DNA of 56,455 nucleotides from Rhodobacterales bacterium (GTDB lineage: Bacteria; Pseudomonadota; Alphaproteobacteria; Rhodobacterales; Rhodobacteraceae). The position numbers were made by a program, and so were the translations under genes. The DNA lies in assembly GCA_017303485.1 (NCBI GenBank), contig JAFLCY010000012.1:1-56455 (forward strand), given 5' to 3'. The notes beneath the pieces are model-generated. The model was not told the origin of the DNA, searched no databases, and saw only the letters and a program-made list of their open reading frames with translations. Positions 1 through 56,455 of this stretch are shown here, piece by piece. How positions within the stretch are numbered: the stretch's first letter is position 1; each line of letters starts with the position of its first letter.

Positions 1-1
1 C

Positions 2-151
2 CTTGACTTCATGAAACGCACCACGCTGGCGAAGATGACCCCCGCGGCCCTGAAAGCCATCGGCCCTGCCGCTGAGCGGCTGGCCATCAGTGAAAGTCTC
101 CAGGCGCATGGGCTGAGCGTCCGCGCGCGGCTTGACCGGTTGAATGGCTGA
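2..151 (+). CDS. hisD: Histidinol dehydrogenase, C-terminal end (partial)
   Basis: Only the last 49 codons are in the window, read in frame from base 2 to a TGA. The peptide carries LDFMKRTTLAKMTP and AERLAISESLQAHGLSV, which match the conserved C-terminus of HisD, the zinc enzyme that oxidises L-histidinol to L-histidine in two NAD-dependent steps in the cytoplasm. The following UPF0262 gene and phosphatase gene are the usual downstream neighbours of hisD in Rhodobacteraceae, which supports the call. The 5' part lies upstream of the window. Confidence 0.85.
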   Translation, partial: LDFMKRTTLAKMTPAALKAIGPAAERLAISESLQAHGLSVRARLDRLNG

Positions 152-220
152 GCCCGTATGACCCTTGCACGGTCGCCATTGCTTTGGCATCACCGTGTGA
201 ATCGCCGGGGAACGAGGCTC

Positions 221-697
221 ATGAACCGCATCTGCCAGATCGAGATCGACGAAAAGGGCCTTGCCCGCCCCACACCCGAGATCGAACAGGAACGCCGCGT
301 CGCGATCTTCGATCTGCTGGAAGAGAATTCCTTCACCCCCGCACGCCGCCCCGAACGCGAGATGCCCGAAGGTCCCTATCGCGTTCTCTTGGCCATCCGC
401 GAGGGGCGCCTGGTCTTCGACATCGCCACGGAAGGCGGTGAGAAGGCGGCGGAATTCCACCTCTCGCTCGGGCCCTTCCGGCAGGTGGTGAAGGACTATT
501 TCCAGATTTGCGAAAGCTACTTCGACGCGGTGAAACGCCTGCCGCCCAGCCAGATCGAGGCGATCGACATGGCACGGCGCGGTATCCACAACGAGGGCGC
601 CTCGATCCTGCAAGAACGGCTTGAGGGCAAGGCCGACGTCGACACCGACACCGCCCGCCGCCTTTTCACCCTGATCTGCGTGCTGCACTGGGGCTGA
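221..697 (+). CDS. UPF0262 family protein
   Basis: A 158-residue protein starting MNRICQIEIDEKGLARPTPE, the typical opening and length of UPF0262, a family of unknown function confined mainly to alphaproteobacteria. An in-frame ATG at 158 would add 21 residues with no family similarity; I prefer ATG 221, preceded by an AACGAGG stretch. It lies 69 bases after hisD and is followed after two bases by the phosphatase gene, so the three genes are probably co-transcribed. No signal peptide, membrane segment or recognisable catalytic motif is visible. Function unknown. Confidence 0.88.
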   Translation: MNRICQIEIDEKGLARPTPEIEQERRVAIFDLLEENSFTPARRPEREMPEGPYRVLLAIREGRLVFDIATEGGEKAAEFHLSLGPFRQVVKDYFQICESYFDAVKRLPPSQIEAIDMARRGIHNEGASILQERLEGKADVDTDTARRLFTLICVLHWG

Positions 698-699
698 AT

Positions 700-1164
700 T
701 TGGGCGACTTCCCGCAATCCGTCCTGTTCTGCTGCGACCACAACGCCGTCCGCTCGCCGATGGCCGAGGGTCTGATGAAACAGCTCTACGGCCAGCGCGC
801 CTATGTGCAGTCGGCCGGGGTGAAGAACGACATGGAGATCGACGGATTTACCGTGGCGGTCTGTCAGGAACTGGGCATCGAGCTTAGCCGCCACCGCTCC
901 CGTTCCTTCGAAGAGATGCAGGACTGGGGCGATGATCTCAGCCAGTTCGACCTGATCATCGCATTGTCCCCGGCCAGTCAGCGCATGGCGCTGGAACTGA
1001 CCCGCTTCCACCATCTCGACATCGAATACTGGCCGATCCTTGATCCGACCGGCCTTGGTGAAAGCCGCGAGGCAAAGCTCGCGGCCTACCGGCAGGCCAG
1101 GGACCAGATCAGGTCGCGCATGCTGGAGCGGTTCGGACCGCCGACCGAAGGCGAACAGGCGTAG
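700..1164 (+). CDS. Low-molecular-weight phosphotyrosine phosphatase family protein
   Basis: A 154-residue cytoplasmic protein. The N-terminal P-loop has the C-X5-R signature of the family: Cys12, Arg18, followed by Ser19 (CDHNAVRS). A DP pair at Asp115 (WPILDPTG) is in the expected place for the general acid. Members dephosphorylate phosphotyrosine or reduce arsenate; the neighbouring hisD and UPF0262 genes give no arsenic context, so phosphatase is the safer reading. The start is a TTG two bases after the UPF0262 stop. No ATG occurs before the P-loop, so translation is probably coupled to the upstream gene. The exact start remains uncertain. Confidence 0.82.
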   Translation: MGDFPQSVLFCCDHNAVRSPMAEGLMKQLYGQRAYVQSAGVKNDMEIDGFTVAVCQELGIELSRHRSRSFEEMQDWGDDLSQFDLIIALSPASQRMALELTRFHHLDIEYWPILDPTGLGESREAKLAAYRQARDQIRSRMLERFGPPTEGEQA

Positions 1165-1181
1165 GGTGGGCAATCCGCCCA
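1162..1181. repeat. Stop-codon-associated hairpin repeat (copy 1)
   Basis: TAGGGTGGGCAATC begins on the phosphatase stop codon and continues into a TGGGC / GCCCA hairpin with a 5-base loop. The same sequence, also beginning on a TAG stop, follows dprA at 27647. It fills the gap between two convergent genes and may act as a short bidirectional terminator, although it has no T-tract. Confidence 0.55.
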
Positions 1182-1183
1182 GG

Positions 1184-1576
1184 TCACTCCGCCGCCAGCC
1201 CCACCTTGCCCGCCATGATCTCCGGCAACGACCCTTCGATCCAGCCGACCAGCGCCACAACATGCGTTGCGGCCTCCCGCCCCAACGCAGTCAGCTCGTA
1301 ATCCACATGCGGCGGCACCACATGATGCGCCGTCCGCAGCACGAACCCGTCTGCCTCCAGATCCTTCAGCGTCTGTGACAGCATCCGCTCGCTGACGCCC
1401 CCGACCTTCCGGCGCAGTTCGGCAAACCTGTGCGGGCCGGTGGCCAGCGCCACCATGACCAGCGTGCCCCAGCGGTTGGTCAGATGCTGCAGGATGTGCC
1501 GCGACGGACAATCCGCCGCCAGCACATTGCCAAGCTGCCACTGGTCGATCAGCGCCTGTGCTTTTCTGTCGCTCAT
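1184..1576 (-). CDS. HxlR-family transcriptional regulator (QorR-like)
   Basis: A 130-residue winged-helix protein beginning MSDRKAQALIDQW. The HxlR fold is recognisable from CPSRHILQHLTNRWGTLVM, then RFAELRRKVGGVSERMLSQT (recognition helix) and LEADGFV. Cys23 sits in the CP-x-R position used as a redox or electrophile sensor in several HxlR regulators such as YodB and HypR. It is transcribed away from a QorB-like reductase, the same arrangement as qorR/qorB (ytfH/ytfG) in enterobacteria, so it most likely controls that gene and itself. The long upstream in-frame extension overlaps the reductase and is not coding. Confidence 0.85.
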   Translation of the reverse strand: MSDRKAQALIDQWQLGNVLAADCPSRHILQHLTNRWGTLVMVALATGPHRFAELRRKVGGVSERMLSQTLKDLEADGFVLRTAHHVVPPHVDYELTALGREAATHVVALVGWIEGSLPEIMAGKVGLAAE

Positions 1577-1596
1577 GCTGTGCGGCCTTTCGTAAT

Positions 1597-1631
1597 ACTT
1601 ACATATTTGTGCGTACTTCCTTTTGGTAAGT
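1597..1631. promoter_or_regulatory. Candidate HxlR operator
   Basis: In the 111-base divergent gap, ACTTAC (1597-1602) and GTAAGT (1626-1631) form an inverted pair. A further GTACTT (1613-1618) lies between them and GTAC follows at 1632-1635. The region is AT-rich relative to its surroundings. Assignment as the site for the divergent HxlR regulator is inference from position and symmetry. Confidence 0.45.
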
Positions 1632-1687
1632 GTACAGGATAGTTCTGCCTCGTCAACCGAAACACCGATCCGACAAGGGAGATCACC

Positions 1688-2521
1688 ATGACCACCATCG
1701 CCATCACCGGCGCCACCGGCCAGCTTGGCCGCCTTGCCGTCGCGGCGCTGAAAGCCCGCGGCGCCACGCCCATCGCGCTTGTCCGGGATACCGCCAAGGC
1801 GGCGGATCTGGGCATTCCCGCCCGCGCCTTCGACTATACCACCGCGGATCCGGCTGTGCTGCAGGGAGTGGACACGCTTGTCCTCATCTCCTCGAACGAT
1901 TTCAGCGACCGCGCAGGCCAGCACAGGAAGGCCATCGCCGCCGCGAAGAAGGCCGGGGTCAAGCGCGTAGTCTACACCTCGATCCTGAAGGGCGATGCCT
2001 CGCCGATGATTCTTGCGCAGGATCACGTCGCGACCGAGGCCGCATTGCGCGAAGCAGGCATTCCCGCGACAATCCTTCGCAACGGCTGGTACACCGAGAA
2101 CTACACCGGTGCGCTTGACGCTGCTGTCCAGCACGGCGCGATCATTGGCGCAGCAGGAGAGGGCCGGGTGAACTCCGCCGCCCGCCGGGACTATGCCGAG
2201 GCCATCGCGGTGACGGCACTGGACCACGTCCATACCGGCAGGACCTACGAACTGGCGGGCGACACCGCGCATACCGGGGCCGATTTCGCTGCCGCCGTCG
2301 CCACAGCTGCGGGGAAGCCGGTCGCCTATGTGGACATGTCCGAAGCGGATTATGCCAGGGCCCTGCAGGGTTTCGGCCTGCCCGAAGGCTTTGCCAAGGT
2401 GCTTGCCGACAGCGACGCGCAGGCAGGCAAGGGCGCCCTGCAGGACAGCAGCGGCACCCTCAGCCGCCTGATCGGACGCCCGACCACCCCGATCGCGGAA
2501 ACCATCGCCGCCGCCCTTTGA
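1688..2521 (+). CDS. NmrA/QorB-like NAD(P)-dependent quinone reductase
   Basis: A 277-residue Rossmann-fold protein of the atypical short-chain dehydrogenase (NmrA/SDR_a5) group. The nucleotide-binding loop GATGQLGR is at residues 7-14, followed by a basic residue after strand 2 (LVRD), which suggests NADPH preference. The segments VVYTSIL and ILRNGWYTENY are typical of QorB (YtfG) proteins, which reduce quinones with NADPH in the cytoplasm. The divergent HxlR regulator matches the qorB/qorR pairing and suggests induction by quinone or electrophile stress. The start is the ATG after GGGAGATCACC. The substrate cannot be fixed from sequence. Confidence 0.8.
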   Translation: MTTIAITGATGQLGRLAVAALKARGATPIALVRDTAKAADLGIPARAFDYTTADPAVLQGVDTLVLISSNDFSDRAGQHRKAIAAAKKAGVKRVVYTSILKGDASPMILAQDHVATEAALREAGIPATILRNGWYTENYTGALDAAVQHGAIIGAAGEGRVNSAARRDYAEAIAVTALDHVHTGRTYELAGDTAHTGADFAAAVATAAGKPVAYVDMSEADYARALQGFGLPEGFAKVLADSDAQAGKGALQDSSGTLSRLIGRPTTPIAETIAAAL

Positions 2522-2527
2522 GCGGAA

Positions 2528-2556
2528 GGGCAGGGCGCCCGTGTGGTGCCCTGCCT
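2528..2556. terminator. Bidirectional hairpin between convergent genes
   Basis: GGGCAGGGC (2528-2536) pairs with GCCCTGCCT (2548-2556), nine pairs including one wobble, with an 11-base loop. It lies between the stops of the reductase gene and the DUF2238 gene. No T-tract is present, so it may work with Rho or as an mRNA 3'-end stabiliser. Confidence 0.5.
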
Positions 2557-3196
2557 ATCGCCGCCGCATCAGCTTGCGAAAGCGACTCCGGTTGGTAGCG
2601 ATGAAAAGATCGAACGGCGCCCGCAGGCCCCGACCGGCGCGACCCGTGAGGTAGATGACGCCCGCCAGCGCCGCCAGCGCCGCGCCGACCGCATCGACAA
2701 CCAGATCGCCCATCGTGTCTCGCAGGCCCGACTTCATCATGTTGAACCCGAACAGGCTGTCCATCGCGAATTCGAACACCTCCTAGAGCGCACCCACGGT
2801 CATCGCAAGACAGAAGGACAGGACCCCAAGGGCCCAATGCGGGGCGGCATAGCGATCCCCCTGGAACAGCATGAAGACCAGAAGGAACCCCAGGATGCCG
2901 AACCCCATGGCCGAGCCGAAATGCAGCACCAGGTCCCACCACCAGAACCGGTCATAGAAATCATAGACCTCGCCCAGATACAGTGTCGCCAGCACGAAGA
3001 GCGCGATGGCCGCCAGAAAGCTGGGCGGCAGGTGCAGGCCAAGGCGGCTGGCCAGCCGGTCCGGCAGGATGGTCAGGGCAAGGGCTGCAAGGGTGACAAA
3101 GACTGCCGGCCAGACGCCCTGCAACAAGGCCACCGCCGCCTCGACCGTCAGAAGCGCGCGGATCGCGGTCAGGACGATGGCGGAAGGCGCGGGCAC
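2555..3196 (-). pseudogene. DUF2238 (YjdF-like) membrane protein interrupted by an in-frame amber codon
   Basis: Read from GTG 3196 (upstream GGGAGA), the frame encodes a polytopic membrane protein with at least four hydrophobic segments and motifs typical of DUF2238 (FYDRFWWWDLVLHFGSAMG, DTMGDLVVDAVGA). After MTVGAL the frame meets TAG at 2785-2783, then continues without shift as EVFEFAMDSLFG. Relatives read GALWEVFEF here, so a single TGG-to-TAG change explains the break. With Trp restored the protein is 213 residues, normal for the family. Codon use and reading frame are intact on both sides, implying a very recent mutation or a base-call error. The family has no assigned function. Confidence 0.8.
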
Positions 3197-3237
3197 AGAT
3201 GTCTCCCGATGCTGGAACTTCTGACTATATTGGCGGA

Positions 3238-3942
3238 ATGAAAGCTGATTCAAAGCCCTCACTTCGCCTGGCCTCCTGGAACATTCGCGCCGGGCTTGGC
3301 ACCGACCTGCGCCGCGATGCCGACCGGGTCCTTGCCGGAATCGCTGCATTCGGGGCCGATCTGGTGGCGCTGCAGGAGGCCGACTTCCGGCTTGGCAACC
3401 GCCCCTCGGCCCTGCCACGCGACCGGATCGCCAGCCTGACGGGGCTTGAACCCCTGCCCATCGGCCCGAATGCCGTCAGCCTGGGCTGGCACGGCAATGC
3501 GTTGCTGGTGCGGCCCGGCATTCGGCTTTGCGACCTCGACCGGCTTGACCTCCCGGGACTGGAGCCGCGCGGGGCGGTGATCGTCGATCTCGAAACGCCC
3601 GAGCCGTTGCGTGTGGTGGCGGTGCATCTGGGCCTGTTACGCGCCGCCCGTCGCCGCCAGCTTGATGCGATCCGCAGCGCGCTGAACCGCCATCCGGCCC
3701 GGCCCACGGTGATCCTGGGTGATTTCAACGAACGTTCCCGCAGGGTCGGACTGGGCAGGATCGCCACGCCCTTCATGATACTGCCCACGGCGCCGACCTA
3801 CCCGTCGCGAAATCCCTTCTGGTACCTTGACCGGATAGTGCATTCCCCTGACCTTGAACTCACCCCGCTTGCACAGGTGCGGACAAAGGGGCCGCAACCC
3901 TCGGACCACTTGCCGCTGCTGGCCGAGCTTCGCTGGCTCTAG
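3238..3942 (+). CDS. Endonuclease/exonuclease/phosphatase (EEP) family hydrolase
   Basis: A 234-residue protein with the EEP metal-dependent phosphodiesterase pattern: SWNIRAG near the N-terminus, the catalytic Glu in LQEAD, VHLG in the middle, LGDFNE, and the closing SDHLPLLAEL with the catalytic Asp-His. Members include DNase I, exonuclease III-like enzymes and phospholipid or sphingomyelin phosphatases, so the substrate is open. No signal peptide is present, so it is probably cytoplasmic. ATG 3238 is chosen over ATG 3199, which would begin three bases from the divergent start of the DUF2238 gene. The two genes are divergent with about 40 bases between starts. Confidence 0.82.
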   Translation: MKADSKPSLRLASWNIRAGLGTDLRRDADRVLAGIAAFGADLVALQEADFRLGNRPSALPRDRIASLTGLEPLPIGPNAVSLGWHGNALLVRPGIRLCDLDRLDLPGLEPRGAVIVDLETPEPLRVVAVHLGLLRAARRRQLDAIRSALNRHPARPTVILGDFNERSRRVGLGRIATPFMILPTAPTYPSRNPFWYLDRIVHSPDLELTPLAQVRTKGPQPSDHLPLLAELRWL

Positions 3943-3948
3943 GACAGG

Positions 3949-3984
3949 AAAAAGGTGCCTCCCCGGGGGGAAGGCACCGCATTT
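3949..3984. terminator. Bidirectional intrinsic terminator
   Basis: GGTGCCT (3954-3960) pairs with AGGCACC (3972-3978). A run of A precedes the stem and ATTTTC follows it, so the hairpin carries a U-tract when read in either direction. It lies between the convergent EEP gene and the tadG-like gene. Confidence 0.75.
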
Positions 3985-4005
3985 TCGCGCAATCAGGTTT
4001 CGCAA

Positions 4006-5502
4006 TCAGGCCTTGGGCACCACGAACTTGATCGTCTTCACGGTGGGGATCAGGCCGCTGTTGTCCTCGGCGCAACTGTTGAACGTATTGTTCGCCGCGA
4101 TATGCACCGACCCTTCCGCATGCAGGCTGGTGCCCTTGTGGACGCCATCGGATGAACTGCTGTTGGCCGCCAGGTTGATGTCGCCGTTCGCGATCAGCGC
4201 GACGTTCGAGGCGGTGAAGTTCGCGGGGACGCTGAACCCGCTCATCGTCATGATGTAGACCTTGCGGTTGATGTCGCAGTTCTTCAGCGGGTCGCCGACG
4301 ACCGCACCCTGGTCCGCGCTGATGACCGAGGCGGACTGCACGCGGGTGCTGATAGCCAGCGCCGCGTCGATGCGGGCGTAGGGGCCGACATCGAAACCAC
4401 AGTCCGTGATCACCACGACCTGGCGCACCGTCTCGATGGTCGAGGAAAGCTGGGACGAGTTCTTGCGGTTCTTGCCCGCGCCGATCGAGATGGCGGTCGC
4501 CGGGCCGTTGCCCTTGTCGCGGCAATCGACGTCATAGACCAGACCAGAGGGCAGGTTGCCGTTGGTGGCCTGCATCAGGTCGTTGTACTGGGCGGCCGTC
4601 AGCGTGACGACAGAGCCCTTCACCAGCTTGTTCTTCGCCCCATTGTTCATGATCTTGGTGCTGACCAGCGCCGAAAGGTCGGCGGCCAGTGCCTTGTTGG
4701 CGAAGAATGCGGTCTTCAGGTCCGAGGTGGTGGCCAACATTGCCGTGCGGACCTTGCTGATGTGATCGGCGACGTTGGGCAGGTTCAGGTTCTGCGCGAA
4801 GACCGCGTTCTCGATGCCCGGATTGGCCGAGTCGACGCATTTGTTCTTGCAGGCGGCAAGGTCCGGCATCGAGACGCCTGCGCCCCTCTCGAAGAAGTTC
4901 TGCTGCGGCAGCCAGACGGCGGTCTGGCTATGGACGCAGTAGCTGTGTCCGACGTAGTTGCCCGAGGTCAGCGTGACCTGGCCCTTGCCGTAGATCATGT
5001 CCGAGGAGGTGCAATTCCCCGGCTGGCCGTAATAGGCGACGCTGGTGACGTCGATGTCGAAGGACTTGATGCCCGCCAGCCGAAGCAGGCCGGTGTTGAC
5101 CGGATTGTCGACCGTCTCGTCGTTGTGCAGGGTGACCTGCACCGCATTCGGCGTGCCCGAGACAATCTTCCGCGTTTTGGGATCGAACCGCACGACCTGC
5201 ACGTCATTTGCGCCAGTCGTGGGGCCGACGACGGCCTTCGGCGCATTCAGTTCGACCGAGGCCAGCGTGGCAGATTTGATTTCCGCAGTGGACTTCCCGG
5301 ACGCCAGGGCAACGATACCGGCCTGCGCGGCAGCGTCGGCGGCAAGGGTCAGACGCTCCTTGTGGCGGTGCAGGTTGGTGATGTCGATTGCAAGGCCGCC
5401 GATCACGGCAATGATCATCAGGCCGAACATCCAGAACACAGTCATTCCGCCATGTTCGTCGTCCGTGAACCGCTTGAAACGGGATTTCAGCTTAGGCTGC
5501 AT
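4006..5502 (-). CDS. TadG-like pilus/surface assembly protein
   Basis: A 498-residue protein. A short basic N-terminus is followed by one membrane segment (about residues 20-42, TVFWMFGLMIIAVIGGLAID) and then LHRHKERLTLAADAAAQAG, the hallmark of the Tad/TadG 'putative Flp pilus-assembly' domain (DUF2134). The rest is a large extracytoplasmic region with eight or more cysteines that could form disulfides. TadG proteins belong to the tight-adherence (Flp pilus) machinery or to related surface structures. It overlaps the upstream TadE-like gene by ATGA, implying translational coupling. No other tad gene is in the window, so this is a satellite TadE/TadG pair rather than the main locus. Confidence 0.78.
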   Translation of the reverse strand: MQPKLKSRFKRFTDDEHGGMTVFWMFGLMIIAVIGGLAIDITNLHRHKERLTLAADAAAQAGIVALASGKSTAEIKSATLASVELNAPKAVVGPTTGANDVQVVRFDPKTRKIVSGTPNAVQVTLHNDETVDNPVNTGLLRLAGIKSFDIDVTSVAYYGQPGNCTSSDMIYGKGQVTLTSGNYVGHSYCVHSQTAVWLPQQNFFERGAGVSMPDLAACKNKCVDSANPGIENAVFAQNLNLPNVADHISKVRTAMLATTSDLKTAFFANKALAADLSALVSTKIMNNGAKNKLVKGSVVTLTAAQYNDLMQATNGNLPSGLVYDVDCRDKGNGPATAISIGAGKNRKNSSQLSSTIETVRQVVVITDCGFDVGPYARIDAALAISTRVQSASVISADQGAVVGDPLKNCDINRKVYIMTMSGFSVPANFTASNVALIANGDINLAANSSSSDGVHKGTSLHAEGSVHIAANNTFNSCAEDNSGLIPTVKTIKFVVPKA

Positions 5503-5921
5503 CAGATCGGCTCCATTGTGTTGATGGCACTACCCGAGATTGTGTCGCCGACGGCAAAGTTGACGATGCCGAAGGGGGCCGCGGATTGGGCGTTTGTGGT
5601 GATCAGCACCGTCACGGCGCCGTTCTTGATGGTGACCGTCGCAGTCGCGGCCCCTTGTCCGGTGGCCGCCGCCTTCTGGGCATAGGCCTTGGCTTCCGCC
5701 GGGGTCATTGCATAGCGTGCGACCGCCCGGGCGGTGTCGCGGGCGACGTTCATCAGGGTCGTCTGGCGCAGGAACAGCATGCTCGCGTCCGTGGCCAGCA
5801 GAAGAAATGTGGTGAACAACGGCAGCATGAGCAGAAATTCTATGGTTACCGAGCCGCTGTCATCGGTCAGATAGCTGTAGAAAGTCCTGCCCTGCTTGCG
5901 AGTCTTTGAAGTTGCGGTCAT
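5502..5921 (-). CDS. TadE-like pseudopilin family protein
   Basis: A 139-residue protein starting MTATSKTRKQGRT. SGSVTIEFLLMLPLF followed by a hydrophobic helix (about residues 26-52) is the TadE signature, including the Glu one position after the Ile-type cleavage context. RQTTLMNVARDTARAVARYAM is the usual amphipathic stretch after the helix. TadE-like proteins are processed by prepilin peptidase and act with Flp pili at the inner membrane. An in-frame TTG at 5987 would add 22 unlike residues; ATG 5921 is preferred. The stop overlaps the tadG-like start in ATGA, so the two are co-translated. Confidence 0.8.
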   Translation of the reverse strand: MTATSKTRKQGRTFYSYLTDDSGSVTIEFLLMLPLFTTFLLLATDASMLFLRQTTLMNVARDTARAVARYAMTPAEAKAYAQKAAATGQGAATATVTIKNGAVTVLITTNAQSAAPFGIVNFAVGDTISGSAINTMEPI

Positions 5922-6105
5922 CTGGGTGTCTTTCGAGCCTGGGGTCGCCACTATGCAACTACCGATAGTAGGCAAACCCGGCGTCAATCGGGCATGTGCT
6001 TACCGAAACTGTGACAATGCCATGGCAATAGGTTAACGGCAGGCGAGCGCAGGGATCAGCCGATGAGACGTGTCGCGCTTGTCTGGTCCGGAGGCCCGTC
6101 TATCC

Positions 6106-7806
6106 TCACGGCATGATTTCGAACCGGTCGACATCGACCATGCCCATGTCGGTGATCTTCAGATGCGGGATCACCGGCAGGGCCAGGAAGGCAAGTTGCA
6201 GGAAGGGCTCTTCCAGCACCACCCCCAGCGACTTTGCCGCCGCCCGCAGCTTGACCAGTTCCTCCCGTACCTCCTCGAAGGACCGCAGGCTCATCAGCCC
6301 CGCCACGGGCAGCGCGAGTTCCGCCAGCACCCGGCCTCCCTCGACGACGACGAAACCGCCCTCGATCTCGACCAACCGGTTCGCCGCCAGCGCCATGTCG
6401 TCGTAGTTTGCCCCGACGATGGCGATGTTGTGGTGGTCGTGGCAGACGGTCGAGCCGATCGCCCCCTTCTGCAGCCCGAACCCTTTCACGAATCCGGTCG
6501 CATGGTTCCCGTTCACCCCGTGCCGCTCGATAACCGCGATCTTCACCAGGTCGCGGTCCAGGTCCGGTCGCTTGTCTCCCTCCTCCGGCGCGATGTCGCA
6601 GGTCAGGTGTTCGGTGATGATCTTGCCCGGCAGGATGCCGATCACCGGCGTTTCCACCCGGTTGCCCCCGGTCCGGAAGCGACCTGCCTCGATCCGCGCC
6701 GACTTCACCGACCCCCGCGCCACCGGCTCAGTCGTCGCGCGGCCCGCAAAGGCCGCGTCGTCCGCCACCACGCCCCCCGCCAGCACAAGGCCGGCATGGC
6801 ACCCCTCCAGGCCATCGATCACCACGATATCCGCCCGCTTGCCCGGCGCGATCAGCCCGCGATCCTTCAGCCCGAACGCCTCCGCCGCCGACAACGAAGC
6901 GGCCCGGTACACCGCCAACGGCGGCGCCCCGAGCGCAATCGCCGTGCGGATCATGTAGTCCAGATGCCCATGCTCGCCGATATCGAGCGGGTTGCGGTCG
7001 TCGGTGCAAAGGCACAGGTAAGGCGAAAGCCGCTCGGTCAAGAGCGGCGCCAGCGCGTGCAGGTCCTTCGACACCGATCCTTCCCGGATCAGCACCCGCA
7101 TCCCCTTGCGCAGCTTTTCCAGCCCCTCGTCATAGCTCGTGGCCTCATGCTCGGTGCGGATGCCGACACTGATATAGCCGTTCAGGTCATTGCCGCGCAG
7201 CAGGGGCGAATGCCCGTCAATGTGGCGGCCCTCAAATGCCGTCAGCTTCGCCAGGCATTCCGGGTCCTTCATCAGCACACCGGGATAGTTCATGAACTCC
7301 GCCAGCCCGATCACCTTCGGGTGGTCCATGAACGGAATCAGGTCCGCGGCCACCAGCCGCGCGCCGGTCGTCTCCATATGGGTCGAGGGCACGCAGGACG
7401 AAAGCTGCACCCGCAGGTCCATGACCAGTTGAGAGGCGGACTCAAGGAAATATCTGATCCCCTTGAGTCCGCAGACATTCGCGATCTCGTGCGGGTCGCA
7501 GATCGCCGTCGTCACGCCGCGCGGGGTCACGCAGCGGTCGAACTCATGCGGGGTGACGAGCGAACTTTCCACATGCAGATGCGTGTCGATGAACCCCGGC
7601 ACCAGCACCTTGCCTGAAACGTCGATCTCGCGCTTTCCCGTATAGGTGCCGAACACCCCCACGATGGTGTCGCCGCAGATTGCCACGTCGGTTTCGACCA
7701 GATCGCCGGTGATCAGGTCGAAAACCCGGCCCCCCTTCAGCACCAGATCGGCGGGCGCGAGGGCACGGCCCTGGTCGATTCTGTCGGCAAGAGGTGCTTT
7801 CGCCAT
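6106..7806 (-). CDS. ade: Adenine deaminase
   Basis: A 566-residue amidohydrolase of the bacterial Ade type, close to the usual 560-600 residues. It converts adenine to hypoxanthine and ammonia in purine salvage. Visible family landmarks are the N-terminal amidohydrolase jelly-roll part ([15 protein letters not shown]), the metal site [34 protein letters not shown] and the C-terminal [14 protein letters not shown] stretch. The start ATG follows AAAGGAGAAG. The gene is monocistronic as far as can be seen: the next gene on the same strand is the tadE-like gene, 184 bases on, and the EamA gene is divergent. It is the enzyme for adenine rather than adenosine; the His-rich motifs separate it from adenosine deaminase. 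Confidence 0.93.
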
Positions 7807-7899
7807 GGTCTTCTCCTTTCCGAACAGGGAAACTCAACCTCGGCGCGGCGTCCATAGCCTTCCGCCTGAAACTGCCCGAGTCAAAGCTAGAGAGCCCTC

Positions 7900-8823
7900 A
7901 TGCGCCCCCTGCGTGGCATTGCCCTGAAACTGGCCTCGGTGATGGTCTTTATCGTTATGGCCTCCATGATAAAGGCCACCTCCGCCCATGTTCCGGCAGG
8001 GCAGGCGGTGTTCTTCCGCTCCTTCTTCGCGATCCCGGTAATCTTCGCCTGGCTGGCCTGGCGGCGCGAACTTCCGGTCGGGCTGAAGACGACGAACCCC
8101 TTCGGCCATTTCTGGCGCGGGCTGATGGGCACGATGGCGATGGGCCTTGGCTTCGCGGGTCTCGGCTACCTGCCATTGCCCGAGGTGACGGCCATCGGCT
8201 ATGCCGCCCCGATCCTCACGGTCATCTTCGCGGCGATGTTCCTGGGTGAGGAGGTGCGGATTTTCCGCATCAGCGCGGTGGTGATGGGTCTGGTTGGCGT
8301 GCTGATCGTGGTCTACCCGCGCCTGACCGTGCTATCGGGCGATGCGGCGGGCTATCTGGAAGCTTTCGGGGCGATGGTCGTGCTGGGTGGGGCGGTCTTC
8401 GCCGCGCTGGCACAGGTGTTCGTGCGCAGGCTCGTCAACACCGAACAGACTGCCGCCATCGTGTTCTACTTCTCGCTGACCGCCTCGGCGCTGTCTCTCG
8501 TGACCATCCCCTTCGGCTGGGTCTGGCCCACGGCAGGCGAGGCCGCGATCCTCGTCGGCGCCGGTCTTCTGGGCGGCCTCGGCCAGATCCTCCTCACCTC
8601 CAGCTACCGCGAAGCCGATGCCTCGCTGGTGGCACCCTTCGACTATGCCTCGATGATCTTCGCGCTGGGGATCGGCTATTTCGTCTTTGCTGAAGTGCCG
8701 ACCTTGCCGATGCTGGGTGGCGCGGCGCTGATCGTCACCGCCGGCATCCTGATCATCTGGCGCGAGCGGAAGCTGGGGCTGGAGCGCGCCCGGCAGCGGA
8801 AGGCGATGACGCCGCAGGGATAG
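7900..8823 (+). CDS. DMT-superfamily transporter (EamA domain)
   Basis: A 307-residue membrane protein with ten predicted hydrophobic segments in two repeated EamA halves. The conserved QAVFFRSFFAIPVIFAWL (first repeat) and SYREADASLVAPFDYASMIFA (second repeat) are typical. Members export amino acids, nucleobases or other metabolites, or import some; the substrate cannot be read from sequence. It is divergent from adenine deaminase, which makes a purine-related role possible but unproven. The start is the ATG in the sequence CTCATGCGC. Its stop codon abuts the dispersed palindrome. Confidence 0.85.
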   Translation: MRPLRGIALKLASVMVFIVMASMIKATSAHVPAGQAVFFRSFFAIPVIFAWLAWRRELPVGLKTTNPFGHFWRGLMGTMAMGLGFAGLGYLPLPEVTAIGYAAPILTVIFAAMFLGEEVRIFRISAVVMGLVGVLIVVYPRLTVLSGDAAGYLEAFGAMVVLGGAVFAALAQVFVRRLVNTEQTAAIVFYFSLTASALSLVTIPFGWVWPTAGEAAILVGAGLLGGLGQILLTSSYREADASLVAPFDYASMIFALGIGYFVFAEVPTLPMLGGAALIVTAGILIIWRERKLGLERARQRKAMTPQG

Positions 8824-8897
8824 CCTCCTCGTTCGACTTCGTCTCCTCGTCGGTGGCACGCGCCCCCGCGAGGAGAAGCCGAAGGCGCACGACGAGC
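8824..8897. repeat. Dispersed convergent-junction palindrome, copy A
   Basis: The element fills the 81-base gap between convergent genes. The left arm contains, on the minus strand, the family core GAGGAGACGAAGTCGAACGA (8829-8848); the right arm (about 8869-8896) is a diverged complement. The stretch 8823-8853 is the exact reverse complement of 17899-17929 (31 bases). Other copies are at 17861, 30680, 36307 and 47887. Confidence 0.8.
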
Positions 8898-8904
8898 CCT
8901 CCGG

Positions 8905-10023
8905 TCAGAGCCCCAGCCGGTCCACCACCCAGACCCCCATCGCCTGTACCATGTCGTCGCGCCAGGACAGCGGGCCGGGTTTGTACAGCGCCGATGCCAA
9001 GGCACGCTGCTGCTTTTCCAGGATCCCCACGTCTTCCTTCGCAACGCGTTCCCACCGGTCGTAATAGGGTTCGGCGCGCGCCTGGAAATCGGGCAGCGCC
9101 AGCCGGTCCTCGGGGAAGCAGCCGCCGACTTCCAGCATGGTGCGGTTCTCGCTGACCGGGATCGTGTTCAGCCACCACAGACAATCCTGAGCGACCGCGA
9201 ACTGCACGGTCGGCATGACCACGGTGAAATAGGTGCCCAGCTTCGCGTCATCATCCAGCCCCTCGATCGGCGGGAACGGCGGCTGGTCCGAGCCGAGCGT
9301 GGCAATCGACCGGCCCGAGATCACCTGAATCGCGATCCAGTCGCCCCGCGTCTCGGGCGAGCGCGACTGCTGCGCTCCCACGGTGTCGCGGTGGACGATA
9401 CCGGTGTGATAGGTCTCGACCGCGTTTTCCAGAATGAGCTTCCAGTTGCAGGACACGTCCAGCGTCATGGACCAGGTGCAGCGCATCTGGCCAAGCTTGT
9501 GGCTGGCCATCCGGTCGGGGAAATCGCCCAGATGCTCGCGCAACGAGGGTCCTTCGCGGGTGAAGCGGGCGAAGACGAAGCCCTCCCACTCGTCAAGATC
9601 CAGGGCCACCAGCCCGTTCTCCACCTTGTCGAAGCCCTCGGCATCCTTCATGTCCGGGCAGCCGAAAAGGCGGCCGTCATTCAGGTAGCTCCAGGCGTGA
9701 TAGGGGCAGGTGATTTTCCCGCCGACATTGCCCTTGCCCTCCAGAAGGATCGAGCCGCGGTGGCGACAGAAATTGGCAAAGCAGCGGAGCTTGCCGTCGT
9801 TGCCGCGGATCAGCACGATCGGCCCGCCCGGGCTGTCGAAGGCGCGGTAGTCACCCGGCTGGGCAAGGTCTTCCGCCCGGCACAGGAAAAACCAGTTCTT
9901 CAGGAACACCCGCTCGCGTTCGGCCTTGAAGATTGCCGGGTCGGTATAGAACCCGGCCGGCATCGAACGGGCGCGGTTGAGAGCCTGGGTGGCGGCTTCA
10001 AGTTCGGCGCGGTCAAGGCTCAT
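8905..10023 (-). CDS. Rieske-type aromatic-ring-hydroxylating/N-demethylating oxygenase, alpha subunit
   Basis: A 372-residue oxygenase subunit. The Rieske [2Fe-2S] ligands are Cys86-x-His88 and Cys106-x2-His109. The catalytic non-haem iron site is seen as NWKLILENAVETYHTGIVH, giving the bridging Glu203, His206 and His211, with Asp331 as likely third ligand. This resembles choline monooxygenase, glycine-betaine and stachydrine demethylases more than classical dioxygenases with alpha-beta subunits. No reductase or beta subunit gene is adjacent. The start ATG 10023 follows GGAGGATCCC; a longer frame upstream lacks similarity. The substrate is unknown; putA two genes away makes a proline-betaine route conceivable. 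Confidence 0.82.
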   Translation of the reverse strand: MSLDRAELEAATQALNRARSMPAGFYTDPAIFKAERERVFLKNWFFLCRAEDLAQPGDYRAFDSPGGPIVLIRGNDGKLRCFANFCRHRGSILLEGKGNVGGKITCPYHAWSYLNDGRLFGCPDMKDAEGFDKVENGLVALDLDEWEGFVFARFTREGPSLREHLGDFPDRMASHKLGQMRCTWSMTLDVSCNWKLILENAVETYHTGIVHRDTVGAQQSRSPETRGDWIAIQVISGRSIATLGSDQPPFPPIEGLDDDAKLGTYFTVVMPTVQFAVAQDCLWWLNTIPVSENRTMLEVGGCFPEDRLALPDFQARAEPYYDRWERVAKEDVGILEKQQRALASALYKPGPLSWRDDMVQAMGVWVVDRLGL

Positions 10024-10187
10024 GGGATCCTCCGAATTCTCGTCAACTCGGGAACAGTCTGCTGCGCGCGTTCGGCTCTGGCAAGCCCGCGTCCCGCACC
10101 TGGCCCACACTTGTCCCGTGCAATCCTTGATCGGCACGCCTAGAGTGCGGCATGGCCGACGTGGCCATAACTCAGGGAGCGGTGGCC

Positions 10188-10313
10188 ATGGCCAAGGGCT
10201 TGAACAAGCGCAAGGAAGTGAAGAAGCCGAAGAAAGAGACCGCGAAGGCCCCGGCGCCGGGATCGTCGGCCAATGCAAAGGTCGCAATCAACACGACCAA
10301 ACCGAAAGAGTGA
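10188..10313 (+). CDS. Small Lys-rich conserved protein (41 residues)
   Basis: A 41-residue protein starting MAKGLNKRKEVKKPKKETAK and ending INTTKPKE. It is preceded by GGGAG about ten bases before the ATG. The composition is strikingly basic and Lys/Ala/Pro-rich with no hydrophobic core, so it is probably disordered and may bind nucleic acid. Short proteins with the same MAKGxNxxKExKKPKK opening recur across proteobacterial genomes; none that I know has an assigned function. It is divergent from the Rieske gene and convergent with putR. Its coding status rests on the ribosome-binding site, the family-like opening and the hairpin after its stop. Confidence 0.65.
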   Translation: MAKGLNKRKEVKKPKKETAKAPAPGSSANAKVAINTTKPKE

Positions 10314-10314
10314 G

Positions 10315-10345
10315 GCCAGGGGCGGTGTCCGCCGACCGCCCTGGC
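10315..10345. terminator. Bidirectional hairpin between the small basic gene and putR
   Basis: GCCAGGGGCGGT (10315-10326) pairs with ACCGCCCTGGC (10335-10345), eleven pairs with one bulged G and an eight-base loop. It sits between two convergent stop codons. Confidence 0.65.
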
Positions 10346-10347
10346 AC

Positions 10348-10809
10348 CTAGAAAACCTCTTTCACCGCCTCCATCGCCACATAGGTCGAGGTCGAGGCGA
10401 CATGAGGCAGCGCACTGATCACTTCGCCCAGCACCCGGCGATAAGATTGGATATCGGCAGTCCTCACCTTCAGGAGGTAATCGAAGCTTGATGCCATCAT
10501 GTGGCACTGCTCGACCTCAGGTACGGTCAGCACCGCCCGGTTGAACGCCGTCAGCGCCGCCTCGCGCGTGTCCGACAGCCGGACCTCGACAAAGGCGACA
10601 TGCGCCTGGCCCATGCGGATCGGGTCCAGGATCGCGCGGTAGCCGGTGATGATCCCCGCCTCTTCCAGCCGCTTCATCCGGGCTTGCGTCGGCGATTTCG
10701 ACAACCCGATCCGACGGGCAAGCTCCACCGCCGCGATCCGCCCTTCGGTCTGCAACACGCGCAGGATGGCAAGGTCGAAGCGGTCCAGATCGGCGCGGTC
10801 AGTTGGCAT
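10348..10809 (-). CDS. putR: PutR, Lrp/AsnC-family activator of proline catabolism
   Basis: A 153-residue Lrp/AsnC regulator. The N-terminal helix-turn-helix spans about residues 8-55 (LDRFDLAILRVLQTEGRIAA, then IGLSKSPTQARMKRLEEAG). The C-terminal RAM domain follows, with VAFVEVRLS and MASSFDYLLKVRTADI. It is divergent from putA, as in Rhodobacter capsulatus and Agrobacterium, where PutR activates putA in response to proline. The 104-base gap holds nested dyads that are likely its binding sites. The start ATG 10809 is the first codon of the recognisable HTH; further upstream codons lie inside the putA promoter region. Confidence 0.88.
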   Translation of the reverse strand: MPTDRADLDRFDLAILRVLQTEGRIAAVELARRIGLSKSPTQARMKRLEEAGIITGYRAILDPIRMGQAHVAFVEVRLSDTREAALTAFNRAVLTVPEVEQCHMMASSFDYLLKVRTADIQSYRRVLGEVISALPHVASTSTYVAMEAVKEVF

Positions 10810-10813
10810 GGCA

Positions 10814-10865
10814 TTTCCCCGAAATCTTGCGCTTTCAATCTGCATATCATGAAAGTTTCGGGAAA
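10814..10865. promoter_or_regulatory. Nested dyads in the putR-putA control region
   Basis: Outer arms are TTTCCCCGAAA (10814-10824) and TTTCGGGAAA (10856-10865); inner arms are CTTTCA (10832-10837) and TGAAAG (10850-10855). A TATATG at about 10884 could be the putA -10 element. Stacked dyads fit an Lrp-type octameric regulator, but the assignment to PutR is inferred. Confidence 0.5.
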
Positions 10866-10913
10866 ACAGCCTGCGCCTTTGGGTATATGCTGGGCACAAA
10901 GCGAGGTGCCCCG

Positions 10914-13900
10914 ATGACAACCGAATCCGCCCTGTCCGCCTGGTCGATCATCCAGACCGGCACCCTGACCGACGAGACCGCGCTGGTCCAGCGCCTTGTG
11001 GCCGCAGCCGCGCTCGACGCCCCCGCGCGGGCCGCCATCGTGGCGCAGGGGGCCGATCTGGTGACGCGCATCCGCGCCAGCGCCAAGCCCGGTCTGATGG
11101 AGGTCTTTCTCGCCGAATACGGGCTTTCCACCGACGAAGGCATCGCGTTGATGTGCCTGGCCGAGGCGCTCCTTCGCGTGCCGGACGCCGAGACGATGGA
11201 TGCCCTGATCGAGGACAAGATCGCACCCTCCGACTGGGGCCGCCATCTGGGGAAATCGGCCTCGTCCTTGGTGAACGCCTCCACCTGGGCGCTGATGCTG
11301 ACCGGCAAGGTGCTGGACGACCGCGAGGGCGGGATCGTCGGTACACTCCGCGGCGCGGTCAAGCGGCTGGGCGAGCCGGTGATCCGCACGGCGGTCAGCC
11401 GGGCGATGAAGGAGATGGGCCGCAACTTCGTGCTGGGCGAGACCATCGACAAGGCGATGGACCGCGCCGAGGATCTGGAGGCGCGCGGCTATACCTACAG
11501 CTACGACATGCTGGGCGAGGCCGCGCGCACCGAAGCCGACGCGCGCCGCTATCACCTCAGCTACTCCCGCGCGATCACTGCCATCGCCCGTGCCGCCAAG
11601 GGCAACGACATCCGCACCAACCCCGGTATATCGGTCAAGCTTTCCGCCCTGCATCCGCGCTACGAGGTCGCCAAGCGCGAACGGGTGATGGAGGAACTGG
11701 TCCCCCGTGTCCGCGCGCTGGCCTCGCTGGCCAAGGCGGCGGGTCTTGGCTTCAACATCGACGCCGAGGAGGCCGACCGTCTGGCCCTGTCGCTGGAGGT
11801 GATCGAGGCCACGCTCTCGGACCCCGCGCTGAAGGGCTGGGACGGGTTCGGCGTCGTGGTGCAGGCCTATGGCCGCCGGGCCGGGGCAGTGATCGACTGG
11901 CTGCACGCGCTTGCCACTCGGCTGGACCGCAAGATCATGGTGCGGCTGGTGAAGGGCGCCTACTGGGATGCCGAGGTGAAGCGGGCGCAGGTTCTGGGCC
12001 TGACCAGCTTTCCGGTCTTCACCCGCAAGCAATCGACCGATGTCAGCTACATCGCCAATGCGCGGAAGCTTCTCGGCCTCACCGACCGCATCTATCCCCA
12101 GTTCGCCACCCATAACGCCCATACCGTCGCCGCTGTCCTGGCCATCGCCAAGGCGCAGGGCCTCACCCCGCTGGACTTCGAATTCCAGCGCCTGCACGGC
12201 ATGGGAGAGCGGCTGCACGACATCGTCCTCACCGACAACGCCACCCGCTGCCGGATCTACGCCCCCGTCGGCGCGCACCGCGACCTTTTGGCCTATCTCG
12301 TCCGCCGCCTTCTGGAGAACGGCGCCAACTCCAGCTTCGTGAACCAGATCGTCGATGAGGACGTGCCGCCCCAAACCGTCGCCGCCTGCCCGCTGACGGC
12401 AGTGGAGGCTCTGCGCACGATCCCCAACGCGGCACTTGCCACCGGCCCGGCGCTGTTCGCGCCACGCGCCAATTCCCGTGGCTTCGACCTGACCGATGCG
12501 ACGGACCTTGCCGCGATCGAGGCCGCCCGTGCGCCCTTTGCCACGGCGCAGATCGACGCCGCTCCGCGCCTTGCCGGCCGGGTGGCCGGTGGGCCGCGGC
12601 TTGCTGTCCTGAACCCCGCGACCGGCGCGCTGGTTGGTCATGTCACCACGGCGGGCCTGCCGGACGTGGAAACCGCGCTGCGCCTTGCCGAGCCCTGGAC
12701 CGCCGCCGCGCCGGAACGGGCCACGGTCCTCAACCGTGCCGCCGACCGGATGGAGGCCGATTTCGGCCGCATCTTCGCGCTTCTGGCGCGCGAGGCCGGA
12801 AAGTCCCTCCCCGACGCCGTGGCCGAACTGCGCGAAGCGGTGGACTTCCTGCGCTACTACGCCAGCCAGACCCGCCAGCCGCATCCCGCCCGGGGGGTCT
12901 TCGCCTGCATCAGCCCGTGGAACTTCCCGCTCGCCATCTTCTGCGGCCAGATTGGCGCCGCACTGGCCGCCGGGAACGCGGTGCTGGCCAAACCCGCCGA
13001 GCAGACCCCGCTGATCGCCGCCCTTGCCGTCGATCACCTCCTCGCCGCGGGTGTCCCCGCCTCCGCCCTGCAACTCCTGCCCGGCGACGGCAGCATCGGC
13101 GCAGCCCTGACCCGCGACCCACGGGTGAACGGCGTGGCCTTCACCGGCTCGACCGAAACCGCCCAGGCGATCCGCCGAAGCATGGCCGATCACCTCGACC
13201 CCACCGCGCCATTGATCGCGGAAACCGGCGGCCTCAACGCCATGCTGGTCGATTCCACCGCGCTGCCGGAACAGGCCGTCCGCGACATCATCGCCTCAAG
13301 CTTCCAGTCCGCCGGTCAGCGCTGCTCTGCGCTCCGCTGCCTCTATGTCCAGGAGGATGTCGCCCACAACGTCACCGAAATGCTTTTCGGCGCGATGGAA
13401 GACCTTTCGCTGGCCGATCCCTGGCAACTTTCCACCGACATCGGCCCGGTGATCGACGCCGAGGCGCAGGCGGGCATCCGCACCTATGTCGATCAGGCGC
13501 GGGCGGAAGGGCGCGTGCTGAAGGACCTCAAGGCGCCGGGGCAGGGGACCTTCATCGCCCCCACGGTGCTGAAGGTCAAAGGCATCGAGGACATGCCGCG
13601 CGAGATCTTCGGCCCGGTCCTGCACATCGCCACCTTCAAGGCCTCCGAGATCGACAAGGTCATCGCCACGATCAACGGCACCGGCTACGGTCTGACCTTC
13701 GGCCTGCATTCCCGCATCGACGACCGGGTGCAGCACATCGTCGACGGCCTGCATGTCGGCAACACCTATGTCAACCGCAACCAGATCGGCGCGGTGGTCG
13801 GCAGCCAGCCGTTCGGCGGCGAGGGGCTGTCCGGCACCGGGCCCAAGGCAGGCGGGCCGCATTACCTGACCCGTTTCACCCTTGCCCCGACGCAGGGCTC

Positions 13901-14363
13901 CAAGCCGGACGACGCCCGGACCACGGCGGCAGAAGCAGCAAAGGCGCTGTCCGCGCCTTGGCCCGCCGCTGCGCCGCAGGCCGAGAACATGCCCGGCCCG
14001 ACCGGCGAATCGAACCGCTTGACCATGACCCCCCGTTCGCCCCTGCTCTGCCTTGGCCCGGGCCGGACTGCCGCGCTGCACCAGGCCGAAGCCGTCCGCA
14101 AGCTGGGCGGCCACGCGGTCGAGGCCCCCGGCCTTGACCCAGAGGCGCTCGCCACGCTCACCGGCTTTTCCGGCGCGCTCTGGTGGGGCGAGGCCGAGGC
14201 AGGCCGCCCCTTCGCGCAGGCCCTGGCCCGCCGGAAAGGCCCGATCCTGCCCCTGATCGCCGCGCCGGATGCGGGCCATACCCATCTGGAACGCCATCTC
14301 TGCATCGACACCACCGCCTCGGGCGGCAACGCGCAGCTTCTGGCCGAGTTCGGGAACAGCTAA
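10914..14363 (+). CDS. putA: Bifunctional proline dehydrogenase / L-glutamate gamma-semialdehyde dehydrogenase
   Basis: A 1149-residue enzyme that oxidises proline to glutamate: FAD-linked proline dehydrogenase, then NAD-linked aldehyde dehydrogenase with internal channelling. The N-terminal half carries the PRODH barrel (MVRLVKGAYWDAEVKRAQ; RLHGMGERLHDI; NGANSSFVNQ). The ALDH half shows CISPWNFPLAIFCGQIGAAL, VAFTGSTETAQ, catalytic Glu770 (AETGG), nucleophile Cys804 (SAGQRCSAL; the 34-residue spacing is normal) and EIFGPVLHI. A C-terminal domain of roughly 150 residues follows. It lacks the N-terminal ribbon-helix-helix repressor domain of E. coli PutA, consistent with control by the separate PutR. 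ATG 10914 follows GCGAGG. Confidence 0.95.
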   Translation: MTTESALSAWSIIQTGTLTDETALVQRLVAAAALDAPARAAIVAQGADLVTRIRASAKPGLMEVFLAEYGLSTDEGIALMCLAEALLRVPDAETMDALIEDKIAPSDWGRHLGKSASSLVNASTWALMLTGKVLDDREGGIVGTLRGAVKRLGEPVIRTAVSRAMKEMGRNFVLGETIDKAMDRAEDLEARGYTYSYDMLGEAARTEADARRYHLSYSRAITAIARAAKGNDIRTNPGISVKLSALHPRYEVAKRERVMEELVPRVRALASLAKAAGLGFNIDAEEADRLALSLEVIEATLSDPALKGWDGFGVVVQAYGRRAGAVIDWLHALATRLDRKIMVRLVKGAYWDAEVKRAQVLGLTSFPVFTRKQSTDVSYIANARKLLGLTDRIYPQFATHNAHTVAAVLAIAKAQGLTPLDFEFQRLHGMGERLHDIVLTDNATRCRIYAPVGAHRDLLAYLVRRLLENGANSSFVNQIVDEDVPPQTVAACPLTAVEALRTIPNAALATGPALFAPRANSRGFDLTDATDLAAIEAARAPFATAQIDAAPRLAGRVAGGPRLAVLNPATGALVGHVTTAGLPDVETALRLAEPWTAAAPERATVLNRAADRMEADFGRIFALLAREAGKSLPDAVAELREAVDFLRYYASQTRQPHPARGVFACISPWNFPLAIFCGQIGAALAAGNAVLAKPAEQTPLIAALAVDHLLAAGVPASALQLLPGDGSIGAALTRDPRVNGVAFTGSTETAQAIRRSMADHLDPTAPLIAETGGLNAMLVDSTALPEQAVRDIIASSFQSAGQRCSALRCLYVQEDVAHNVTEMLFGAMEDLSLADPWQLSTDIGPVIDAEAQAGIRTYVDQARAEGRVLKDLKAPGQGTFIAPTVLKVKGIEDMPREIFGPVLHIATFKASEIDKVIATINGTGYGLTFGLHSRIDDRVQHIVDGLHVGNTYVNRNQIGAVVGSQPFGGEGLSGTGPKAGGPHYLTRFTLAPTQGSKPDDARTTAAEAAKALSAPWPAAAPQAENMPGPTGESNRLTMTPRSPLLCLGPGRTAALHQAEAVRKLGGHAVEAPGLDPEALATLTGFSGALWWGEAEAGRPFAQALARRKGPILPLIAAPDAGHTHLERHLCIDTTASGGNAQLLAEFGNS

Positions 14364-14383
14364 GGCGCGATCCGCCGCCCTTT

Positions 14384-14413
14384 GATCGGCATGGGCACCC
14401 GCACATGCCGATC
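14384..14413. terminator. Hairpin between putA and the GFA gene
   Basis: GATCGGCATG (14384-14393) and CATGCCGATC (14404-14413) form a perfect ten-base-pair stem with a ten-base loop between two convergent genes. There is no T-tract. Confidence 0.6.
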
Positions 14414-14419
14414 GCCTGC

Positions 14420-14818
14420 TCAGGCTTTGGTGTAGTCTGGCCCGACGACGGTCGGCAGTCCGTCCGCAAGTTTCAGCCAGGGCAGCTTTTCTTCAAAGGC
14501 GACATGCAGCGTCGGCGCGAATGCTTCCGGTTCGTCCATCGCCGCAACATAGAAGTGCATGACGTCCGACATCTTCTGCGACCGGAAGGTCAGGGGTGTG
14601 CCACAGTCGGCGCAGAAGCTGCGCTCGACCCCCGGCGACGATCTGTAGATCTTTGGCTTCCCACGCGTCCAGCGCCAACCCCCGTTGGCGACGCCGATAT
14701 AGACCGTCATCGGCGCCGAGCATTGCCGTCGGCAGCTTTCGCAATGACAGGTCACGCAACTCAGCACCGGCATGTCGATTTCGAACCCGACCGATCCGCA
14801 CAGGCAGCGACCAAACAT
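14420..14818 (-). CDS. GFA (CENP-V/glutathione-dependent formaldehyde-activating) family protein
   Basis: A 132-residue zinc protein. The Mis18-like GFA fold is marked by CLCGSVGFE at the N-terminus, CVTCHCESCRR and CADCGTPLTF, supplying the cysteines of the two zinc sites. The founding member (Gfa) accelerates formation of S-hydroxymethylglutathione from formaldehyde and glutathione, but most members are uncharacterised. ATG 14818 is preferred because GGGAGATCAGG stands directly before it; an in-frame ATG at 14845 would add nine residues. It is divergent from the rhomboid gene. Formaldehyde released by demethylating oxygenases such as the Rieske protein could be a substrate, which is speculation. 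Confidence 0.82.
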   Translation of the reverse strand: MFGRCLCGSVGFEIDMPVLSCVTCHCESCRRQCSAPMTVYIGVANGGWRWTRGKPKIYRSSPGVERSFCADCGTPLTFRSQKMSDVMHFYVAAMDEPEAFAPTLHVAFEEKLPWLKLADGLPTVVGPDYTKA

Positions 14819-14981
14819 CCTGATCTCCCAGAGCTTTGCATCCATCCTGCAGCAAGCACCTGTGCCGTCGCGTCAGATTGCGAACTCGACAACTTTGATG
14901 CCGACGCGGTGCCACCCGGCCTCCCGGCATGAACTGGGACCCCGCTTGACCGAAAGCCGCACATAGGAAACTCTGCCGCCC

Positions 14982-15725
14982 ATGTTTCCGATCCGCGACC
15001 ATAACCCTTCCGGCCAGACGCCCTACGTCACCTTCGCCCTGATCGCGATCAACGTGCTGGTCTTCCTGTGGTATTTCACCCAGCTCTCGGAATGGGAGTT
15101 GAACAGGTTCTTCATGACCTGGGGCCTCGTCCCCGCAAGGGTCATGTCCGGTCAGGGGCTGGAAACCATCGTCACCTCGATGTTCCTGCACGCGGGCTGG
15201 ATGCATCTCGGCGGCAACATGCTGTTTCTCTGGATCTACGGCGACAACCTCGAGGATGAGATGGGCCATTTCGGTTTCCTCGTCTTCTACCTCGCCTGCG
15301 GGGCCGCCGCCGGGCTGGCGCAGGCGCTGCCCGATCCCGGTTCGCCGATGCCGATGGTCGGGGCCTCGGGGGCGATCGGGGGCGTGATGGGGGGCTATCT
15401 GCTTCTGTTCCCCCGCGCCAAGGTCGATGTCCTGTTCATCTTCATCATCTTCTTCCGCATCTTCGCCATCCCGGCCTGGATCGTCCTTGGCATCTGGTTG
15501 GGGATCCAGATCTTCGCCGGTGTGTCGACCCCATCCGATGCGGGCGGCGTCGCCTACTGGGCTCATGTCGGCGGGTTTGTCGCCGGGATCGTCCTGACGC
15601 TTCCCGTCTGGCTTAGGCGCGGCGGGCAGGGGTTCTGGCAGGAAACCCAGGGCCATCCGCCGCACCCCGAGACGCAGTTTCCCGCCTCACGCTCGAACAT
15701 CCCGCTGGTCCGCCGCCGCCGCTGA
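14982..15725 (+). CDS. Rhomboid-family intramembrane serine protease
   Basis: A 247-residue polytopic membrane protein with six or seven hydrophobic segments. The catalytic dyad is visible as GASGAIGG (Ser) and AHVGGF (His), and the HAGWMHLGGNMLFLW stretch supplies the conserved His and Asn of the active-site face. Rhomboids cut transmembrane substrates within the inner membrane. A basic C-terminal tail ends RRRR. The start ATG gives MFPIRDHNPSG, the common opening of this bacterial rhomboid group. It precedes the DUF1194 gene by 55 bases and may be co-transcribed with it. The natural substrate is unknown. Confidence 0.9.
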   Translation: MFPIRDHNPSGQTPYVTFALIAINVLVFLWYFTQLSEWELNRFFMTWGLVPARVMSGQGLETIVTSMFLHAGWMHLGGNMLFLWIYGDNLEDEMGHFGFLVFYLACGAAAGLAQALPDPGSPMPMVGASGAIGGVMGGYLLLFPRAKVDVLFIFIIFFRIFAIPAWIVLGIWLGIQIFAGVSTPSDAGGVAYWAHVGGFVAGIVLTLPVWLRRGGQGFWQETQGHPPHPETQFPASRSNIPLVRRRR

Positions 15726-15780
15726 CCGCTTTGCGCTTGCGCCGGTTCGCCGTAGGATCGCGCGCGGGGAGGGTCCCGCG

Positions 15781-16470
15781 ATGCTCCGACTGGTCCTCGT
15801 TGGGTTATGCCTCGGCCAGCCCGCCGCGGCCGACTGCCGCCTGGCGCTTGCGCTGGCGGTGGATGTCTCGCGCTCGATCGACGCCGCCGACTATGTCATC
15901 CAGACCGACGGGCTGGCGGGGGCGCTTTCGGACCCCGAGGTCCGCGCCGCGATCTTCGGTCCCGAGGGGCAGGTCGCGCTGGCGATCTACTACTGGTCGG
16001 GGCGCGGCTATCAGGACCTCGTCCAGCCCTGGGTGATCCTTGACAGCCCCGAGGCGCTGGATGCCGCGATCTGGGAGGTCCGCCGCACCCCCCGCCCCGC
16101 TGCACCCATGGCCACCGCTCTGGGCGATGCGCTGAGCTACGGCCTCGATTTGATGAGCGACGCCCCGGACTGCGAACGCCGGGTGATCGACGTGGCGGGC
16201 GACGGGCGCAACAACGACGGCATCACCGTCGCCCGTACCTATGAGCGGGAAGATTTCACCGGCATCACCGTGAATGGCCTCGCCGTGGGCGAGCATGAGG
16301 CCGACATCGTCGAGTACTACCACGACGAACTGATCCGCGGCCCCGATGCCTTTGTCGAGGTCGCCCCCCGCCAGACCGACTATCCCGACGCGATCCGCCG
16401 CAAGCTCCTGCGCGAGCTGGAGGGCCCGATGATCGGTGCCCTGCCGCGACGCAATCCGGCCAGGGGCTGA
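15781..16470 (+). CDS. DUF1194 (von Willebrand factor A-like) secreted protein
   Basis: A 229-residue protein with a short signal peptide (MLRLVLVGLCLGQPAAA, cleavage likely after AAA). LALALAVDVSRSID has the DxSxS metal-ion-dependent adhesion motif of VWA domains, and VIDVAGDGRNNDG the conserved second loop. The combination defines DUF1194, a periplasmic VWA-like family common in Rhodobacteraceae with no assigned function. GREGGG-type ribosome-binding bases (GGGGAGGG) stand just before the ATG. A weak stem (16501-16516) with TTTT follows the gene in the gap before the transpeptidase. Confidence 0.82.
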   Translation: MLRLVLVGLCLGQPAAADCRLALALAVDVSRSIDAADYVIQTDGLAGALSDPEVRAAIFGPEGQVALAIYYWSGRGYQDLVQPWVILDSPEALDAAIWEVRRTPRPAAPMATALGDALSYGLDLMSDAPDCERRVIDVAGDGRNNDGITVARTYEREDFTGITVNGLAVGEHEADIVEYYHDELIRGPDAFVEVAPRQTDYPDAIRRKLLRELEGPMIGALPRRNPARG

Positions 16471-16584
16471 CCCAAACCCGCCAAGATTAAGGAAATCCCG
16501 ACCGGATTTTCGCCGGTTTTCCGTTGACTACTGCACGGATAGGGGAATCCTTCCCGCTATTGATAGAAGTATTAGGAGGTTGCC

Positions 16585-17007
16585 ATGCGTCGTCATTTTG
16601 CCGCGCTCCTGCTGGGCCTGCTGCTGTCGCCGGGGGCTGCCCTGGCCGAACGGGTCGTCGCCCATGTCTCGATCGGCTCACAAGAGATGAAGGTCTACCA
16701 TGAGGGGCGGCTCCTTTACACCTGGGCCGTCTCCACCGCCAAGGCGGGCAAGATCACCCCGGCGGGGACTTACGAGCCTGAATTCCTCTCCCGCAACCAC
16801 CGCTCGCGCCGCTACAACAACGCGCCGATGCCCTTTGCCATCTTCTACGACGGCAATTACGCCATCCACGGCACCGACCAGATCAAGCGCCTTGGTAAGC
16901 CCGCCAGCCATGGCTGCGTCAGGCTGGATCCGAAGAACGCGAAGATCCTGTTCGAGATGGTCAAGGCCGAGGGGATGGAAAACACCCGCGTGGTGATCGT
17001 GCAATAG
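16585..17007 (+). CDS. L,D-transpeptidase (YkuD domain)
   Basis: A 140-residue exported protein. A signal peptide (about residues 1-21, ending GAALA) is followed directly by a YkuD domain starting VVAHVSIGSQEMKVY. The catalytic motif HGTDQIKRLGKPASHGCVRL has the family H-G-x(n)-S-H-G-C-V-R pattern, with the nucleophile Cys. Such enzymes cross-link peptidoglycan 3-3 or attach lipoproteins in the periplasm. It lacks a LysM or peptidoglycan-binding domain, so it is a minimal form. TTAGGAGG stands seven bases before the ATG, a strong ribosome-binding site. The 114-base gap upstream suggests its own promoter. Confidence 0.9.
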   Translation: MRRHFAALLLGLLLSPGAALAERVVAHVSIGSQEMKVYHEGRLLYTWAVSTAKAGKITPAGTYEPEFLSRNHRSRRYNNAPMPFAIFYDGNYAIHGTDQIKRLGKPASHGCVRLDPKNAKILFEMVKAEGMENTRVVIVQ

Positions 17008-17074
17008 GCCGACCCCTTCCTTTCCTGACTCCTTCCCGCTATAGCGCCGGGCTTGGAAGCTTCGGGAGCAGACG

Positions 17075-17860
17075 ATGCAGGGCTCGGCCAACCTCAACCT
17101 GATGATCAAGGCCGCCCGCAAGGCGGGCCGCAGCCTCGTGAAGGATTTCCGCGAGGTGGAGAACCTGCAGGTCTCGACCAAGGGGCCGGGCGATTTCGTC
17201 TCGAAGGCGGATCGCGAGGCCGAGCGGCTGATCAAGGAAGAGCTTCTGGGCGCGCGGCCGACCTACGGCTGGCTGGGCGAGGAAACCGGCGGCGCTGCGG
17301 GCGCCGACCCGACCCGGCGCTGGATTGTCGATCCCCTGGACGGAACCACCAACTTCCTGCACGGAATGCCGCATTGGGCCGTCTCGATCGCGCTGGAGCA
17401 TAAGGGAGAGATCGTCTCCGCCGTCGTCTACGACCCGGCCAAGGACGAGATGTTCTGGGCCGAAAAGGGCGCCGGCTGCTGGCTGAACGACAACCGCCGC
17501 CTGCGGGTGTCCGGTCGCCGCGCCATGCATGAGGCGGTGTTCGCGACCGGCGTGCCCTTCGGGGCCAAATCGACGCTGCCCGCAATGCTGAAGGATCTTG
17601 GCCGCCTGATGCCCGCCTGCGCCGGGGTGCGGCGCTGGGGTGCTGCCTCGCTCGACCTCGCCTATGTCGCCGCGGGCCGCTTCGACGGCTATTGGGAGCG
17701 TGAGCTTTCCGCCTGGGACATCGCGGCCGGGATCCTGCTGGTCAAGGAGGCCGGAGGCCTGGTCGAGGGCCTGCGCGAAGGCACCGATCCCCTTGACGGC
17801 GCGCTGATCGCGGCCAACGACGGGCTCTTCAAGGCGATGGCCGAAACGATCCGCGCCTGA
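17075..17860 (+). CDS. Inositol monophosphatase family protein (SuhB-like)
   Basis: A 261-residue Mg-dependent phosphatase. Motifs in order: FVSKADREAE, GEETGG (metal-binding Glu), WIVDPLDGTTNFLHG (metal-binding Asp residues), and WDIAAGILLVKEAGG near the C-terminus. The family hydrolyses inositol-1-phosphate, 3'-phosphoadenosine-5'-phosphate or similar; SuhB also joins rRNA antitermination complexes. The length equals the family norm. It follows the transpeptidase by 67 bases and ends directly at palindrome copy B. The physiological substrate cannot be decided from sequence. Confidence 0.88.
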   Translation: MQGSANLNLMIKAARKAGRSLVKDFREVENLQVSTKGPGDFVSKADREAERLIKEELLGARPTYGWLGEETGGAAGADPTRRWIVDPLDGTTNFLHGMPHWAVSIALEHKGEIVSAVVYDPAKDEMFWAEKGAGCWLNDNRRLRVSGRRAMHEAVFATGVPFGAKSTLPAMLKDLGRLMPACAGVRRWGAASLDLAYVAAGRFDGYWERELSAWDIAAGILLVKEAGGLVEGLREGTDPLDGALIAANDGLFKAMAETIRA

Positions 17861-17929
17861 CGCTCGTCGGAGACTTCGTCTCTCCTCGCAGGTTTCACCC
17901 GACGAGGAGACGAAGTCGAACGAGGAGGC
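17861..17929. repeat. Dispersed convergent-junction palindrome, copy B
   Basis: The element exactly fills the gap between the phosphatase stop (17860) and the metR stop (17931). The core GAGGAGACGAAGTCGAACGA is at 17904-17923 and the left arm, about 17863-17889, is its partial complement. It shares 31 exact bases with copy A (opposite orientation) and 28 with copy E. Confidence 0.85.
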
Positions 17930-17930
17930 G

Positions 17931-18836
17931 TCACCCGCGCTGCAGCTTTACCGGCTCCGACCGCGCCAGCCGCAGGAAATGCGCGATATAGGGCTTCCCC
18001 GCATCCTCTTCCCGCGTCGCCGCATACATCCGCTTCGTCACCACCTCCGGCCCCAACGGTCGCGTGATGTAATCTGCATTGGTCTTCACCTCGCGCATCA
18101 CCCAGTCCGGCAAGACCGCCACCCCCCGGTTCGACCCCACCAGCATCAGGATCACCGCCGTCAGCTCCGCCGTCCGCTGCGCGCGGGGTTCCACCTTGGC
18201 CGGGGTCAGCACTTCGGTGAAGATGTCCAGCTTGTCGCGGCTGACCGGATAGGTGATCAGCACCTGATCGCGGAAATCTTCCGCCGTGATGAACTCTTTC
18301 GCCGCGAGCGGGTTCTGGGCCGACCCGACGAAGGTCGGGTGATAGTCGAACAAGGGGTTGAACACGATCCCCGGCGGCGGTTCGCGGTCCGAGGAGATCA
18401 CCAGATCCACATCCTCCCGGTTCAGAGCGGGCAGGGCCTCGAAGGCCAGACCGGCGCGGATGTCCACGTCGATCTCGGGCCAGGCGTGGCGGAACATCTC
18501 CAGCACCGGAAACAGCCAGTCGAAACAGGCATGGCATTCGATGGCAATATGCAGCCGTCCCGTCCGCCCCGCCCGCAAGGCCCGGAACTCCTCCTCCATC
18601 GCGTCGATTTCCGGCAGGATACGCTCCGCCGCCCGCAGCATCCTGACCCCCGCCGCCGACAGCCGCATCGGTTTCGACCGCCGCACGAACAGCTCCATCC
18701 CCGCCTGATCCTCCAGCCCCTTCACCTGATGCGACAGCGCGGATTGCGTCATGTTCAGCATGTCCGCCGCCCGGGCCAACCCCCCGGCCTGCTGGATCGC
18801 CCGGATCGTGCGCAGGTGGCGCAGTTCGACGTACAT
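17931..18836 (-). CDS. metR: MetR-type LysR transcriptional regulator
   Basis: A 301-residue LysR protein. The N-terminal winged helix (residues 1-60) includes AADMLNMTQSALSHQVKGLE, and the effector-binding domain follows with LHIAIECHACFDWLFPVLEMF, a segment characteristic of MetR. MetR activates methionine-synthesis genes using homocysteine as co-effector. It is divergent from metF with an 86-base gap that contains a GTGAGA/TCTCAC dyad, the expected arrangement for MetR-metF control. The stop is adjacent to palindrome B. Confidence 0.88.
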   Translation of the reverse strand: MYVELRHLRTIRAIQQAGGLARAADMLNMTQSALSHQVKGLEDQAGMELFVRRSKPMRLSAAGVRMLRAAERILPEIDAMEEEFRALRAGRTGRLHIAIECHACFDWLFPVLEMFRHAWPEIDVDIRAGLAFEALPALNREDVDLVISSDREPPPGIVFNPLFDYHPTFVGSAQNPLAAKEFITAEDFRDQVLITYPVSRDKLDIFTEVLTPAKVEPRAQRTAELTAVILMLVGSNRGVAVLPDWVMREVKTNADYITRPLGPEVVTKRMYAATREEDAGKPYIAHFLRLARSEPVKLQRG

Positions 18837-18856
18837 GAATGAACCTCATGAAGATG

Positions 18857-18880
18857 GTGAGAACTATGAATTGGTCTCAC
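18857..18880. promoter_or_regulatory. Candidate MetR operator in the metR-metF gap
   Basis: GTGAGA (18857-18862) and TCTCAC (18875-18880) are perfect inverted arms separated by 12 bases. TGAA-type half-sites (TGAACCTCATGAA, 18839-18851) lie next to it on the metR side. The spacing is compatible with a LysR dimer on one face of the helix; the match to enteric MetR boxes is only partial. Confidence 0.5.
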
Positions 18881-18922
18881 ATCCGCTGATCTGCCACAAG
18901 GGGCGCAATCAAGGAGACCACC

Positions 18923-19789
18923 ATGCCCACGCCCCGCATCAGCTTTGAATTCTTCCCGCCGCAGTCGCTGGACGCATCGTTCCGCCTGTGGGAGACGGTG
19001 CAGGCGCTGGCCCCGATGCAGCCCGAGTTCGTATCGGTCACCTACGGCGCGGGCGGCACCACCCGGACGCTGACGCATGACGCGGTCTCGACCATCCACC
19101 GCAACTACGGCCTGAAGGTCGCCGCGCATCTCACCTGCGTCGACGCGACCCAGACCGAGACGCTGGCCATCGCCGAATCCTACGCCGCCGCCGGGGTGAC
19201 CGAGATCGTCGCCCTACGCGGTGACGCCCCCAAGGGCGCGCAGCGTTTCGTGCCGCATCCCCTCGGCTTCGCCAATTCCGTGGAACTGGTGGAAAAGCTG
19301 GCCCGCACCGGCAAGTTCAAGATCCGCGTCGGCGCCTACCCGGAGCCGCACCCGGATGCCGCCGACAGCGCCGCCGATGTGACCTGGCTCAAGCGCAAGA
19401 TCGACGCCGGGGCCTCCTCGGCCATCACCCAGTTCTTCTTCGACGCCGACACCTTCTTCCGCTTCCGCGATGCCTGCGTGAAGGCCGGGATCGACGCGCC
19501 GATCATCCCCGGCATCCTGCCGATCACCAGCTGGGACGGCGCGAAGAAATTCGCGCAGCGTTGCGGCACCACGGTCCCGCACAAGCTGGACGAAGCCTTC
19601 ACCACCGCGGCCCGCGACGGGCGCGAGGAGCTTCTGGCCCTGGCCCATGCGACCCAGCTTTGCGACAAGCTGATCGAAGGCGGGGTCGAGGATCTGCACT
19701 TCTATACCCTGAACCGCCCGCACCTGACCCGCGAAGTGGTGCGCGCCCTTGGCATCCTGCCCGAGGTGGTTCTGGAGAAAGTGGCCTGA
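18923..19789 (+). CDS. metF: 5,10-Methylenetetrahydrofolate reductase
   Basis: A 288-residue flavoprotein that reduces methylenetetrahydrofolate to 5-methyltetrahydrofolate for methionine synthesis. Family signatures include SFEFFPPQS at the N-terminus with the active-site Glu, FVSVTYGAGG, HLTCVDAT, EIVALRGDAP, and GASSAITQFFFDADTFFRF followed by IIPGILPI. Length is standard for bacterial MetF. The ATG follows AAGGAGACC. It is divergent from metR and ends in a strong intrinsic terminator. Confidence 0.95.
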   Translation: MPTPRISFEFFPPQSLDASFRLWETVQALAPMQPEFVSVTYGAGGTTRTLTHDAVSTIHRNYGLKVAAHLTCVDATQTETLAIAESYAAAGVTEIVALRGDAPKGAQRFVPHPLGFANSVELVEKLARTGKFKIRVGAYPEPHPDAADSAADVTWLKRKIDAGASSAITQFFFDADTFFRFRDACVKAGIDAPIIPGILPITSWDGAKKFAQRCGTTVPHKLDEAFTTAARDGREELLALAHATQLCDKLIEGGVEDLHFYTLNRPHLTREVVRALGILPEVVLEKVA

Positions 19790-19822
19790 TTCCACCCCCA
19801 AAGGGTAACCGGCGTCTCCCTG

Positions 19823-19874
19823 GGCGGCTTTCCCGTCTGCCACGCGCAGACCTGAGGAAAGCCGCCAATTTTTT
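19823..19874 (+). terminator. Intrinsic terminator of metF with nested hairpin
   Basis: GGCGGCTTTCC (19823-19833) pairs perfectly with GGAAAGCCGCC (19856-19866) and is followed by AATTTTTT. Inside the loop GTCTGC (19835-19840) pairs with GCAGAC (19846-19851). The outer stem of 11 pairs and the T-run make this the clearest Rho-independent terminator in the window. Confidence 0.92.
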
Positions 19875-19936
19875 GCCCGTTGCCCGCAGGGTCATATCGG
19901 CTAATCTCGCGCCAGCCCTAAGCCGCGGACCCGGAC

Positions 19937-20377
19937 ATGCCGAAACTCGTCACCCTCCTGAACGGCCCCAACCTGAATCTCCTTGGCCTGCGCCAACCCG
20001 AAATCTATGGGCGCGAGACGCTAGACGATGTGGCTGACAAGGTCTCGGACCTGGCCGAGGAACTGGGCCTGACGGTCCGCGCGCTGCAATCGAACCACGA
20101 AGGGCACCTGGTCGACTGGATTCACGAGGCGAGGGGCAAATCCGCCGCGATCATCATCAACCCCGGCGCCTATTCCCACACCTCCATCGCGATCCTCGAC
20201 GCGCTTCACGCTTATGAGGGCGTGGTGATCGAGGTCCATATCTCCAACATCCACAAGCGTGAGGCCTTCCGGCACCAGTCCTATGTCAGCCTGCGCGCCG
20301 ACGGCGTGATCGCCGGTTGCGGGACCGAGGGTTACCTTCTCGCGCTGCGCCGCATCGCCTCGCTTCTGAAGGCATGA
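19937..20377 (+). CDS. aroQ: Type II 3-dehydroquinate dehydratase
   Basis: A 146-residue enzyme of the shikimate pathway that dehydrates 3-dehydroquinate to 3-dehydroshikimate. Landmarks: [19 protein letters not shown] (N-terminus with the catalytic loop Tyr), [34 protein letters not shown] and [12 protein letters not shown]-type segment ([16 protein letters not shown]) with the catalytic His. Its TGA overlaps the next gene's ATG (ATGA), so the downstream AMP-ligase is translationally coupled to it. Length and motifs are canonical. Confidence 0.95.
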
Positions 20378-21579
20378 CCGACCGCTTCCGCTGGCATCCC
20401 GAAGCCCGGCTGTTCGACAGCGCGGGGGCAGAGGTGCGGCGTGACGCCCGCCCTGCATCCTCTCTCCGCGCAAGGGAGGGGATCGGCCAGCCTGTCACGT
20501 CTGGAATCGTCCTCCCCGACACGCCCAAAGGCCTCGCCGCCGCCATCGGCCACTCCGCCTTCCGCATCGGCGCATCGGACCAGCCGCCGCCCGAACCCCA
20601 TAGCCAGCCGGTCCTTGAAACCCTCACCTCCGGCTCCACCGGCCATCCCCGCCGCATCCGCCGCACCCAAGCCTCCTGGACCGCCAGCTTCGCCGTCAAC
20701 GCGCGCTTCGGCATCGGCCCCGGGGCGCGGGTGGCCACCCTTGGTCGTCTGGTCCATTCTCTCGCGCTCTACGGCGCCATTGAGGGCCTTCACCTTGGTG
20801 CCGAAGTTCATCATCTCGCCGACCTCCGTCCAGACCGCCAGCGCGACGCCCTTGGCACACTCCGGATCACCCATCTCTACGCCACCCCCGCCCAGCTTCG
20901 CCTTTTGACCGAAGGGCAGGGCCATTTTCCTGACCTTCGCCTGATCCTTGTCGGCGGCTCCAAGCTTGACCCCGCCCTCCGCGCGCGCCTTGCCACCCTC
21001 GCCCCGATTGCGCAGATCCGAGAGTTCTACGGTGCCGCCGAAACCAGCTTCATCACGCTGGCCGATGGGGGCACCCCCGAAACCTCGGTCGGCCGCCCCT
21101 ATCCCGGCGTCGATCTTCGCCTTGATCCGACCGGCGAAGTCTGGGTCAAAAGCTCCTACCTCTTCCTCGGCTACGCCGATGCCGGGCCAGGCTCGACCCG
21201 CTGGCGCGACGGCTGGCTGTCCGTCGGCGAGATCGGGCAGATCGACGACGGCTACCTCACGCTGAAGGGCCGCGCGGGCCGGATGGTGACGGTGGCCGAC
21301 CAGAATGTCTTCCCGGAAGAAATCGAGGCGCTGCTGGAAACCCTGCCGGGCGTGACCCGCGCCGCCATCCTGCTCGTCCCGGATGCGAAACGCGGTCATG
21401 CCCTCATCGCCGTCCTGCAGGGCGACCCCGCACAAGAGGCCGCCATCCTGACCCGCCTGCGCCACGACCTTGGCCCGCTCAAATCCCCAAAGGGGCTGAT
21501 CTGGCGGCAGGTCTGGCCCATGCTCCCCTCCGGCAAGACCGACCTCAAGGCGCTGGAGGCGGCACTATGGCCCGCCTGA
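20374..21579 (+). CDS. AMP-binding acyl-CoA synthetase family protein (YhfT-like)
   Basis: A 401-residue adenylate-forming enzyme, clearly shorter than the usual 500-560. Core motifs: P-loop TSGSTGHPR (85-93), YGAAE (219-223), GWLSVGEIG (280-288, Glu in place of the usual Asp) and the C-terminal catalytic lysine Lys388 in LPSGKTD. The missing length is mostly N-terminal, where the substrate pocket is built. The start overlaps aroQ (ATGA) and the end overlaps the thiolase gene by 13 bases. A ligase-thiolase pair beside a BioY gene is also found in Bacillus (yhfT-yhfS-yhfU). The activated acid is unknown; a link to biotin or its precursors is inferred from context only. Confidence 0.8.
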
Positions 21580-22640
21580 TCGCCGCCCGCCGCACCGCCG
21601 TGGTCCCGCGCAACGGGGCCTTTGCGCGCCTTTCGCTGGAAGACCTCGCCGCGCCTGTCTTGCAGGCATGTCTCATGGACGCGACTGTCGCGCCGCAGCA
21701 GGTCGACGAGGTCATCCTCTCGAACGCCCTCGGTGCCGGGGGCAACCCGGCCCGCCGCGTGGCGCTGGCCGCGGGCCTGCCGGAAACCGTCGCGGGCCTC
21801 ACCACCGACCGGCAATGCGCGGGCGGTCTCGACGCGATCCTGCTGGCGAAGGCGCTGATCGACGCTGGCGTGGCCGAGGTTGTGCTTGCCGGCGGTGTCG
21901 AAAGCTACTCCCGCCGCCCGCTGCGCCTGAAGACCGACCCCGATGGCGGGCTGCCCGTGCCCTACGATCAGGCCCCCTTCACGCCCTGGCCCGACCGCGA
22001 CCCCGACATGGCCGAGGCCGCCGACGCCCTCGCGCAGCGCCTCGCCATTTCCCGCGACCGGCAAGAGGCCTGGGCCGCCGCAAGCCACGCCAAGGCGCTT
22101 GCCGCTGATCTGACAGCCGAGATCGTCCCCCTGAACGACACCCCCCGCGACGCCTTTCCGCGCGTGCTTGCCCCGAAGCTCCTCGCCCGCGCGCCGGTCC
22201 TTGCAGGCAGCGTCACCACCGCCACCGCCGCCGTCGCCGCCGATGCGGCTGCGGCCTGCCTTGTCGTTTCGGATCGTGTGGCACAGGGCAGGGGCCTCGC
22301 GATCCTTGCCGGGGCCACCCTGGGCGGGGCGCCCGAGGAACCCGGCCTCGCCCCGGTCGCGGCCATCCGGCGCATCTGGGCGGGCGAGCCTTTGCAACAG
22401 GCGGAAATCATGGAGGCCTATGCCGTGCAGGCCCTTGCGGTGATCGACGGCGCCGGGCTTGATCCGCGCATAGTCAATCCGGCAGGCGGCGGGCTGGCGC
22501 GCGGCCATCCGATCGGCGCGTCTGGCGCCATCCTTGCCGTCCGGTTGTTCCACGGCCTTCGCAAAGGCCGTGGTCTTGCTGCCATCGCCGCTGCCGGAGG
22601 CATCGGGACGGCGCTTCTCGTCGAAGCGCCGTCACCCTGA
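21567..22640 (+). CDS. Atypical thiolase-family protein (YhfS-like) lacking canonical catalytic residues
   Basis: A 357-residue thiolase-fold protein, a little short for the usual 390. The nucleophile position is kept (Cys84, DRQCAGGLDA) and the GHP motif is kept (His314, ARGHPIGASGA). The NEAF motif reads MEAYA (Met282 instead of Asn), and the C-terminal C-x-G-G-G motif reads AAAGG, placing Ala341 where the acid/base Cys belongs. Normal thiolysis or Claisen condensation is therefore unlikely; an acyl-transfer or decarboxylative reaction is possible. It overlaps the AMP-ligase by 13 bases and stops three bases before the bioY stop on the other strand. Confidence 0.82.
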   Translation: MARLIAARRTAVVPRNGAFARLSLEDLAAPVLQACLMDATVAPQQVDEVILSNALGAGGNPARRVALAAGLPETVAGLTTDRQCAGGLDAILLAKALIDAGVAEVVLAGGVESYSRRPLRLKTDPDGGLPVPYDQAPFTPWPDRDPDMAEAADALAQRLAISRDRQEAWAAASHAKALAADLTAEIVPLNDTPRDAFPRVLAPKLLARAPVLAGSVTTATAAVAADAAAACLVVSDRVAQGRGLAILAGATLGGAPEEPGLAPVAAIRRIWAGEPLQQAEIMEAYAVQALAVIDGAGLDPRIVNPAGGGLARGHPIGASGAILAVRLFHGLRKGRGLAAIAAAGGIGTALLVEAPSP

Positions 22641-22643
22641 GCA

Positions 22644-23186
22644 TCAGGCGCGCGACAGCAACGAGGCTGGCCGCATCCGCGACAGGCTTTGCGTCACGAG
22701 GCCCGCAATCACTGCCTTGATCGCGTCACCCGGCAGGAAGGCACCGGCCATGAAGGCAGCCTCGCCCAGCGTCTTGCCCAGCACTACCGACATGCCGATG
22801 ATGCCGAACACATACATCACGCCGATCCCGCCGATGACCGAAGCCGCGGTCGCGGCCACGGCGGGCGAAAGCGTCGTGTGTTCCATCACCCAGCCCGCGA
22901 CGAAGGCCGCGACGGGGAAGCCCACCAGGAAGCCGACCGACGGCCCGGCAAAGACGCCGATCCCGCCCCGCCCGCCGGACAGAAGCGGCAGCCCGGCAGC
23001 GACCAGCGCCAGGAACAACAGCACCGCCAGCGCGCCACGACGGGCGCCCAGCACCGTTCCGCACAGCATGATGCCCAGCGATTGCGCGGTGATCGGCACG
23101 CCTCCGGCAAGGTCGATCTTCGGAATCAGGCCCAGCACCGCGATCAGCGCGGCGAAAAGGGCAATGTGAGTCAGGTTGCGTTCCAT
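22644..23186 (-). CDS. bioY: Biotin ECF transporter S component
   Basis: A 180-residue membrane protein with six hydrophobic segments. LGLIPKIDLAGGVPITAQSLGIML is the conserved BioY N-terminal region, and GPSVGFLVGFPVAAFVAGW the conserved central part. BioY binds biotin at high affinity in the inner membrane and pairs with BioM and BioN for ATP-driven uptake. The gene is third in a minus-strand bioM-bioN-bioY operon, as in Rhodobacter capsulatus. The ATG lies 26 bases after the bioN stop. Confidence 0.95.
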   Translation of the reverse strand: MERNLTHIALFAALIAVLGLIPKIDLAGGVPITAQSLGIMLCGTVLGARRGALAVLLFLALVAAGLPLLSGGRGGIGVFAGPSVGFLVGFPVAAFVAGWVMEHTTLSPAVAATAASVIGGIGVMYVFGIIGMSVVLGKTLGEAAFMAGAFLPGDAIKAVIAGLVTQSLSRMRPASLLSRA

Positions 23187-23212
23187 GGGTCCCCCGTTGG
23201 TGTTTTCGCCCT

Positions 23213-23809
23213 TTAATCAGCCCCGCCGCGCGCGCGCAAGGCTTCTGCCACGCGGTCTGCATCGTCCAGCGCGGCGAGGGTCGCAGGGACCATCACCCGC
23301 CAGCGCGCGGCGCGCTGGGACCGGGCTGACCAGGACTGCCGGATCTGCCCCATCCGCTCCAGCATCACCGGGATGAAGCGGATCACCAGCGCGAAGGCCA
23401 GCGCCAGGCGGCGGGGCGGCAGGATCGGTGCCAGCGGACGGGCCAGCCGCTCGAAAACCGCCAGCATGTCGGACAGCCGCGTCGTCATGGTGACGAAGTT
23501 CGCCAGCGCCACCGCCGTGACCATGCGCAGCAGGATCGCCACGCCACCGGTCACGTCCCCGGTCCACAGATGCCACGCGCCCACGATCAGCACGAAGGGC
23601 CAGAGCGGCACCAGCTGGCGCAGTCCGGTCTGCGCAAATCGCCCGCCGCCGGTCAGATACAGCCCCGCCGTTGCAGCCAGCGCCGCCGCCAGCGGGACCG
23701 GAGAGCCCAGCAGGAACAGTCCCGTCGTCGCCACCGCCAGCGTGGCAAGCTTCAACCCGGCCGGACGCCGATGCGCCCAGGTCTCAACCGGCGAGGTTAG
23801 CGTCAGCAT
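23213..23809 (-). CDS. bioN: Biotin ECF transporter transmembrane T component
   Basis: A 198-residue membrane protein of the EcfT/CbiQ fold with four or five hydrophobic segments and a basic cytoplasmic coupling region (RQSWSARSQRAARWRVM) with the Ala-Arg motif that contacts the ATPase. A second Ala-Arg-Gly occurs at the C-terminus (ALRARGG). BioN links the substrate-binding BioY to the BioM ATPase. Its ATG lies inside the end of bioM, a 26-base overlap, so the two are translationally coupled. The compact size fits the BioN subgroup, smaller than group II EcfT proteins. Confidence 0.92.
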   Translation of the reverse strand: MLTLTSPVETWAHRRPAGLKLATLAVATTGLFLLGSPVPLAAALAATAGLYLTGGGRFAQTGLRQLVPLWPFVLIVGAWHLWTGDVTGGVAILLRMVTAVALANFVTMTTRLSDMLAVFERLARPLAPILPPRRLALAFALVIRFIPVMLERMGQIRQSWSARSQRAARWRVMVPATLAALDDADRVAEALRARGGAD

Positions 23810-24515
23810 CGCGCGCTCCGATCCGGGCCATCTCGGCGGTGAAGGCCGGGATCACCTTGCCCGGCGGGCCGTCCGCCACCACCCGCCCTGCCTCCAGCCA
23901 CAGGACCCGGTCGGCACCCGCCAGCACCGCCGGGTCATGGGTGATCGTGACCAGCCGCTGCGGCAGCGCGGCAAAGCGCCGGGCCAGCCGCGCCTGCGTC
24001 GGCAGGTCCAGCCCTGCCAGCGGCTCATCCAGAAGAATGGTGCGCGGCTCCATCAGCAGCACGGCCAAAAGGCACAGATAGTGCCGTTGTCCCTGGCTAA
24101 GCGTCGTCACCGGCGCCTTGGCCCAATGTGCCCGCCCCTCGTCCTGCAACAGGGCTGCCACCCGCGCGGCGGCCTCGGCCCGGCCCAGACCCTGTTGCAG
24201 CAGCCCGAAGGCAAGCTCTTCCTCGACGGTCGGGAACAGGATCTGGTGATCGGGGTTCTGGAACAGGATGCCCAGGGCCGCCAGCGCAGCCTTGCGGTCG
24301 AGGAAAGGGTCCGCCCCATCCACCCGCACCGTGCCGCTGTCCGGGCCGATCAGCCCCGCGATCAGGCGCAGAAGCGTGGACTTGCCCGATCCGTTCCGCC
24401 CCAGGACGCCGATCCGCGCTTCGGTCAGCCGCAGGGTCAGCCCCTCAAGAACCAATTGCCCGCCCAGACTGACGCTGGCAGCGGTGATCTCGATTCCGGG
24501 GGAAAGGTCGGACAT
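23784..24515 (-). CDS. bioM: Biotin ECF transporter ATPase
   Basis: A 243-residue ABC ATPase. Walker A is GRNGSGKST, the signature loop LSQGQRHYLC, Walker B TILLDEPLAGLD, with the Q-loop in LFQNPDHQIL, which is typical of ECF/cobalt-type ATPases. It is the first gene of bioMNY and powers biotin import at the inner membrane. No BioR-type site (TTATCTATAA-like) is visible in the 121 bases upstream, so regulation is undetermined. Confidence 0.93.
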   Translation of the reverse strand: MSDLSPGIEITAASVSLGGQLVLEGLTLRLTEARIGVLGRNGSGKSTLLRLIAGLIGPDSGTVRVDGADPFLDRKAALAALGILFQNPDHQILFPTVEEELAFGLLQQGLGRAEAAARVAALLQDEGRAHWAKAPVTTLSQGQRHYLCLLAVLLMEPRTILLDEPLAGLDLPTQARLARRFAALPQRLVTITHDPAVLAGADRVLWLEAGRVVADGPPGKVIPAFTAEMARIGARDADANLAG

Positions 24516-24570
24516 GGGCGGCCTTCTGGCAGGTTGCCCGCCCTTCTAGCCGCTCGATCCCTGACACGAA

Positions 24571-24594
24571 AGGGGCCGCCTGTCCTCGGGCGGC
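24571..24594 (-). terminator. Hairpin between the lipoprotein gene and bioM
   Basis: GCCGCC (24575-24580) pairs with GGCGGC (24589-24594) around an eight-base loop. On the minus strand it is followed by CCTTTCG, a weak U-tract, so it may end the upstream lipoprotein transcript. Confidence 0.45.
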
Positions 24595-24636
24595 GGGAGT
24601 CCCGGCCCGCCTCGGCGGACCTGGACAGACTTGGCC

Positions 24637-24900
24637 TTACTGGCAGTTGGCGATGTACTTCTGGCCGTACTGGTCGCGGTAGTAGCACTTGCCAGGCTGC
24701 TGCGCCGGGCCAATCAGCTGCGAGGCGACGATGCCCACGGCCGCGCCCGCGATGGCGCCCTTGGTCCGGTCCGAATCCGACGAGATCGCCGCGCCCACCG
24801 CAGCGCCGCCGACGGCACCGATGGCTGCGTTCTGCTCGGCCGGCGTGCATGCCGCCAGCGCCAGGGTCAGGATCGGAAGGGTCAGTAGAAGATGTTTCAT
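24637..24900 (-). CDS. Glycine-zipper lipoprotein
   Basis: An 87-residue lipoprotein. The signal peptide MKHLLLTLPILTLALAAC ends in a lipobox (LALAAC), so the mature protein starts at the acylated Cys18. It continues with a glycine-zipper repeat (AAIGAVGGAAVGAAI and AIAGAAVGIVASQL), two short membrane-active helices, and a polar tail with two cysteines (GKCYYRDQYGQKYIANC). Such proteins associate with the outer membrane; YMGG-like members are often stress-linked, but no function is assigned. ATG 24900 is preferred because it opens directly on the signal peptide. It resembles the 42798 lipoprotein in layout. Confidence 0.82.
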   Translation of the reverse strand: MKHLLLTLPILTLALAACTPAEQNAAIGAVGGAAVGAAISSDSDRTKGAIAGAAVGIVASQLIGPAQQPGKCYYRDQYGQKYIANCQ

Positions 24901-24994
24901 GGATATGCTCCGGGTTGTGAGTCGGCTGACGGACATTAGCTGTCTAACCCCCGCTTGGGGCTGCAAAAAGGCGAGATGGGCGAAAATTCACCGA

Positions 24995-25020
24995 TCCGGT
25001 GCTGCGCCTGCACCACCGGA
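24995..25020 (-). terminator. Terminator of gabT
   Basis: TCCGGTGCTGC (24995-25005) pairs with GCACCACCGGA (25010-25020) with one mismatch and a four-base loop. Read on the minus strand it is followed within eight bases by GAATTTTCG. Confidence 0.65.
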
Positions 25021-25045
25021 CCGGCCCGCCCGTTCCCCCTGGGGC

Positions 25046-26320
25046 CTACTGCCGCGCCGCCGCGACCGAGGCTTCGAGGATATCCATCGCCTCGGCGAAA
25101 TGCGCATCCGGGATGGTGATCGGCGCCAGGAAGCGGACCACGTTGCCATAGACCCCGCAGGTGAGGAGCAGAAGGCCGCGCTTCAGCGCCTCCAGCCGCA
25201 CCCGGTTGGTGAAGCCCGCATCCGGCTCCTTGGTGCCGGGATTGGCGAATTCCACCGCGACCATGAAGCCCGGCCCGCGGATGTCCACGATCTCCGGCGC
25301 GGTCGAGCGGATCGCCTCCAGCCGCTGCTTCAGCCGCGAACCCAGCTCATTCGCCCGGGCGCAAAGGTCTTCCTCCTCGATCACGTCCAGGACGGCATTG
25401 GCCGCCGCGATCCCCAGCGGGTTCCCGGCATAGGTGCCGCCCAGACCGCCCGGATTGGCCGCATCCATCAGTTCCGCCTTGCCGGTCACCGCCGCCAGCG
25501 GCAGCCCGCCGGCCAGACCCTTGGCCATCGTCGTCAGGTCCGCCGCAACCCCGTGCATCTCCATCGCGAAGAGGTTCCCGGTCCGCGCAAAGCCGGTCTG
25601 CACCTCGTCGGCGATCATCACGATGCCATGCTGGTCGCAAAGCGCCCGGATCGCCTTCACCAGATCGGTCGGCGCAGGGTTGAAGCCGCCTTCACCCTGC
25701 ACCGGCTCGAAGATGATCGCGGCGACGCGGGCCGGGTCGAGATCGGCCTTGAACAGCTTTTCGATCCCCGCCATCGCATCCTTGGTCGAAATCCCCTGCG
25801 GACCCATCGGGAAGGGCACATGGAAGACGCCCGGCATCATCGAGCCGAAGCCCTTCTTGTAGGGTTCCACCTTGCCGGTCAGTGCCATGCCCATGAAGGT
25901 CCGGCCATGGAAGCCGCCGCCAAAGGCGATCACGGCATCGCGGCCCGTGGCGATACGGGCGATCTTGATCGCATTCTCGCAGGCTTCGGCGCCGGTGGTC
26001 ACGAAGATCGTCTTCTTCTTGAAATTGCCCGGAACCTTCTCGTTCAGGCGTTCCGCCAGCCGGATGTAGTTCTCATAGGGCATCACCTGATGGCAGGTAT
26101 GGGTGAACTTGGTCATCTGGTTCGCCACCGCCGCCATCACTTTGGGGTGGCAATGCCCGGTGTTCACCACCGCGATCCCGGCGGCAAAGTCGATGTAGCG
26201 GTTGCCCTCGATGTCCCAGACCTCGGAGTTCAGTGCCTTGTCGGCATAGATCTGTGTCATCATCCCCACCCCGCGCGAGATGGCTTCGTCGCGGCGCTTG
26301 GCTACTTCTGCGTTCAGCAT
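25046..26320 (-). CDS. gabT: 4-Aminobutyrate--2-oxoglutarate transaminase
   Basis: A 424-residue class III PLP aminotransferase. Signatures: IDFAAGIAVVNTGHCHPKV near the N-terminus, VTTGAEACENAIKIAR, IADEVQTGFARTG, and the PLP lysine in TMAKGLAGGLPLAAV. Length and motifs fit GabT, which transfers the amino group of GABA to 2-oxoglutarate, giving succinate semialdehyde. ATG 26320 opens on MLNAEVAKRRDEAIS, the common GabT start; an in-frame upstream ATG is without similarity. No gabD is adjacent. It is divergent from dprA. Confidence 0.9.
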   Translation of the reverse strand: MLNAEVAKRRDEAISRGVGMMTQIYADKALNSEVWDIEGNRYIDFAAGIAVVNTGHCHPKVMAAVANQMTKFTHTCHQVMPYENYIRLAERLNEKVPGNFKKKTIFVTTGAEACENAIKIARIATGRDAVIAFGGGFHGRTFMGMALTGKVEPYKKGFGSMMPGVFHVPFPMGPQGISTKDAMAGIEKLFKADLDPARVAAIIFEPVQGEGGFNPAPTDLVKAIRALCDQHGIVMIADEVQTGFARTGNLFAMEMHGVAADLTTMAKGLAGGLPLAAVTGKAELMDAANPGGLGGTYAGNPLGIAAANAVLDVIEEEDLCARANELGSRLKQRLEAIRSTAPEIVDIRGPGFMVAVEFANPGTKEPDAGFTNRVRLEALKRGLLLLTCGVYGNVVRFLAPITIPDAHFAEAMDILEASVAAARQ

Positions 26321-26438
26321 GGTCTTGCTCCCAAAGACATGATGGCAGCCCCGCGGATCAGACTCAGGCCCCGGGCTTTGCGCCATTTGATCAAATATCC
26401 GCGTCGGGTTCAATCCTTCCTGCGGGGACCATCGCGAT

Positions 26439-26454
26439 TAAGCAGTCGTTAACC
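26439..26454 (+). promoter_or_regulatory. CtrA-type box upstream of dprA
   Basis: TTAA (26439-26442), seven bases, then TTAAC (26450-26454): a complete match to the alphaproteobacterial CtrA consensus TTAA-N7-TTAAC. It lies 44 bases before the dprA start codon in the gap divergent with gabT. Confidence 0.7.
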
Positions 26455-26497
26455 TTCCCCGGTGCAACCTGCCGCTGCGAACGAGGCGAGGGCCAGC

Positions 26498-27649
26498 ATG
26501 GCGGACGGGCAGCTTTCCACCCCACCCCACTCCACATTCCAGACCGAGGATGACCGTCTCGACCGGCTTCGCCTCGTCCGCTCCCGCCGTGTCGGCGCCG
26601 TCACCTTTCATCGGCTGATCGCCGAACATGGGTCAGCCCGTGCCGCGCTGGCCGCCCTTCCCGCCATCGCTTGCGCGGCGGGGGTGGAGGATTATGAGGT
26701 CTGCCCCCTTGGCGTCGCCCAGGCCGAACTCAAGCAGGGCCGGGCGCTTGGCGCGCGGCTGCTGGTGCATGGCGAAGCCGATTACCCGCAGGCCCTGACC
26801 GACGTCCCCGACGCGCCGCCGGTCCTCTGGGCTATGGGCGACATCGCGCTCTTGAACAGCCCCGCCATCGGTATGGTCGGCGCCCGCAACGCCTCGTCGC
26901 TCGGTACCCGCATGGCGCGCCGCCTCGGCCTCGGCCTGTCCGAGGCCGGGTTCACCGTGATCTCCGGACTTGCCCGCGGCATCGACGCCGCCGCGCATGA
27001 GGCCGCGCTGGAAGGTCAGGGCCGCACCGTCGCCGTCATGGCCGGTGGCGTGGACGTGATCTACCCCGCCGAAAATGCCGCCCTTGCCACGGCCATCGAC
27101 GCCGCCGGCTGCCGGATCAGCGAACACCCGCCGGGCCTTGAACCCCAGGCCCGGCATTTCCCCCTGCGCAACCGCATCGTTGCCGGGCTTTCGCGTGCCG
27201 TCATCGTGGTCGAGGCCGCCGCCAAATCCGGCAGCCTGATCACCGCCCGCGCCGCCCTCGACTACGGGCGCGAGGTCATGGCCGTCCCCGGCCACCCGTT
27301 CGACGCCCGCGCCTCGGGCTGCAACATCCTCATCCGCGATGGTGCCCTCCTGGTCCGTGGCCCGCAGGATGTGCTGGAAGCCTTGGGCGCACCCTGCGCG
27401 GCCCGACCCGAACCCGAACTGCGCCTGCAGCAACTCCCCGGCCCCACCGTCCCCCAGCGCCCGCTGAAGGAGGTGGCGCTTCTCCACTCGATGATCCTGA
27501 ACCGCCTCGGCCCCAGCCCGCTGGCCGAGGATCAGCTGATGCGCGACCTGAACGTCACCTCCGCCCAACTGGCGCCCGAACTGCTGGTGCTGGAACTTGA
27601 CGGACGCATCGCCCGCCAGCCCGGCGGGCTCCTGGCCCGGGTCGAGTAG
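26498..27649 (+). CDS. dprA: DNA-processing protein DprA (Smf)
   Basis: A 383-residue protein. DprA loads RecA on incoming single-stranded DNA and protects it after uptake. The Rossmann-like core includes VGARNASSLGTRMARRLG, ISGLARGIDAAAHEAAL, MAGGVDVIYPAEN, and RFPLRNRIVAG-type RHFPLRNRIVAGLS, then VVEAAAKSGSLITARAALDYGRE. A C-terminal winged-helix-like part (about 300-383) follows. ATG 26498 is chosen; GTG 26462 is the alternative. A CtrA box lies upstream. In Rhodobacter capsulatus, DprA is needed for receipt of gene-transfer-agent DNA under CtrA control. dprA followed by topA is a widespread order. Confidence 0.92.
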   Translation: MADGQLSTPPHSTFQTEDDRLDRLRLVRSRRVGAVTFHRLIAEHGSARAALAALPAIACAAGVEDYEVCPLGVAQAELKQGRALGARLLVHGEADYPQALTDVPDAPPVLWAMGDIALLNSPAIGMVGARNASSLGTRMARRLGLGLSEAGFTVISGLARGIDAAAHEAALEGQGRTVAVMAGGVDVIYPAENAALATAIDAAGCRISEHPPGLEPQARHFPLRNRIVAGLSRAVIVVEAAAKSGSLITARAALDYGREVMAVPGHPFDARASGCNILIRDGALLVRGPQDVLEALGAPCAARPEPELRLQQLPGPTVPQRPLKEVALLHSMILNRLGPSPLAEDQLMRDLNVTSAQLAPELLVLELDGRIARQPGGLLARVE

Positions 27650-27667
27650 GGTGGGCAATCTGCCCAC
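27647..27667 (+). terminator. Stop-codon-associated hairpin repeat (copy 2) after dprA
   Basis: TAGGGTGGGCAATC starts on the dprA stop codon and repeats the sequence at 1162. Here the hairpin is perfect: GTGGGCA (27651-27657), loop ATC, TGCCCAC (27661-27667). It lacks a T-run. Confidence 0.55.
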
Positions 27668-27988
27668 GGTCCGCGCCGAAAGCCGATTCGCCGCTATTGG
27701 TTAACATCCACCGTGCCAGACGTGCGTATGCATGGAAGGCATACTGAAATCATACGCCAGGAATACGCCTCGATCTCCAGAAAACCGCCGGTTTAAATCA
27801 GCGTTCCCAATAGCTTGCCGCCAACCCTCCGATCTCGCCCCTCCCATAGCGTGCATTTCGCTTCACCTTTGCAAAACCATCCTCCTGTCATCCCCGCGCG
27901 ACGCCTCGTTCCGCCCCCCGGTTGACAACCGCGTTTCTTCTCCCACATGTTGCCGCGCCATTTGCAGGGCGCGGGAGCTTCAGGAAAA
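27668..27988 (+). promoter_or_regulatory. Intergenic region with topA promoter
   Basis: This 321-base stretch has no supported gene; frames across it have no start signal or similarity. Near its end TTGACA (27922-27927) and CATGTT (27946-27951) are 18 bases apart and form a plausible sigma-70 promoter, about 38 bases before the topA ATG. A TTAAC half-site at 27703 is isolated. The upstream two thirds show nothing else I can interpret. Confidence 0.55.
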
Positions 27989-30580
27989 ATGCCAGTCGTC
28001 GTCGTCGAATCCCCCGCCAAGGCCAAGACAATCAACAAATATCTCGGCCCGGACTTCACCGTCCTCGCCTCTTACGGCCATGTCCGCGACCTGCCTGCCA
28101 AGGACGGCTCCGTCGACCCCGAGCATGGATTCGACATGCTCTGGGAGGTTGCCCCCGAGTCGAAAAAACACGTCCGCGCCATTGCCGAGGCGCTGAAATC
28201 CGACGACACCCTGATCCTTGCGACCGACCCCGATCGCGAGGGCGAGGCGATCAGCTGGCATCTGAAGGAAGCCCTGCAAAGCTCTCTGAAGAAAGGCAAA
28301 AACGTCGCCCGCGTTACTTTCAACGCCATCACGAAAGACGCCGTGACCAAGGCGATGAAGGAACCCCGCGACATCGACACGCCGCTTGTCGAGGCCTATC
28401 TCGCCCGCCGCGCGCTGGACTATCTCGTCGGCTTCACCCTCTCCCCCGTCCTCTGGCGCAAGCTTCCCGGCGCGAAATCCGCCGGCCGGGTGCAGTCCGT
28501 TTGCCTCCGTCTGATCGTCGAGCGGGAAATGGAGATCGAGGCCTTCAAGGCCCAGGAATACTGGACCGTCAAGGCCGTCTTCCGCACCCCGCGCGGGCAG
28601 GAATTCGAGGCCGGGATGGTCACCCTTGGCGGCAAGAAGCTGGCGAAGTTCGACATCCCCACCGCCACCGCCGCCGAACTCGCCGTCCAGGCCGCGAAAT
28701 CCCGTGATTTCAAGGTCATGGCGGTTGAATCGAAGCCCGCGACCCGCAACCCCTGGCCGCCCTTCATGACCTCGACCCTCCAGCAGGAGGCATCCCGCAA
28801 GTACGGCATGGGCGCCAAGCAATGCATGAACGCCGCGCAACGCCTCTATGAGGCGGGCTACATTACCTACATGCGAACCGACGGCATCGACATGGCCCCC
28901 GAAGCGGTGATGGCCGCCCGCGACGAGATCAAGCGTCGTTTCGGGCCGGACTACGTTCCGGATTCTCCCCGCATGTACAAGAACAAGGCCAAGAATGCTC
29001 AGGAAGCACATGAATGCATCCGGCCGACCGACATGGGCCTCGGACCGGAGAAGATCCGGGTCGAGGATGACCAGCGCAAGCTCTACGACCTGATCTGGAA
29101 GCGCACCATCAGCAGCCAGATGGCCGCCGCGCGGCTGGAGCGGACGGCTGTCGACGTGACCTCGCCGGACGGTGAGGTCGGGTTCCGCGCGAACGGGCAG
29201 GTAGTTCTCTTCGACGGCTACCTAAAGGTCTACGATCAGGGCCGCGACGACGAGGACGAGGACGAAGGCCGCCTGCCGCAGGTGATGCAGGGCGAGGCGC
29301 TGGCCAAGGGCGCCATCACCCCCGACCAGCATTTCACCCAGCCCCCGCCGCGCTATACCGAGGCGACGCTGGTCAAGCGGATGGAGGAGCTTGGGATCGG
29401 GCGGCCCTCGACCTATGCCTCGATCCTGACCACCATCGTCGACCGCGAATATGTGCGGAAGGACAAGAACCGCCTCTTCCCGGAAGACAAGGGGCGGCTG
29501 GTGACGGCCTTCCTTGCGAACTTCTTCAAGCGCTATGTCGAGTATGATTTCACCGCCGACCTTGAGGCGGAACTGGACGACGTCTCCGCCGGCGACCGCG
29601 ACTACAAGGACGTGCTGGCCCGCTTCTGGCGCGACTTCTCGGCGGCGATTGCCGAGACGGCGGACCTTCGCATCGGCGAAGTGCTGGAGAAGCTGGACGA
29701 TTTTCTCGCTCCCCATCTCTACCCCGCGCGGGCGGATGGCGGCGATCCCCGGATCTGCCCGACCTGCGGCACCGGGCGGCTGCACCTGAAGACGGCGCGG
29801 TCGGGCGGGGCCTTCATCGGCTGCGGCAACTATCCGGAATGCCGGTATACGCGGCCTCTGGCTGGCGATGCGGAATCCGTCGCCTCGGATGGCCGCATTC
29901 TGGGGCAGGACGAGAACGGCGTGGAGATTTCGCTGCGGGCGGGCCGGTTCGGGCCTTACATCCAGCGCGGCGAGGCCAGCGAAGCCAACCCCAAGCCCGA
30001 CCGGGCGAGCCTCCCGAAAGGCTGGACGCCCGACAGCCTGACGCTGGATCGCGCCCTGTCCCTGCTCTCGCTCCCGCGCGAGGTCGGCAAGCACCCCGAA
30101 GATGGCGTGCTGGTCGAGGCCGGGATCGGGCGCTTCGGGCCCTATGTGAAACATGGCACGGTCTATGCCAACATCCCGGAGGTGGAGGAGGTTTTCACCA
30201 TCGGGATGAACCGCGCGGTCGAGGTGCTGGCCCAGAAGGCAAGTCGTGGTCGCGGGCGGGCCGCACCCGCGGGGCCGTTGAAGGTGCTGGGGGCGCATCC
30301 AGATGGGGGTGAGGTCCAGGTCATGCCGGGGAAATACGGGCCTTACGTCAAGTGGGAAAAGGTGAACGCGACACTGCCGAAGGGGGTGGAGCCCGAGACG
30401 GTGACGCTGGAGGAGGCTCTGGTCCTGATCGCCGAGAAGGCAGGCAAGTCGGGGGCGAAGAAGAAGGCCGCACCGAAGAAGGCGGCGGCGAAGAAGGCTC
30501 CTGCGGCGAAGAAAGCCCCGGCGAAGAAGGTGACTGCCAAGAAGGCTCCGGCGAAGGAGAAGGTGGCGAAGGCGGAGTGA
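27989..30580 (+). CDS. topA: DNA topoisomerase I
   Basis: An 863-residue type IA topoisomerase that relaxes negative supercoils. The Toprim domain opens VVVVESPAKAKTINKYLG and includes ATDPDREGEAISWHL. The active-site tyrosine is Tyr294 in ITYMRTDGID. One four-cysteine zinc ribbon is present (CPTCGTGRL ... CGNYPEC, about residues 590-617), followed by three GRFGPY/GKYGPY repeats. The protein ends in a tail of about 40 residues made of repeated AKKAP-like units, a flexible basic extension typical of high-GC bacteria that binds DNA. ATG 27989 has AGGA upstream. It follows dprA by 339 bases with its own promoter. Confidence 0.95.
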   Translation: MPVVVVESPAKAKTINKYLGPDFTVLASYGHVRDLPAKDGSVDPEHGFDMLWEVAPESKKHVRAIAEALKSDDTLILATDPDREGEAISWHLKEALQSSLKKGKNVARVTFNAITKDAVTKAMKEPRDIDTPLVEAYLARRALDYLVGFTLSPVLWRKLPGAKSAGRVQSVCLRLIVEREMEIEAFKAQEYWTVKAVFRTPRGQEFEAGMVTLGGKKLAKFDIPTATAAELAVQAAKSRDFKVMAVESKPATRNPWPPFMTSTLQQEASRKYGMGAKQCMNAAQRLYEAGYITYMRTDGIDMAPEAVMAARDEIKRRFGPDYVPDSPRMYKNKAKNAQEAHECIRPTDMGLGPEKIRVEDDQRKLYDLIWKRTISSQMAAARLERTAVDVTSPDGEVGFRANGQVVLFDGYLKVYDQGRDDEDEDEGRLPQVMQGEALAKGAITPDQHFTQPPPRYTEATLVKRMEELGIGRPSTYASILTTIVDREYVRKDKNRLFPEDKGRLVTAFLANFFKRYVEYDFTADLEAELDDVSAGDRDYKDVLARFWRDFSAAIAETADLRIGEVLEKLDDFLAPHLYPARADGGDPRICPTCGTGRLHLKTARSGGAFIGCGNYPECRYTRPLAGDAESVASDGRILGQDENGVEISLRAGRFGPYIQRGEASEANPKPDRASLPKGWTPDSLTLDRALSLLSLPREVGKHPEDGVLVEAGIGRFGPYVKHGTVYANIPEVEEVFTIGMNRAVEVLAQKASRGRGRAAPAGPLKVLGAHPDGGEVQVMPGKYGPYVKWEKVNATLPKGVEPETVTLEEALVLIAEKAGKSGAKKKAAPKKAAAKKAPAAKKAPAKKVTAKKAPAKEKVAKAE

Positions 30581-30679
30581 CTGCCCGCCCGTGGGCACTT
30601 TGCTGAAGCGTGGAAAATCAATGGGTTGGTCGCTGGCGTTTACGCCAGGTTAACCTTGATGCCGCAAGCCTGGGGACGG

Positions 30680-30753
30680 CTCCTCGGGCACTTCGTACAC
30701 TCCTCGCAGGGGTGCGCAGACCCTTCCGACGAGTGCACGAAGTGCTCGAGGAG
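30680..30753. repeat. Dispersed convergent-junction palindrome, copy C
   Basis: A long stem: 30680-30706 pairs with 30727-30753 at 24 of 27 positions around a 20-base loop. Both arms carry the family frame CTCCTCG...CTTCG...CTCCTCG, but with CACTTCGT and CACGAAGTG in place of GACTTCGTC-type bases, so changes in one arm are matched in the other. It lies between topA and choV; the other bases of this 179-base gap (30581-30679) hold only a short CCC/GGG stem after topA. Confidence 0.8.
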
Positions 30754-30759
30754 GGGCCC

Positions 30760-31803
30760 CTAGCCCCGCGGGTTGATCAGCTTGGCCATCAGGCTTGCCG
30801 TCCGGACCATCCCCAGATTGCGGCCGTTGTCCGTCACCACCAGCTCGGCCACCCCCTTCGACATCAGGTCGAGGATATCCTTGACCGGCGTTTCGGCGGG
30901 CAGCTCGTGCGAGGTGGCAGAGGCCACGCCGGGCTCCATCACATCCCGCGCAGTCAGCACGCCCAGCGGGTTCATGTGGGCGACGAAATCCGCCACATAT
31001 TCGCTGACCGGATTGGCGATGATCTCGCGCGCGGTGCCGCACTGGACGATCCGGCCGCCCTCCATCAGCGCGATGCGGTTGCCGATCTTGAACGCCTCGT
31101 CGAGGTCATGGCTGACGAAGATGATCGTGCGCTTCAGTTTCCGTTGCAGGTCCAGCAGTTCATCCTGCAGCTTGGTGCGGATCAACGGGTCGAGCGCCGA
31201 GAAGGGCTCGTCCATCAGCAGGATCGGCGCCTCGGTCGCAAAGGCGCGGGCAAGGCCCACGCGCTGCTGCATGCCCCCCGACAGGTCGCCCACCTTGCGC
31301 TCGGCCCATTGGCTTAGGTTCACCAGTTCAAGCTGGGCATCGACACGGGGCCTGCGCGCCTCGGGCGACATGCCGGCAAGCTCCAGTCCAAGGCCCACGT
31401 TTTCCCGCACCGTGCGCCAGGGCAAGAGGCCGAACTGCTGGAAGACCATCGCCACCCGCGTCGCGCGCAACCGGCGCAGCGTCTCGGGGTTGGCCTTGGT
31501 GACCGAGACCATCTTGTCGTCCTCAAGCACCCGCACCTCGCCCCGGACCACCGGGTTCAACGCGTTTACCCCGCGCAGCAGCGTGGATTTGCCCGAGCCG
31601 GAAAGCCCCATGAGAACAAGGATTTCGCCCTCGGCCACGGTCAGCGAGCAATCGTGGACGCCCAGCACCTGTCCAGTGGCCTGCTGCACCTCGGTCCGGG
31701 TCTTGCCCTGGTCCATCAGCGGCAGGGCGCGGTCGGGATGGTCGCCAAAAACGATGGAGACGCGGTCGAATTCTACGGCGGCCCGGCTTGTTGAACTGCT
31801 CAT
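30760..31803 (-). CDS. choV: Choline ABC transporter ATP-binding protein
   Basis: A 347-residue ATPase of the OpuA/ProV group. Walker A GLSGSGKST, Q-loop MVFQQFGLLPWRTV, signature LSGGMQQRVGLA, Walker B ILLMDEPFSALD. The C-terminal part has a CBS-like domain (RDVMEPGVA, ILDLMSKGVAELVVTDNGR), which in ProV-type proteins senses osmolarity or ligand. Context with choX, choW and betI identifies it as ChoV of the choline importer. Its start overlaps the choW stop by four bases (ATGA). Confidence 0.9.
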   Translation of the reverse strand: MSSSTSRAAVEFDRVSIVFGDHPDRALPLMDQGKTRTEVQQATGQVLGVHDCSLTVAEGEILVLMGLSGSGKSTLLRGVNALNPVVRGEVRVLEDDKMVSVTKANPETLRRLRATRVAMVFQQFGLLPWRTVRENVGLGLELAGMSPEARRPRVDAQLELVNLSQWAERKVGDLSGGMQQRVGLARAFATEAPILLMDEPFSALDPLIRTKLQDELLDLQRKLKRTIIFVSHDLDEAFKIGNRIALMEGGRIVQCGTAREIIANPVSEYVADFVAHMNPLGVLTARDVMEPGVASATSHELPAETPVKDILDLMSKGVAELVVTDNGRNLGMVRTASLMAKLINPRG

Positions 31804-32630
31804 TTCGTGACCCTCAGCATGCGGTCAAGCGCGATGGCGACGACGACGATGACGAAGCCGGATTCAAAGCCCTTGGCGGCATCGACATTGGCAAGCGCGC
31901 GCATCACCGGATTGCCAAGCCCCTTGGCGCCGACCATCGAGGCGATGACCACCATAGAGAGCGAAAGCATGATGGTCTGGTTCAGCCCTGCCATGATCTG
32001 CGGCCAGGCCCAGGGCAGTTCCACCTTCCACAGCCGCTGGCGGGGCGTGGCGCCAAAGGCGGTCGCGGCCTCCAATAGCGCGGTGGGTGTCGAGGCGACG
32101 CCAAGATGCGTCAGCCGGATCGGCGCGGGCAGGACGAAGATCACCGTGGCGATCAGGCCCGGCACCAGGCCGGTGCCGAAAAAGACGATGGCCGGGATCA
32201 GGTAGACAAAGGTCGGCAGCGTCTGCATCAGGTCGAGGATCGGGCTCATCGCGGCATAAAGCCGGGGCCGGTGCGCGGCGGCGATTCCGATCGGGATGCC
32301 AAGGCCAAGGCAGACCGCGCAGGAGGCGATGATCAGCGTCAGGCTTTCGGTGGTTTCCTTCCAGTAGCCCTGATTGATCACGAACAGCCAGCCGAGAGCG
32401 ATGCCAAGGCAGACCTTCCAGTTGCGCTGCAACACCCAGGTCAGGGCAACGAAAAGCGCCACGATGATCAGCGCGGGCGGGCCCTGCAACAGGAACAGGA
32501 TGCCGCTGATCAGCGATTCGAGGACCAGGGAAATGCCGTCGAAAATGACGGTCAGGTGGGTCTTCATCCAGTCGAATACGACCTTGGAATAAGCCCCGAC
32601 CGGGATTTTCCAAGCTGTCAGCCAGTCCAT
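31800..32630 (-). CDS. choW: Choline ABC transporter permease
   Basis: A 276-residue inner-membrane permease of the OpuAB/ProW type with about seven transmembrane helices. The EAA-like coupling loop is EAATAFGATPRQRLWKVELPWAWPQIMAGLNQT. The N-terminus (WLTAWKIPVGAYSKVVFDWM) resembles ChoW proteins. It lies 75 bases after choX, separated by a perfect hairpin, and is followed by choV with a four-base overlap. Expression should be lower than choX if the hairpin stabilises the upstream message. Confidence 0.9.
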   Translation of the reverse strand: MDWLTAWKIPVGAYSKVVFDWMKTHLTVIFDGISLVLESLISGILFLLQGPPALIIVALFVALTWVLQRNWKVCLGIALGWLFVINQGYWKETTESLTLIIASCAVCLGLGIPIGIAAAHRPRLYAAMSPILDLMQTLPTFVYLIPAIVFFGTGLVPGLIATVIFVLPAPIRLTHLGVASTPTALLEAATAFGATPRQRLWKVELPWAWPQIMAGLNQTIMLSLSMVVIASMVGAKGLGNPVMRALANVDAAKGFESGFVIVVVAIALDRMLRVTK

Positions 32631-32674
32631 TCTGTCTTCTCCCCCCGCGCGCGCCGGACCGTTCTGGTGGAATG

Positions 32675-32698
32675 GGCCCCGGGTTGGCTCCCGGGGCC
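32675..32698 (-). promoter_or_regulatory. Intercistronic hairpin between choX and choW
   Basis: GGCCCCGGG (32675-32683) and CCCGGGGCC (32690-32698) form a perfect nine-pair stem with a six-base loop, directly after the choX stop codon. Position after a binding-protein gene fits the known use of such stems to protect the upstream mRNA 3' end or partly terminate. Confidence 0.7.
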
Positions 32699-32705
32699 GT
32701 CCGGC

Positions 32706-33641
32706 TTATTGCAGCGCTGCTTCCACAGCCGCGACGGCATCGCCGCCGTCCTTGGTGGTCACACCGTCGAGCCAGGGCTTCCAGGCATCGGGATTGGCGG
32801 CAAGCCAGGTCTTCGCGGCTGCGGTGGGATCGGTGCCGTCGTTCAGGATCGCCCCCATGATCTCGTTCTCCATCGGGAGCGAGAAGACGAGGTTCTGCAG
32901 GAGCTTGCCCTGGTTCGGGCATTCCGCGACGTAGCCCGCGCGGGTGTTGGTGAGGACGGTCGCGCCGCCGAAGTTCGGCCCGAAGACATCGTCGCCGCCG
33001 GTGAGGTAGGTCATCTTGTAGTTCGCGTTCATCGGGTGGGGTTCCCAGCCGAGGAAGACGATCGCCTTGCCCTCGTTGTCGGCGCGGGTGACTTCGGCCA
33101 GCATCCCCTGTTCCGAAGATTCGACCAGCTCGACCCCGGCGGTCTTCAGGCCGAAAGTGTCCTTGTCGATCATGTCGAGGATCAGCTTGTTGCCGTCGTT
33201 CCCGGCCTCGATCCCGAAGATCTTGTTGTCAAGGTCGGCAGCATGGGTGGCGATATCGGCGAAATCCTTGATCCCCAGCTCCGCGCCCTTGGCGTTGGTG
33301 GCCAGAGTGTATTTGGCGCCTTCCAGGTTCGCCCGCAGCGAGTCGACGGTCTTGGCCTCCAGATATGGTGCGATGTTCGATTCCATCGTCGGCATCCAGT
33401 TGCCGAGGAAGACATCGACATCACCCGAGGCCATCGCCTCATAGGTCACCGGCACGGCGAGCATCTGGGTCTCGGTCTCATAGCCAAGGGCATTCAGGAC
33501 AAGGCTGGTCGCGGCGGTGGTGGCAGTGATGTCGGTCCAGCCGACATCCGAGAAGATGATCTTGTCGCAGCCTTCCGCAAAGGCGGACCCGGCAAGCGCG
33601 AAGGTGACGGCGGTGGTCAGAAGGGTGGAACGGATGGACAT
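32706..33641 (-). CDS. choX: Choline-binding periplasmic protein
   Basis: A 311-residue substrate-binding protein with a cleavable signal peptide (MSIRSTLLTTAVTFALAGSAFA, cut before EGCDK). FSDVGWTDITATTAATSLVL and DVFLGNWMPTMES match ChoX proteins, in which Trp and Tyr side chains and an Asp form the cage around the quaternary ammonium group. It delivers choline to ChoWV. The ATG follows GGGAGTTGCC; the long frame upstream overlaps betI and is not coding. It is divergent from betI with a BetI-type dyad between. Confidence 0.92.
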   Translation of the reverse strand: MSIRSTLLTTAVTFALAGSAFAEGCDKIIFSDVGWTDITATTAATSLVLNALGYETETQMLAVPVTYEAMASGDVDVFLGNWMPTMESNIAPYLEAKTVDSLRANLEGAKYTLATNAKGAELGIKDFADIATHAADLDNKIFGIEAGNDGNKLILDMIDKDTFGLKTAGVELVESSEQGMLAEVTRADNEGKAIVFLGWEPHPMNANYKMTYLTGGDDVFGPNFGGATVLTNTRAGYVAECPNQGKLLQNLVFSLPMENEIMGAILNDGTDPTAAAKTWLAANPDAWKPWLDGVTTKDGGDAVAAVEAALQ

Positions 33642-33662
33642 GGCAACTCCCTGACGTTTTTT

Positions 33663-33684
33663 GTTGATTGACGAGTCAATAAAC
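33663..33684. promoter_or_regulatory. Candidate BetI operator
   Basis: ATTGAC (33667-33672), GA, GTCAAT (33675-33680) is a perfect inverted repeat, extended outward by GTT/AAC (33663-33665 and 33682-33684) with one mismatch. It lies in the 87-base choX-betI gap, where a choline-responsive TetR regulator would control both directions. Confidence 0.7.
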
Positions 33685-33728
33685 TTCGCTCTTATTCGGT
33701 TTGGCAAGTATTTTCTGGGGCCGCACCG

Positions 33729-34310
33729 ATGCCGAAGCTTGGAATGGAGCCTATCCGCAAGGAAGCGTTGGTAAAAGCCACGATCGTCGAGATCGGCAGG
33801 GCCGGGTCCCTTGATGTGACGGTAAGCCAGATCGCCAAGCGCGCGGGCATGTCCTCGGCGCTGGCGCACCATTATTTCGGCTCGAAGGAAGAGATGTTCC
33901 TTGCCGCGATGCGCCACATTCTCACGCTTTACGGGGCGGAAGTGCGGGGCGCGCTGGCGGCGGCAGAGGAGCCGGAGGCGCGCATCCGAGCGATTCTGCG
34001 GGCCTCGTTCAGCCCCGGCAACTTCCGGCGCGAGGCGGTGGGGGCCTGGCTGAACTTCTGGGTGCTGGCGCAGACCGTGCCCGAGGCCAAGCGCCTGCTG
34101 GCGATCTACCAGGGGCGTCTGCGGTCGAACCTGACAGCCGCCCTGCGTCCTTTGGCCGGGGCGCGGGCACAGGGAATCGCCGAATCGCTGGGTGCCATGA
34201 TCGACGGGCTTTACCTGCGCGAGGTGCTGAAATCGGGGGCTCCAGACGGGGCCGCGGCGGTGGCGCTGGCCTTGCGCCATCTGGACGCGGAACTGGCAAG
34301 GGGGGCCTGA
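33729..34310 (+). CDS. betI: BetI, TetR-family choline-responsive repressor
   Basis: A 193-residue TetR regulator beginning [19 protein letters not shown], which is the characteristic BetI opening. The HTH is [26 protein letters not shown]. The C-terminal part has the ligand-binding pocket helix [14 protein letters not shown] with Trp and Phe residues expected to bind choline. BetI represses bet and cho genes until choline is present. It is divergent from choX and followed after one base by betA. Confidence 0.93.
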
Positions 34311-34311
34311 G

Positions 34312-35961
34312 ATGCACGCCGATTATGTGATCGTGGGGGCGGGTTCCGCAGGCTGCGCGATGGCCTACCGGCTGGCCGAAGCGGGCAAGCGGGTGGTGGT
34401 GATCGAGCATGGCGGCTCTGACGCCGGGCCGTTCATCCAGATGCCGGGGGCGCTCAGCTACCCGATGAACATGGGCATCTACGACTGGGGTTTCGCGACC
34501 GAGCCCGAGCCGCATCTGGGCGGGCGGGTGCTGGCGACGCCGCGCGGCAAGGTGATCGGCGGGTCGTCCTCGATCAACGGGATGGTCTATGTCCGGGGCC
34601 ATGCCCGCGACTACGACACCTGGGCCGAGATGGGGGCGGATGGCTGGTCCTATGCCGACGTGCTGCCCTATTTCCGGCGGATGGAGCATTCGCATGGCGG
34701 GTCCGGGCCGGAGTTCCGCGGCACGGACGGGCCGCTGCACATCACCCGGGGCCCGCGCGACAACCCGCTGTTCAATGCCTTCATCGAAGCGGGAGAGCAG
34801 GCCGGCTATCCGGTGACGACCGACTACAACGGCCAGCAGCAAGAGGGCTTCGGCCCGATGGAGGCGACGATCTGGAAAAGTCGGCGCTGGTCGGCGGCGA
34901 ATGCCTATCTCAAGCCCGCGCTGGCCGGGGGCAACGTGCATGTGGTGCGCGGCCTCGCCCGGCGGGTCGTGATGGAGGGCAAGCGCGCGGTGGGGGTCGA
35001 GGTCGACACCCGGTCGGGCCGCGAGGTGATCCGCGCCGAACGCGAAGTGATCCTGGCGGCCTCGTCGATCAACTCGCCCAAGCTCCTCATGCTGTCAGGG
35101 ATCGGGCCAGCGGCACATCTGCGCGAGCATGGGATCGAGGTGGTTGCGGACCGTCCGGGGGTGGGCGCGAACCTGCAGGACCACCTTGAGATCTACATGC
35201 AGTTCGCCGCCAGCCAGCCGGTGACGCTGTTCAAATACTGGAACCTCTGGGGCAAGGCCTGGGTGGGGGCACAATGGCTCTTTGCCGGGAAGGGCCCGGG
35301 CGCCTCGAACCAGTTCGAGGCCTGCGCCTTCATCCGCTCGAAGGCTGGGGTGGAATATCCTGATATCCAGTACCATTTCCTGCCCATCGCTGTGCGCTAC
35401 GATGGCAAGGCGGTGGCCGAGGGGCATGGCTTCCAGGCCCATGTCGGACCGATGCGGTCCAAGTCGCGCGGCTCGGTCACCCTGCGGTCGGGCAACCCCA
35501 CCGACGCGCCGGTGATTCGCTTCAACTACATGTCGCATCCCGAGGACTGGGAGGATTTCCGCGCCTGCATCCGCCTGACGCGGGAAATCTTCGGGCAGGA
35601 GGCGTTCAAGCCCTTCCTGAAATCCGAATTGCAGCCGGGGTCGAAGGTGCAGAACGACATCCAGCTGGACGATTTCCTGCGCGAACATGTGGAAAGCGCC
35701 TATCACCCCTGCGGCACGGCCCGGATGGGGCGGGCGTCCGACCCTATGGCAGTGGTAGATCCCGAATGCCGGGTGATCGGGGTAGAGGGGTTGCGGGTCG
35801 CCGACAGCTCGATCTTCCCGCAGGTCACGAATGGCAACCTGAACGGGCCGTCGATCATGACGGGCGAGAAGGCGGCGGATCACATCCTGGGCCGGACGCC
35901 GCTTCCGGCCTCGAATCTGGAGCCCTGGATCAACCCGAACTGGCGCATGGCGCAACGCTAA
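34312..35961 (+). CDS. betA: Choline dehydrogenase
   Basis: A 549-residue GMC oxidoreductase that oxidises choline to betaine aldehyde, and can oxidise betaine aldehyde on to glycine betaine, with electron delivery to the respiratory chain. FAD-binding [16 protein letters not shown] is at the N-terminus; GMC signatures [18 protein letters not shown] and [18 protein letters not shown] follow. The catalytic His is in HPCGTARMG and the partner Asn in [11 protein letters not shown]. It begins one base after betI. No betB (betaine aldehyde dehydrogenase) gene is present next to it, unlike most betIBA operons. Confidence 0.94.
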
Positions 35962-35993
35962 GGGATCGCCAGAAACGATTTTCAATCAAGCGC

Positions 35994-36035
35994 TTGATCA
36001 GGGTCAAGGCCCCGGTCGGGCGAAGCTTCTACACT
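35994..36035 (+). promoter_or_regulatory. FnrL-type class II promoter
   Basis: TTGAT-CAGG-GTCAA (35994-36007) fits the Rhodobacter FnrL pattern TTGAY-N4-RTCAA. TACACT at 36030-36035 fits a -10 element; the predicted start near 36042 puts the box centre at -41.5, the class II activator position. A 14-base palindrome (35985-35998) overlaps its left half. Confidence 0.65.
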
Positions 36036-36063
36036 GTGCGGGACAGTCAAGAAGGAGACAGGC

Positions 36064-36300
36064 ATGTCGAATACCCCGCACACGCTGCATGAGGAATTCC
36101 CGGCGGACGGGCAGAAGATCAGCGCCCTGAAAGTATCTGACGCGCATTTCGCGCGGCTGCTGACCGAGTACGATGCGGTCAACGACAAGGTGCATCGGTC
36201 GGAGACCCGGCTGGACCTTCTGACCGAGGAAGAGGAAGAACACCTGCGCAAGGCGCGGTCGCGGTTGAAGGACCAAATCGCATCGGCGCTGCGGAAATAG
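36064..36300 (+). CDS. YdcH/DUF465 family small protein
   Basis: A 78-residue charged, helical protein. The C-terminal two thirds (HFARLLTEYDAVNDKVHRSE, then LTEEEEEHLRKARSRLKDQI) is the DUF465/YdcH coiled-coil pattern. Function is unknown in the family; a two-helix hairpin is expected. AAGAAGGAG stands close before the ATG. The gene stands alone between betA and the convergent pccR, with an FNR-type promoter in front, which suggests higher expression when oxygen is low. A YdcH-like call is firm by pattern, the physiological role is not. Confidence 0.82.
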   Translation: MSNTPHTLHEEFPADGQKISALKVSDAHFARLLTEYDAVNDKVHRSETRLDLLTEEEEEHLRKARSRLKDQIASALRK

Positions 36301-36306
36301 CCACCG

Positions 36307-36371
36307 CTCGTCGTTCGCCTTCGACGTCTCCTCGCTGGCGCACCGAGGAGGAAACGCAGTGAACGACGAGG
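36307..36371. repeat. Dispersed convergent-junction palindrome, copy D
   Basis: The left arm (36307-36335) and right arm (36344-36371) are imperfect complements of the family type, with CTCGTCGTTCG at the outer left edge and CGAACGACGAG-like CGTGAACGACGAG at the outer right. This is the most diverged copy. It fills the gap between the ydcH-like gene and pccR. Confidence 0.65.
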
Positions 36372-36372
36372 C

Positions 36373-37767
36373 CTAGCCGATCTCGTAGGGCAGCACGTCG
36401 CGGGCATTGGGGTTGATCTTCAACCGCCCCTCCAGCGGTGGCACCGAGCGCTGATGGCAGTTCACCCGTTCGCAGATCCGGCAGGAAATACCGATGGGCT
36501 CGAACCGTCCTTTCAGGTCGAGCCCGTCGGAATAGACCAGTTGCGGCGCGTGCTGCACCTCGCAGCCAAGGCCGATGGCATAGCGGCGGACCGGGGCTAG
36601 GAAGGCCCCAGCCGGTTTCGAGACATCGCGCGCGAGGCAGAGATAGCGGATCCCGTCCGGGGTCTCTGCCAGTTGGCGCAGGAATTGTCCGGGGGTTTCA
36701 AAGGCCTGGTGGACGTTCCACAAGGGGCAGGCCCCGCCGAAACGGGCGAATTGCAGGCGCGTCGAGGAGTGGCGTTTGGTGATCGTGCCGGCCTGATCGA
36801 CGCGGACGAAAAAGAACGGGATGCCCTTGGCCCCGGGCCGCTGCATGGTGGACAGCCGGTGGCCGACCTGTTCGATGCTCGCGCCGAAGATGTCGGCCAG
36901 ACGTTCGAGATCGTGGCGCACCTCCTGTGCGGCACTCAGGAAGGCGCGGTAGGGCAGAAGGGCCGCCCCGGCGAAGTAGTTCGCCAGCCCGATCTTGGCG
37001 ATGTCGCGCGCCTCGGCCGTGGAGAAACGGGCAAGGTCGAGCGTCGCTTCCAGAAGGTCGTTTTGGGTCAGGAGCGCGACCTGATGCAGCAGCTGGAAGC
37101 GTTGCGAGGGGCCTTGCGCGCGGGCAGAAATGTCGAGCCGTCGCGCCTGCGGATCGTAATGGCGCAAGGGCGCGGTGTTCGAGTAGTGCAGGCTGATCCC
37201 CGCCCGCTTCAGCAAGTCCTGCGCCAGGGTCTCAATCGGCTTCCCGTTGCTCGCCGAGGTCGCGAAATGCTCGGCGGCGCGGTCGATGGCATCGAGATAG
37301 TTGTCGCAGTAGTGGAAGAAGTCGCGCACCTCCTCCCAGGCCGAGGGGCGGATCGAGGCATCCTCGCGCCCCAGCGCCTCGTCAAGGGAGGCGAGGCGTT
37401 CGTGGGTCTGCCGGTAAGCGCGGTGCAGGTCAAGGAAGGCACGGGCCAGCGCCGGGGCGTTCGAGGCGGCAAGGCGGAGGTCGGCCAGCGGCGGCGTGGC
37501 GGTGGAGAACACGGGATCGGCCAGCGCCTCGCGCATGTCCGTGACCAGGCGTTCGCTTTCGCCGACGGTCAGTTCGGTCACGTCCAACCCGAATTCCTGC
37601 GCCAGCGCCAGCACCACGGCGGCGCTGACCGGGCGGTGGTTGTTTTCCATCTGGTTCAGATAGGGCAGCGACACCGAAAGCTTGTCGGCAAAGGCCTTCT
37701 GGGTCAGGGACAACCGCCCGCGAATCTCGCGCAGCTTGACCCCGGCGTAGAGTTTCTGGGTGGCCAT
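36373..37767 (-). CDS. pccR: PccR/ScfR short-chain acyl-CoA-responsive XRE regulator
   Basis: A 464-residue regulator. The N-terminal XRE helix-turn-helix (about 8-65) includes REIRGRLSLTQKAFADKLS and PYLNQMENNHRPVS. The middle part is the IrrE-like/ScfR domain, and the C-terminus has a cysteine-bearing segment (GISCRICERVNCHQRSVPP). This is the layout of ScfR proteins such as PccR of Rhodobacter sphaeroides, which controls propionyl-CoA assimilation and binds paired TTTGCAAA half-sites. Such half-sites lie directly upstream of this start codon and before pccB. An MFS and a DUF486 gene intervene between regulator and pccB. Homologues RamB and MccR act on related pathways. Confidence 0.88.
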   Translation of the reverse strand: MATQKLYAGVKLREIRGRLSLTQKAFADKLSVSLPYLNQMENNHRPVSAAVVLALAQEFGLDVTELTVGESERLVTDMREALADPVFSTATPPLADLRLAASNAPALARAFLDLHRAYRQTHERLASLDEALGREDASIRPSAWEEVRDFFHYCDNYLDAIDRAAEHFATSASNGKPIETLAQDLLKRAGISLHYSNTAPLRHYDPQARRLDISARAQGPSQRFQLLHQVALLTQNDLLEATLDLARFSTAEARDIAKIGLANYFAGAALLPYRAFLSAAQEVRHDLERLADIFGASIEQVGHRLSTMQRPGAKGIPFFFVRVDQAGTITKRHSSTRLQFARFGGACPLWNVHQAFETPGQFLRQLAETPDGIRYLCLARDVSKPAGAFLAPVRRYAIGLGCEVQHAPQLVYSDGLDLKGRFEPIGISCRICERVNCHQRSVPPLEGRLKINPNARDVLPYEIG

Positions 37768-37779
37768 GATCGTCCCCTG

Positions 37780-37807
37780 TTTGCAAAGCTATGCGGCGCT
37801 TTGCAAA
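37780..37807. promoter_or_regulatory. Paired PccR half-sites at the pccR promoter
   Basis: Two perfect TTTGCAAA copies (37780-37787 and 37800-37807) are separated by 12 bases, 20 bases centre to centre. They begin 13 bases before the pccR start codon, suggesting autoregulation. Confidence 0.75.
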
Positions 37808-37825
37808 CTGCCGTCAACCGATGAT

Positions 37826-39034
37826 TCAGGCGGCGCCGATCTGCCGCGCCCGGCGGATGACGAAGAGGATGGCGACGACCGAGGCGACCGAGGAGGCCAG
37901 CATCAGGAGGATCAGCGGCATTTCCGAAGAGCCGGGGCCGAGGAGAACCCCCGCGAAGGCCGCCAGCGCCGCACCGCCGCCGATCAGGATCGCCCCGCCC
38001 AGCCCCGAGGCGGTGCCTGCCAGGTCGGGGCGGACGGAAAGCATTCCGGCATTGGCGTTCGGCATGCAGATACCGTTGCCGAGGCCCAGGAAGATGGTGA
38101 GGCCGAAAAAGACGGTAGGGCCGGACAGGCCAAGGGCGGTGAGAAGCGTCAGGAGCGCCAAGCCCGCCGTGGTGACCATGCAGCCGATCAGGATCATCCG
38201 GTTCATGCCGATCCGGACCGAATAGCGACCGGCGAAGAAGTTGCCCGCGGCATAGCCGACGGCGGTAAGGGCAAAAAGGGCGCCGACATGGGTGGAGGAC
38301 AGCCCGAAGATCTTGTCGCCGACATAGGGCGCACCGCCGAGATAGGCGAAGAAGCAACCCGAGGCGAAGGCAGCCGCCAGCGTGTAGCCCCAGAACCGGC
38401 GCGAGGCGAAGAGCGCGGGGTAGGTGCGGATCTGGTCGGCAAACGAGACGCGGCGGAGGGTGGCGGTCTCGCCCAGGTCCGCCCAGACGAGGGTAAGGGT
38501 GGCAAGGCCAAGGATCAGGAGAAGGGCGAAATTGGCCTTCCAGCCGTAAAGATCATCCAGGACGCCGCCGATCACCGGACCGATCATCGGCACCAGGCTC
38601 ATCCCCATGGTGACATAGCCGATCATGCTGGCGGCCCTCTCGTCAGCCACCATGTCGCGTACGACGGCGCGGGAAAGGACCATGCCGGCGGCAATGACGG
38701 CCTGGGCCATGCGGAAGATCAGGAACCAGGTGGCGGTGGGCGCAAGCAGGGTCCCGATGGTGGCAATGAGGAACAGGATCATCGAGCCGATCAGCACCTT
38801 GCGGCGCCCGTAGCGGTCGGAGATCGGGCCGATCACGATCTGCAGCGCGGCGGAAAGCGCCAGATACAGCGCGACCGATTGCTGCATCACGCCATAGGGC
38901 ACGCCGTAATAGACCGCCATGCCGGGCAGCGAGGGCAGGAAGATGTTCATCGTCAGGGCGGAAAGCCCGGCCATGAGGATCAGGGTGACGATCTTCGGCG
39001 GGGTCGTCCGGTCCAGGAAGCGCGGCTCTTGCAT
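37826..39034 (-). CDS. Bcr/CflA-type MFS drug or metabolite exporter
   Basis: A 402-residue protein with twelve hydrophobic segments. MNIFLPSLPGMAVYYGV and the loop ISDRYGRRKVLIGSMILF show the MFS motif A between helices 2 and 3, and SRAVVRDMV is the motif typical of the 14-1-7 Bcr/CflA group. Members export antibiotics or amino acids using the proton gradient; the substrate is not determinable. It lies between pccR and the DUF486 gene on the same strand. Its association with propionate genes may be only positional. Confidence 0.85.
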   Translation of the reverse strand: MQEPRFLDRTTPPKIVTLILMAGLSALTMNIFLPSLPGMAVYYGVPYGVMQQSVALYLALSAALQIVIGPISDRYGRRKVLIGSMILFLIATIGTLLAPTATWFLIFRMAQAVIAAGMVLSRAVVRDMVADERAASMIGYVTMGMSLVPMIGPVIGGVLDDLYGWKANFALLLILGLATLTLVWADLGETATLRRVSFADQIRTYPALFASRRFWGYTLAAAFASGCFFAYLGGAPYVGDKIFGLSSTHVGALFALTAVGYAAGNFFAGRYSVRIGMNRMILIGCMVTTAGLALLTLLTALGLSGPTVFFGLTIFLGLGNGICMPNANAGMLSVRPDLAGTASGLGGAILIGGGAALAAFAGVLLGPGSSEMPLILLMLASSVASVVAILFVIRRARQIGAA

Positions 39035-39077
39035 TCCGACAGGGCTACGCTGCGGTGTGCGGGTTGTCCAGCAGGGG

Positions 39078-39431
39078 TCAGGCCCACTTGTGGAAGATGA
39101 AGAAGGCCCCCAGCGCGATGAAGCCGAAACCGACCAGATGGTTCCAGGTCAGCGGCTCCTTCAGGTAGAACACGGAAAAGACGGCGAAGACCGACAGGGT
39201 GATGACCTCCTGGATCGTCTTCAGCTGCGCGGCGCTGAAATAGCCGTGGCCGATGCGGTTGGCCGGGATCATCATGCTGTATTCGAAGAAGGCGATCCCC
39301 CATGACACCAGGATCACCGTGACAAGGGCGGCGGACTTGAACTTGAGGTGACCATACCAGGCAAAGGTCATGAAGACGTTCGAGGCCAGAAGGAGGCCGA
39401 TGGTGACAACGGGGATGGGCAGGGCGGGCAT
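39078..39431 (-). CDS. DUF486 (DMT-type) small membrane protein
   Basis: A 117-residue protein with four hydrophobic helices, one half the size of an EamA transporter. NVFMTFAWYGHLKF and SWGIAFFEYSMMIPANRIGHG are the conserved DUF486 segments. Transport of a small molecule as a dimer is plausible but unproven. Two adjacent ATG codons are possible; the second (39431) is favoured because GGAGG lies five bases before it. It is divergent from pccB, and PccR half-sites lie in the gap. Confidence 0.85.
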   Translation of the reverse strand: MPALPIPVVTIGLLLASNVFMTFAWYGHLKFKSAALVTVILVSWGIAFFEYSMMIPANRIGHGYFSAAQLKTIQEVITLSVFAVFSVFYLKEPLTWNHLVGFGFIALGAFFIFHKWA

Positions 39432-39517
39432 CATGTCCTCCGGAGGAATGCCCGGAGGAGATATCCCGGCGCGGGCGGCAGGCCAATCCTTTGCAATTTC
39501 GCAATTTGAACGCGAGT

Positions 39518-39537
39518 ATTTCAAACTAGTTTGCAAA
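39518..39537. promoter_or_regulatory. PccR operator upstream of pccB
   Basis: ATTTCAAA (39518-39525), CTAG, TTTGCAAA (39530-39537): the right half is perfect, the left matches six of eight, and the N4 spacing equals the published PccR arrangement. A further TTTGCAAT is at 39490-39497. The site ends 73 bases before the pccB start. Confidence 0.75.
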
Positions 39538-39610
39538 TTTTCTCATTCGTGCTTCTCGCCGTGCCGGCATTCCCCTAGATTGGCCGCGCCATCAGCCGGG
39601 GGAGGGCGCG

Positions 39611-41143
39611 ATGAAGGACATTCTGGACGAACTTGAGGCACGCCGCGAAACCGCCCGCGCCGGTGGCGGCGAACGCCGGGTCGAGGCGCAGCATGCCAAG
39701 GGCAAGCTGACCGCGCGCGAGCGGGTGGAGCTTCTCTTGGACGAAGGGTCGTTCGAAGAGTTCGACATGTTCATGGCCCATCGCTGCACCGATTTCGGGA
39801 TGGAGAAGGACCGCCCCGCCGGCGATGGCGTGGTCACCGGCTGGGGCACGGTCAACGGCCGGATGGTCTATGTCTTTTCGCAGGACTTCACCGTGTTCGG
39901 CGGCTCGCTGTCGGAAACCCATGCCGAGAAGATCTGCAAGATCATGGACATGGCCTTGCAGAACGGCGCTCCGGTGATCGGGATCAACGACAGCGGCGGA
40001 GCGCGCATCCAGGAAGGCGTGGCCAGCCTGGCAGGCTATGCCGAGGTGTTCCAGCGCAACATCATGGCCTCCGGCGTGGTGCCGCAGATTTCCCTCATCA
40101 TGGGGCCCTGTGCGGGCGGCGCGGTCTATTCCCCGGCGATGACCGACTTCATTTTCATGGTGAAGGACACCTCCTACATGTTCGTGACCGGCCCCGATGT
40201 GGTGAAGACGGTGACGAACGAACAGGTCACGGCGGAAGAACTGGGCGGGGCCTCTACCCATACCCGCAAATCCTCGGTGGCCGATGGCGCCTATGAGAAC
40301 GATGTCGAAGCCCTGGCCGAAACCCGGCGACTGATCGACTTCCTACCGAAGTCCAACCGCGAGAAGGCCCCGGTACGTCCGTTCTTCGATGAGCCGGGTC
40401 GGCTGGAACCGAGTCTCGACACCCTGATCCCCGACAACCCGAACCAGCCCTATGACATGAAGGAGCTGATCGGAAAGATCGCGGACGAGGGCGATTTCTT
40501 CGAGATCCAGAAGGACTACGCCGCCAATATCATTACCGGCTTCATCCGCATCGAAGGCCAGTCGGTCGGCGTGGTGGCCAATCAGCCGATGGTATTGGCG
40601 GGCTGCCTGGATATCGACGCCAGCCGCAAGGCGGCGCGCTTCGTCCGGTTCTGCGACGCGTTCGAGATTCCGATCCTGACCCTGGTCGACGTGCCAGGCT
40701 TCCTGCCGGGGACGGCGCAGGAATATGGCGGGGTCATCAAGCATGGGGCCAAGCTGCTCTTCGCCTATGGCGAGGCGACGGTGCCCAAGGTGACCGTGAT
40801 CACCCGCAAGGCCTATGGCGGGGCCTATGACGTCATGGCCTCGAAACACCTGCGGGGAGATTTCAACTATGCCTGGCCCACGGCGGAAATCGCCGTGATG
40901 GGGGCAAAGGGCGCGGTGGAGATCCTGTATCGTTCGGAACTGGGCGACAAGGACCGGATCGCGGCCCGGGTGCAGGACTACGAGGGCCGCTTTGCCAACC
41001 CGTTCGTGGCGGCGGAGAAGGGCTTCATCGACGAGGTGATCATGCCGCATTCGACCCGTCGCCGGGTGGCACGGGCCTTTGCGGCGCTGCGGGGGAAGAA
41101 GCTCGCGAACCCCTGGAAGAAGCACGACAATATTCCGCTGTGA
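39611..41143 (+). CDS. pccB: Propionyl-CoA carboxylase, beta (carboxyltransferase) subunit
   Basis: A 510-residue carboxyltransferase. Signatures: [57 protein letters not shown], and [20 protein letters not shown] with the C-terminal crotonase-like half. It transfers carboxyl from carboxybiotin on PccA to propionyl-CoA, giving methylmalonyl-CoA in the cytoplasm. It is first in the pcc cluster, with a PccR site upstream and GGGGGAGGGCGCG before the ATG. The stop overlaps the next start (TGATG). Confidence 0.95.
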
Positions 41144-41559
41144 TGATGGGCCGCCCCCTCTCCCTTCGCCTTCCGGCCCTGATCGTCGCGCTGGTGCTGG
41201 TTGCCGCCTGCCAGGAAGAGGCGCCCGCGGGCGAGGCAGTTTCCGTGCCTTCGGGCCGCGACCTGTCGCTGATCGACATCGTGACCAACGCCCCCGGGCC
41301 CGCGGGCGCGACTGCGCGTTTCCGTTTCCTCGCGCCCGGTCTTGCCTCCGGCGATGCCGAGGCCGCGGCGGCCGACATGCAGGCCCTTTGCGACGGTTTT
41401 GCCCTGAAACGGATCGACGGGATGGTGCCCGCGCCGCAGCAGATCGTCATCTCCTTTGCCGGCGAAGTGGTGCCTTTCGGCGAGGCTGCTCCGGACGTGG
41501 TGCAGTTCTTTGAATCCTTCCGCGCGGAAAACGGCGCCTGCGTATGGGAGGTATTCTGA
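41143..41559 (+). CDS. Putative lipoprotein in the pcc cluster (DUF6497-like)
   Basis: A 138-residue protein with a signal peptide ending in a lipobox (VLVAAC), so probably a periplasmic lipoprotein. The mature part has an early acidic stretch (QEEAPAGEAV) and later two cysteines (ALCDGF and GACVWEVF) that could pair. The start is the ATG overlapping the pccB stop in TGATG; a second ATG three bases on is equally possible. Similar proteins sit after pccB in related genomes and appear as DUF6497 by my recollection. Function unknown; coupling to pccB implies co-expression with propionate assimilation. Confidence 0.72.
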   Translation: MMGRPLSLRLPALIVALVLVAACQEEAPAGEAVSVPSGRDLSLIDIVTNAPGPAGATARFRFLAPGLASGDAEAAAADMQALCDGFALKRIDGMVPAPQQIVISFAGEVVPFGEAAPDVVQFFESFRAENGACVWEVF

Positions 41560-41770
41560 TGCGACCCCAAAATGTTGTTTTTCTGTCTGGCTATGCGCAA
41601 TGGGCTGATGTAGGAACGCCACAGGTCGGGAACTTGGTCTGGCCGTCATACCAATCCCGGATGCTTTCGGGTAAGGTTGCGACGGGCCGGGCCAAATCGG
41701 CCTTAAACAGCGAACAGGTGCCGGATACTCGCGAGGGGTCCGAAGTGCCCCAAGAAGGATGGAGTAGAGG

Positions 41771-41899
41771 ATGTCGAAGAGCGTACGTCTCGTTCTGGTT
41801 CTGGCTATGGTCTCGGCTATCGCCGCTTGCGCCAAGAAGCCCGAGCCGACCCCCGAGCCGGTCACCCCGGAAGTCGTGGAAACCGGCAAGTACAAGTAA
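41771..41899 (+). CDS. Small lipoprotein (42 residues)
   Basis: A 42-residue lipoprotein: a signal peptide with the lipobox SAIAAC (residues 15-20), then a Pro/Glu/Lys-rich 23-residue mature part ending TGKYK. GGAG at 41761-41764 stands six bases before the ATG. The mature peptide AKKPEPTPEPVTPEVVETG is extended and acidic, probably an unstructured membrane-anchored tag. It is missing from frame scans because of its size. A strong hairpin follows at 41909, and the 211-base gap upstream suggests its own promoter, though I could not identify a convincing one. Function unknown. Confidence 0.75.
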   Translation: MSKSVRLVLVLAMVSAIAACAKKPEPTPEPVTPEVVETGKYK

Positions 41900-41908
41900 T
41901 CTTGCGGA

Positions 41909-41941
41909 GCGGGCCTGCCGGCGCAAGCCGGATAGGCCCGC
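41909..41941 (+). terminator. Hairpin after the 42-residue lipoprotein gene
   Basis: GCGGGCCT (41909-41916) pairs with AGGCCCGC (41934-41941), with an inner CCGGC / GCCGG stem and GCAA tetraloop (41918-41931). The GNRA-type loop and 13 pairs make it very stable; there is no T-tract. Confidence 0.65.
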
Positions 41942-42085
41942 GCCAACCCCTGGCCTCCTGCGCATCTGCGCGGTTTGCAGGCTGAAATTCCCTGACATCG
42001 CAAGCCTTTCCCGCCGGTTCCTCTGGGCCGCGCCGCAGCTTTCGCCTATCCGTGCCGTCGACTGCCATGACAGGAGACATAAGGT

Positions 42086-42481
42086 ATGCTGAAGCACAGG
42101 GGCTTTCCGGGCCGGATGCCGGGATCCGATTTCCAGTTCACCATCCGCCGCGCCAACGTGAAGGAGGGCGCGACCAAGCTGATCCGGCGCGAACGGTTCA
42201 AGGACCGCAAGCATCTGGACCGGACGGCCGATCAGGCCTTTATGGCGGCACTCTGGCAGTATTTCGGGGAAGAGCCGTTTGAGCGCGGCAACCTTGATGC
42301 CGGTCGCCTGTCCTGGCTCTTCGGGCGCGAGGTCGTGGCGGCGGAAGACCCGTTCGACCCCTGTTCCTACGAGGCGCTGCTGCGCATCGACGTGAAGCGG
42401 GCCGAAGCGGCATTTCCGCAGGTCTTCGCGCCGGATGCGCCCAATGCGCTGGCCGATGACTGGGACGAGGAAGAGGACTAG
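42086..42481 (+). CDS. Conserved hypothetical protein in the pcc cluster
   Basis: A 131-residue soluble protein, MLKHRGFPGRMPGSDFQFTI, with a basic N-terminal half (RRANVKEGATKLIRRERFKDRKHLDR) and an acidic C-terminal end (ALADDWDEEED). No signal peptide or membrane segment is present. I recognise no domain; similar proteins appear between pccB and pccA in relatives by my recollection, so it may be a conserved accessory of the carboxylase or merely a syntenic neighbour. Charge polarity suggests a protein or nucleic-acid contact. The ATG lies behind AGGAGACATAAGGT, a plausible ribosome-binding site. Confidence 0.72.
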   Translation: MLKHRGFPGRMPGSDFQFTIRRANVKEGATKLIRRERFKDRKHLDRTADQAFMAALWQYFGEEPFERGNLDAGRLSWLFGREVVAAEDPFDPCSYEALLRIDVKRAEAAFPQVFAPDAPNALADDWDEEED

Positions 42482-42651
42482 GCATGAATTCGCCGAGCCC
42501 CCGGTCCTTTTGGCATGGATTTGCCCAAGCCCCTGGCGGTGTTCTTGCGGCGTTTGCAATGGTGCCTTCGGCGCGGCATTGTTTCCTGGTGGGTCAACAG
42601 CCTCAAGGCCGGGACCTGCGCAGTCAACGTTGTTACCCTTCCCCTTCCCTA

Positions 42652-42678
42652 CGGTCCGGCCCGTCCCAGGCCGGACCG
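42652..42678. terminator. Hairpin in the 316-base gap before the glycine-zipper gene
   Basis: CGGTCCGGCC (42652-42661) and GGCCGGACCG (42669-42678) form a perfect ten-pair stem with a seven-base loop. It lies in the gap 42482-42797. That gap has no gene I can support: the frames through it lack a family, a ribosome-binding site and codon bias. Confidence 0.55.
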
Positions 42679-42733
42679 ACCCTTGTGGGCCGACAGGGGA
42701 ACGCCGATTGCGGGGGGCGGACAAGAAACTGCT

Positions 42734-42760
42734 TTGAAACGCGTGATATTGCTGTAGAAT
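42734..42760 (+). promoter_or_regulatory. Candidate promoter for the glycine-zipper lipoprotein
   Basis: TTGAAA (42734-42739) and TAGAAT (42755-42760) are 15 bases apart, shorter than ideal but with a TG just before the -10. The predicted start gives a leader of about 30 bases to the ATG at 42798. Confidence 0.4.
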
Positions 42761-42797
42761 CCGCGGCAATAACAACAAACCAACGAGGCAGTTTCCC

Positions 42798-43016
42798 ATG
42801 CGCAAGTCGCTTATCGTCTTTGCTCTTCTTTCCACATCCCTGGCCGGCTGCATGCAGGACCCGGCGTCGCGCGGCATGGCCGGCGCGGCTGCGGGTGCGC
42901 TTGTCGCTGACGCGACCGACAGCGACATGCTCACCGGCGCCGTCATCGGCGGCCTTGCCGGTGTCGCGACCTGCGGCATCGAGGTCGGCCTGCCGCCCTG
43001 TAACTCGGGCTACTGA
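42798..43016 (+). CDS. Glycine-zipper small lipoprotein in the pcc cluster
   Basis: A 72-residue lipoprotein. The signal peptide ends in SLAGC (lipobox), then the mature part carries a glycine-zipper-like repeat (AGAAAGALVADATDS, GAVIGGLAGVATCG). Two later cysteines (TCGIEVG, PPCNSGY) could be paired. The ATG follows CAACGAGGCAG. It resembles the lipoprotein at 24637, with the same signal-lipobox-zipper-cysteine layout, and is followed by a strong terminator before pccA. Function unknown; probably outer-membrane-associated. Confidence 0.78.
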   Translation: MRKSLIVFALLSTSLAGCMQDPASRGMAGAAAGALVADATDSDMLTGAVIGGLAGVATCGIEVGLPPCNSGY

Positions 43017-43049
43017 TACCGCCGCCTGCGGGCGGGTTCACCTGACCAC

Positions 43050-43091
43050 AAGGACCATCCGGGCCAGCCGCCCGGGTGGTCCTTTCTTTTT
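43050..43091 (+). terminator. Intrinsic terminator before pccA
   Basis: Bases 43050-43063 pair with 43071-43084 over 14 positions with one G-U pair (outer AAGGACCA / TGGTCCTT), followed by TCTTTTT. It ends the transcript of the small lipoprotein gene 20 bases before the pccA start. Confidence 0.9.
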
Positions 43092-43111
43092 GCGCCTGAT
43101 GGGGGAAGCCG

Positions 43112-45112
43112 ATGTTTGACAAGATCCTGATCGCCAACCGGGGCGAGATCGCCTGCCGCGTGATCAAGACCGCGCGCAGGATGGGGATCAGGACGGTCGC
43201 GGTCTATTCCGACGCCGACCGCAATGCGCTGCACGTCCAGATGGCGGATGAGGCGGTGCATATCGGCCCGCCCCCGGCGGCGCAGTCCTATATCGTGATC
43301 GACAAGATCATGGCTGCGATCAAGGCCACCGGCGCGCAGGCGGTGCATCCGGGCTATGGCTTCCTGTCGGAAAACCGCAGCTTCGCGGCGGCGCTCGAGG
43401 CGGCAGGTGTGGTGTTCGTCGGGCCGCCGTCGCCCGCTATTGAGGCGATGGGCGACAAGATCACCTCGAAGAAGATCGCGCAGGAAGCTGGCGTGTCCAC
43501 CGTTCCCGGCTACATGGGCCTGATCGCGGATGCGGACGAGGCGGTGAAGATCAGCCGCGAGATCGGTTATCCGGTGATGATCAAGGCTTCTGCGGGCGGT
43601 GGCGGCAAGGGCATGCGGATCGCATGGAACGACCAGGAGGCGGCGGAGGGCTTCCAGTCGTCAAAGAACGAAGCGGCGGCCAGTTTCGGCGACGACCGCA
43701 TCTTCATCGAGAAATTCGTCACCCAGCCGCGCCATATCGAAATCCAGGTGCTGGCCGACAAGCATGGCAATTGCGTCTATCTGCATGAACGCGAATGCTC
43801 GATCCAGCGCCGGAACCAGAAGGTGATCGAAGAGGCGCCGTCGCCGTTTCTGGACGACGCCACCCGCAAGGCGATGGGCGAACAGGCCTGCGCCTTGGCA
43901 AAGGCGGTGGGCTACACAAGTGCCGGGACGGTGGAGTTCATCGTCGATGGCAGCCGCAACTTCTATTTCCTTGAAATGAATACCCGTCTGCAGGTCGAGC
44001 ATCCGGTGACGGAACTGATCACCGGTGTCGATCTGGTCGAACAGATGATCCGCGTCGCCAATGGCGAACCGCTGCCGTTCAAGCAGGAAGACCTCAAGAT
44101 CAACGGCTGGGCGATGGAAAGCCGCCTGTATGCCGAGGACCCGTACCGGAACTTCCTGCCTTCCATCGGCCGCCTCACCCGTTATCGGCCGCCCGTGGAA
44201 GGCAAGACCGCCACCGGCATCGTCCGCAACGATACCGGCGTCTATGAGGGCGGCGAAATCAGCATGTTCTACGACCCGATGATCGCCAAGCTGTGTACCT
44301 GGGGGCCGACCCGCGCCGATGCCATCGAAGAGATGCGGCTGGCGCTGGACACGTTCGAGGTCGAGGGGATCGGCCACAACCTGCCGTTCTGTTCCACCGT
44401 GATGGACCATCCCCGCTTTACCTCGGGCAACATCACCACGGCCTTCATTGCCGAGGAGTTCCCGGACGGGTTCCAGGGCGCGGTCCTGCCGCAAGACCTC
44501 TTGCGCCGGGTGGCTGCCGCCGCCGCGGCGATGAACCGCGTCGCCGAAATCCGCCGCACCCGGATTTCCGGCACGATGGACAACCACACCCGCCGGGTGG
44601 GCGATGACTGGGTGATCACCGCGCAGGGGGTGAGCTTCGCCGTGACGGTGAAGGCCGACCATGACGGTTCGACCGTGACCTTCGACGACGGGACCGATCT
44701 GCGCGTGACCTCCGACTGGACGCCGGGTCAGCCTCTGGCGCGTCTGACCGTCGGGGGCGAGCTGTTGGTGATCAAGACGGCGAAAATCCCGATGGGCTTC
44801 CGCATGCGGCTGCGCGGGGCGGACCTGAAGGTACATGTCCAGACCCCACGCCAGAAGGAACTGTCCGGGCTGATGCTGGAAAAGGCGCCGCCGGACACCT
44901 CGAAATACCTCCTCTGCCCGATGCCGGGTCTGGTGGTGAAGATCGCGGTCGAGGAGGGGCAGGAGGTTCAGGAAGGCCAGGCGCTTGCCACTGTCGAGGC
45001 GATGAAGATGGAGAACATCCTGAAGGCCGAGCGGAAGGGCGTGGTCAAGAAGATCAAGGCCAGTGCCGGGGCGAGCCTGAAGGTCGATGACGTCATCATG
45101 GAGTTCGAGTGA
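43112..45112 (+). CDS. pccA: Propionyl-CoA carboxylase, alpha (biotin-containing) subunit
   Basis: A 666-residue subunit. The N-terminal biotin-carboxylase part has FDKILIANRGEIACRVIKTA, HPGYGFLSENRSFA, ATP-grasp KASAGGGGKGMRIAW and FLEMNTRLQVEHPVTE. A BT linker follows, then the C-terminal biotinyl domain with Lys632 in EAMKMEN, 35 residues from the end as usual. ATP and bicarbonate are used to carboxylate biotin, which PccB transfers to propionyl-CoA. The ATG follows GGGGGAAGCCG. A strong terminator lies between it and the upstream lipoprotein, so it must have its own start or depend on read-through; no clear promoter is seen in the 20 bases between. Confidence 0.95.
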   Translation: MFDKILIANRGEIACRVIKTARRMGIRTVAVYSDADRNALHVQMADEAVHIGPPPAAQSYIVIDKIMAAIKATGAQAVHPGYGFLSENRSFAAALEAAGVVFVGPPSPAIEAMGDKITSKKIAQEAGVSTVPGYMGLIADADEAVKISREIGYPVMIKASAGGGGKGMRIAWNDQEAAEGFQSSKNEAAASFGDDRIFIEKFVTQPRHIEIQVLADKHGNCVYLHERECSIQRRNQKVIEEAPSPFLDDATRKAMGEQACALAKAVGYTSAGTVEFIVDGSRNFYFLEMNTRLQVEHPVTELITGVDLVEQMIRVANGEPLPFKQEDLKINGWAMESRLYAEDPYRNFLPSIGRLTRYRPPVEGKTATGIVRNDTGVYEGGEISMFYDPMIAKLCTWGPTRADAIEEMRLALDTFEVEGIGHNLPFCSTVMDHPRFTSGNITTAFIAEEFPDGFQGAVLPQDLLRRVAAAAAAMNRVAEIRRTRISGTMDNHTRRVGDDWVITAQGVSFAVTVKADHDGSTVTFDDGTDLRVTSDWTPGQPLARLTVGGELLVIKTAKIPMGFRMRLRGADLKVHVQTPRQKELSGLMLEKAPPDTSKYLLCPMPGLVVKIAVEEGQEVQEGQALATVEAMKMENILKAERKGVVKKIKASAGASLKVDDVIMEFE

Positions 45113-45115
45113 TGC

Positions 45116-45134
45116 GGGGCCGCCGTTCGGCCCC
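45116..45134. terminator. Bidirectional hairpin between pccA and the DUF4174 gene
   Basis: GGGGCCG (45116-45122) and CGGCCCC (45128-45134) form a perfect seven-pair stem with a five-base loop in the 22-base gap between convergent stop codons. Confidence 0.6.
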
Positions 45135-45596
45135 TCATCGCCCCGCCGGGTTCCGCTCCAGCGCCTCGGCGCGCGCGATTGGCATCTTGTCGATGGAGTT
45201 GACGATCTCGCGCCCGTCCCAGGGCAGGGGCTTGCGGATCGACGGCTTCCAGTCCTTGTCCATCAGCACCAGCGAAAAGCCCCGGGGCCGCAGTTTTCTG
45301 CGCAGGGCCGAGGGATTGGCGGGGTCGGTGTCGGTGATCAGGATCACGTCGCGGGCGGCGAATTCGTCATACGAGCGGACCAGAAGCTCCATCTGGCGGA
45401 TGAAGGCCGGATCGTTCGGCGAGTCCGCGAAGACGATGACCGGGCGGAGGACGTAGAGAAGATCGCCTTCGACCACCTCGGCGGCGGCAACCGGCGCGAA
45501 GGTGATGATTTCTTCGGCACGGGCCGGACCGGAAAGAAGTGCCGGAAGGGCCAGGGCCAGAACGGCAAGGAACGGACGACGGGTAAGACGCTGCAT
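45135..45596 (-). CDS. DUF4174 secreted protein
   Basis: A 153-residue protein with a signal peptide (MQRLTRRPFLAVLALALPALLSGPARA). The rest fits DUF4174: RPVIVFADSPNDPAFIRQMELL, the thioredoxin-like RDVILITDTDP and FSLVLMDKDWKPSIRKPLPWDGREIVNSIDKMPIA. The fold is thioredoxin-like but without CxxC, so no redox role follows. It lies on the opposite strand between pccA and the mutase gene, with 64 bases from its start to the mutase start. Function unknown. Confidence 0.82.
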   Translation of the reverse strand: MQRLTRRPFLAVLALALPALLSGPARAEEIITFAPVAAAEVVEGDLLYVLRPVIVFADSPNDPAFIRQMELLVRSYDEFAARDVILITDTDPANPSALRRKLRPRGFSLVLMDKDWKPSIRKPLPWDGREIVNSIDKMPIARAEALERNPAGR

Positions 45597-45660
45597 CGGC
45601 TTGATATAGGCGGCCCTTGGCAAAAGCCCAAGCTCTGATGAGCGTGGAATGGAGACGGTG

Positions 45661-47787
<2,127 letters not shown>

Positions 47788-47828
47788 CAGCGCGCCGCGT
47801 GGGCAGCTTTTTCGTATCAAAGATTTCA

Positions 47829-47866
47829 AAGAGTTATCCGTGGATGTTTACCAACTGGTAACTCTT
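47829..47866. other. AT-rich stretch with two competing hairpins after mcm
   Basis: The gap 47788-47951 contains this stretch and palindrome copy E. AAGAGTTA-T-CC (47829-47839) can pair with GGTAACTCTT (47857-47866). Alternatively TTACC (47848-47852) pairs with GGTAA (47857-47861) around AACT. Both use the same 3' arm. The low GC content contrasts with flanking DNA. Confidence 0.5.
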
Positions 47867-47886
47867 GAAGCTTGCCTTGAACAAAA

Positions 47887-47949
47887 GCTCGTCGGGGACT
47901 TCGTCACTCCTCGCTGGGGCGCCGACGAGGAGACGAAGTCGAACGAGGA
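47887..47949. repeat. Dispersed convergent-junction palindrome, copy E
   Basis: Left arm 47887-47914, right arm 47922-47949 with the core GAGGAGACGAAGTCGAACGA at 47927-47946. It shares 28 exact bases with copy B and lies next to the stop of the 47952 gene. Confidence 0.82.
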
Positions 47950-47951
47950 AG

Positions 47952-48323
47952 CTAAAGCTCGATCTCGCCGTTCGGACCGGGTTGTGGCAGGGCGTCGAGC
48001 TTCGGGATCAGGGGAGCATTGCGCCGGATCAGGATGTCGCCGTTCGGCAGCATGACCGGGGCGTCGTAGTTCTTGATGTCGTCGATCAGCGCGATGAGCT
48101 GCTGCAGCTTCGGCCCCAGTTCCTTGAGATGCGGCTCGACCTCTTGCAGCGCCTTGCCCATCTCGTCCAGCGCGGGCTGCATCTCGGACATCATGCCGCG
48201 CATCACCAGTTTCATGCCTTCTTCCATCAGGCTGAAACCGTCGTCTTCGGCTTTCGGCACCGGAAGGGCATCCTCGGCGAACGCCGGGGAGGTGATCAGG
48301 CAGAGGGCGAAAAGCAGTCGCAT
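47952..48323 (-). CDS. Small secreted hypothetical protein
   Basis: A 123-residue protein with a short signal peptide (MRLLFALCLITSPAFA) and an acidic, helical mature part. GFSLMEEGMKLVMRGMMSEM, QPALDEMGKALQEVEPHLKEL and APVMLPNGDILIRRNAP are conserved-looking segments that I associate with a Rhodobacteraceae-specific periplasmic family, sometimes mislabelled AAA+ ATPase; no nucleotide-binding motif is present here. A coiled-coil is likely in the Met/Leu-rich middle. It lies 31 bases upstream of the EEP gene's end on the same strand. Function unknown. Confidence 0.72.
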   Translation of the reverse strand: MRLLFALCLITSPAFAEDALPVPKAEDDGFSLMEEGMKLVMRGMMSEMQPALDEMGKALQEVEPHLKELGPKLQQLIALIDDIKNYDAPVMLPNGDILIRRNAPLIPKLDALPQPGPNGEIEL

Positions 48324-48354
48324 GACATGAATATGGGGCCATACGGCCGCGATT

Positions 48355-49413
48355 TCAAATCACATCCGGTATGTCGATGCTGACGGGGAAATGGTCCGAG
48401 GCCTGCAACAGCGCCTCGCGCAGTTCGGGAACCTCGGTGACATGCGGTTCGTTGAACGGATGCCAGATGCGCCAGTCAGGGCCCTTCGCGGCCAGGTCCG
48501 GCGAGACCATGAGGAAGTCGAGCAGCGCTTCGAAGTAGCGTTTCTTCGGGGCAAGGTAGAAACGGGCCGAGGTCGGACACATCGCAAGCTTGGATTGCAG
48601 CGCCATGTCGGCATGGGGATCGGTCAGCTTCATCGCGGGGTCGGTGCCGGTGCCAAGCACGATCTCGATCCCGGAATGGCCGAAGAGTTTCTCGTATTCG
48701 TCGATACCGGGGCCGTCGTTGAAATCGCCCATCACAAGGAGGCTGTCGCCGGCGGTCAGGTGGCCATCGACCCGTTGCCGCATCCAGAGGCATTGGGCGA
48801 GCTGTTTGCGACGGTTCTCGATGGAGAGGCGGATCTGCGCCTCGCGCCCGACAGCGCCGTGCGGGTTCTTCGACTTGGCATGGACGCCGATCAGGCGGAG
48901 AAGCGTGCCGCCGTTCGTCGTCAGGGCCAGTTCCAGCGGGGGCTTGGAGAAGCGGATGGTTTCCTCGACATTGTCGGCGTCGAGGTCGTAGCGGAAGGTG
49001 GTGTCGAAGCGCGGCGCGTCGTGGGAGCCCTGGGTGGTGGAGGGCTTGCCTTGCGGGTCGTGGTGCGCGGTCAGCCGGTCGGGATCGTAGAGAAAGGCGA
49101 TTTCCTGTTCGGTTTCCGATGGGAAGCCGATGATCGCCTTGCGGGCACGCAGGCCGACAGAGCTGGCGAAGGTTTCCAGCGCCTTGACGGTGGAGCGGTG
49201 GCCGTTGGTGTCCGGGGCCTCGACGATGGTGATGCCGTCGGCGTCGAGCGCGGTGAAGACGATGGCCAGGGCGGCAAGCTGTTCGCCTCGGGTGATCTTG
49301 TAGCGGGTCGAGGGTTCGCGATCGTCGAGCATCCGGCCATTGTTGTCGAAAAGGGCGTTCATCCATTCGACGTTGTAGGTCGCCAGACGCAGGCCTTTCC
49401 GCGCTTCCGTCAT
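48355..49413 (-). CDS. Endonuclease/exonuclease/phosphatase (EEP) family protein
   Basis: A 352-residue EEP-fold protein. Motifs: LATYNVEWMNALFD at the start, IVEAPDTNGH (catalytic Glu), GVHAKSKNPHG, VMGDFNDGPG and QASDHFPVSIDI at the end. It lacks a signal peptide. Nuclease or phosphodiesterase activity is expected but the substrate is not identifiable; it is unrelated in detail to the EEP gene at 3238. It overlaps the DnaJ-like gene upstream by four bases (ATGA), so the two are translated together. Confidence 0.8.
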   Translation of the reverse strand: MTEARKGLRLATYNVEWMNALFDNNGRMLDDREPSTRYKITRGEQLAALAIVFTALDADGITIVEAPDTNGHRSTVKALETFASSVGLRARKAIIGFPSETEQEIAFLYDPDRLTAHHDPQGKPSTTQGSHDAPRFDTTFRYDLDADNVEETIRFSKPPLELALTTNGGTLLRLIGVHAKSKNPHGAVGREAQIRLSIENRRKQLAQCLWMRQRVDGHLTAGDSLLVMGDFNDGPGIDEYEKLFGHSGIEIVLGTGTDPAMKLTDPHADMALQSKLAMCPTSARFYLAPKKRYFEALLDFLMVSPDLAAKGPDWRIWHPFNEPHVTEVPELREALLQASDHFPVSIDIPDVI

Positions 49414-50123
49414 GCCGCCTCTTTCGCGCTGATCTCGCGCCAGGCCTCGTTGATCAGCTGCAACCGGCGTTCGGCAAGTTTCATCGCCTCGGGCGGGACG
49501 CCGCGGGATTGCAGCACGTCGGGATGGGTGTCGCGCACCAGGTCCTTCCAGGCCTTGCGGGCCTGGTCCTTCGAGGCGTCATGCGGCAGGCCGAGGACGT
49601 CATAGGGATCGCGCGGCGCCCCCTCGACAAGGCGGGAGCGGACGATGTTGAAGCAGCGGTCGTCCAGCCCGAATTCATCGGCGACATGTTTCAGGAACGC
49701 ATCCTCGCCGGAGTGGTAGCTGCCATCGGCAATGGCGATCTGGAACAGGGTCTCCAGAATGTCGACGAGGACGTGATGGTCGTCGGCACAGATGCGATGG
49801 CCGTCGGGGTTGAACAGACGCGCGATCTTGCGGGCATAGGTGTCGAAGCCCGCGACATCCTGCCGGGCAAGGTTGTAGACGCGGGCGGCGTGATCCTCTT
49901 CGCCCTCGGGGAAGGTGAAGATGCGGCGGAAGGCGGTGACTTCGTCGCGGGTCACGGTGCCATCGGCCTTGGCCATCTTGGCGCCAAGGGCGAGGACGGC
50001 GATGGTGAAGCCGACCGACTGTTCCGGCGCCGGGGCGCTGCGCAACCGGTCGAAGACCACGGACAGGGGTTCGCCCTTGACGAGGGCGGCGAGGGCTTCG
50101 GTGATGCGGGTCCAGATCGACAT
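49410..50123 (-). CDS. TerB-DnaJ fusion (DjlA-like) protein
   Basis: A 237-residue cytoplasmic protein in two parts. The N-terminal part (about 30-160) resembles the TerB-like helical domain (AVLALGAKMAKADGTVTRDEV, IADGSYHSGEDAFLKHVADEF). The C-terminal J domain (about 170-235) contains DPYDVLGLPHDASKDQARKAW and the HPD tripeptide (THPDVL), the Hsp70-stimulating motif. It lacks the membrane anchor of E. coli DjlA. It may direct DnaK to a client, possibly the translationally coupled EEP protein; that pairing is inference. Confidence 0.85.
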   Translation of the reverse strand: MSIWTRITEALAALVKGEPLSVVFDRLRSAPAPEQSVGFTIAVLALGAKMAKADGTVTRDEVTAFRRIFTFPEGEEDHAARVYNLARQDVAGFDTYARKIARLFNPDGHRICADDHHVLVDILETLFQIAIADGSYHSGEDAFLKHVADEFGLDDRCFNIVRSRLVEGAPRDPYDVLGLPHDASKDQARKAWKDLVRDTHPDVLQSRGVPPEAMKLAERRLQLINEAWREISAKEAA

Positions 50124-50154
50124 GGGCGGACCATAGCCCGGCCCGTGGCGGATG

Positions 50155-50640
50155 TCAGAGGAATTTCTGCATCAGCACAAGGTCGATGAAGCGGCCGAAT
50201 TTGTGGCCGGCCTCGGGGATGGTGGCGATGGCGCGGTAGCCCATGCGGAGGTGGAAGGCCTGGCCCTCGGCGTTCTCGCCCGAGACGCCCGCGATCATCT
50301 GGTGGGCGCCGGCGCTGCGGGCATGATCCTCGACAGCGGTGAGGAGGGCGCGTCCGAGGCCCTTGCGGGGCGTTCCGGGGAGGAGCGAGATCGAATGCTC
50401 CATGCAGGTACGATAGCCTTGGCCGGTGCGGAACTGGCCGTAGCTGGCCTGGCCGACGATCCGGCCCGCGTCCTCGGCGACGAGGAAGGCGTGGCCATCA
50501 CGGGACCGGGCGGCGATCAGGTCAAGGATGTCGCCCTCGGTCTTCGGGACCGGGTTGAAGGTGACGGCGGTGTGTTCGATCCAGTGGTTGAGGAGCGCAG
50601 CCAGCGCGGCCGCGTCGGACGCCGTGGCCGGGCGGATCAT
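50155..50640 (-). CDS. GNAT-family N-acetyltransferase
   Basis: A 161-residue acetyltransferase opening MIRPATASDAAALAALLNHW. The acetyl-CoA-binding motif A is seen in SISLLPGTPRKGLGRALLTAVEDHA (R/Q-x-x-G-x-G/A), and HQMIAGVSGENAEGQAFHLRMGY is typical of the phosphinothricin or MddA-like subgroup, which acetylates methionine sulfoximine or similar amino-acid analogues. Its start overlaps the end of the VOC gene by four bases. It is the last gene of a ppx-VOC-GNAT overlap chain. Confidence 0.85.
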   Translation of the reverse strand: MIRPATASDAAALAALLNHWIEHTAVTFNPVPKTEGDILDLIAARSRDGHAFLVAEDAGRIVGQASYGQFRTGQGYRTCMEHSISLLPGTPRKGLGRALLTAVEDHARSAGAHQMIAGVSGENAEGQAFHLRMGYRAIATIPEAGHKFGRFIDLVLMQKFL

Positions 50641-51251
50641 GTCAGGACACGGGTGCCGTCGGGGGTGTCGAAGGTCGCGCGGAGGGCATGATAGGGGCCA
50701 AGCTCGATGGTCACGCGGGGGTCGGCGAGAGCCCCCAGCGCGGCGCTTAGGGCAGGGGCGTCCGGATGGGTGATTGCAAGCCCGGTCAGGCGGATGTCGT
50801 GGTCGCGCAGCGACTTCGTGGGATGCAGGTCGCCCTGCCACTGGATCAGCGCGGGGAAGCGGTTGTCGAAGGGCAGCTTTCCGGTCGCGGGGACCGCAAA
50901 GCGCCAGCGGTAATCACCGCGTTGCAGATCGGTCGCGGTGCCGGTGCCCTTTGGTGCAGCGGCAAGAGCGGCATCAAGGTCGTCGGTCCGGCAGATCCAG
51001 TTGGTCAGGCGGGGCGGGCCGCGGAAATGGTCGAGGTCGAACCAGCGGGGATAGCCGGGCTGTGGGGCGCCGGGGTCGATGGCGATGACTTCGAGATAGA
51101 GATCGCCAAGGCTGAGCAGCCGGTTGTGCGTACTCATGAGCGGGTGCTTGCCGCCGCCCGCCAGGGGAACGCCAAGCGCCTTTTCGACCCAGTCTGCGCC
51201 GGCCTCCAGCGTTTCGGCGGAAATCGCGATGTGATCCAGCGCCAGCATCAT
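50637..51251 (-). CDS. VOC-family (glyoxalase-like) protein
   Basis: A 204-residue protein with a glyoxalase-like domain pattern: ALDHIAISAETLEAGADWVEKALG (first metal-binding His), HNRLLSLGDLYLEVIAIDPG, and the second half with HDIRLTGLAITHPDAP. It fits the glyoxalase_3/VOC type with Glu in LYLEVI as a metal ligand. The reaction cannot be assigned; lyases, isomerases and antibiotic-resistance proteins share the fold. It overlaps ppx upstream and the GNAT gene downstream by four bases each. Confidence 0.78.
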   Translation of the reverse strand: MMLALDHIAISAETLEAGADWVEKALGVPLAGGGKHPLMSTHNRLLSLGDLYLEVIAIDPGAPQPGYPRWFDLDHFRGPPRLTNWICRTDDLDAALAAAPKGTGTATDLQRGDYRWRFAVPATGKLPFDNRFPALIQWQGDLHPTKSLRDHDIRLTGLAITHPDAPALSAALGALADPRVTIELGPYHALRATFDTPDGTRVLT

Positions 51252-52819
51252 TTGGCCGCCTTAAGAACGATCTTGGTTGTTGCCTTCAAGGCCTGGGCCA
51301 GCGCGGCGAAGCGGGCCTGCGCGACCTCGCCGAAGAGGCCAACGCCATCTTCAGTCAGGTTAAGCGTCAACAGGAGCTTCTTCGGGCTCCAGCGCAATTC
51401 CCCGGCCTGGGCGGGATCGCCGATTGAGAACATCGCCCCGAAGCGCATGGCCTTGCCCAAGGCCTCGGCCGCCTGGATGTCGGTCTCCGACAGGAGGCGG
51501 AACAAGGGTTCCATCCGGCTGCCGGCGCGGCTGTTCTTGTAGCGATGAAGGAGCGCAAGGCCAAGGAAGACCCGGCCGGGATGGTCAAGGCCGCCCAGGT
51601 TCGCGCGGGTGGCGTTGTCGAAGCAGGCCTCGGCCCGGTAGTCGGGGTGGGCGCGCCAGGTGGTGTCATGCAGTAGGCAGGCGGCCTTGATCAGGCGCAG
51701 ACGCTCGGGCGAGGCGCCTTTGAACAGGGGTTCGAGGAAGGTGAACAGCTTCTTGCCGAAGCCCGGGATGCGGGACTGGGTCAGTTCGGTCATCCGTGCG
51801 GCCTCGATCAGAGGGTCGCGGGCGCGCAGGCGGTCGGGCATCTGTTCGTAGAGCAGCCCTTCGCGGATGCCATAGGCCGAGACGTCGATCTCCGTGGGTT
51901 TCAGGATGCGGATGATCTCGCGCAGGACCTCGCAGGCGAGGGGGACCAGCTCCATCCGTTCGGCGCTGGTGCCGGTCCGGCCGCGCAGCGCGGGAAGGTC
52001 GGTGGTTTGCAGCCAGTCGAGCGTCTCGTTCAGGCCATCGGGGGTCATGCGGTATTCGTGCAGCACGGTGAGCGGGTAGTTCCGCCGCTCCATGTCCAGC
52101 CGCGCGATGACGCGCCAGCTGCCGCCGACCAGATAGATGCGGTCGTTGTCCGGCTTGATCTCTTTCGCGGCGGCCTCAAGGACCGCGTCGATATGCGCTT
52201 TTCGCTTTTTCGGGTCAGCAGAGACCTGTTGCAGACGGAACGGGCCAAGCGGGACCGAAACGCGCTTGCCGACGCGGCCTTCGCCGATGCGCGCAAGCTC
52301 CATCGAGTTGCCGCCGATGTCACAGACGATGCCACGCGCATCCGGCCAGCCAAGCAGCACACCTTGCGCCGAAAGCCGGGCCTCTTCGGGACCGTCGACG
52401 ACATGCAGCCTGAGGCCGGTCTCGCGCAGGACCTGGGCCTGGAATTCGGGGCCGTCCTCGGCCTCGCGGGTGGCGGCGGTGGCGACGACGGTTAAGGGGT
52501 CGATGTTCATGCCCCTGGCCAAGAGGGAAAACCGCTTGAGCGCCGACAGCGCCCGGGCCTTGCCTTCCGGGTTGAGCCGCCCGGTCTCCGCAAGGCCCTT
52601 GCCAAGGCCGCACATGATCTTTTCGTTGTAGAAATAGGCCGGAGACCGCGCCGCGCCGTCGAAGACCACCATGCGCACCGAGTTCGAGCCCACGTCGACC
52701 ACGCCGACGCGGGACAGGGCGCGGGCCGAGGGATCGTCGAACAGCGGTTTGCCGAAGGGACCCCAGTCGCCCGCGTCGTCGTCGTCATCGGGCATTGCGG
52801 CGGGTCCGTCTGCGGCCAT
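51248..52819 (-). CDS. ppx: Exopolyphosphatase / Ppx-GppA family phosphatase
   Basis: A 523-residue Ppx/GppA protein. The actin-like fold shows VGVVDVGSNSVRMVVFDGA with the phosphate-binding DxGSNS motif, TAATREAEDGPEF, VCDIGGNSMELARI, and a C-terminal HD-like helical domain (KAACLLHDTTWRAHPDYR). It removes phosphate from polyphosphate or guanosine pentaphosphate. An Asp-rich N-terminal leader (DDDDDAGDWGP) precedes the domain. The start ATG gives MAADGPAAMPDD and is preceded by GGAGGATTCTTCC. It is first in a chain with VOC and GNAT genes joined by ATGA overlaps. Confidence 0.9.
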   Translation of the reverse strand: MAADGPAAMPDDDDDAGDWGPFGKPLFDDPSARALSRVGVVDVGSNSVRMVVFDGAARSPAYFYNEKIMCGLGKGLAETGRLNPEGKARALSALKRFSLLARGMNIDPLTVVATAATREAEDGPEFQAQVLRETGLRLHVVDGPEEARLSAQGVLLGWPDARGIVCDIGGNSMELARIGEGRVGKRVSVPLGPFRLQQVSADPKKRKAHIDAVLEAAAKEIKPDNDRIYLVGGSWRVIARLDMERRNYPLTVLHEYRMTPDGLNETLDWLQTTDLPALRGRTGTSAERMELVPLACEVLREIIRILKPTEIDVSAYGIREGLLYEQMPDRLRARDPLIEAARMTELTQSRIPGFGKKLFTFLEPLFKGASPERLRLIKAACLLHDTTWRAHPDYRAEACFDNATRANLGGLDHPGRVFLGLALLHRYKNSRAGSRMEPLFRLLSETDIQAAEALGKAMRFGAMFSIGDPAQAGELRWSPKKLLLTLNLTEDGVGLFGEVAQARFAALAQALKATTKIVLKAAK

Positions 52820-52929
52820 GGAAGAATCCTCCGGGGTCGTGCAGCGGTATGGTGCCGATGCGCGGGGGCAGGGTCAACGGTGTGTGGAAGGCCAGACCCT
52901 GCGGAAAGGTTCCGCCCCAAATGGAAGAG

Positions 52930-53148
52930 TCAGCGCTTCTTCGGTTTCGCCGCGGGTTTCTGGCCCATGGCCCGGGCGGCTTCGGCTGCCGCGCGCAGTT
53001 CCTCGGCGATATCCTCGGCTTCTTCGGGGTCGAAATCCAGCGGCAGTTCGATCCCGCCCTCGGCCTCGACATAGATCCGGACCATGCCTTCGTCGGTCGG
53101 ACCGATCTGGAGGTTCGCTGCGATATCGCTTGGTGAGTTGATGCCCAT
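52930..53148 (-). CDS. DUF6324 family small protein
   Basis: A 72-residue protein starting MGINSPSDIAANLQIGPTDE. A beta-like segment (MVRIYVEAEGGIELPLDF) is followed by an acidic helix (DPEEAEDIAEELRAAAEAA) and a Lys-rich tail (PAAKPKKR). It is conserved in Rhodobacteraceae by my recollection as DUF6324 with unknown function. ATG 53148 is favoured; codons upstream to 53241 lack similarity. The gene is divergent from tRNA-His. Confidence 0.75.
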   Translation of the reverse strand: MGINSPSDIAANLQIGPTDEGMVRIYVEAEGGIELPLDFDPEEAEDIAEELRAAAEAARAMGQKPAAKPKKR

Positions 53149-53235
53149 GGTGGTGCTCCGGCTATGATGGTCGGGGTAGCGGGCGGCGGGATAGGGCGCA
53201 AGGAAAAACCGTGTCGCCGCACGAGGCAAAGGCGC

Positions 53236-53264
53236 TTGCATTCCGGGGGGAGGGGGGCTAAATC
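53236..53264 (+). promoter_or_regulatory. Possible promoter of tRNA-His
   Basis: TTGCAT (53236-53241) and TAAATC (53259-53264) are 17 bases apart and would start transcription a few bases before the tRNA. Both elements match the consensus only partly. A GGGGGC / GCCCCC stem (53253-53270) overlaps this region and could mark the 5' processing side. Confidence 0.3.
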
Positions 53265-53274
53265 GCCCCCAAGT

Positions 53275-53351
53275 GCCGCCTTAGCTCAGTTGGTTAGAGC
53301 ACCAGATTGTGGATCTGGGGGTCCCCCGTTCGAGCCGGGGAGGCGGTACCA
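53275..53351 (+). tRNA. tRNA-His (anticodon GTG), CCA encoded
   Basis: Full cloverleaf: acceptor 53275-53281 with 53341-53347, D-stem GCTC/GAGC, anticodon stem CCAGA/TCTGG with the loop TTGTGGA (anticodon GTG, 53309-53311), variable loop of five, T-stem CCCCG/CGGGG with TTCGAGC, then A73 and encoded CCA. The terminal acceptor pair is G1-T72 (wobble). There is no matching C73 for a G-1, so it belongs to the alphaproteobacterial tRNA-His type. Confidence 0.97.
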
Positions 53352-53359
53352 TGAAATTC

Positions 53360-53393
53360 AAGGGTCTGGGCTTCGCGGCGCAGGCCCTTTTTC
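53360..53393 (+). terminator. Intrinsic terminator after tRNA-His
   Basis: Bases 53360-53371 pair with 53378-53389 at eleven of twelve positions including one G-T pair; TTTTTC-type bases (53388-53393) follow. It lies nine bases after the tRNA 3' end. Confidence 0.8.
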
Positions 53394-53471
53394 TATTCTG
53401 GCCGCCGAGTCGTGCTTGTACACGGAGGGCGCCGAACCCTGCAATCCAGCGGCAGTGCCGGAAAGGGTGCC

Positions 53472-54500
53472 TCACTCGCGCTGAGGGATGTTCTCGCGCA
53501 GGATGATCCGGGGCTCGATGTTCTTCAGCAGAAGATGCGGGGCGGAGGTGGCGATCGCCCCCAGAAGCCGGATCACCGCCTGTTCGCAGACAAGCTGCAC
53601 ATTCTGGTCGATGATCACGTCGATCACCCCGTCGGCCAGCCAGGCATGGGTGCGGTCGGTGATGTCATGCATCACGACAAGCGGGCGGCGCGGCGGGCGA
53701 AGCTCCTCCAGCGCGGCGACGATCCCGGTGCGACCTGCGCCCACGCAATAGACCCCCGCAAGGTCGGGGGTGCCACGCAAGAGCTGGGTCATCGCAGCGC
53801 GGGTACGGTCACTGCGCTCGCCCGTCTCGATGGGGGGCAGCAAGGAAAGCGAGGGGAACTCGCGCTCCAGCACGGTGCGAAACCCGGTCTCGCGGCCCTG
53901 GTGGCCATCATAGGCGTGCGAGCCCACGAATAGTCCGACGGCCCCGCCGGGACTGCCTGCCATGCGCCCCATCAGCAGCGCCGCGGTGCGCCCCGCGACG
54001 GTATTGTCGACGCCGACATAGGCCGAACGGCCCGATTCCGGCACGTCCGAGGCAATCGTGACGACCCGAACCCCGGCCTCGCAGACGCGGCGGATCGCTT
54101 CGCGCGATTTCGGGTGATCGGCCGCGACCAGCCCGATGCCGCTGGTGCGCAGGGCAACCGTCTCCAGCGCGGGCAGCAGGGATTCCGGCCCGAACCCGTC
54201 CAGCGCGCGGATGTTGCACGAGGCGACCAGCGGGACCGTCGCCGCAAAGCGCCGGATGCCGTTGACCAGCTCTCCCATGAAGCCGTTCTGCACCATCGGG
54301 ATGAAGAATTCGAGATGGACGGGGCGCGATGGCAGGGGAACCATCCCCTCGACCGGAAGGTAGCCAAGGTCGCGTGCCGCCTGCATTACCCGATGGCGAT
54401 TGGCGGCGGCCACCCCGGCGCGGCCGTTCAGAACCCGGTCGACCGTCGCGGTCGAAACCCCGGCGCGCCTGGCGATATCGACGATGGTGGATCGGCCCAT
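53472..54500 (-). CDS. LacI-family transcriptional regulator
   Basis: A 342-residue repressor. The N-terminal LacI HTH is TIVDIARRAGVSTATVDRVLNG, followed by the hinge (AANRHRVMQAARDLGY) and a periplasmic-binding-protein-like core (LEFFIPMVQNGFMGELVNGIRR; VVMHDITDRTHAWLADGVIDVI). It is divergent from an RbsB-type binding protein, so it most likely senses the sugar that this transporter imports. ATG 54500 opens on MGRSTIVDIARRAG; a longer upstream reading is not supported. The effector cannot be identified. Confidence 0.9.
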   Translation of the reverse strand: MGRSTIVDIARRAGVSTATVDRVLNGRAGVAAANRHRVMQAARDLGYLPVEGMVPLPSRPVHLEFFIPMVQNGFMGELVNGIRRFAATVPLVASCNIRALDGFGPESLLPALETVALRTSGIGLVAADHPKSREAIRRVCEAGVRVVTIASDVPESGRSAYVGVDNTVAGRTAALLMGRMAGSPGGAVGLFVGSHAYDGHQGRETGFRTVLEREFPSLSLLPPIETGERSDRTRAAMTQLLRGTPDLAGVYCVGAGRTGIVAALEELRPPRRPLVVMHDITDRTHAWLADGVIDVIIDQNVQLVCEQAVIRLLGAIATSAPHLLLKNIEPRIILRENIPQRE

Positions 54501-54850
54501 GCAGGGCAGCCTAGGGCCGGACCGGCGGGCTGTCACGGCCTAGCTGATGGAATCTGATGTGAATCGCTGTTGTGACAATCTGCCGCATCGCCCAAGCTGA
54601 CCCTATCCGGCCCGGCCCAGTTCCGACCGGCCGAACCGGAATACGGCTGCTTCGGGAGGGATGCAGGCCGACTGCCCGACCAGAGCAAGGACAAAACCGC
54701 GACGCGAAACGACCCGCAGCCCGCATGGGCAGCAGGCATGGATTTTGCACCCCGGAAGGTGCGGGTCCGACCGGCGGGTCGCTTGAGGAACAACCGGCAT
54801 GGCCGGAAACCGGGTCACAGGACCCACGGGTCACAAGGAGGAAACCCACG
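54501..54850 (+). promoter_or_regulatory. Divergent control region of the LacI-controlled transporter
   Basis: This 350-base gap has no supported gene. A 21-base imperfect dyad (54621-54641, TTCCG...CGGAA ends) is a candidate operator or leader stem. The direct repeat CGGGTCACA occurs at 54811-54819 and 54827-54835, just before AGGAGG of the binding-protein gene, and GGACCCA between them could pair with either copy's GGGTC. No clean -35/-10 pair is evident. Confidence 0.4.
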
Positions 54851-55780
54851 ATGATGAAGAAGCTGCTTGGTGCCGCCGCCGCACTTGCCTTGACCGCCGG
54901 ACTCGCGGCCGCCGAAGGCAAGACCTTCTACTGGGTCTCGCATGGCGGCCCGGCCGATCCGGTCTGGACCTATTTCCTGCAAGGCGCCGAGGCCTATGCC
55001 AAGACCACCGGCAACACGGTCAACACCTCGTTCCACTCGGGCGACGTGCCCAGCCAGCAGGAAGCCGTGCGTGCGGCCATCGCGGCGGGGGCTGACGGCA
55101 TCTGCTCGACCAGCCCCGACCCGGGTTCGATGGTCGATGTCGTTGCCGAAGCCCGGGCGGCGGGCATTCCGATCATCAACTTCAACACCTCGGATTCCGC
55201 GCCGAACTGGAATGCCTATGTCGGCGGCGACCTGAAAGCGGTGGGCCGGGCCTGGGCGCAGTATCTGGTCGACAATGGCCATGTGAAGGCGGGCGATTTC
55301 GTCTGGATGCCGGTCGAGGTGCCCGGCGCGTCCTACGGCGTCGAGGAGGAGGCGGGGATCAAGGAGGTCTTCGAACCCCTTGGCATCACCTGGGAAGTCA
55401 CCGATGCCACGCTGGACCAGGCCGAAGTGATCACCCGGATGACCGACTATGTCACCGCCAACCGCGACAAGATCAAGGCGATGATCGGTCTTGGCGACAT
55501 GGTGACCGGCTCGGTCAAGCGAGTCTGGGATCAGGCGGGCGTGCAGCCCGGCGAGATCCCGGTCGTCGGCTGGGGCAACTCGCTCGACACCACGCAAGAG
55601 GTGATGGACGGCTATGTCAACGCCGGCATGTGGCAGGACCCGCAGGCGACCTCCTATCTCTGCCTCTCGGCGCTGCAGATGGAAGGCGACGGCATCCCGC
55701 TTGGCTTCAACATCATCACTGGCGCCTTGTATGAAAAGGACACCGCGCCGGTCTACCACACGATCATGGGCGGCAACTGA
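54851..55780 (+). CDS. RbsB-like sugar ABC transporter substrate-binding protein
   Basis: A 309-residue periplasmic protein. The signal peptide (MMKKLLGAAAALALTAGLAAA) is cut before EGKTF. The type I binding fold shows FYWVSHGGPADPVWTYFLQGAE, AAIAAGADGICSTSPDP, AGIPIINFNTSD and VPVVGWGNSLDT-like VVGWGNSL. It delivers a sugar or sugar-like ligand to the following RbsC-type permease. The strong AGGAGG and ATG 54851 define the start. It is divergent from a LacI regulator, and a hairpin separates it from the permease gene. The ligand is not known; the RbsB group binds ribose, galactose, inositol and others. Confidence 0.9.
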   Translation: MMKKLLGAAAALALTAGLAAAEGKTFYWVSHGGPADPVWTYFLQGAEAYAKTTGNTVNTSFHSGDVPSQQEAVRAAIAAGADGICSTSPDPGSMVDVVAEARAAGIPIINFNTSDSAPNWNAYVGGDLKAVGRAWAQYLVDNGHVKAGDFVWMPVEVPGASYGVEEEAGIKEVFEPLGITWEVTDATLDQAEVITRMTDYVTANRDKIKAMIGLGDMVTGSVKRVWDQAGVQPGEIPVVGWGNSLDTTQEVMDGYVNAGMWQDPQATSYLCLSALQMEGDGIPLGFNIITGALYEKDTAPVYHTIMGGN

Positions 55781-55819
55781 GGCGCACTGGCTGCAACTTC
55801 TGTCCGTGACCTGGCCGAA

Positions 55820-55844
55820 GCCGCCCGCAGATATTGCGGGCGGC
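55820..55844 (+). promoter_or_regulatory. Intercistronic hairpin between binding-protein and permease genes
   Basis: GCCGCCCGC (55820-55828) and GCGGGCGGC (55836-55844) form a perfect nine-pair stem with a seven-base AT-rich loop. Its place matches the hairpin after choX: downstream of a binding-protein gene, before the permease gene. Confidence 0.75.
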
Positions 55845-55872
55845 CCGGCAAACCCTTGCCCGAGGAGCAATG

Positions 55873-56455
55873 ATGTCCGACCCGTCAACCGCCGCAGCGG
55901 CCCATCCCCCGGAGCAGGGTCTTCTGAAACGATTGATCGCCAAGCCTGAATTCGGGCCTCTCGTGCTGCTCGTGGCGATGATCGTCGTCTTTACCGCGAT
56001 CAACCCGACATTCATGTCGCTGAACAACATCGGCAACGCCCTGACGTTCACGGTGGAACTCGGGCTGATCGCGCTGGCGATGACGCTTCTGATGACGGCG
56101 GGTGAGTTCGATCTGTCGGTCGGCTCGGTCTTCGGCTTCTCGCCGGTGGTGATGTGGGCTTTGTTCAACGCCGGGCTCATGCCGCTGCCCCTGGCCTTTG
56201 TGGTGGCCATGGTCGTCGCATTGGGAATCGGGCTCTTTTCCGGCCTCTTTGTCACCCGGCTGGGCATTCCCTCCTTCCTTGTCACCCTCGGGATGCTGCT
56301 GGTCGTGCGCGGCGCGGCGCTGTGGCTGACCTCCGGCTTTCCGCAGCGGACCTGGGATGCCGGCGATCAGTGGTTGGCCGAGGTTCTGGTCGGTGATTTC
56401 TACATCGGCGGTCTGCGCATCTACATGAGCCTGATCTGGTTCATCCTCCTGGCGC
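55873..56455 (+). CDS. RbsC-like sugar ABC transporter permease (partial)
   Basis: The first 194 residues of a permease; the frame is open at the window edge. After a polar N-terminus (MSDPSTAAAAHPPEQG), hydrophobic segments start at LVLLVAMIVVFTAINPTF. TAGEFDLSVGSVFGFSP is the conserved motif of the RbsC/AraH family, and FVTRLGIPSFLVTLGMLLVVRG the next conserved stretch. Two in-frame ATG codons (55870, 55873) are present; 55873 has GAGGAG at a better distance. It is second in the operon; an ATP-binding subunit is expected beyond the window. Confidence 0.88.
   Translation, partial: MSDPSTAAAAHPPEQGLLKRLIAKPEFGPLVLLVAMIVVFTAINPTFMSLNNIGNALTFTVELGLIALAMTLLMTAGEFDLSVGSVFGFSPVVMWALFNAGLMPLPLAFVVAMVVALGIGLFSGLFVTRLGIPSFLVTLGMLLVVRGAALWLTSGFPQRTWDAGDQWLAEVLVGDFYIGGLRIYMSLIWFILLA

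Follow-up and report, generated by a model that had tools for sequence, protein, structure and literature searches.

Candidate two-way mRNA 3′-end hairpins: a family of REP-like palindromes past gene stops in a Tabrizicola-related bacterium

Five Class I Palindromes in the Window

In the window, i.e., the whole stretch of 56,455 nt that was analyzed, five copies of an imperfect palindrome, designated class I, were found at the places where they had been predicted. The features are given below with the bit scores of the model R1, which was trained on 33 copies of the same genome, C and D among them. The class III repeat mentioned for two spacers is described together with junction B.

8821..8900 (−): copy A, class I palindrome; R1 69.9 bits; between convergent genes 7900–8823 (+) and 8905–10023 (−)
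17859..17931 (+): copy B, class I palindrome; R1 92.2 bits, the best in its own genome; fills the gap between the stops of 17075–17860 (+) and 17931–18836 (−)
30581..30675 (+): spacer preceding C, perhaps a degenerate class III repeat; by-eye likeness to spacers in sites L318, L321 and L324 of the genome G011
30676..30757 (+): copy C, diverged class I palindrome; R1 51.8 bits; folding z −6.6; adjoins the stop of 30760–31803 (−)
36303..36374 (+): copy D, diverged class I palindrome, fully matched form; R1 59.4 bits; between 36064–36300 (+) and 36373–37767 (−)
47788..47883 (+): spacer preceding E, perhaps a degenerate class III repeat; by-eye likeness to the same G011 spacers (L318, L321, L324)
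47884..47954 (+): copy E, class I palindrome; R1 81.3 bits; adjoins the stop of 47952–48323 (−)

According to our own gene caller, all five copies lie in convergent junctions, as had been claimed. The caller gives 11 such junctions in the window instead of the twelve counted before; of the remaining six, four have unrelated hairpins and two have gaps of 19 and 3 nt.

Recomputation gave the same 31 identical bases of A and B in opposite orientation; for B and E, where 28 bases had been noted earlier, it gave a common stretch of 31 nt at 97% identity; A and E have 33 nt in common at 97% identity. The 20-mer GAGGAGACGAAGTCGAACGA is present exactly in A, B, and E, and a search allowing up to three mismatches gave these three matches in comparison with 0.01 expected by chance. 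The 20-mer search did not reach C and D. These two are diverged members of class I. Their R1 scores are partly circular because both sequences are in the R1 alignment, and support for D independent of the training comes from its orthologue in G011, a genome outside the model, which scores 57.1 bits. Folding z-scores of the five copies range from −2.4 to −6.6. In addition, an A-type palindrome was found at the same gene pair in the loci L061, L062, and L063. The Rfam search of the window identified a single tRNA and nothing else.

Structure of the Class I Palindrome

In the alignment of 33 copies, class I is an imperfect palindrome of approximately 70 nt with arms of approximately 30 nt and a variable loop. 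The consensus consists of GCTCGTCG, two variable bases, GACTTCGTC, one base, CTCCTCGC, the loop, CCGACGAGGAG, ACGAAGTC, GA, and ACGAGGAGG. In its commonest form, the outer CTCGTCG stands opposite CGAGGAG with a central G–G mismatch, and the inner CTCCTCG stands opposite CGACGAG with a central C–C mismatch. The centre bases are coupled: the double mismatch occurs in 24 of the 91 copies of the genome census given below and both centres are matched in 10, the rest being mixed or having at least one unreadable centre. Downstream of the hairpin, about two T per 12 nt are present, which is the expectation from base composition; thus, class I lacks the U-tract of a canonical intrinsic terminator.

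Analysis by arm-swap folding showed that 28 diverged copies of the own genome pair with their own arms better than in any of 2000 permutations. For ten D orthologues, the corresponding values were 5/2000 on one strand and 22/2000 on the other, and arm co-variation was absent in 46 near-consensus copies (863/2000). This pattern fits a spread of near-identical copies followed by drift with the pairing kept, and copying from arm to arm could be another way to keep it.

Genome Census and Placement at Gene Ends

With copy B as the query, BLASTN located 40 near full-length places in the own genome (4.38 Mb), along with weaker matches on the opposite strand. Model R1 gave 149 strand matches and at least 91 separate places at 40 bits or more; the number 91 is a floor, since the R1 census scored 150 of 5207 first-look candidates. 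With gene calls from our own crude script, which filed C182:25026 as convergent in one pass and as tandem in another, 51 copies are convergent, 35 tandem, and 3 divergent, one is inside a gene, and one is at a contig end. A stop codon lies within 20 nt of 81 of the 91 copies, and the median distance to the stop is 3 nt; the ten copies lying more than 20 nt from any 3′ end include the three in divergent gaps. Among the convergent copies, 35/51 are within 20 nt of both stops. As for the tandem copies, 29/35 are closer to the upstream stop than to the downstream start, 28/35 being within 20 nt of that stop and 6/35 within 20 nt of the start. The strictly convergent placement of the original prediction is thus true of the window alone, and the gene 3′ end is a better placement rule than convergence.

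The convergent enrichment is nevertheless real. The window was left out of the enrichment test since it had been chosen for its copies. Outside it, 46 convergent copies were counted versus 38 tandem or divergent ones, the corresponding numbers of surveyed gaps 60 nt or longer being 23 and 144 (Fisher p 2e-11). These gaps come from a survey of 456 kb (the window and 20 stretches of the own genome) with 53 convergent, 321 tandem, and 52 divergent junctions, where gaps of at least 60 nt number 29, 125, and 48 and contain copies in 9, 4, and 0 cases, respectively. In the surveyed stretches without the window, a copy is present in 4/23 convergent and 4/144 other gaps (p 0.013). Placement depends on gene orientation, as predicted. 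Of the two outcomes that would have spoken against the prediction, orientation-blind placement was not observed, the copies following gene 3′ ends, and an origin from decayed coding sequence was rejected with one of 91 copies inside a called gene.

No stop-codon preference was seen, with 82 TGA, 27 TAG, and 7 TAA beside the element and 317, 78, and 34 in the genome. Only two places on the largest contig met (G000 contig C1, 194,862 bases) match R1, one strongly and one weakly; with a listed contamination of 6% for the genome, this contig may be foreign or else a replicon of its own.

Distribution and Search for a Mobilizing Enzyme

The nearest named relatives of the own genome are Tabrizicola, and the best named matches to a protein of the window belonged to Tabrizicola species and MAGs. 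Class I matches with an E value of 0.01 or better were obtained in all 31 other genomes of the genus that were searched, their number varying widely from 2 to at least 48 strand matches. Among 69 genomes of other genera, one gave a weak match (G087, E 0.007), and class I is present in 4 of 293 other genomes sampled from the family. In these four genomes, all of other genera, the best copy (one inspected in each) lies between convergent genes and adjoins both stops in 4/4 cases. With at least 91 copies in the own genome and its genus-wide occurrence, class I is an amplified dispersed family, as had been suggested.

As for mobility, a gain at junction D can be placed on the tree, as described below. 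A RAYT-type transposase, which the original prediction proposed to seek, was not found: in the 25 of 32 genus genomes searched for Y1_Tnp (PF01797), there was no match over the cut-off, with two weak sub-threshold matches and with E. coli and Caulobacter as positive controls, and a RAYT-driven REP was rejected on these grounds. Comparison of filled and empty D sites revealed no target-site duplication distinguishable from the stop codons. Plasmid-borne spread was rejected as well, copy B having no match in 72,556 plasmid records.

Gain and Loss of the Palindrome at Orthologous Gene Ends

The states of the D junction were typed by eye. In six early-branching genomes (G007, G014, G017, G020, G024, and G029), the D stops overlap or abut, and G028 is also without the element. 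Of the 21 genomes that form a clade with 93/96 support, 16 have the element in whole or shortened form; other hairpins have taken its place in three (G001, G009, and G021), and in two (G010 and G030) it is absent, the stops abutting or being one base apart. The D end is without any element in 9 of the 28 genomes typed, and presence and absence require a minimum of three changes on the tree. The tree was constructed from two genes and has 12 weak inner forks of 32, the forks relevant to D having 93/96 support; the D copy of G003, a genome with two D genes, may be contamination. Judging from this tree, the class I palindrome is gained at D, where the two stops of earlier-branching species overlap or abut.

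At gene H, the element adjoins the stop downstream in 8 of 26 loci and is missing in 18, and at gene F it is found nearby in 4/29 loci.

Exchange of Palindromes at Junction B

Junction B is the 3′ end of the gene 17075–17860, for which a match was obtained in 29 of the 32 genus genomes. Class I (model R1) is present at this end in ten of the 29, class II (model R2) in another ten, and neither in nine. Typing by eye agrees with R1/R2 except for G025, where R1 missed a decayed copy; model typing of junctions took 84 of 88 loci (without L189, L364, L391, and L392). Class I occurs here in both orientations. The exchange between class I and class II requires at least four changes on the tree (11 genomes with the same convergent partner 69–96 nt away), and the orientation of class I requires at least three (ten class I genomes of the inner clade), many forks being weak in both cases. 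Thus, in species whose flanking proteins are approximately 90–98% identical, the same 3′ end has class I in one orientation or the other, or it has an unrelated hairpin, or it is empty.

Class II consists of three hairpins in a row and is unrelated to class I; at junction B it is found in L162, L164, L168, L174, L175, L176, L179, L180, L181, and L188. It occurs throughout the genus, with weaker matches in five genomes of other genera, is scarce in the own genome (three strand matches), and prefers 3′ ends (21/27 sites of G011, 27 of about 32 places being used). Among the 45 G011 sites examined, 13 have both neighbour genes in common with a class I site of G000; class I is present at 11 of these and class II at 2; in one of the 11 (L318 and C158:5481), the same unusual arm order is found in opposite orientation. 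A competition between the classes visible as opposed copy numbers was tried and rejected, since the trend is not significant (Spearman −0.24, p 0.18, n = 32, with lower-bound counts on both strands included).

A block of three genes (window 15781–17860) is inverted relative to L065:14284–16361. The 3′ end of the B gene has class II in L065 and class I in the window, so a palindrome is present on both sides of the inversion.

A further repeat of approximately 75–95 nt, class III, judged by eye, adjoins stops and combines a GTCCACnGTGGAC palindrome with a TTGAAATCA core; it was noted in L318, L321, L324, and at the F junction in L335–L364. Neither the window nor 20 stretches of the own genome contain its strict palindrome. 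Eight loci containing sites of class I, II, or III gave no Rfam match.

Discussion

Class I hairpins lie mostly just past gene ends and probably mark the ends of messages; at the same spot, related species have another hairpin or none. We consider that this REP-like palindrome of approximately 70 nt, found without a known transposase, may well act as a two-way, U-less mRNA 3′-end hairpin, the chances for and against being about equal. Transcribed from either strand, it would form one long hairpin starting approximately 3 nt past the stop codon. The hairpin would define where the mRNA ends, either by terminating transcription in the absence of a U-tract or by blocking 3′-to-5′ exonucleases once termination has occurred further downstream, or by both. 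Since the arms are complementary, one palindrome could act for both members of a convergent gene pair; between tandem genes, it could act for the upstream one.

We infer such an action at the RNA level, whether termination or protection, and selection for it from the placement and from the literature on U-less and stable 3′ structures. In the high-GC alphaproteobacterium Methylosinus, U-less hairpins are described as common 3′ ends (PMC12403871); trimming of Rho-terminated transcripts is halted by stable RNA structures, according to PMC12350095; and for Rhodobacter, stable structures are mentioned in PMC7866481 as one possible explanation for PNPase-dependent 3′ ends. The family itself is dispersed, sits at 3′ ends, keeps its arm pairing in divergence, is gained and lost by lineage, and swaps with an unrelated hairpin family. 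The retention of a hairpin at one 3′ end while its sequence changes, as at junction B, was counted in favor of the 3′-end role, along with the stable folding, the closeness to stops, the arm pairing of diverged copies, and the convergent setting of the four copies inspected in other genera. The original prediction of a bidirectional 3′-end or transcription-collision device stands as to the 3′ end; a device for collisions only fits less well, since 35/91 copies are tandem and 29 of these 35 are nearer the upstream stop. The points against the 3′-end role are the missing U-tract, the ten copies off 3′ ends, the lack of co-variation in near-consensus copies, and the many orthologous ends without the element. 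A scarcity of canonical terminators at element-bearing ends was tried as a further sign and rejected as not clear (2/116 versus 9/161). The gene with the far stop at convergent sites has its own T-tailed hairpin at 2/22 far ends under a strict rule, and these hairpins, though few, suit a division of labor.

Possible, though in our estimate somewhat doubtful, is a selfish or neutral repeat that multiplies by some route and survives just past stops, where coding sequence and promoters are unharmed. The arms would then stay complementary through the spreading process itself or through template switching between them, and not because the host uses them. The wide range of copy numbers within the genus, the gain, loss, and shortening at D, and the near-identical copies, which look recently spread, agree with such a repeat. 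Avoidance alone would not need a placement as tight as approximately 3 nt past the stop, however, and tandem copies hug the upstream stop. Mismatched centre bases also persist in 24 copies, so arm-to-arm copying is not dominant.

Convergent enrichment would also be expected of a site acting in DNA, namely, a cruciform or a gyrase or nucleoid-protein site that takes up positive supercoils where genes converge, a role suggested for some BIMEs. We regard this as improbable: the 35 tandem copies hug one stop, and the replacement by an unrelated hairpin at the same site would not be allowed at a sequence-specific one. Ordinary intrinsic terminators alike by convergence, suggested by stable hairpins past stops, are very improbable, as the shared sequence is far beyond chance (the GAGGAGACGAAGTCGAACGA test and the 40 near full-length places in one genome), the T run is absent, and on sequence likeness the copies have a common origin.

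Returning to the 3′-end hairpin, we tentatively propose a wider reading in which gene 3′ ends of the genus are slots for exchangeable palindromic cassettes. Unrelated families (class I, the Br-REP1-like class II, and perhaps class III) would swap, flip, and be gained or lost at the stop without RAYT, the slot being kept while its filler turns over. If so, a hairpin would be selected at such ends whatever its sequence, and palindromes would be copied to gene 3′ ends by some further route. This touches the old question of whether palindromes of the REP type act as parasites or as signals of mRNA ends: the changing occupants of one 3′ end (class I facing either way, an unrelated hairpin, or none) make a natural swap experiment, in a family that has spread in genomes where no REP transposase of the known type was detected (Y1, 25 genomes searched). 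The exchange and flipping of palindromes at junction B are new, as is the presence of class I at D, a junction whose two stops, in earlier-branching species, abut or overlap.

Comparison with Known Repeat Systems

Among the papers that one open-access library lists for palindromic repeats of Paracoccus, Rhodobacteraceae, Tabrizicola, or Rhodobacterales, none deals with the class I family to judge by its listing. Its placement is not new, since convergent REPs no more than 20 bp from both stops were described in 2013 (PMC3733652). The proposed comparison with REP/BIME elements is sound, and class I is a separate family from both the GTAG and the CGTC REPs. As characterized in that source, GTAG REPs and BIMEs with RAYT are likewise dispersed, mostly intergenic, close to gene 3′ ends, and hairpin-forming; unlike them, class I has no GTAG tag at the hairpin foot, the 33-copy alignment showing no conserved unpaired tag, and no accompanying Y1 transposase over the cut-off (25 genus genomes).

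Di Nocera et al. (2013, PMC3733652) define CGTC REPs by a stem of 8–9 bp beginning with A–T pairs, a loop of 4–5 nt, a CGTC tag left unpaired, and a CCA tail. As far as that account goes, they resemble class I in being palindromic and alphaproteobacterial, in having convergent copies less than 20 bp from both 3′ ends (35/51 for class I within 20 nt), and in having no dedicated transposase. Class I differs in its length of approximately 70 nt, its long internally mismatched arms, and the absence of a CGTC tag and CCA tail; in the 33-copy alignment, neither the stem and loop nor the tail of CGTC REPs was found.

The bidirectional intrinsic terminators of Zymomonas, in the description available from PMC7566282, are similar in that one hairpin lies between converging genes and is over-represented there; in contrast to these terminators with their U- and A-tracts, class I copies share sequence and have no tracts. 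Br-REP1 of Bradyrhizobium, as outlined in PMC5082802, is also an alphaproteobacterial repeat of convergent 3′-UTRs with a copy number strongly variable between species. Unlike class I, it consists of three separate palindromes, and it resembles class II, the occupant of the same slots.
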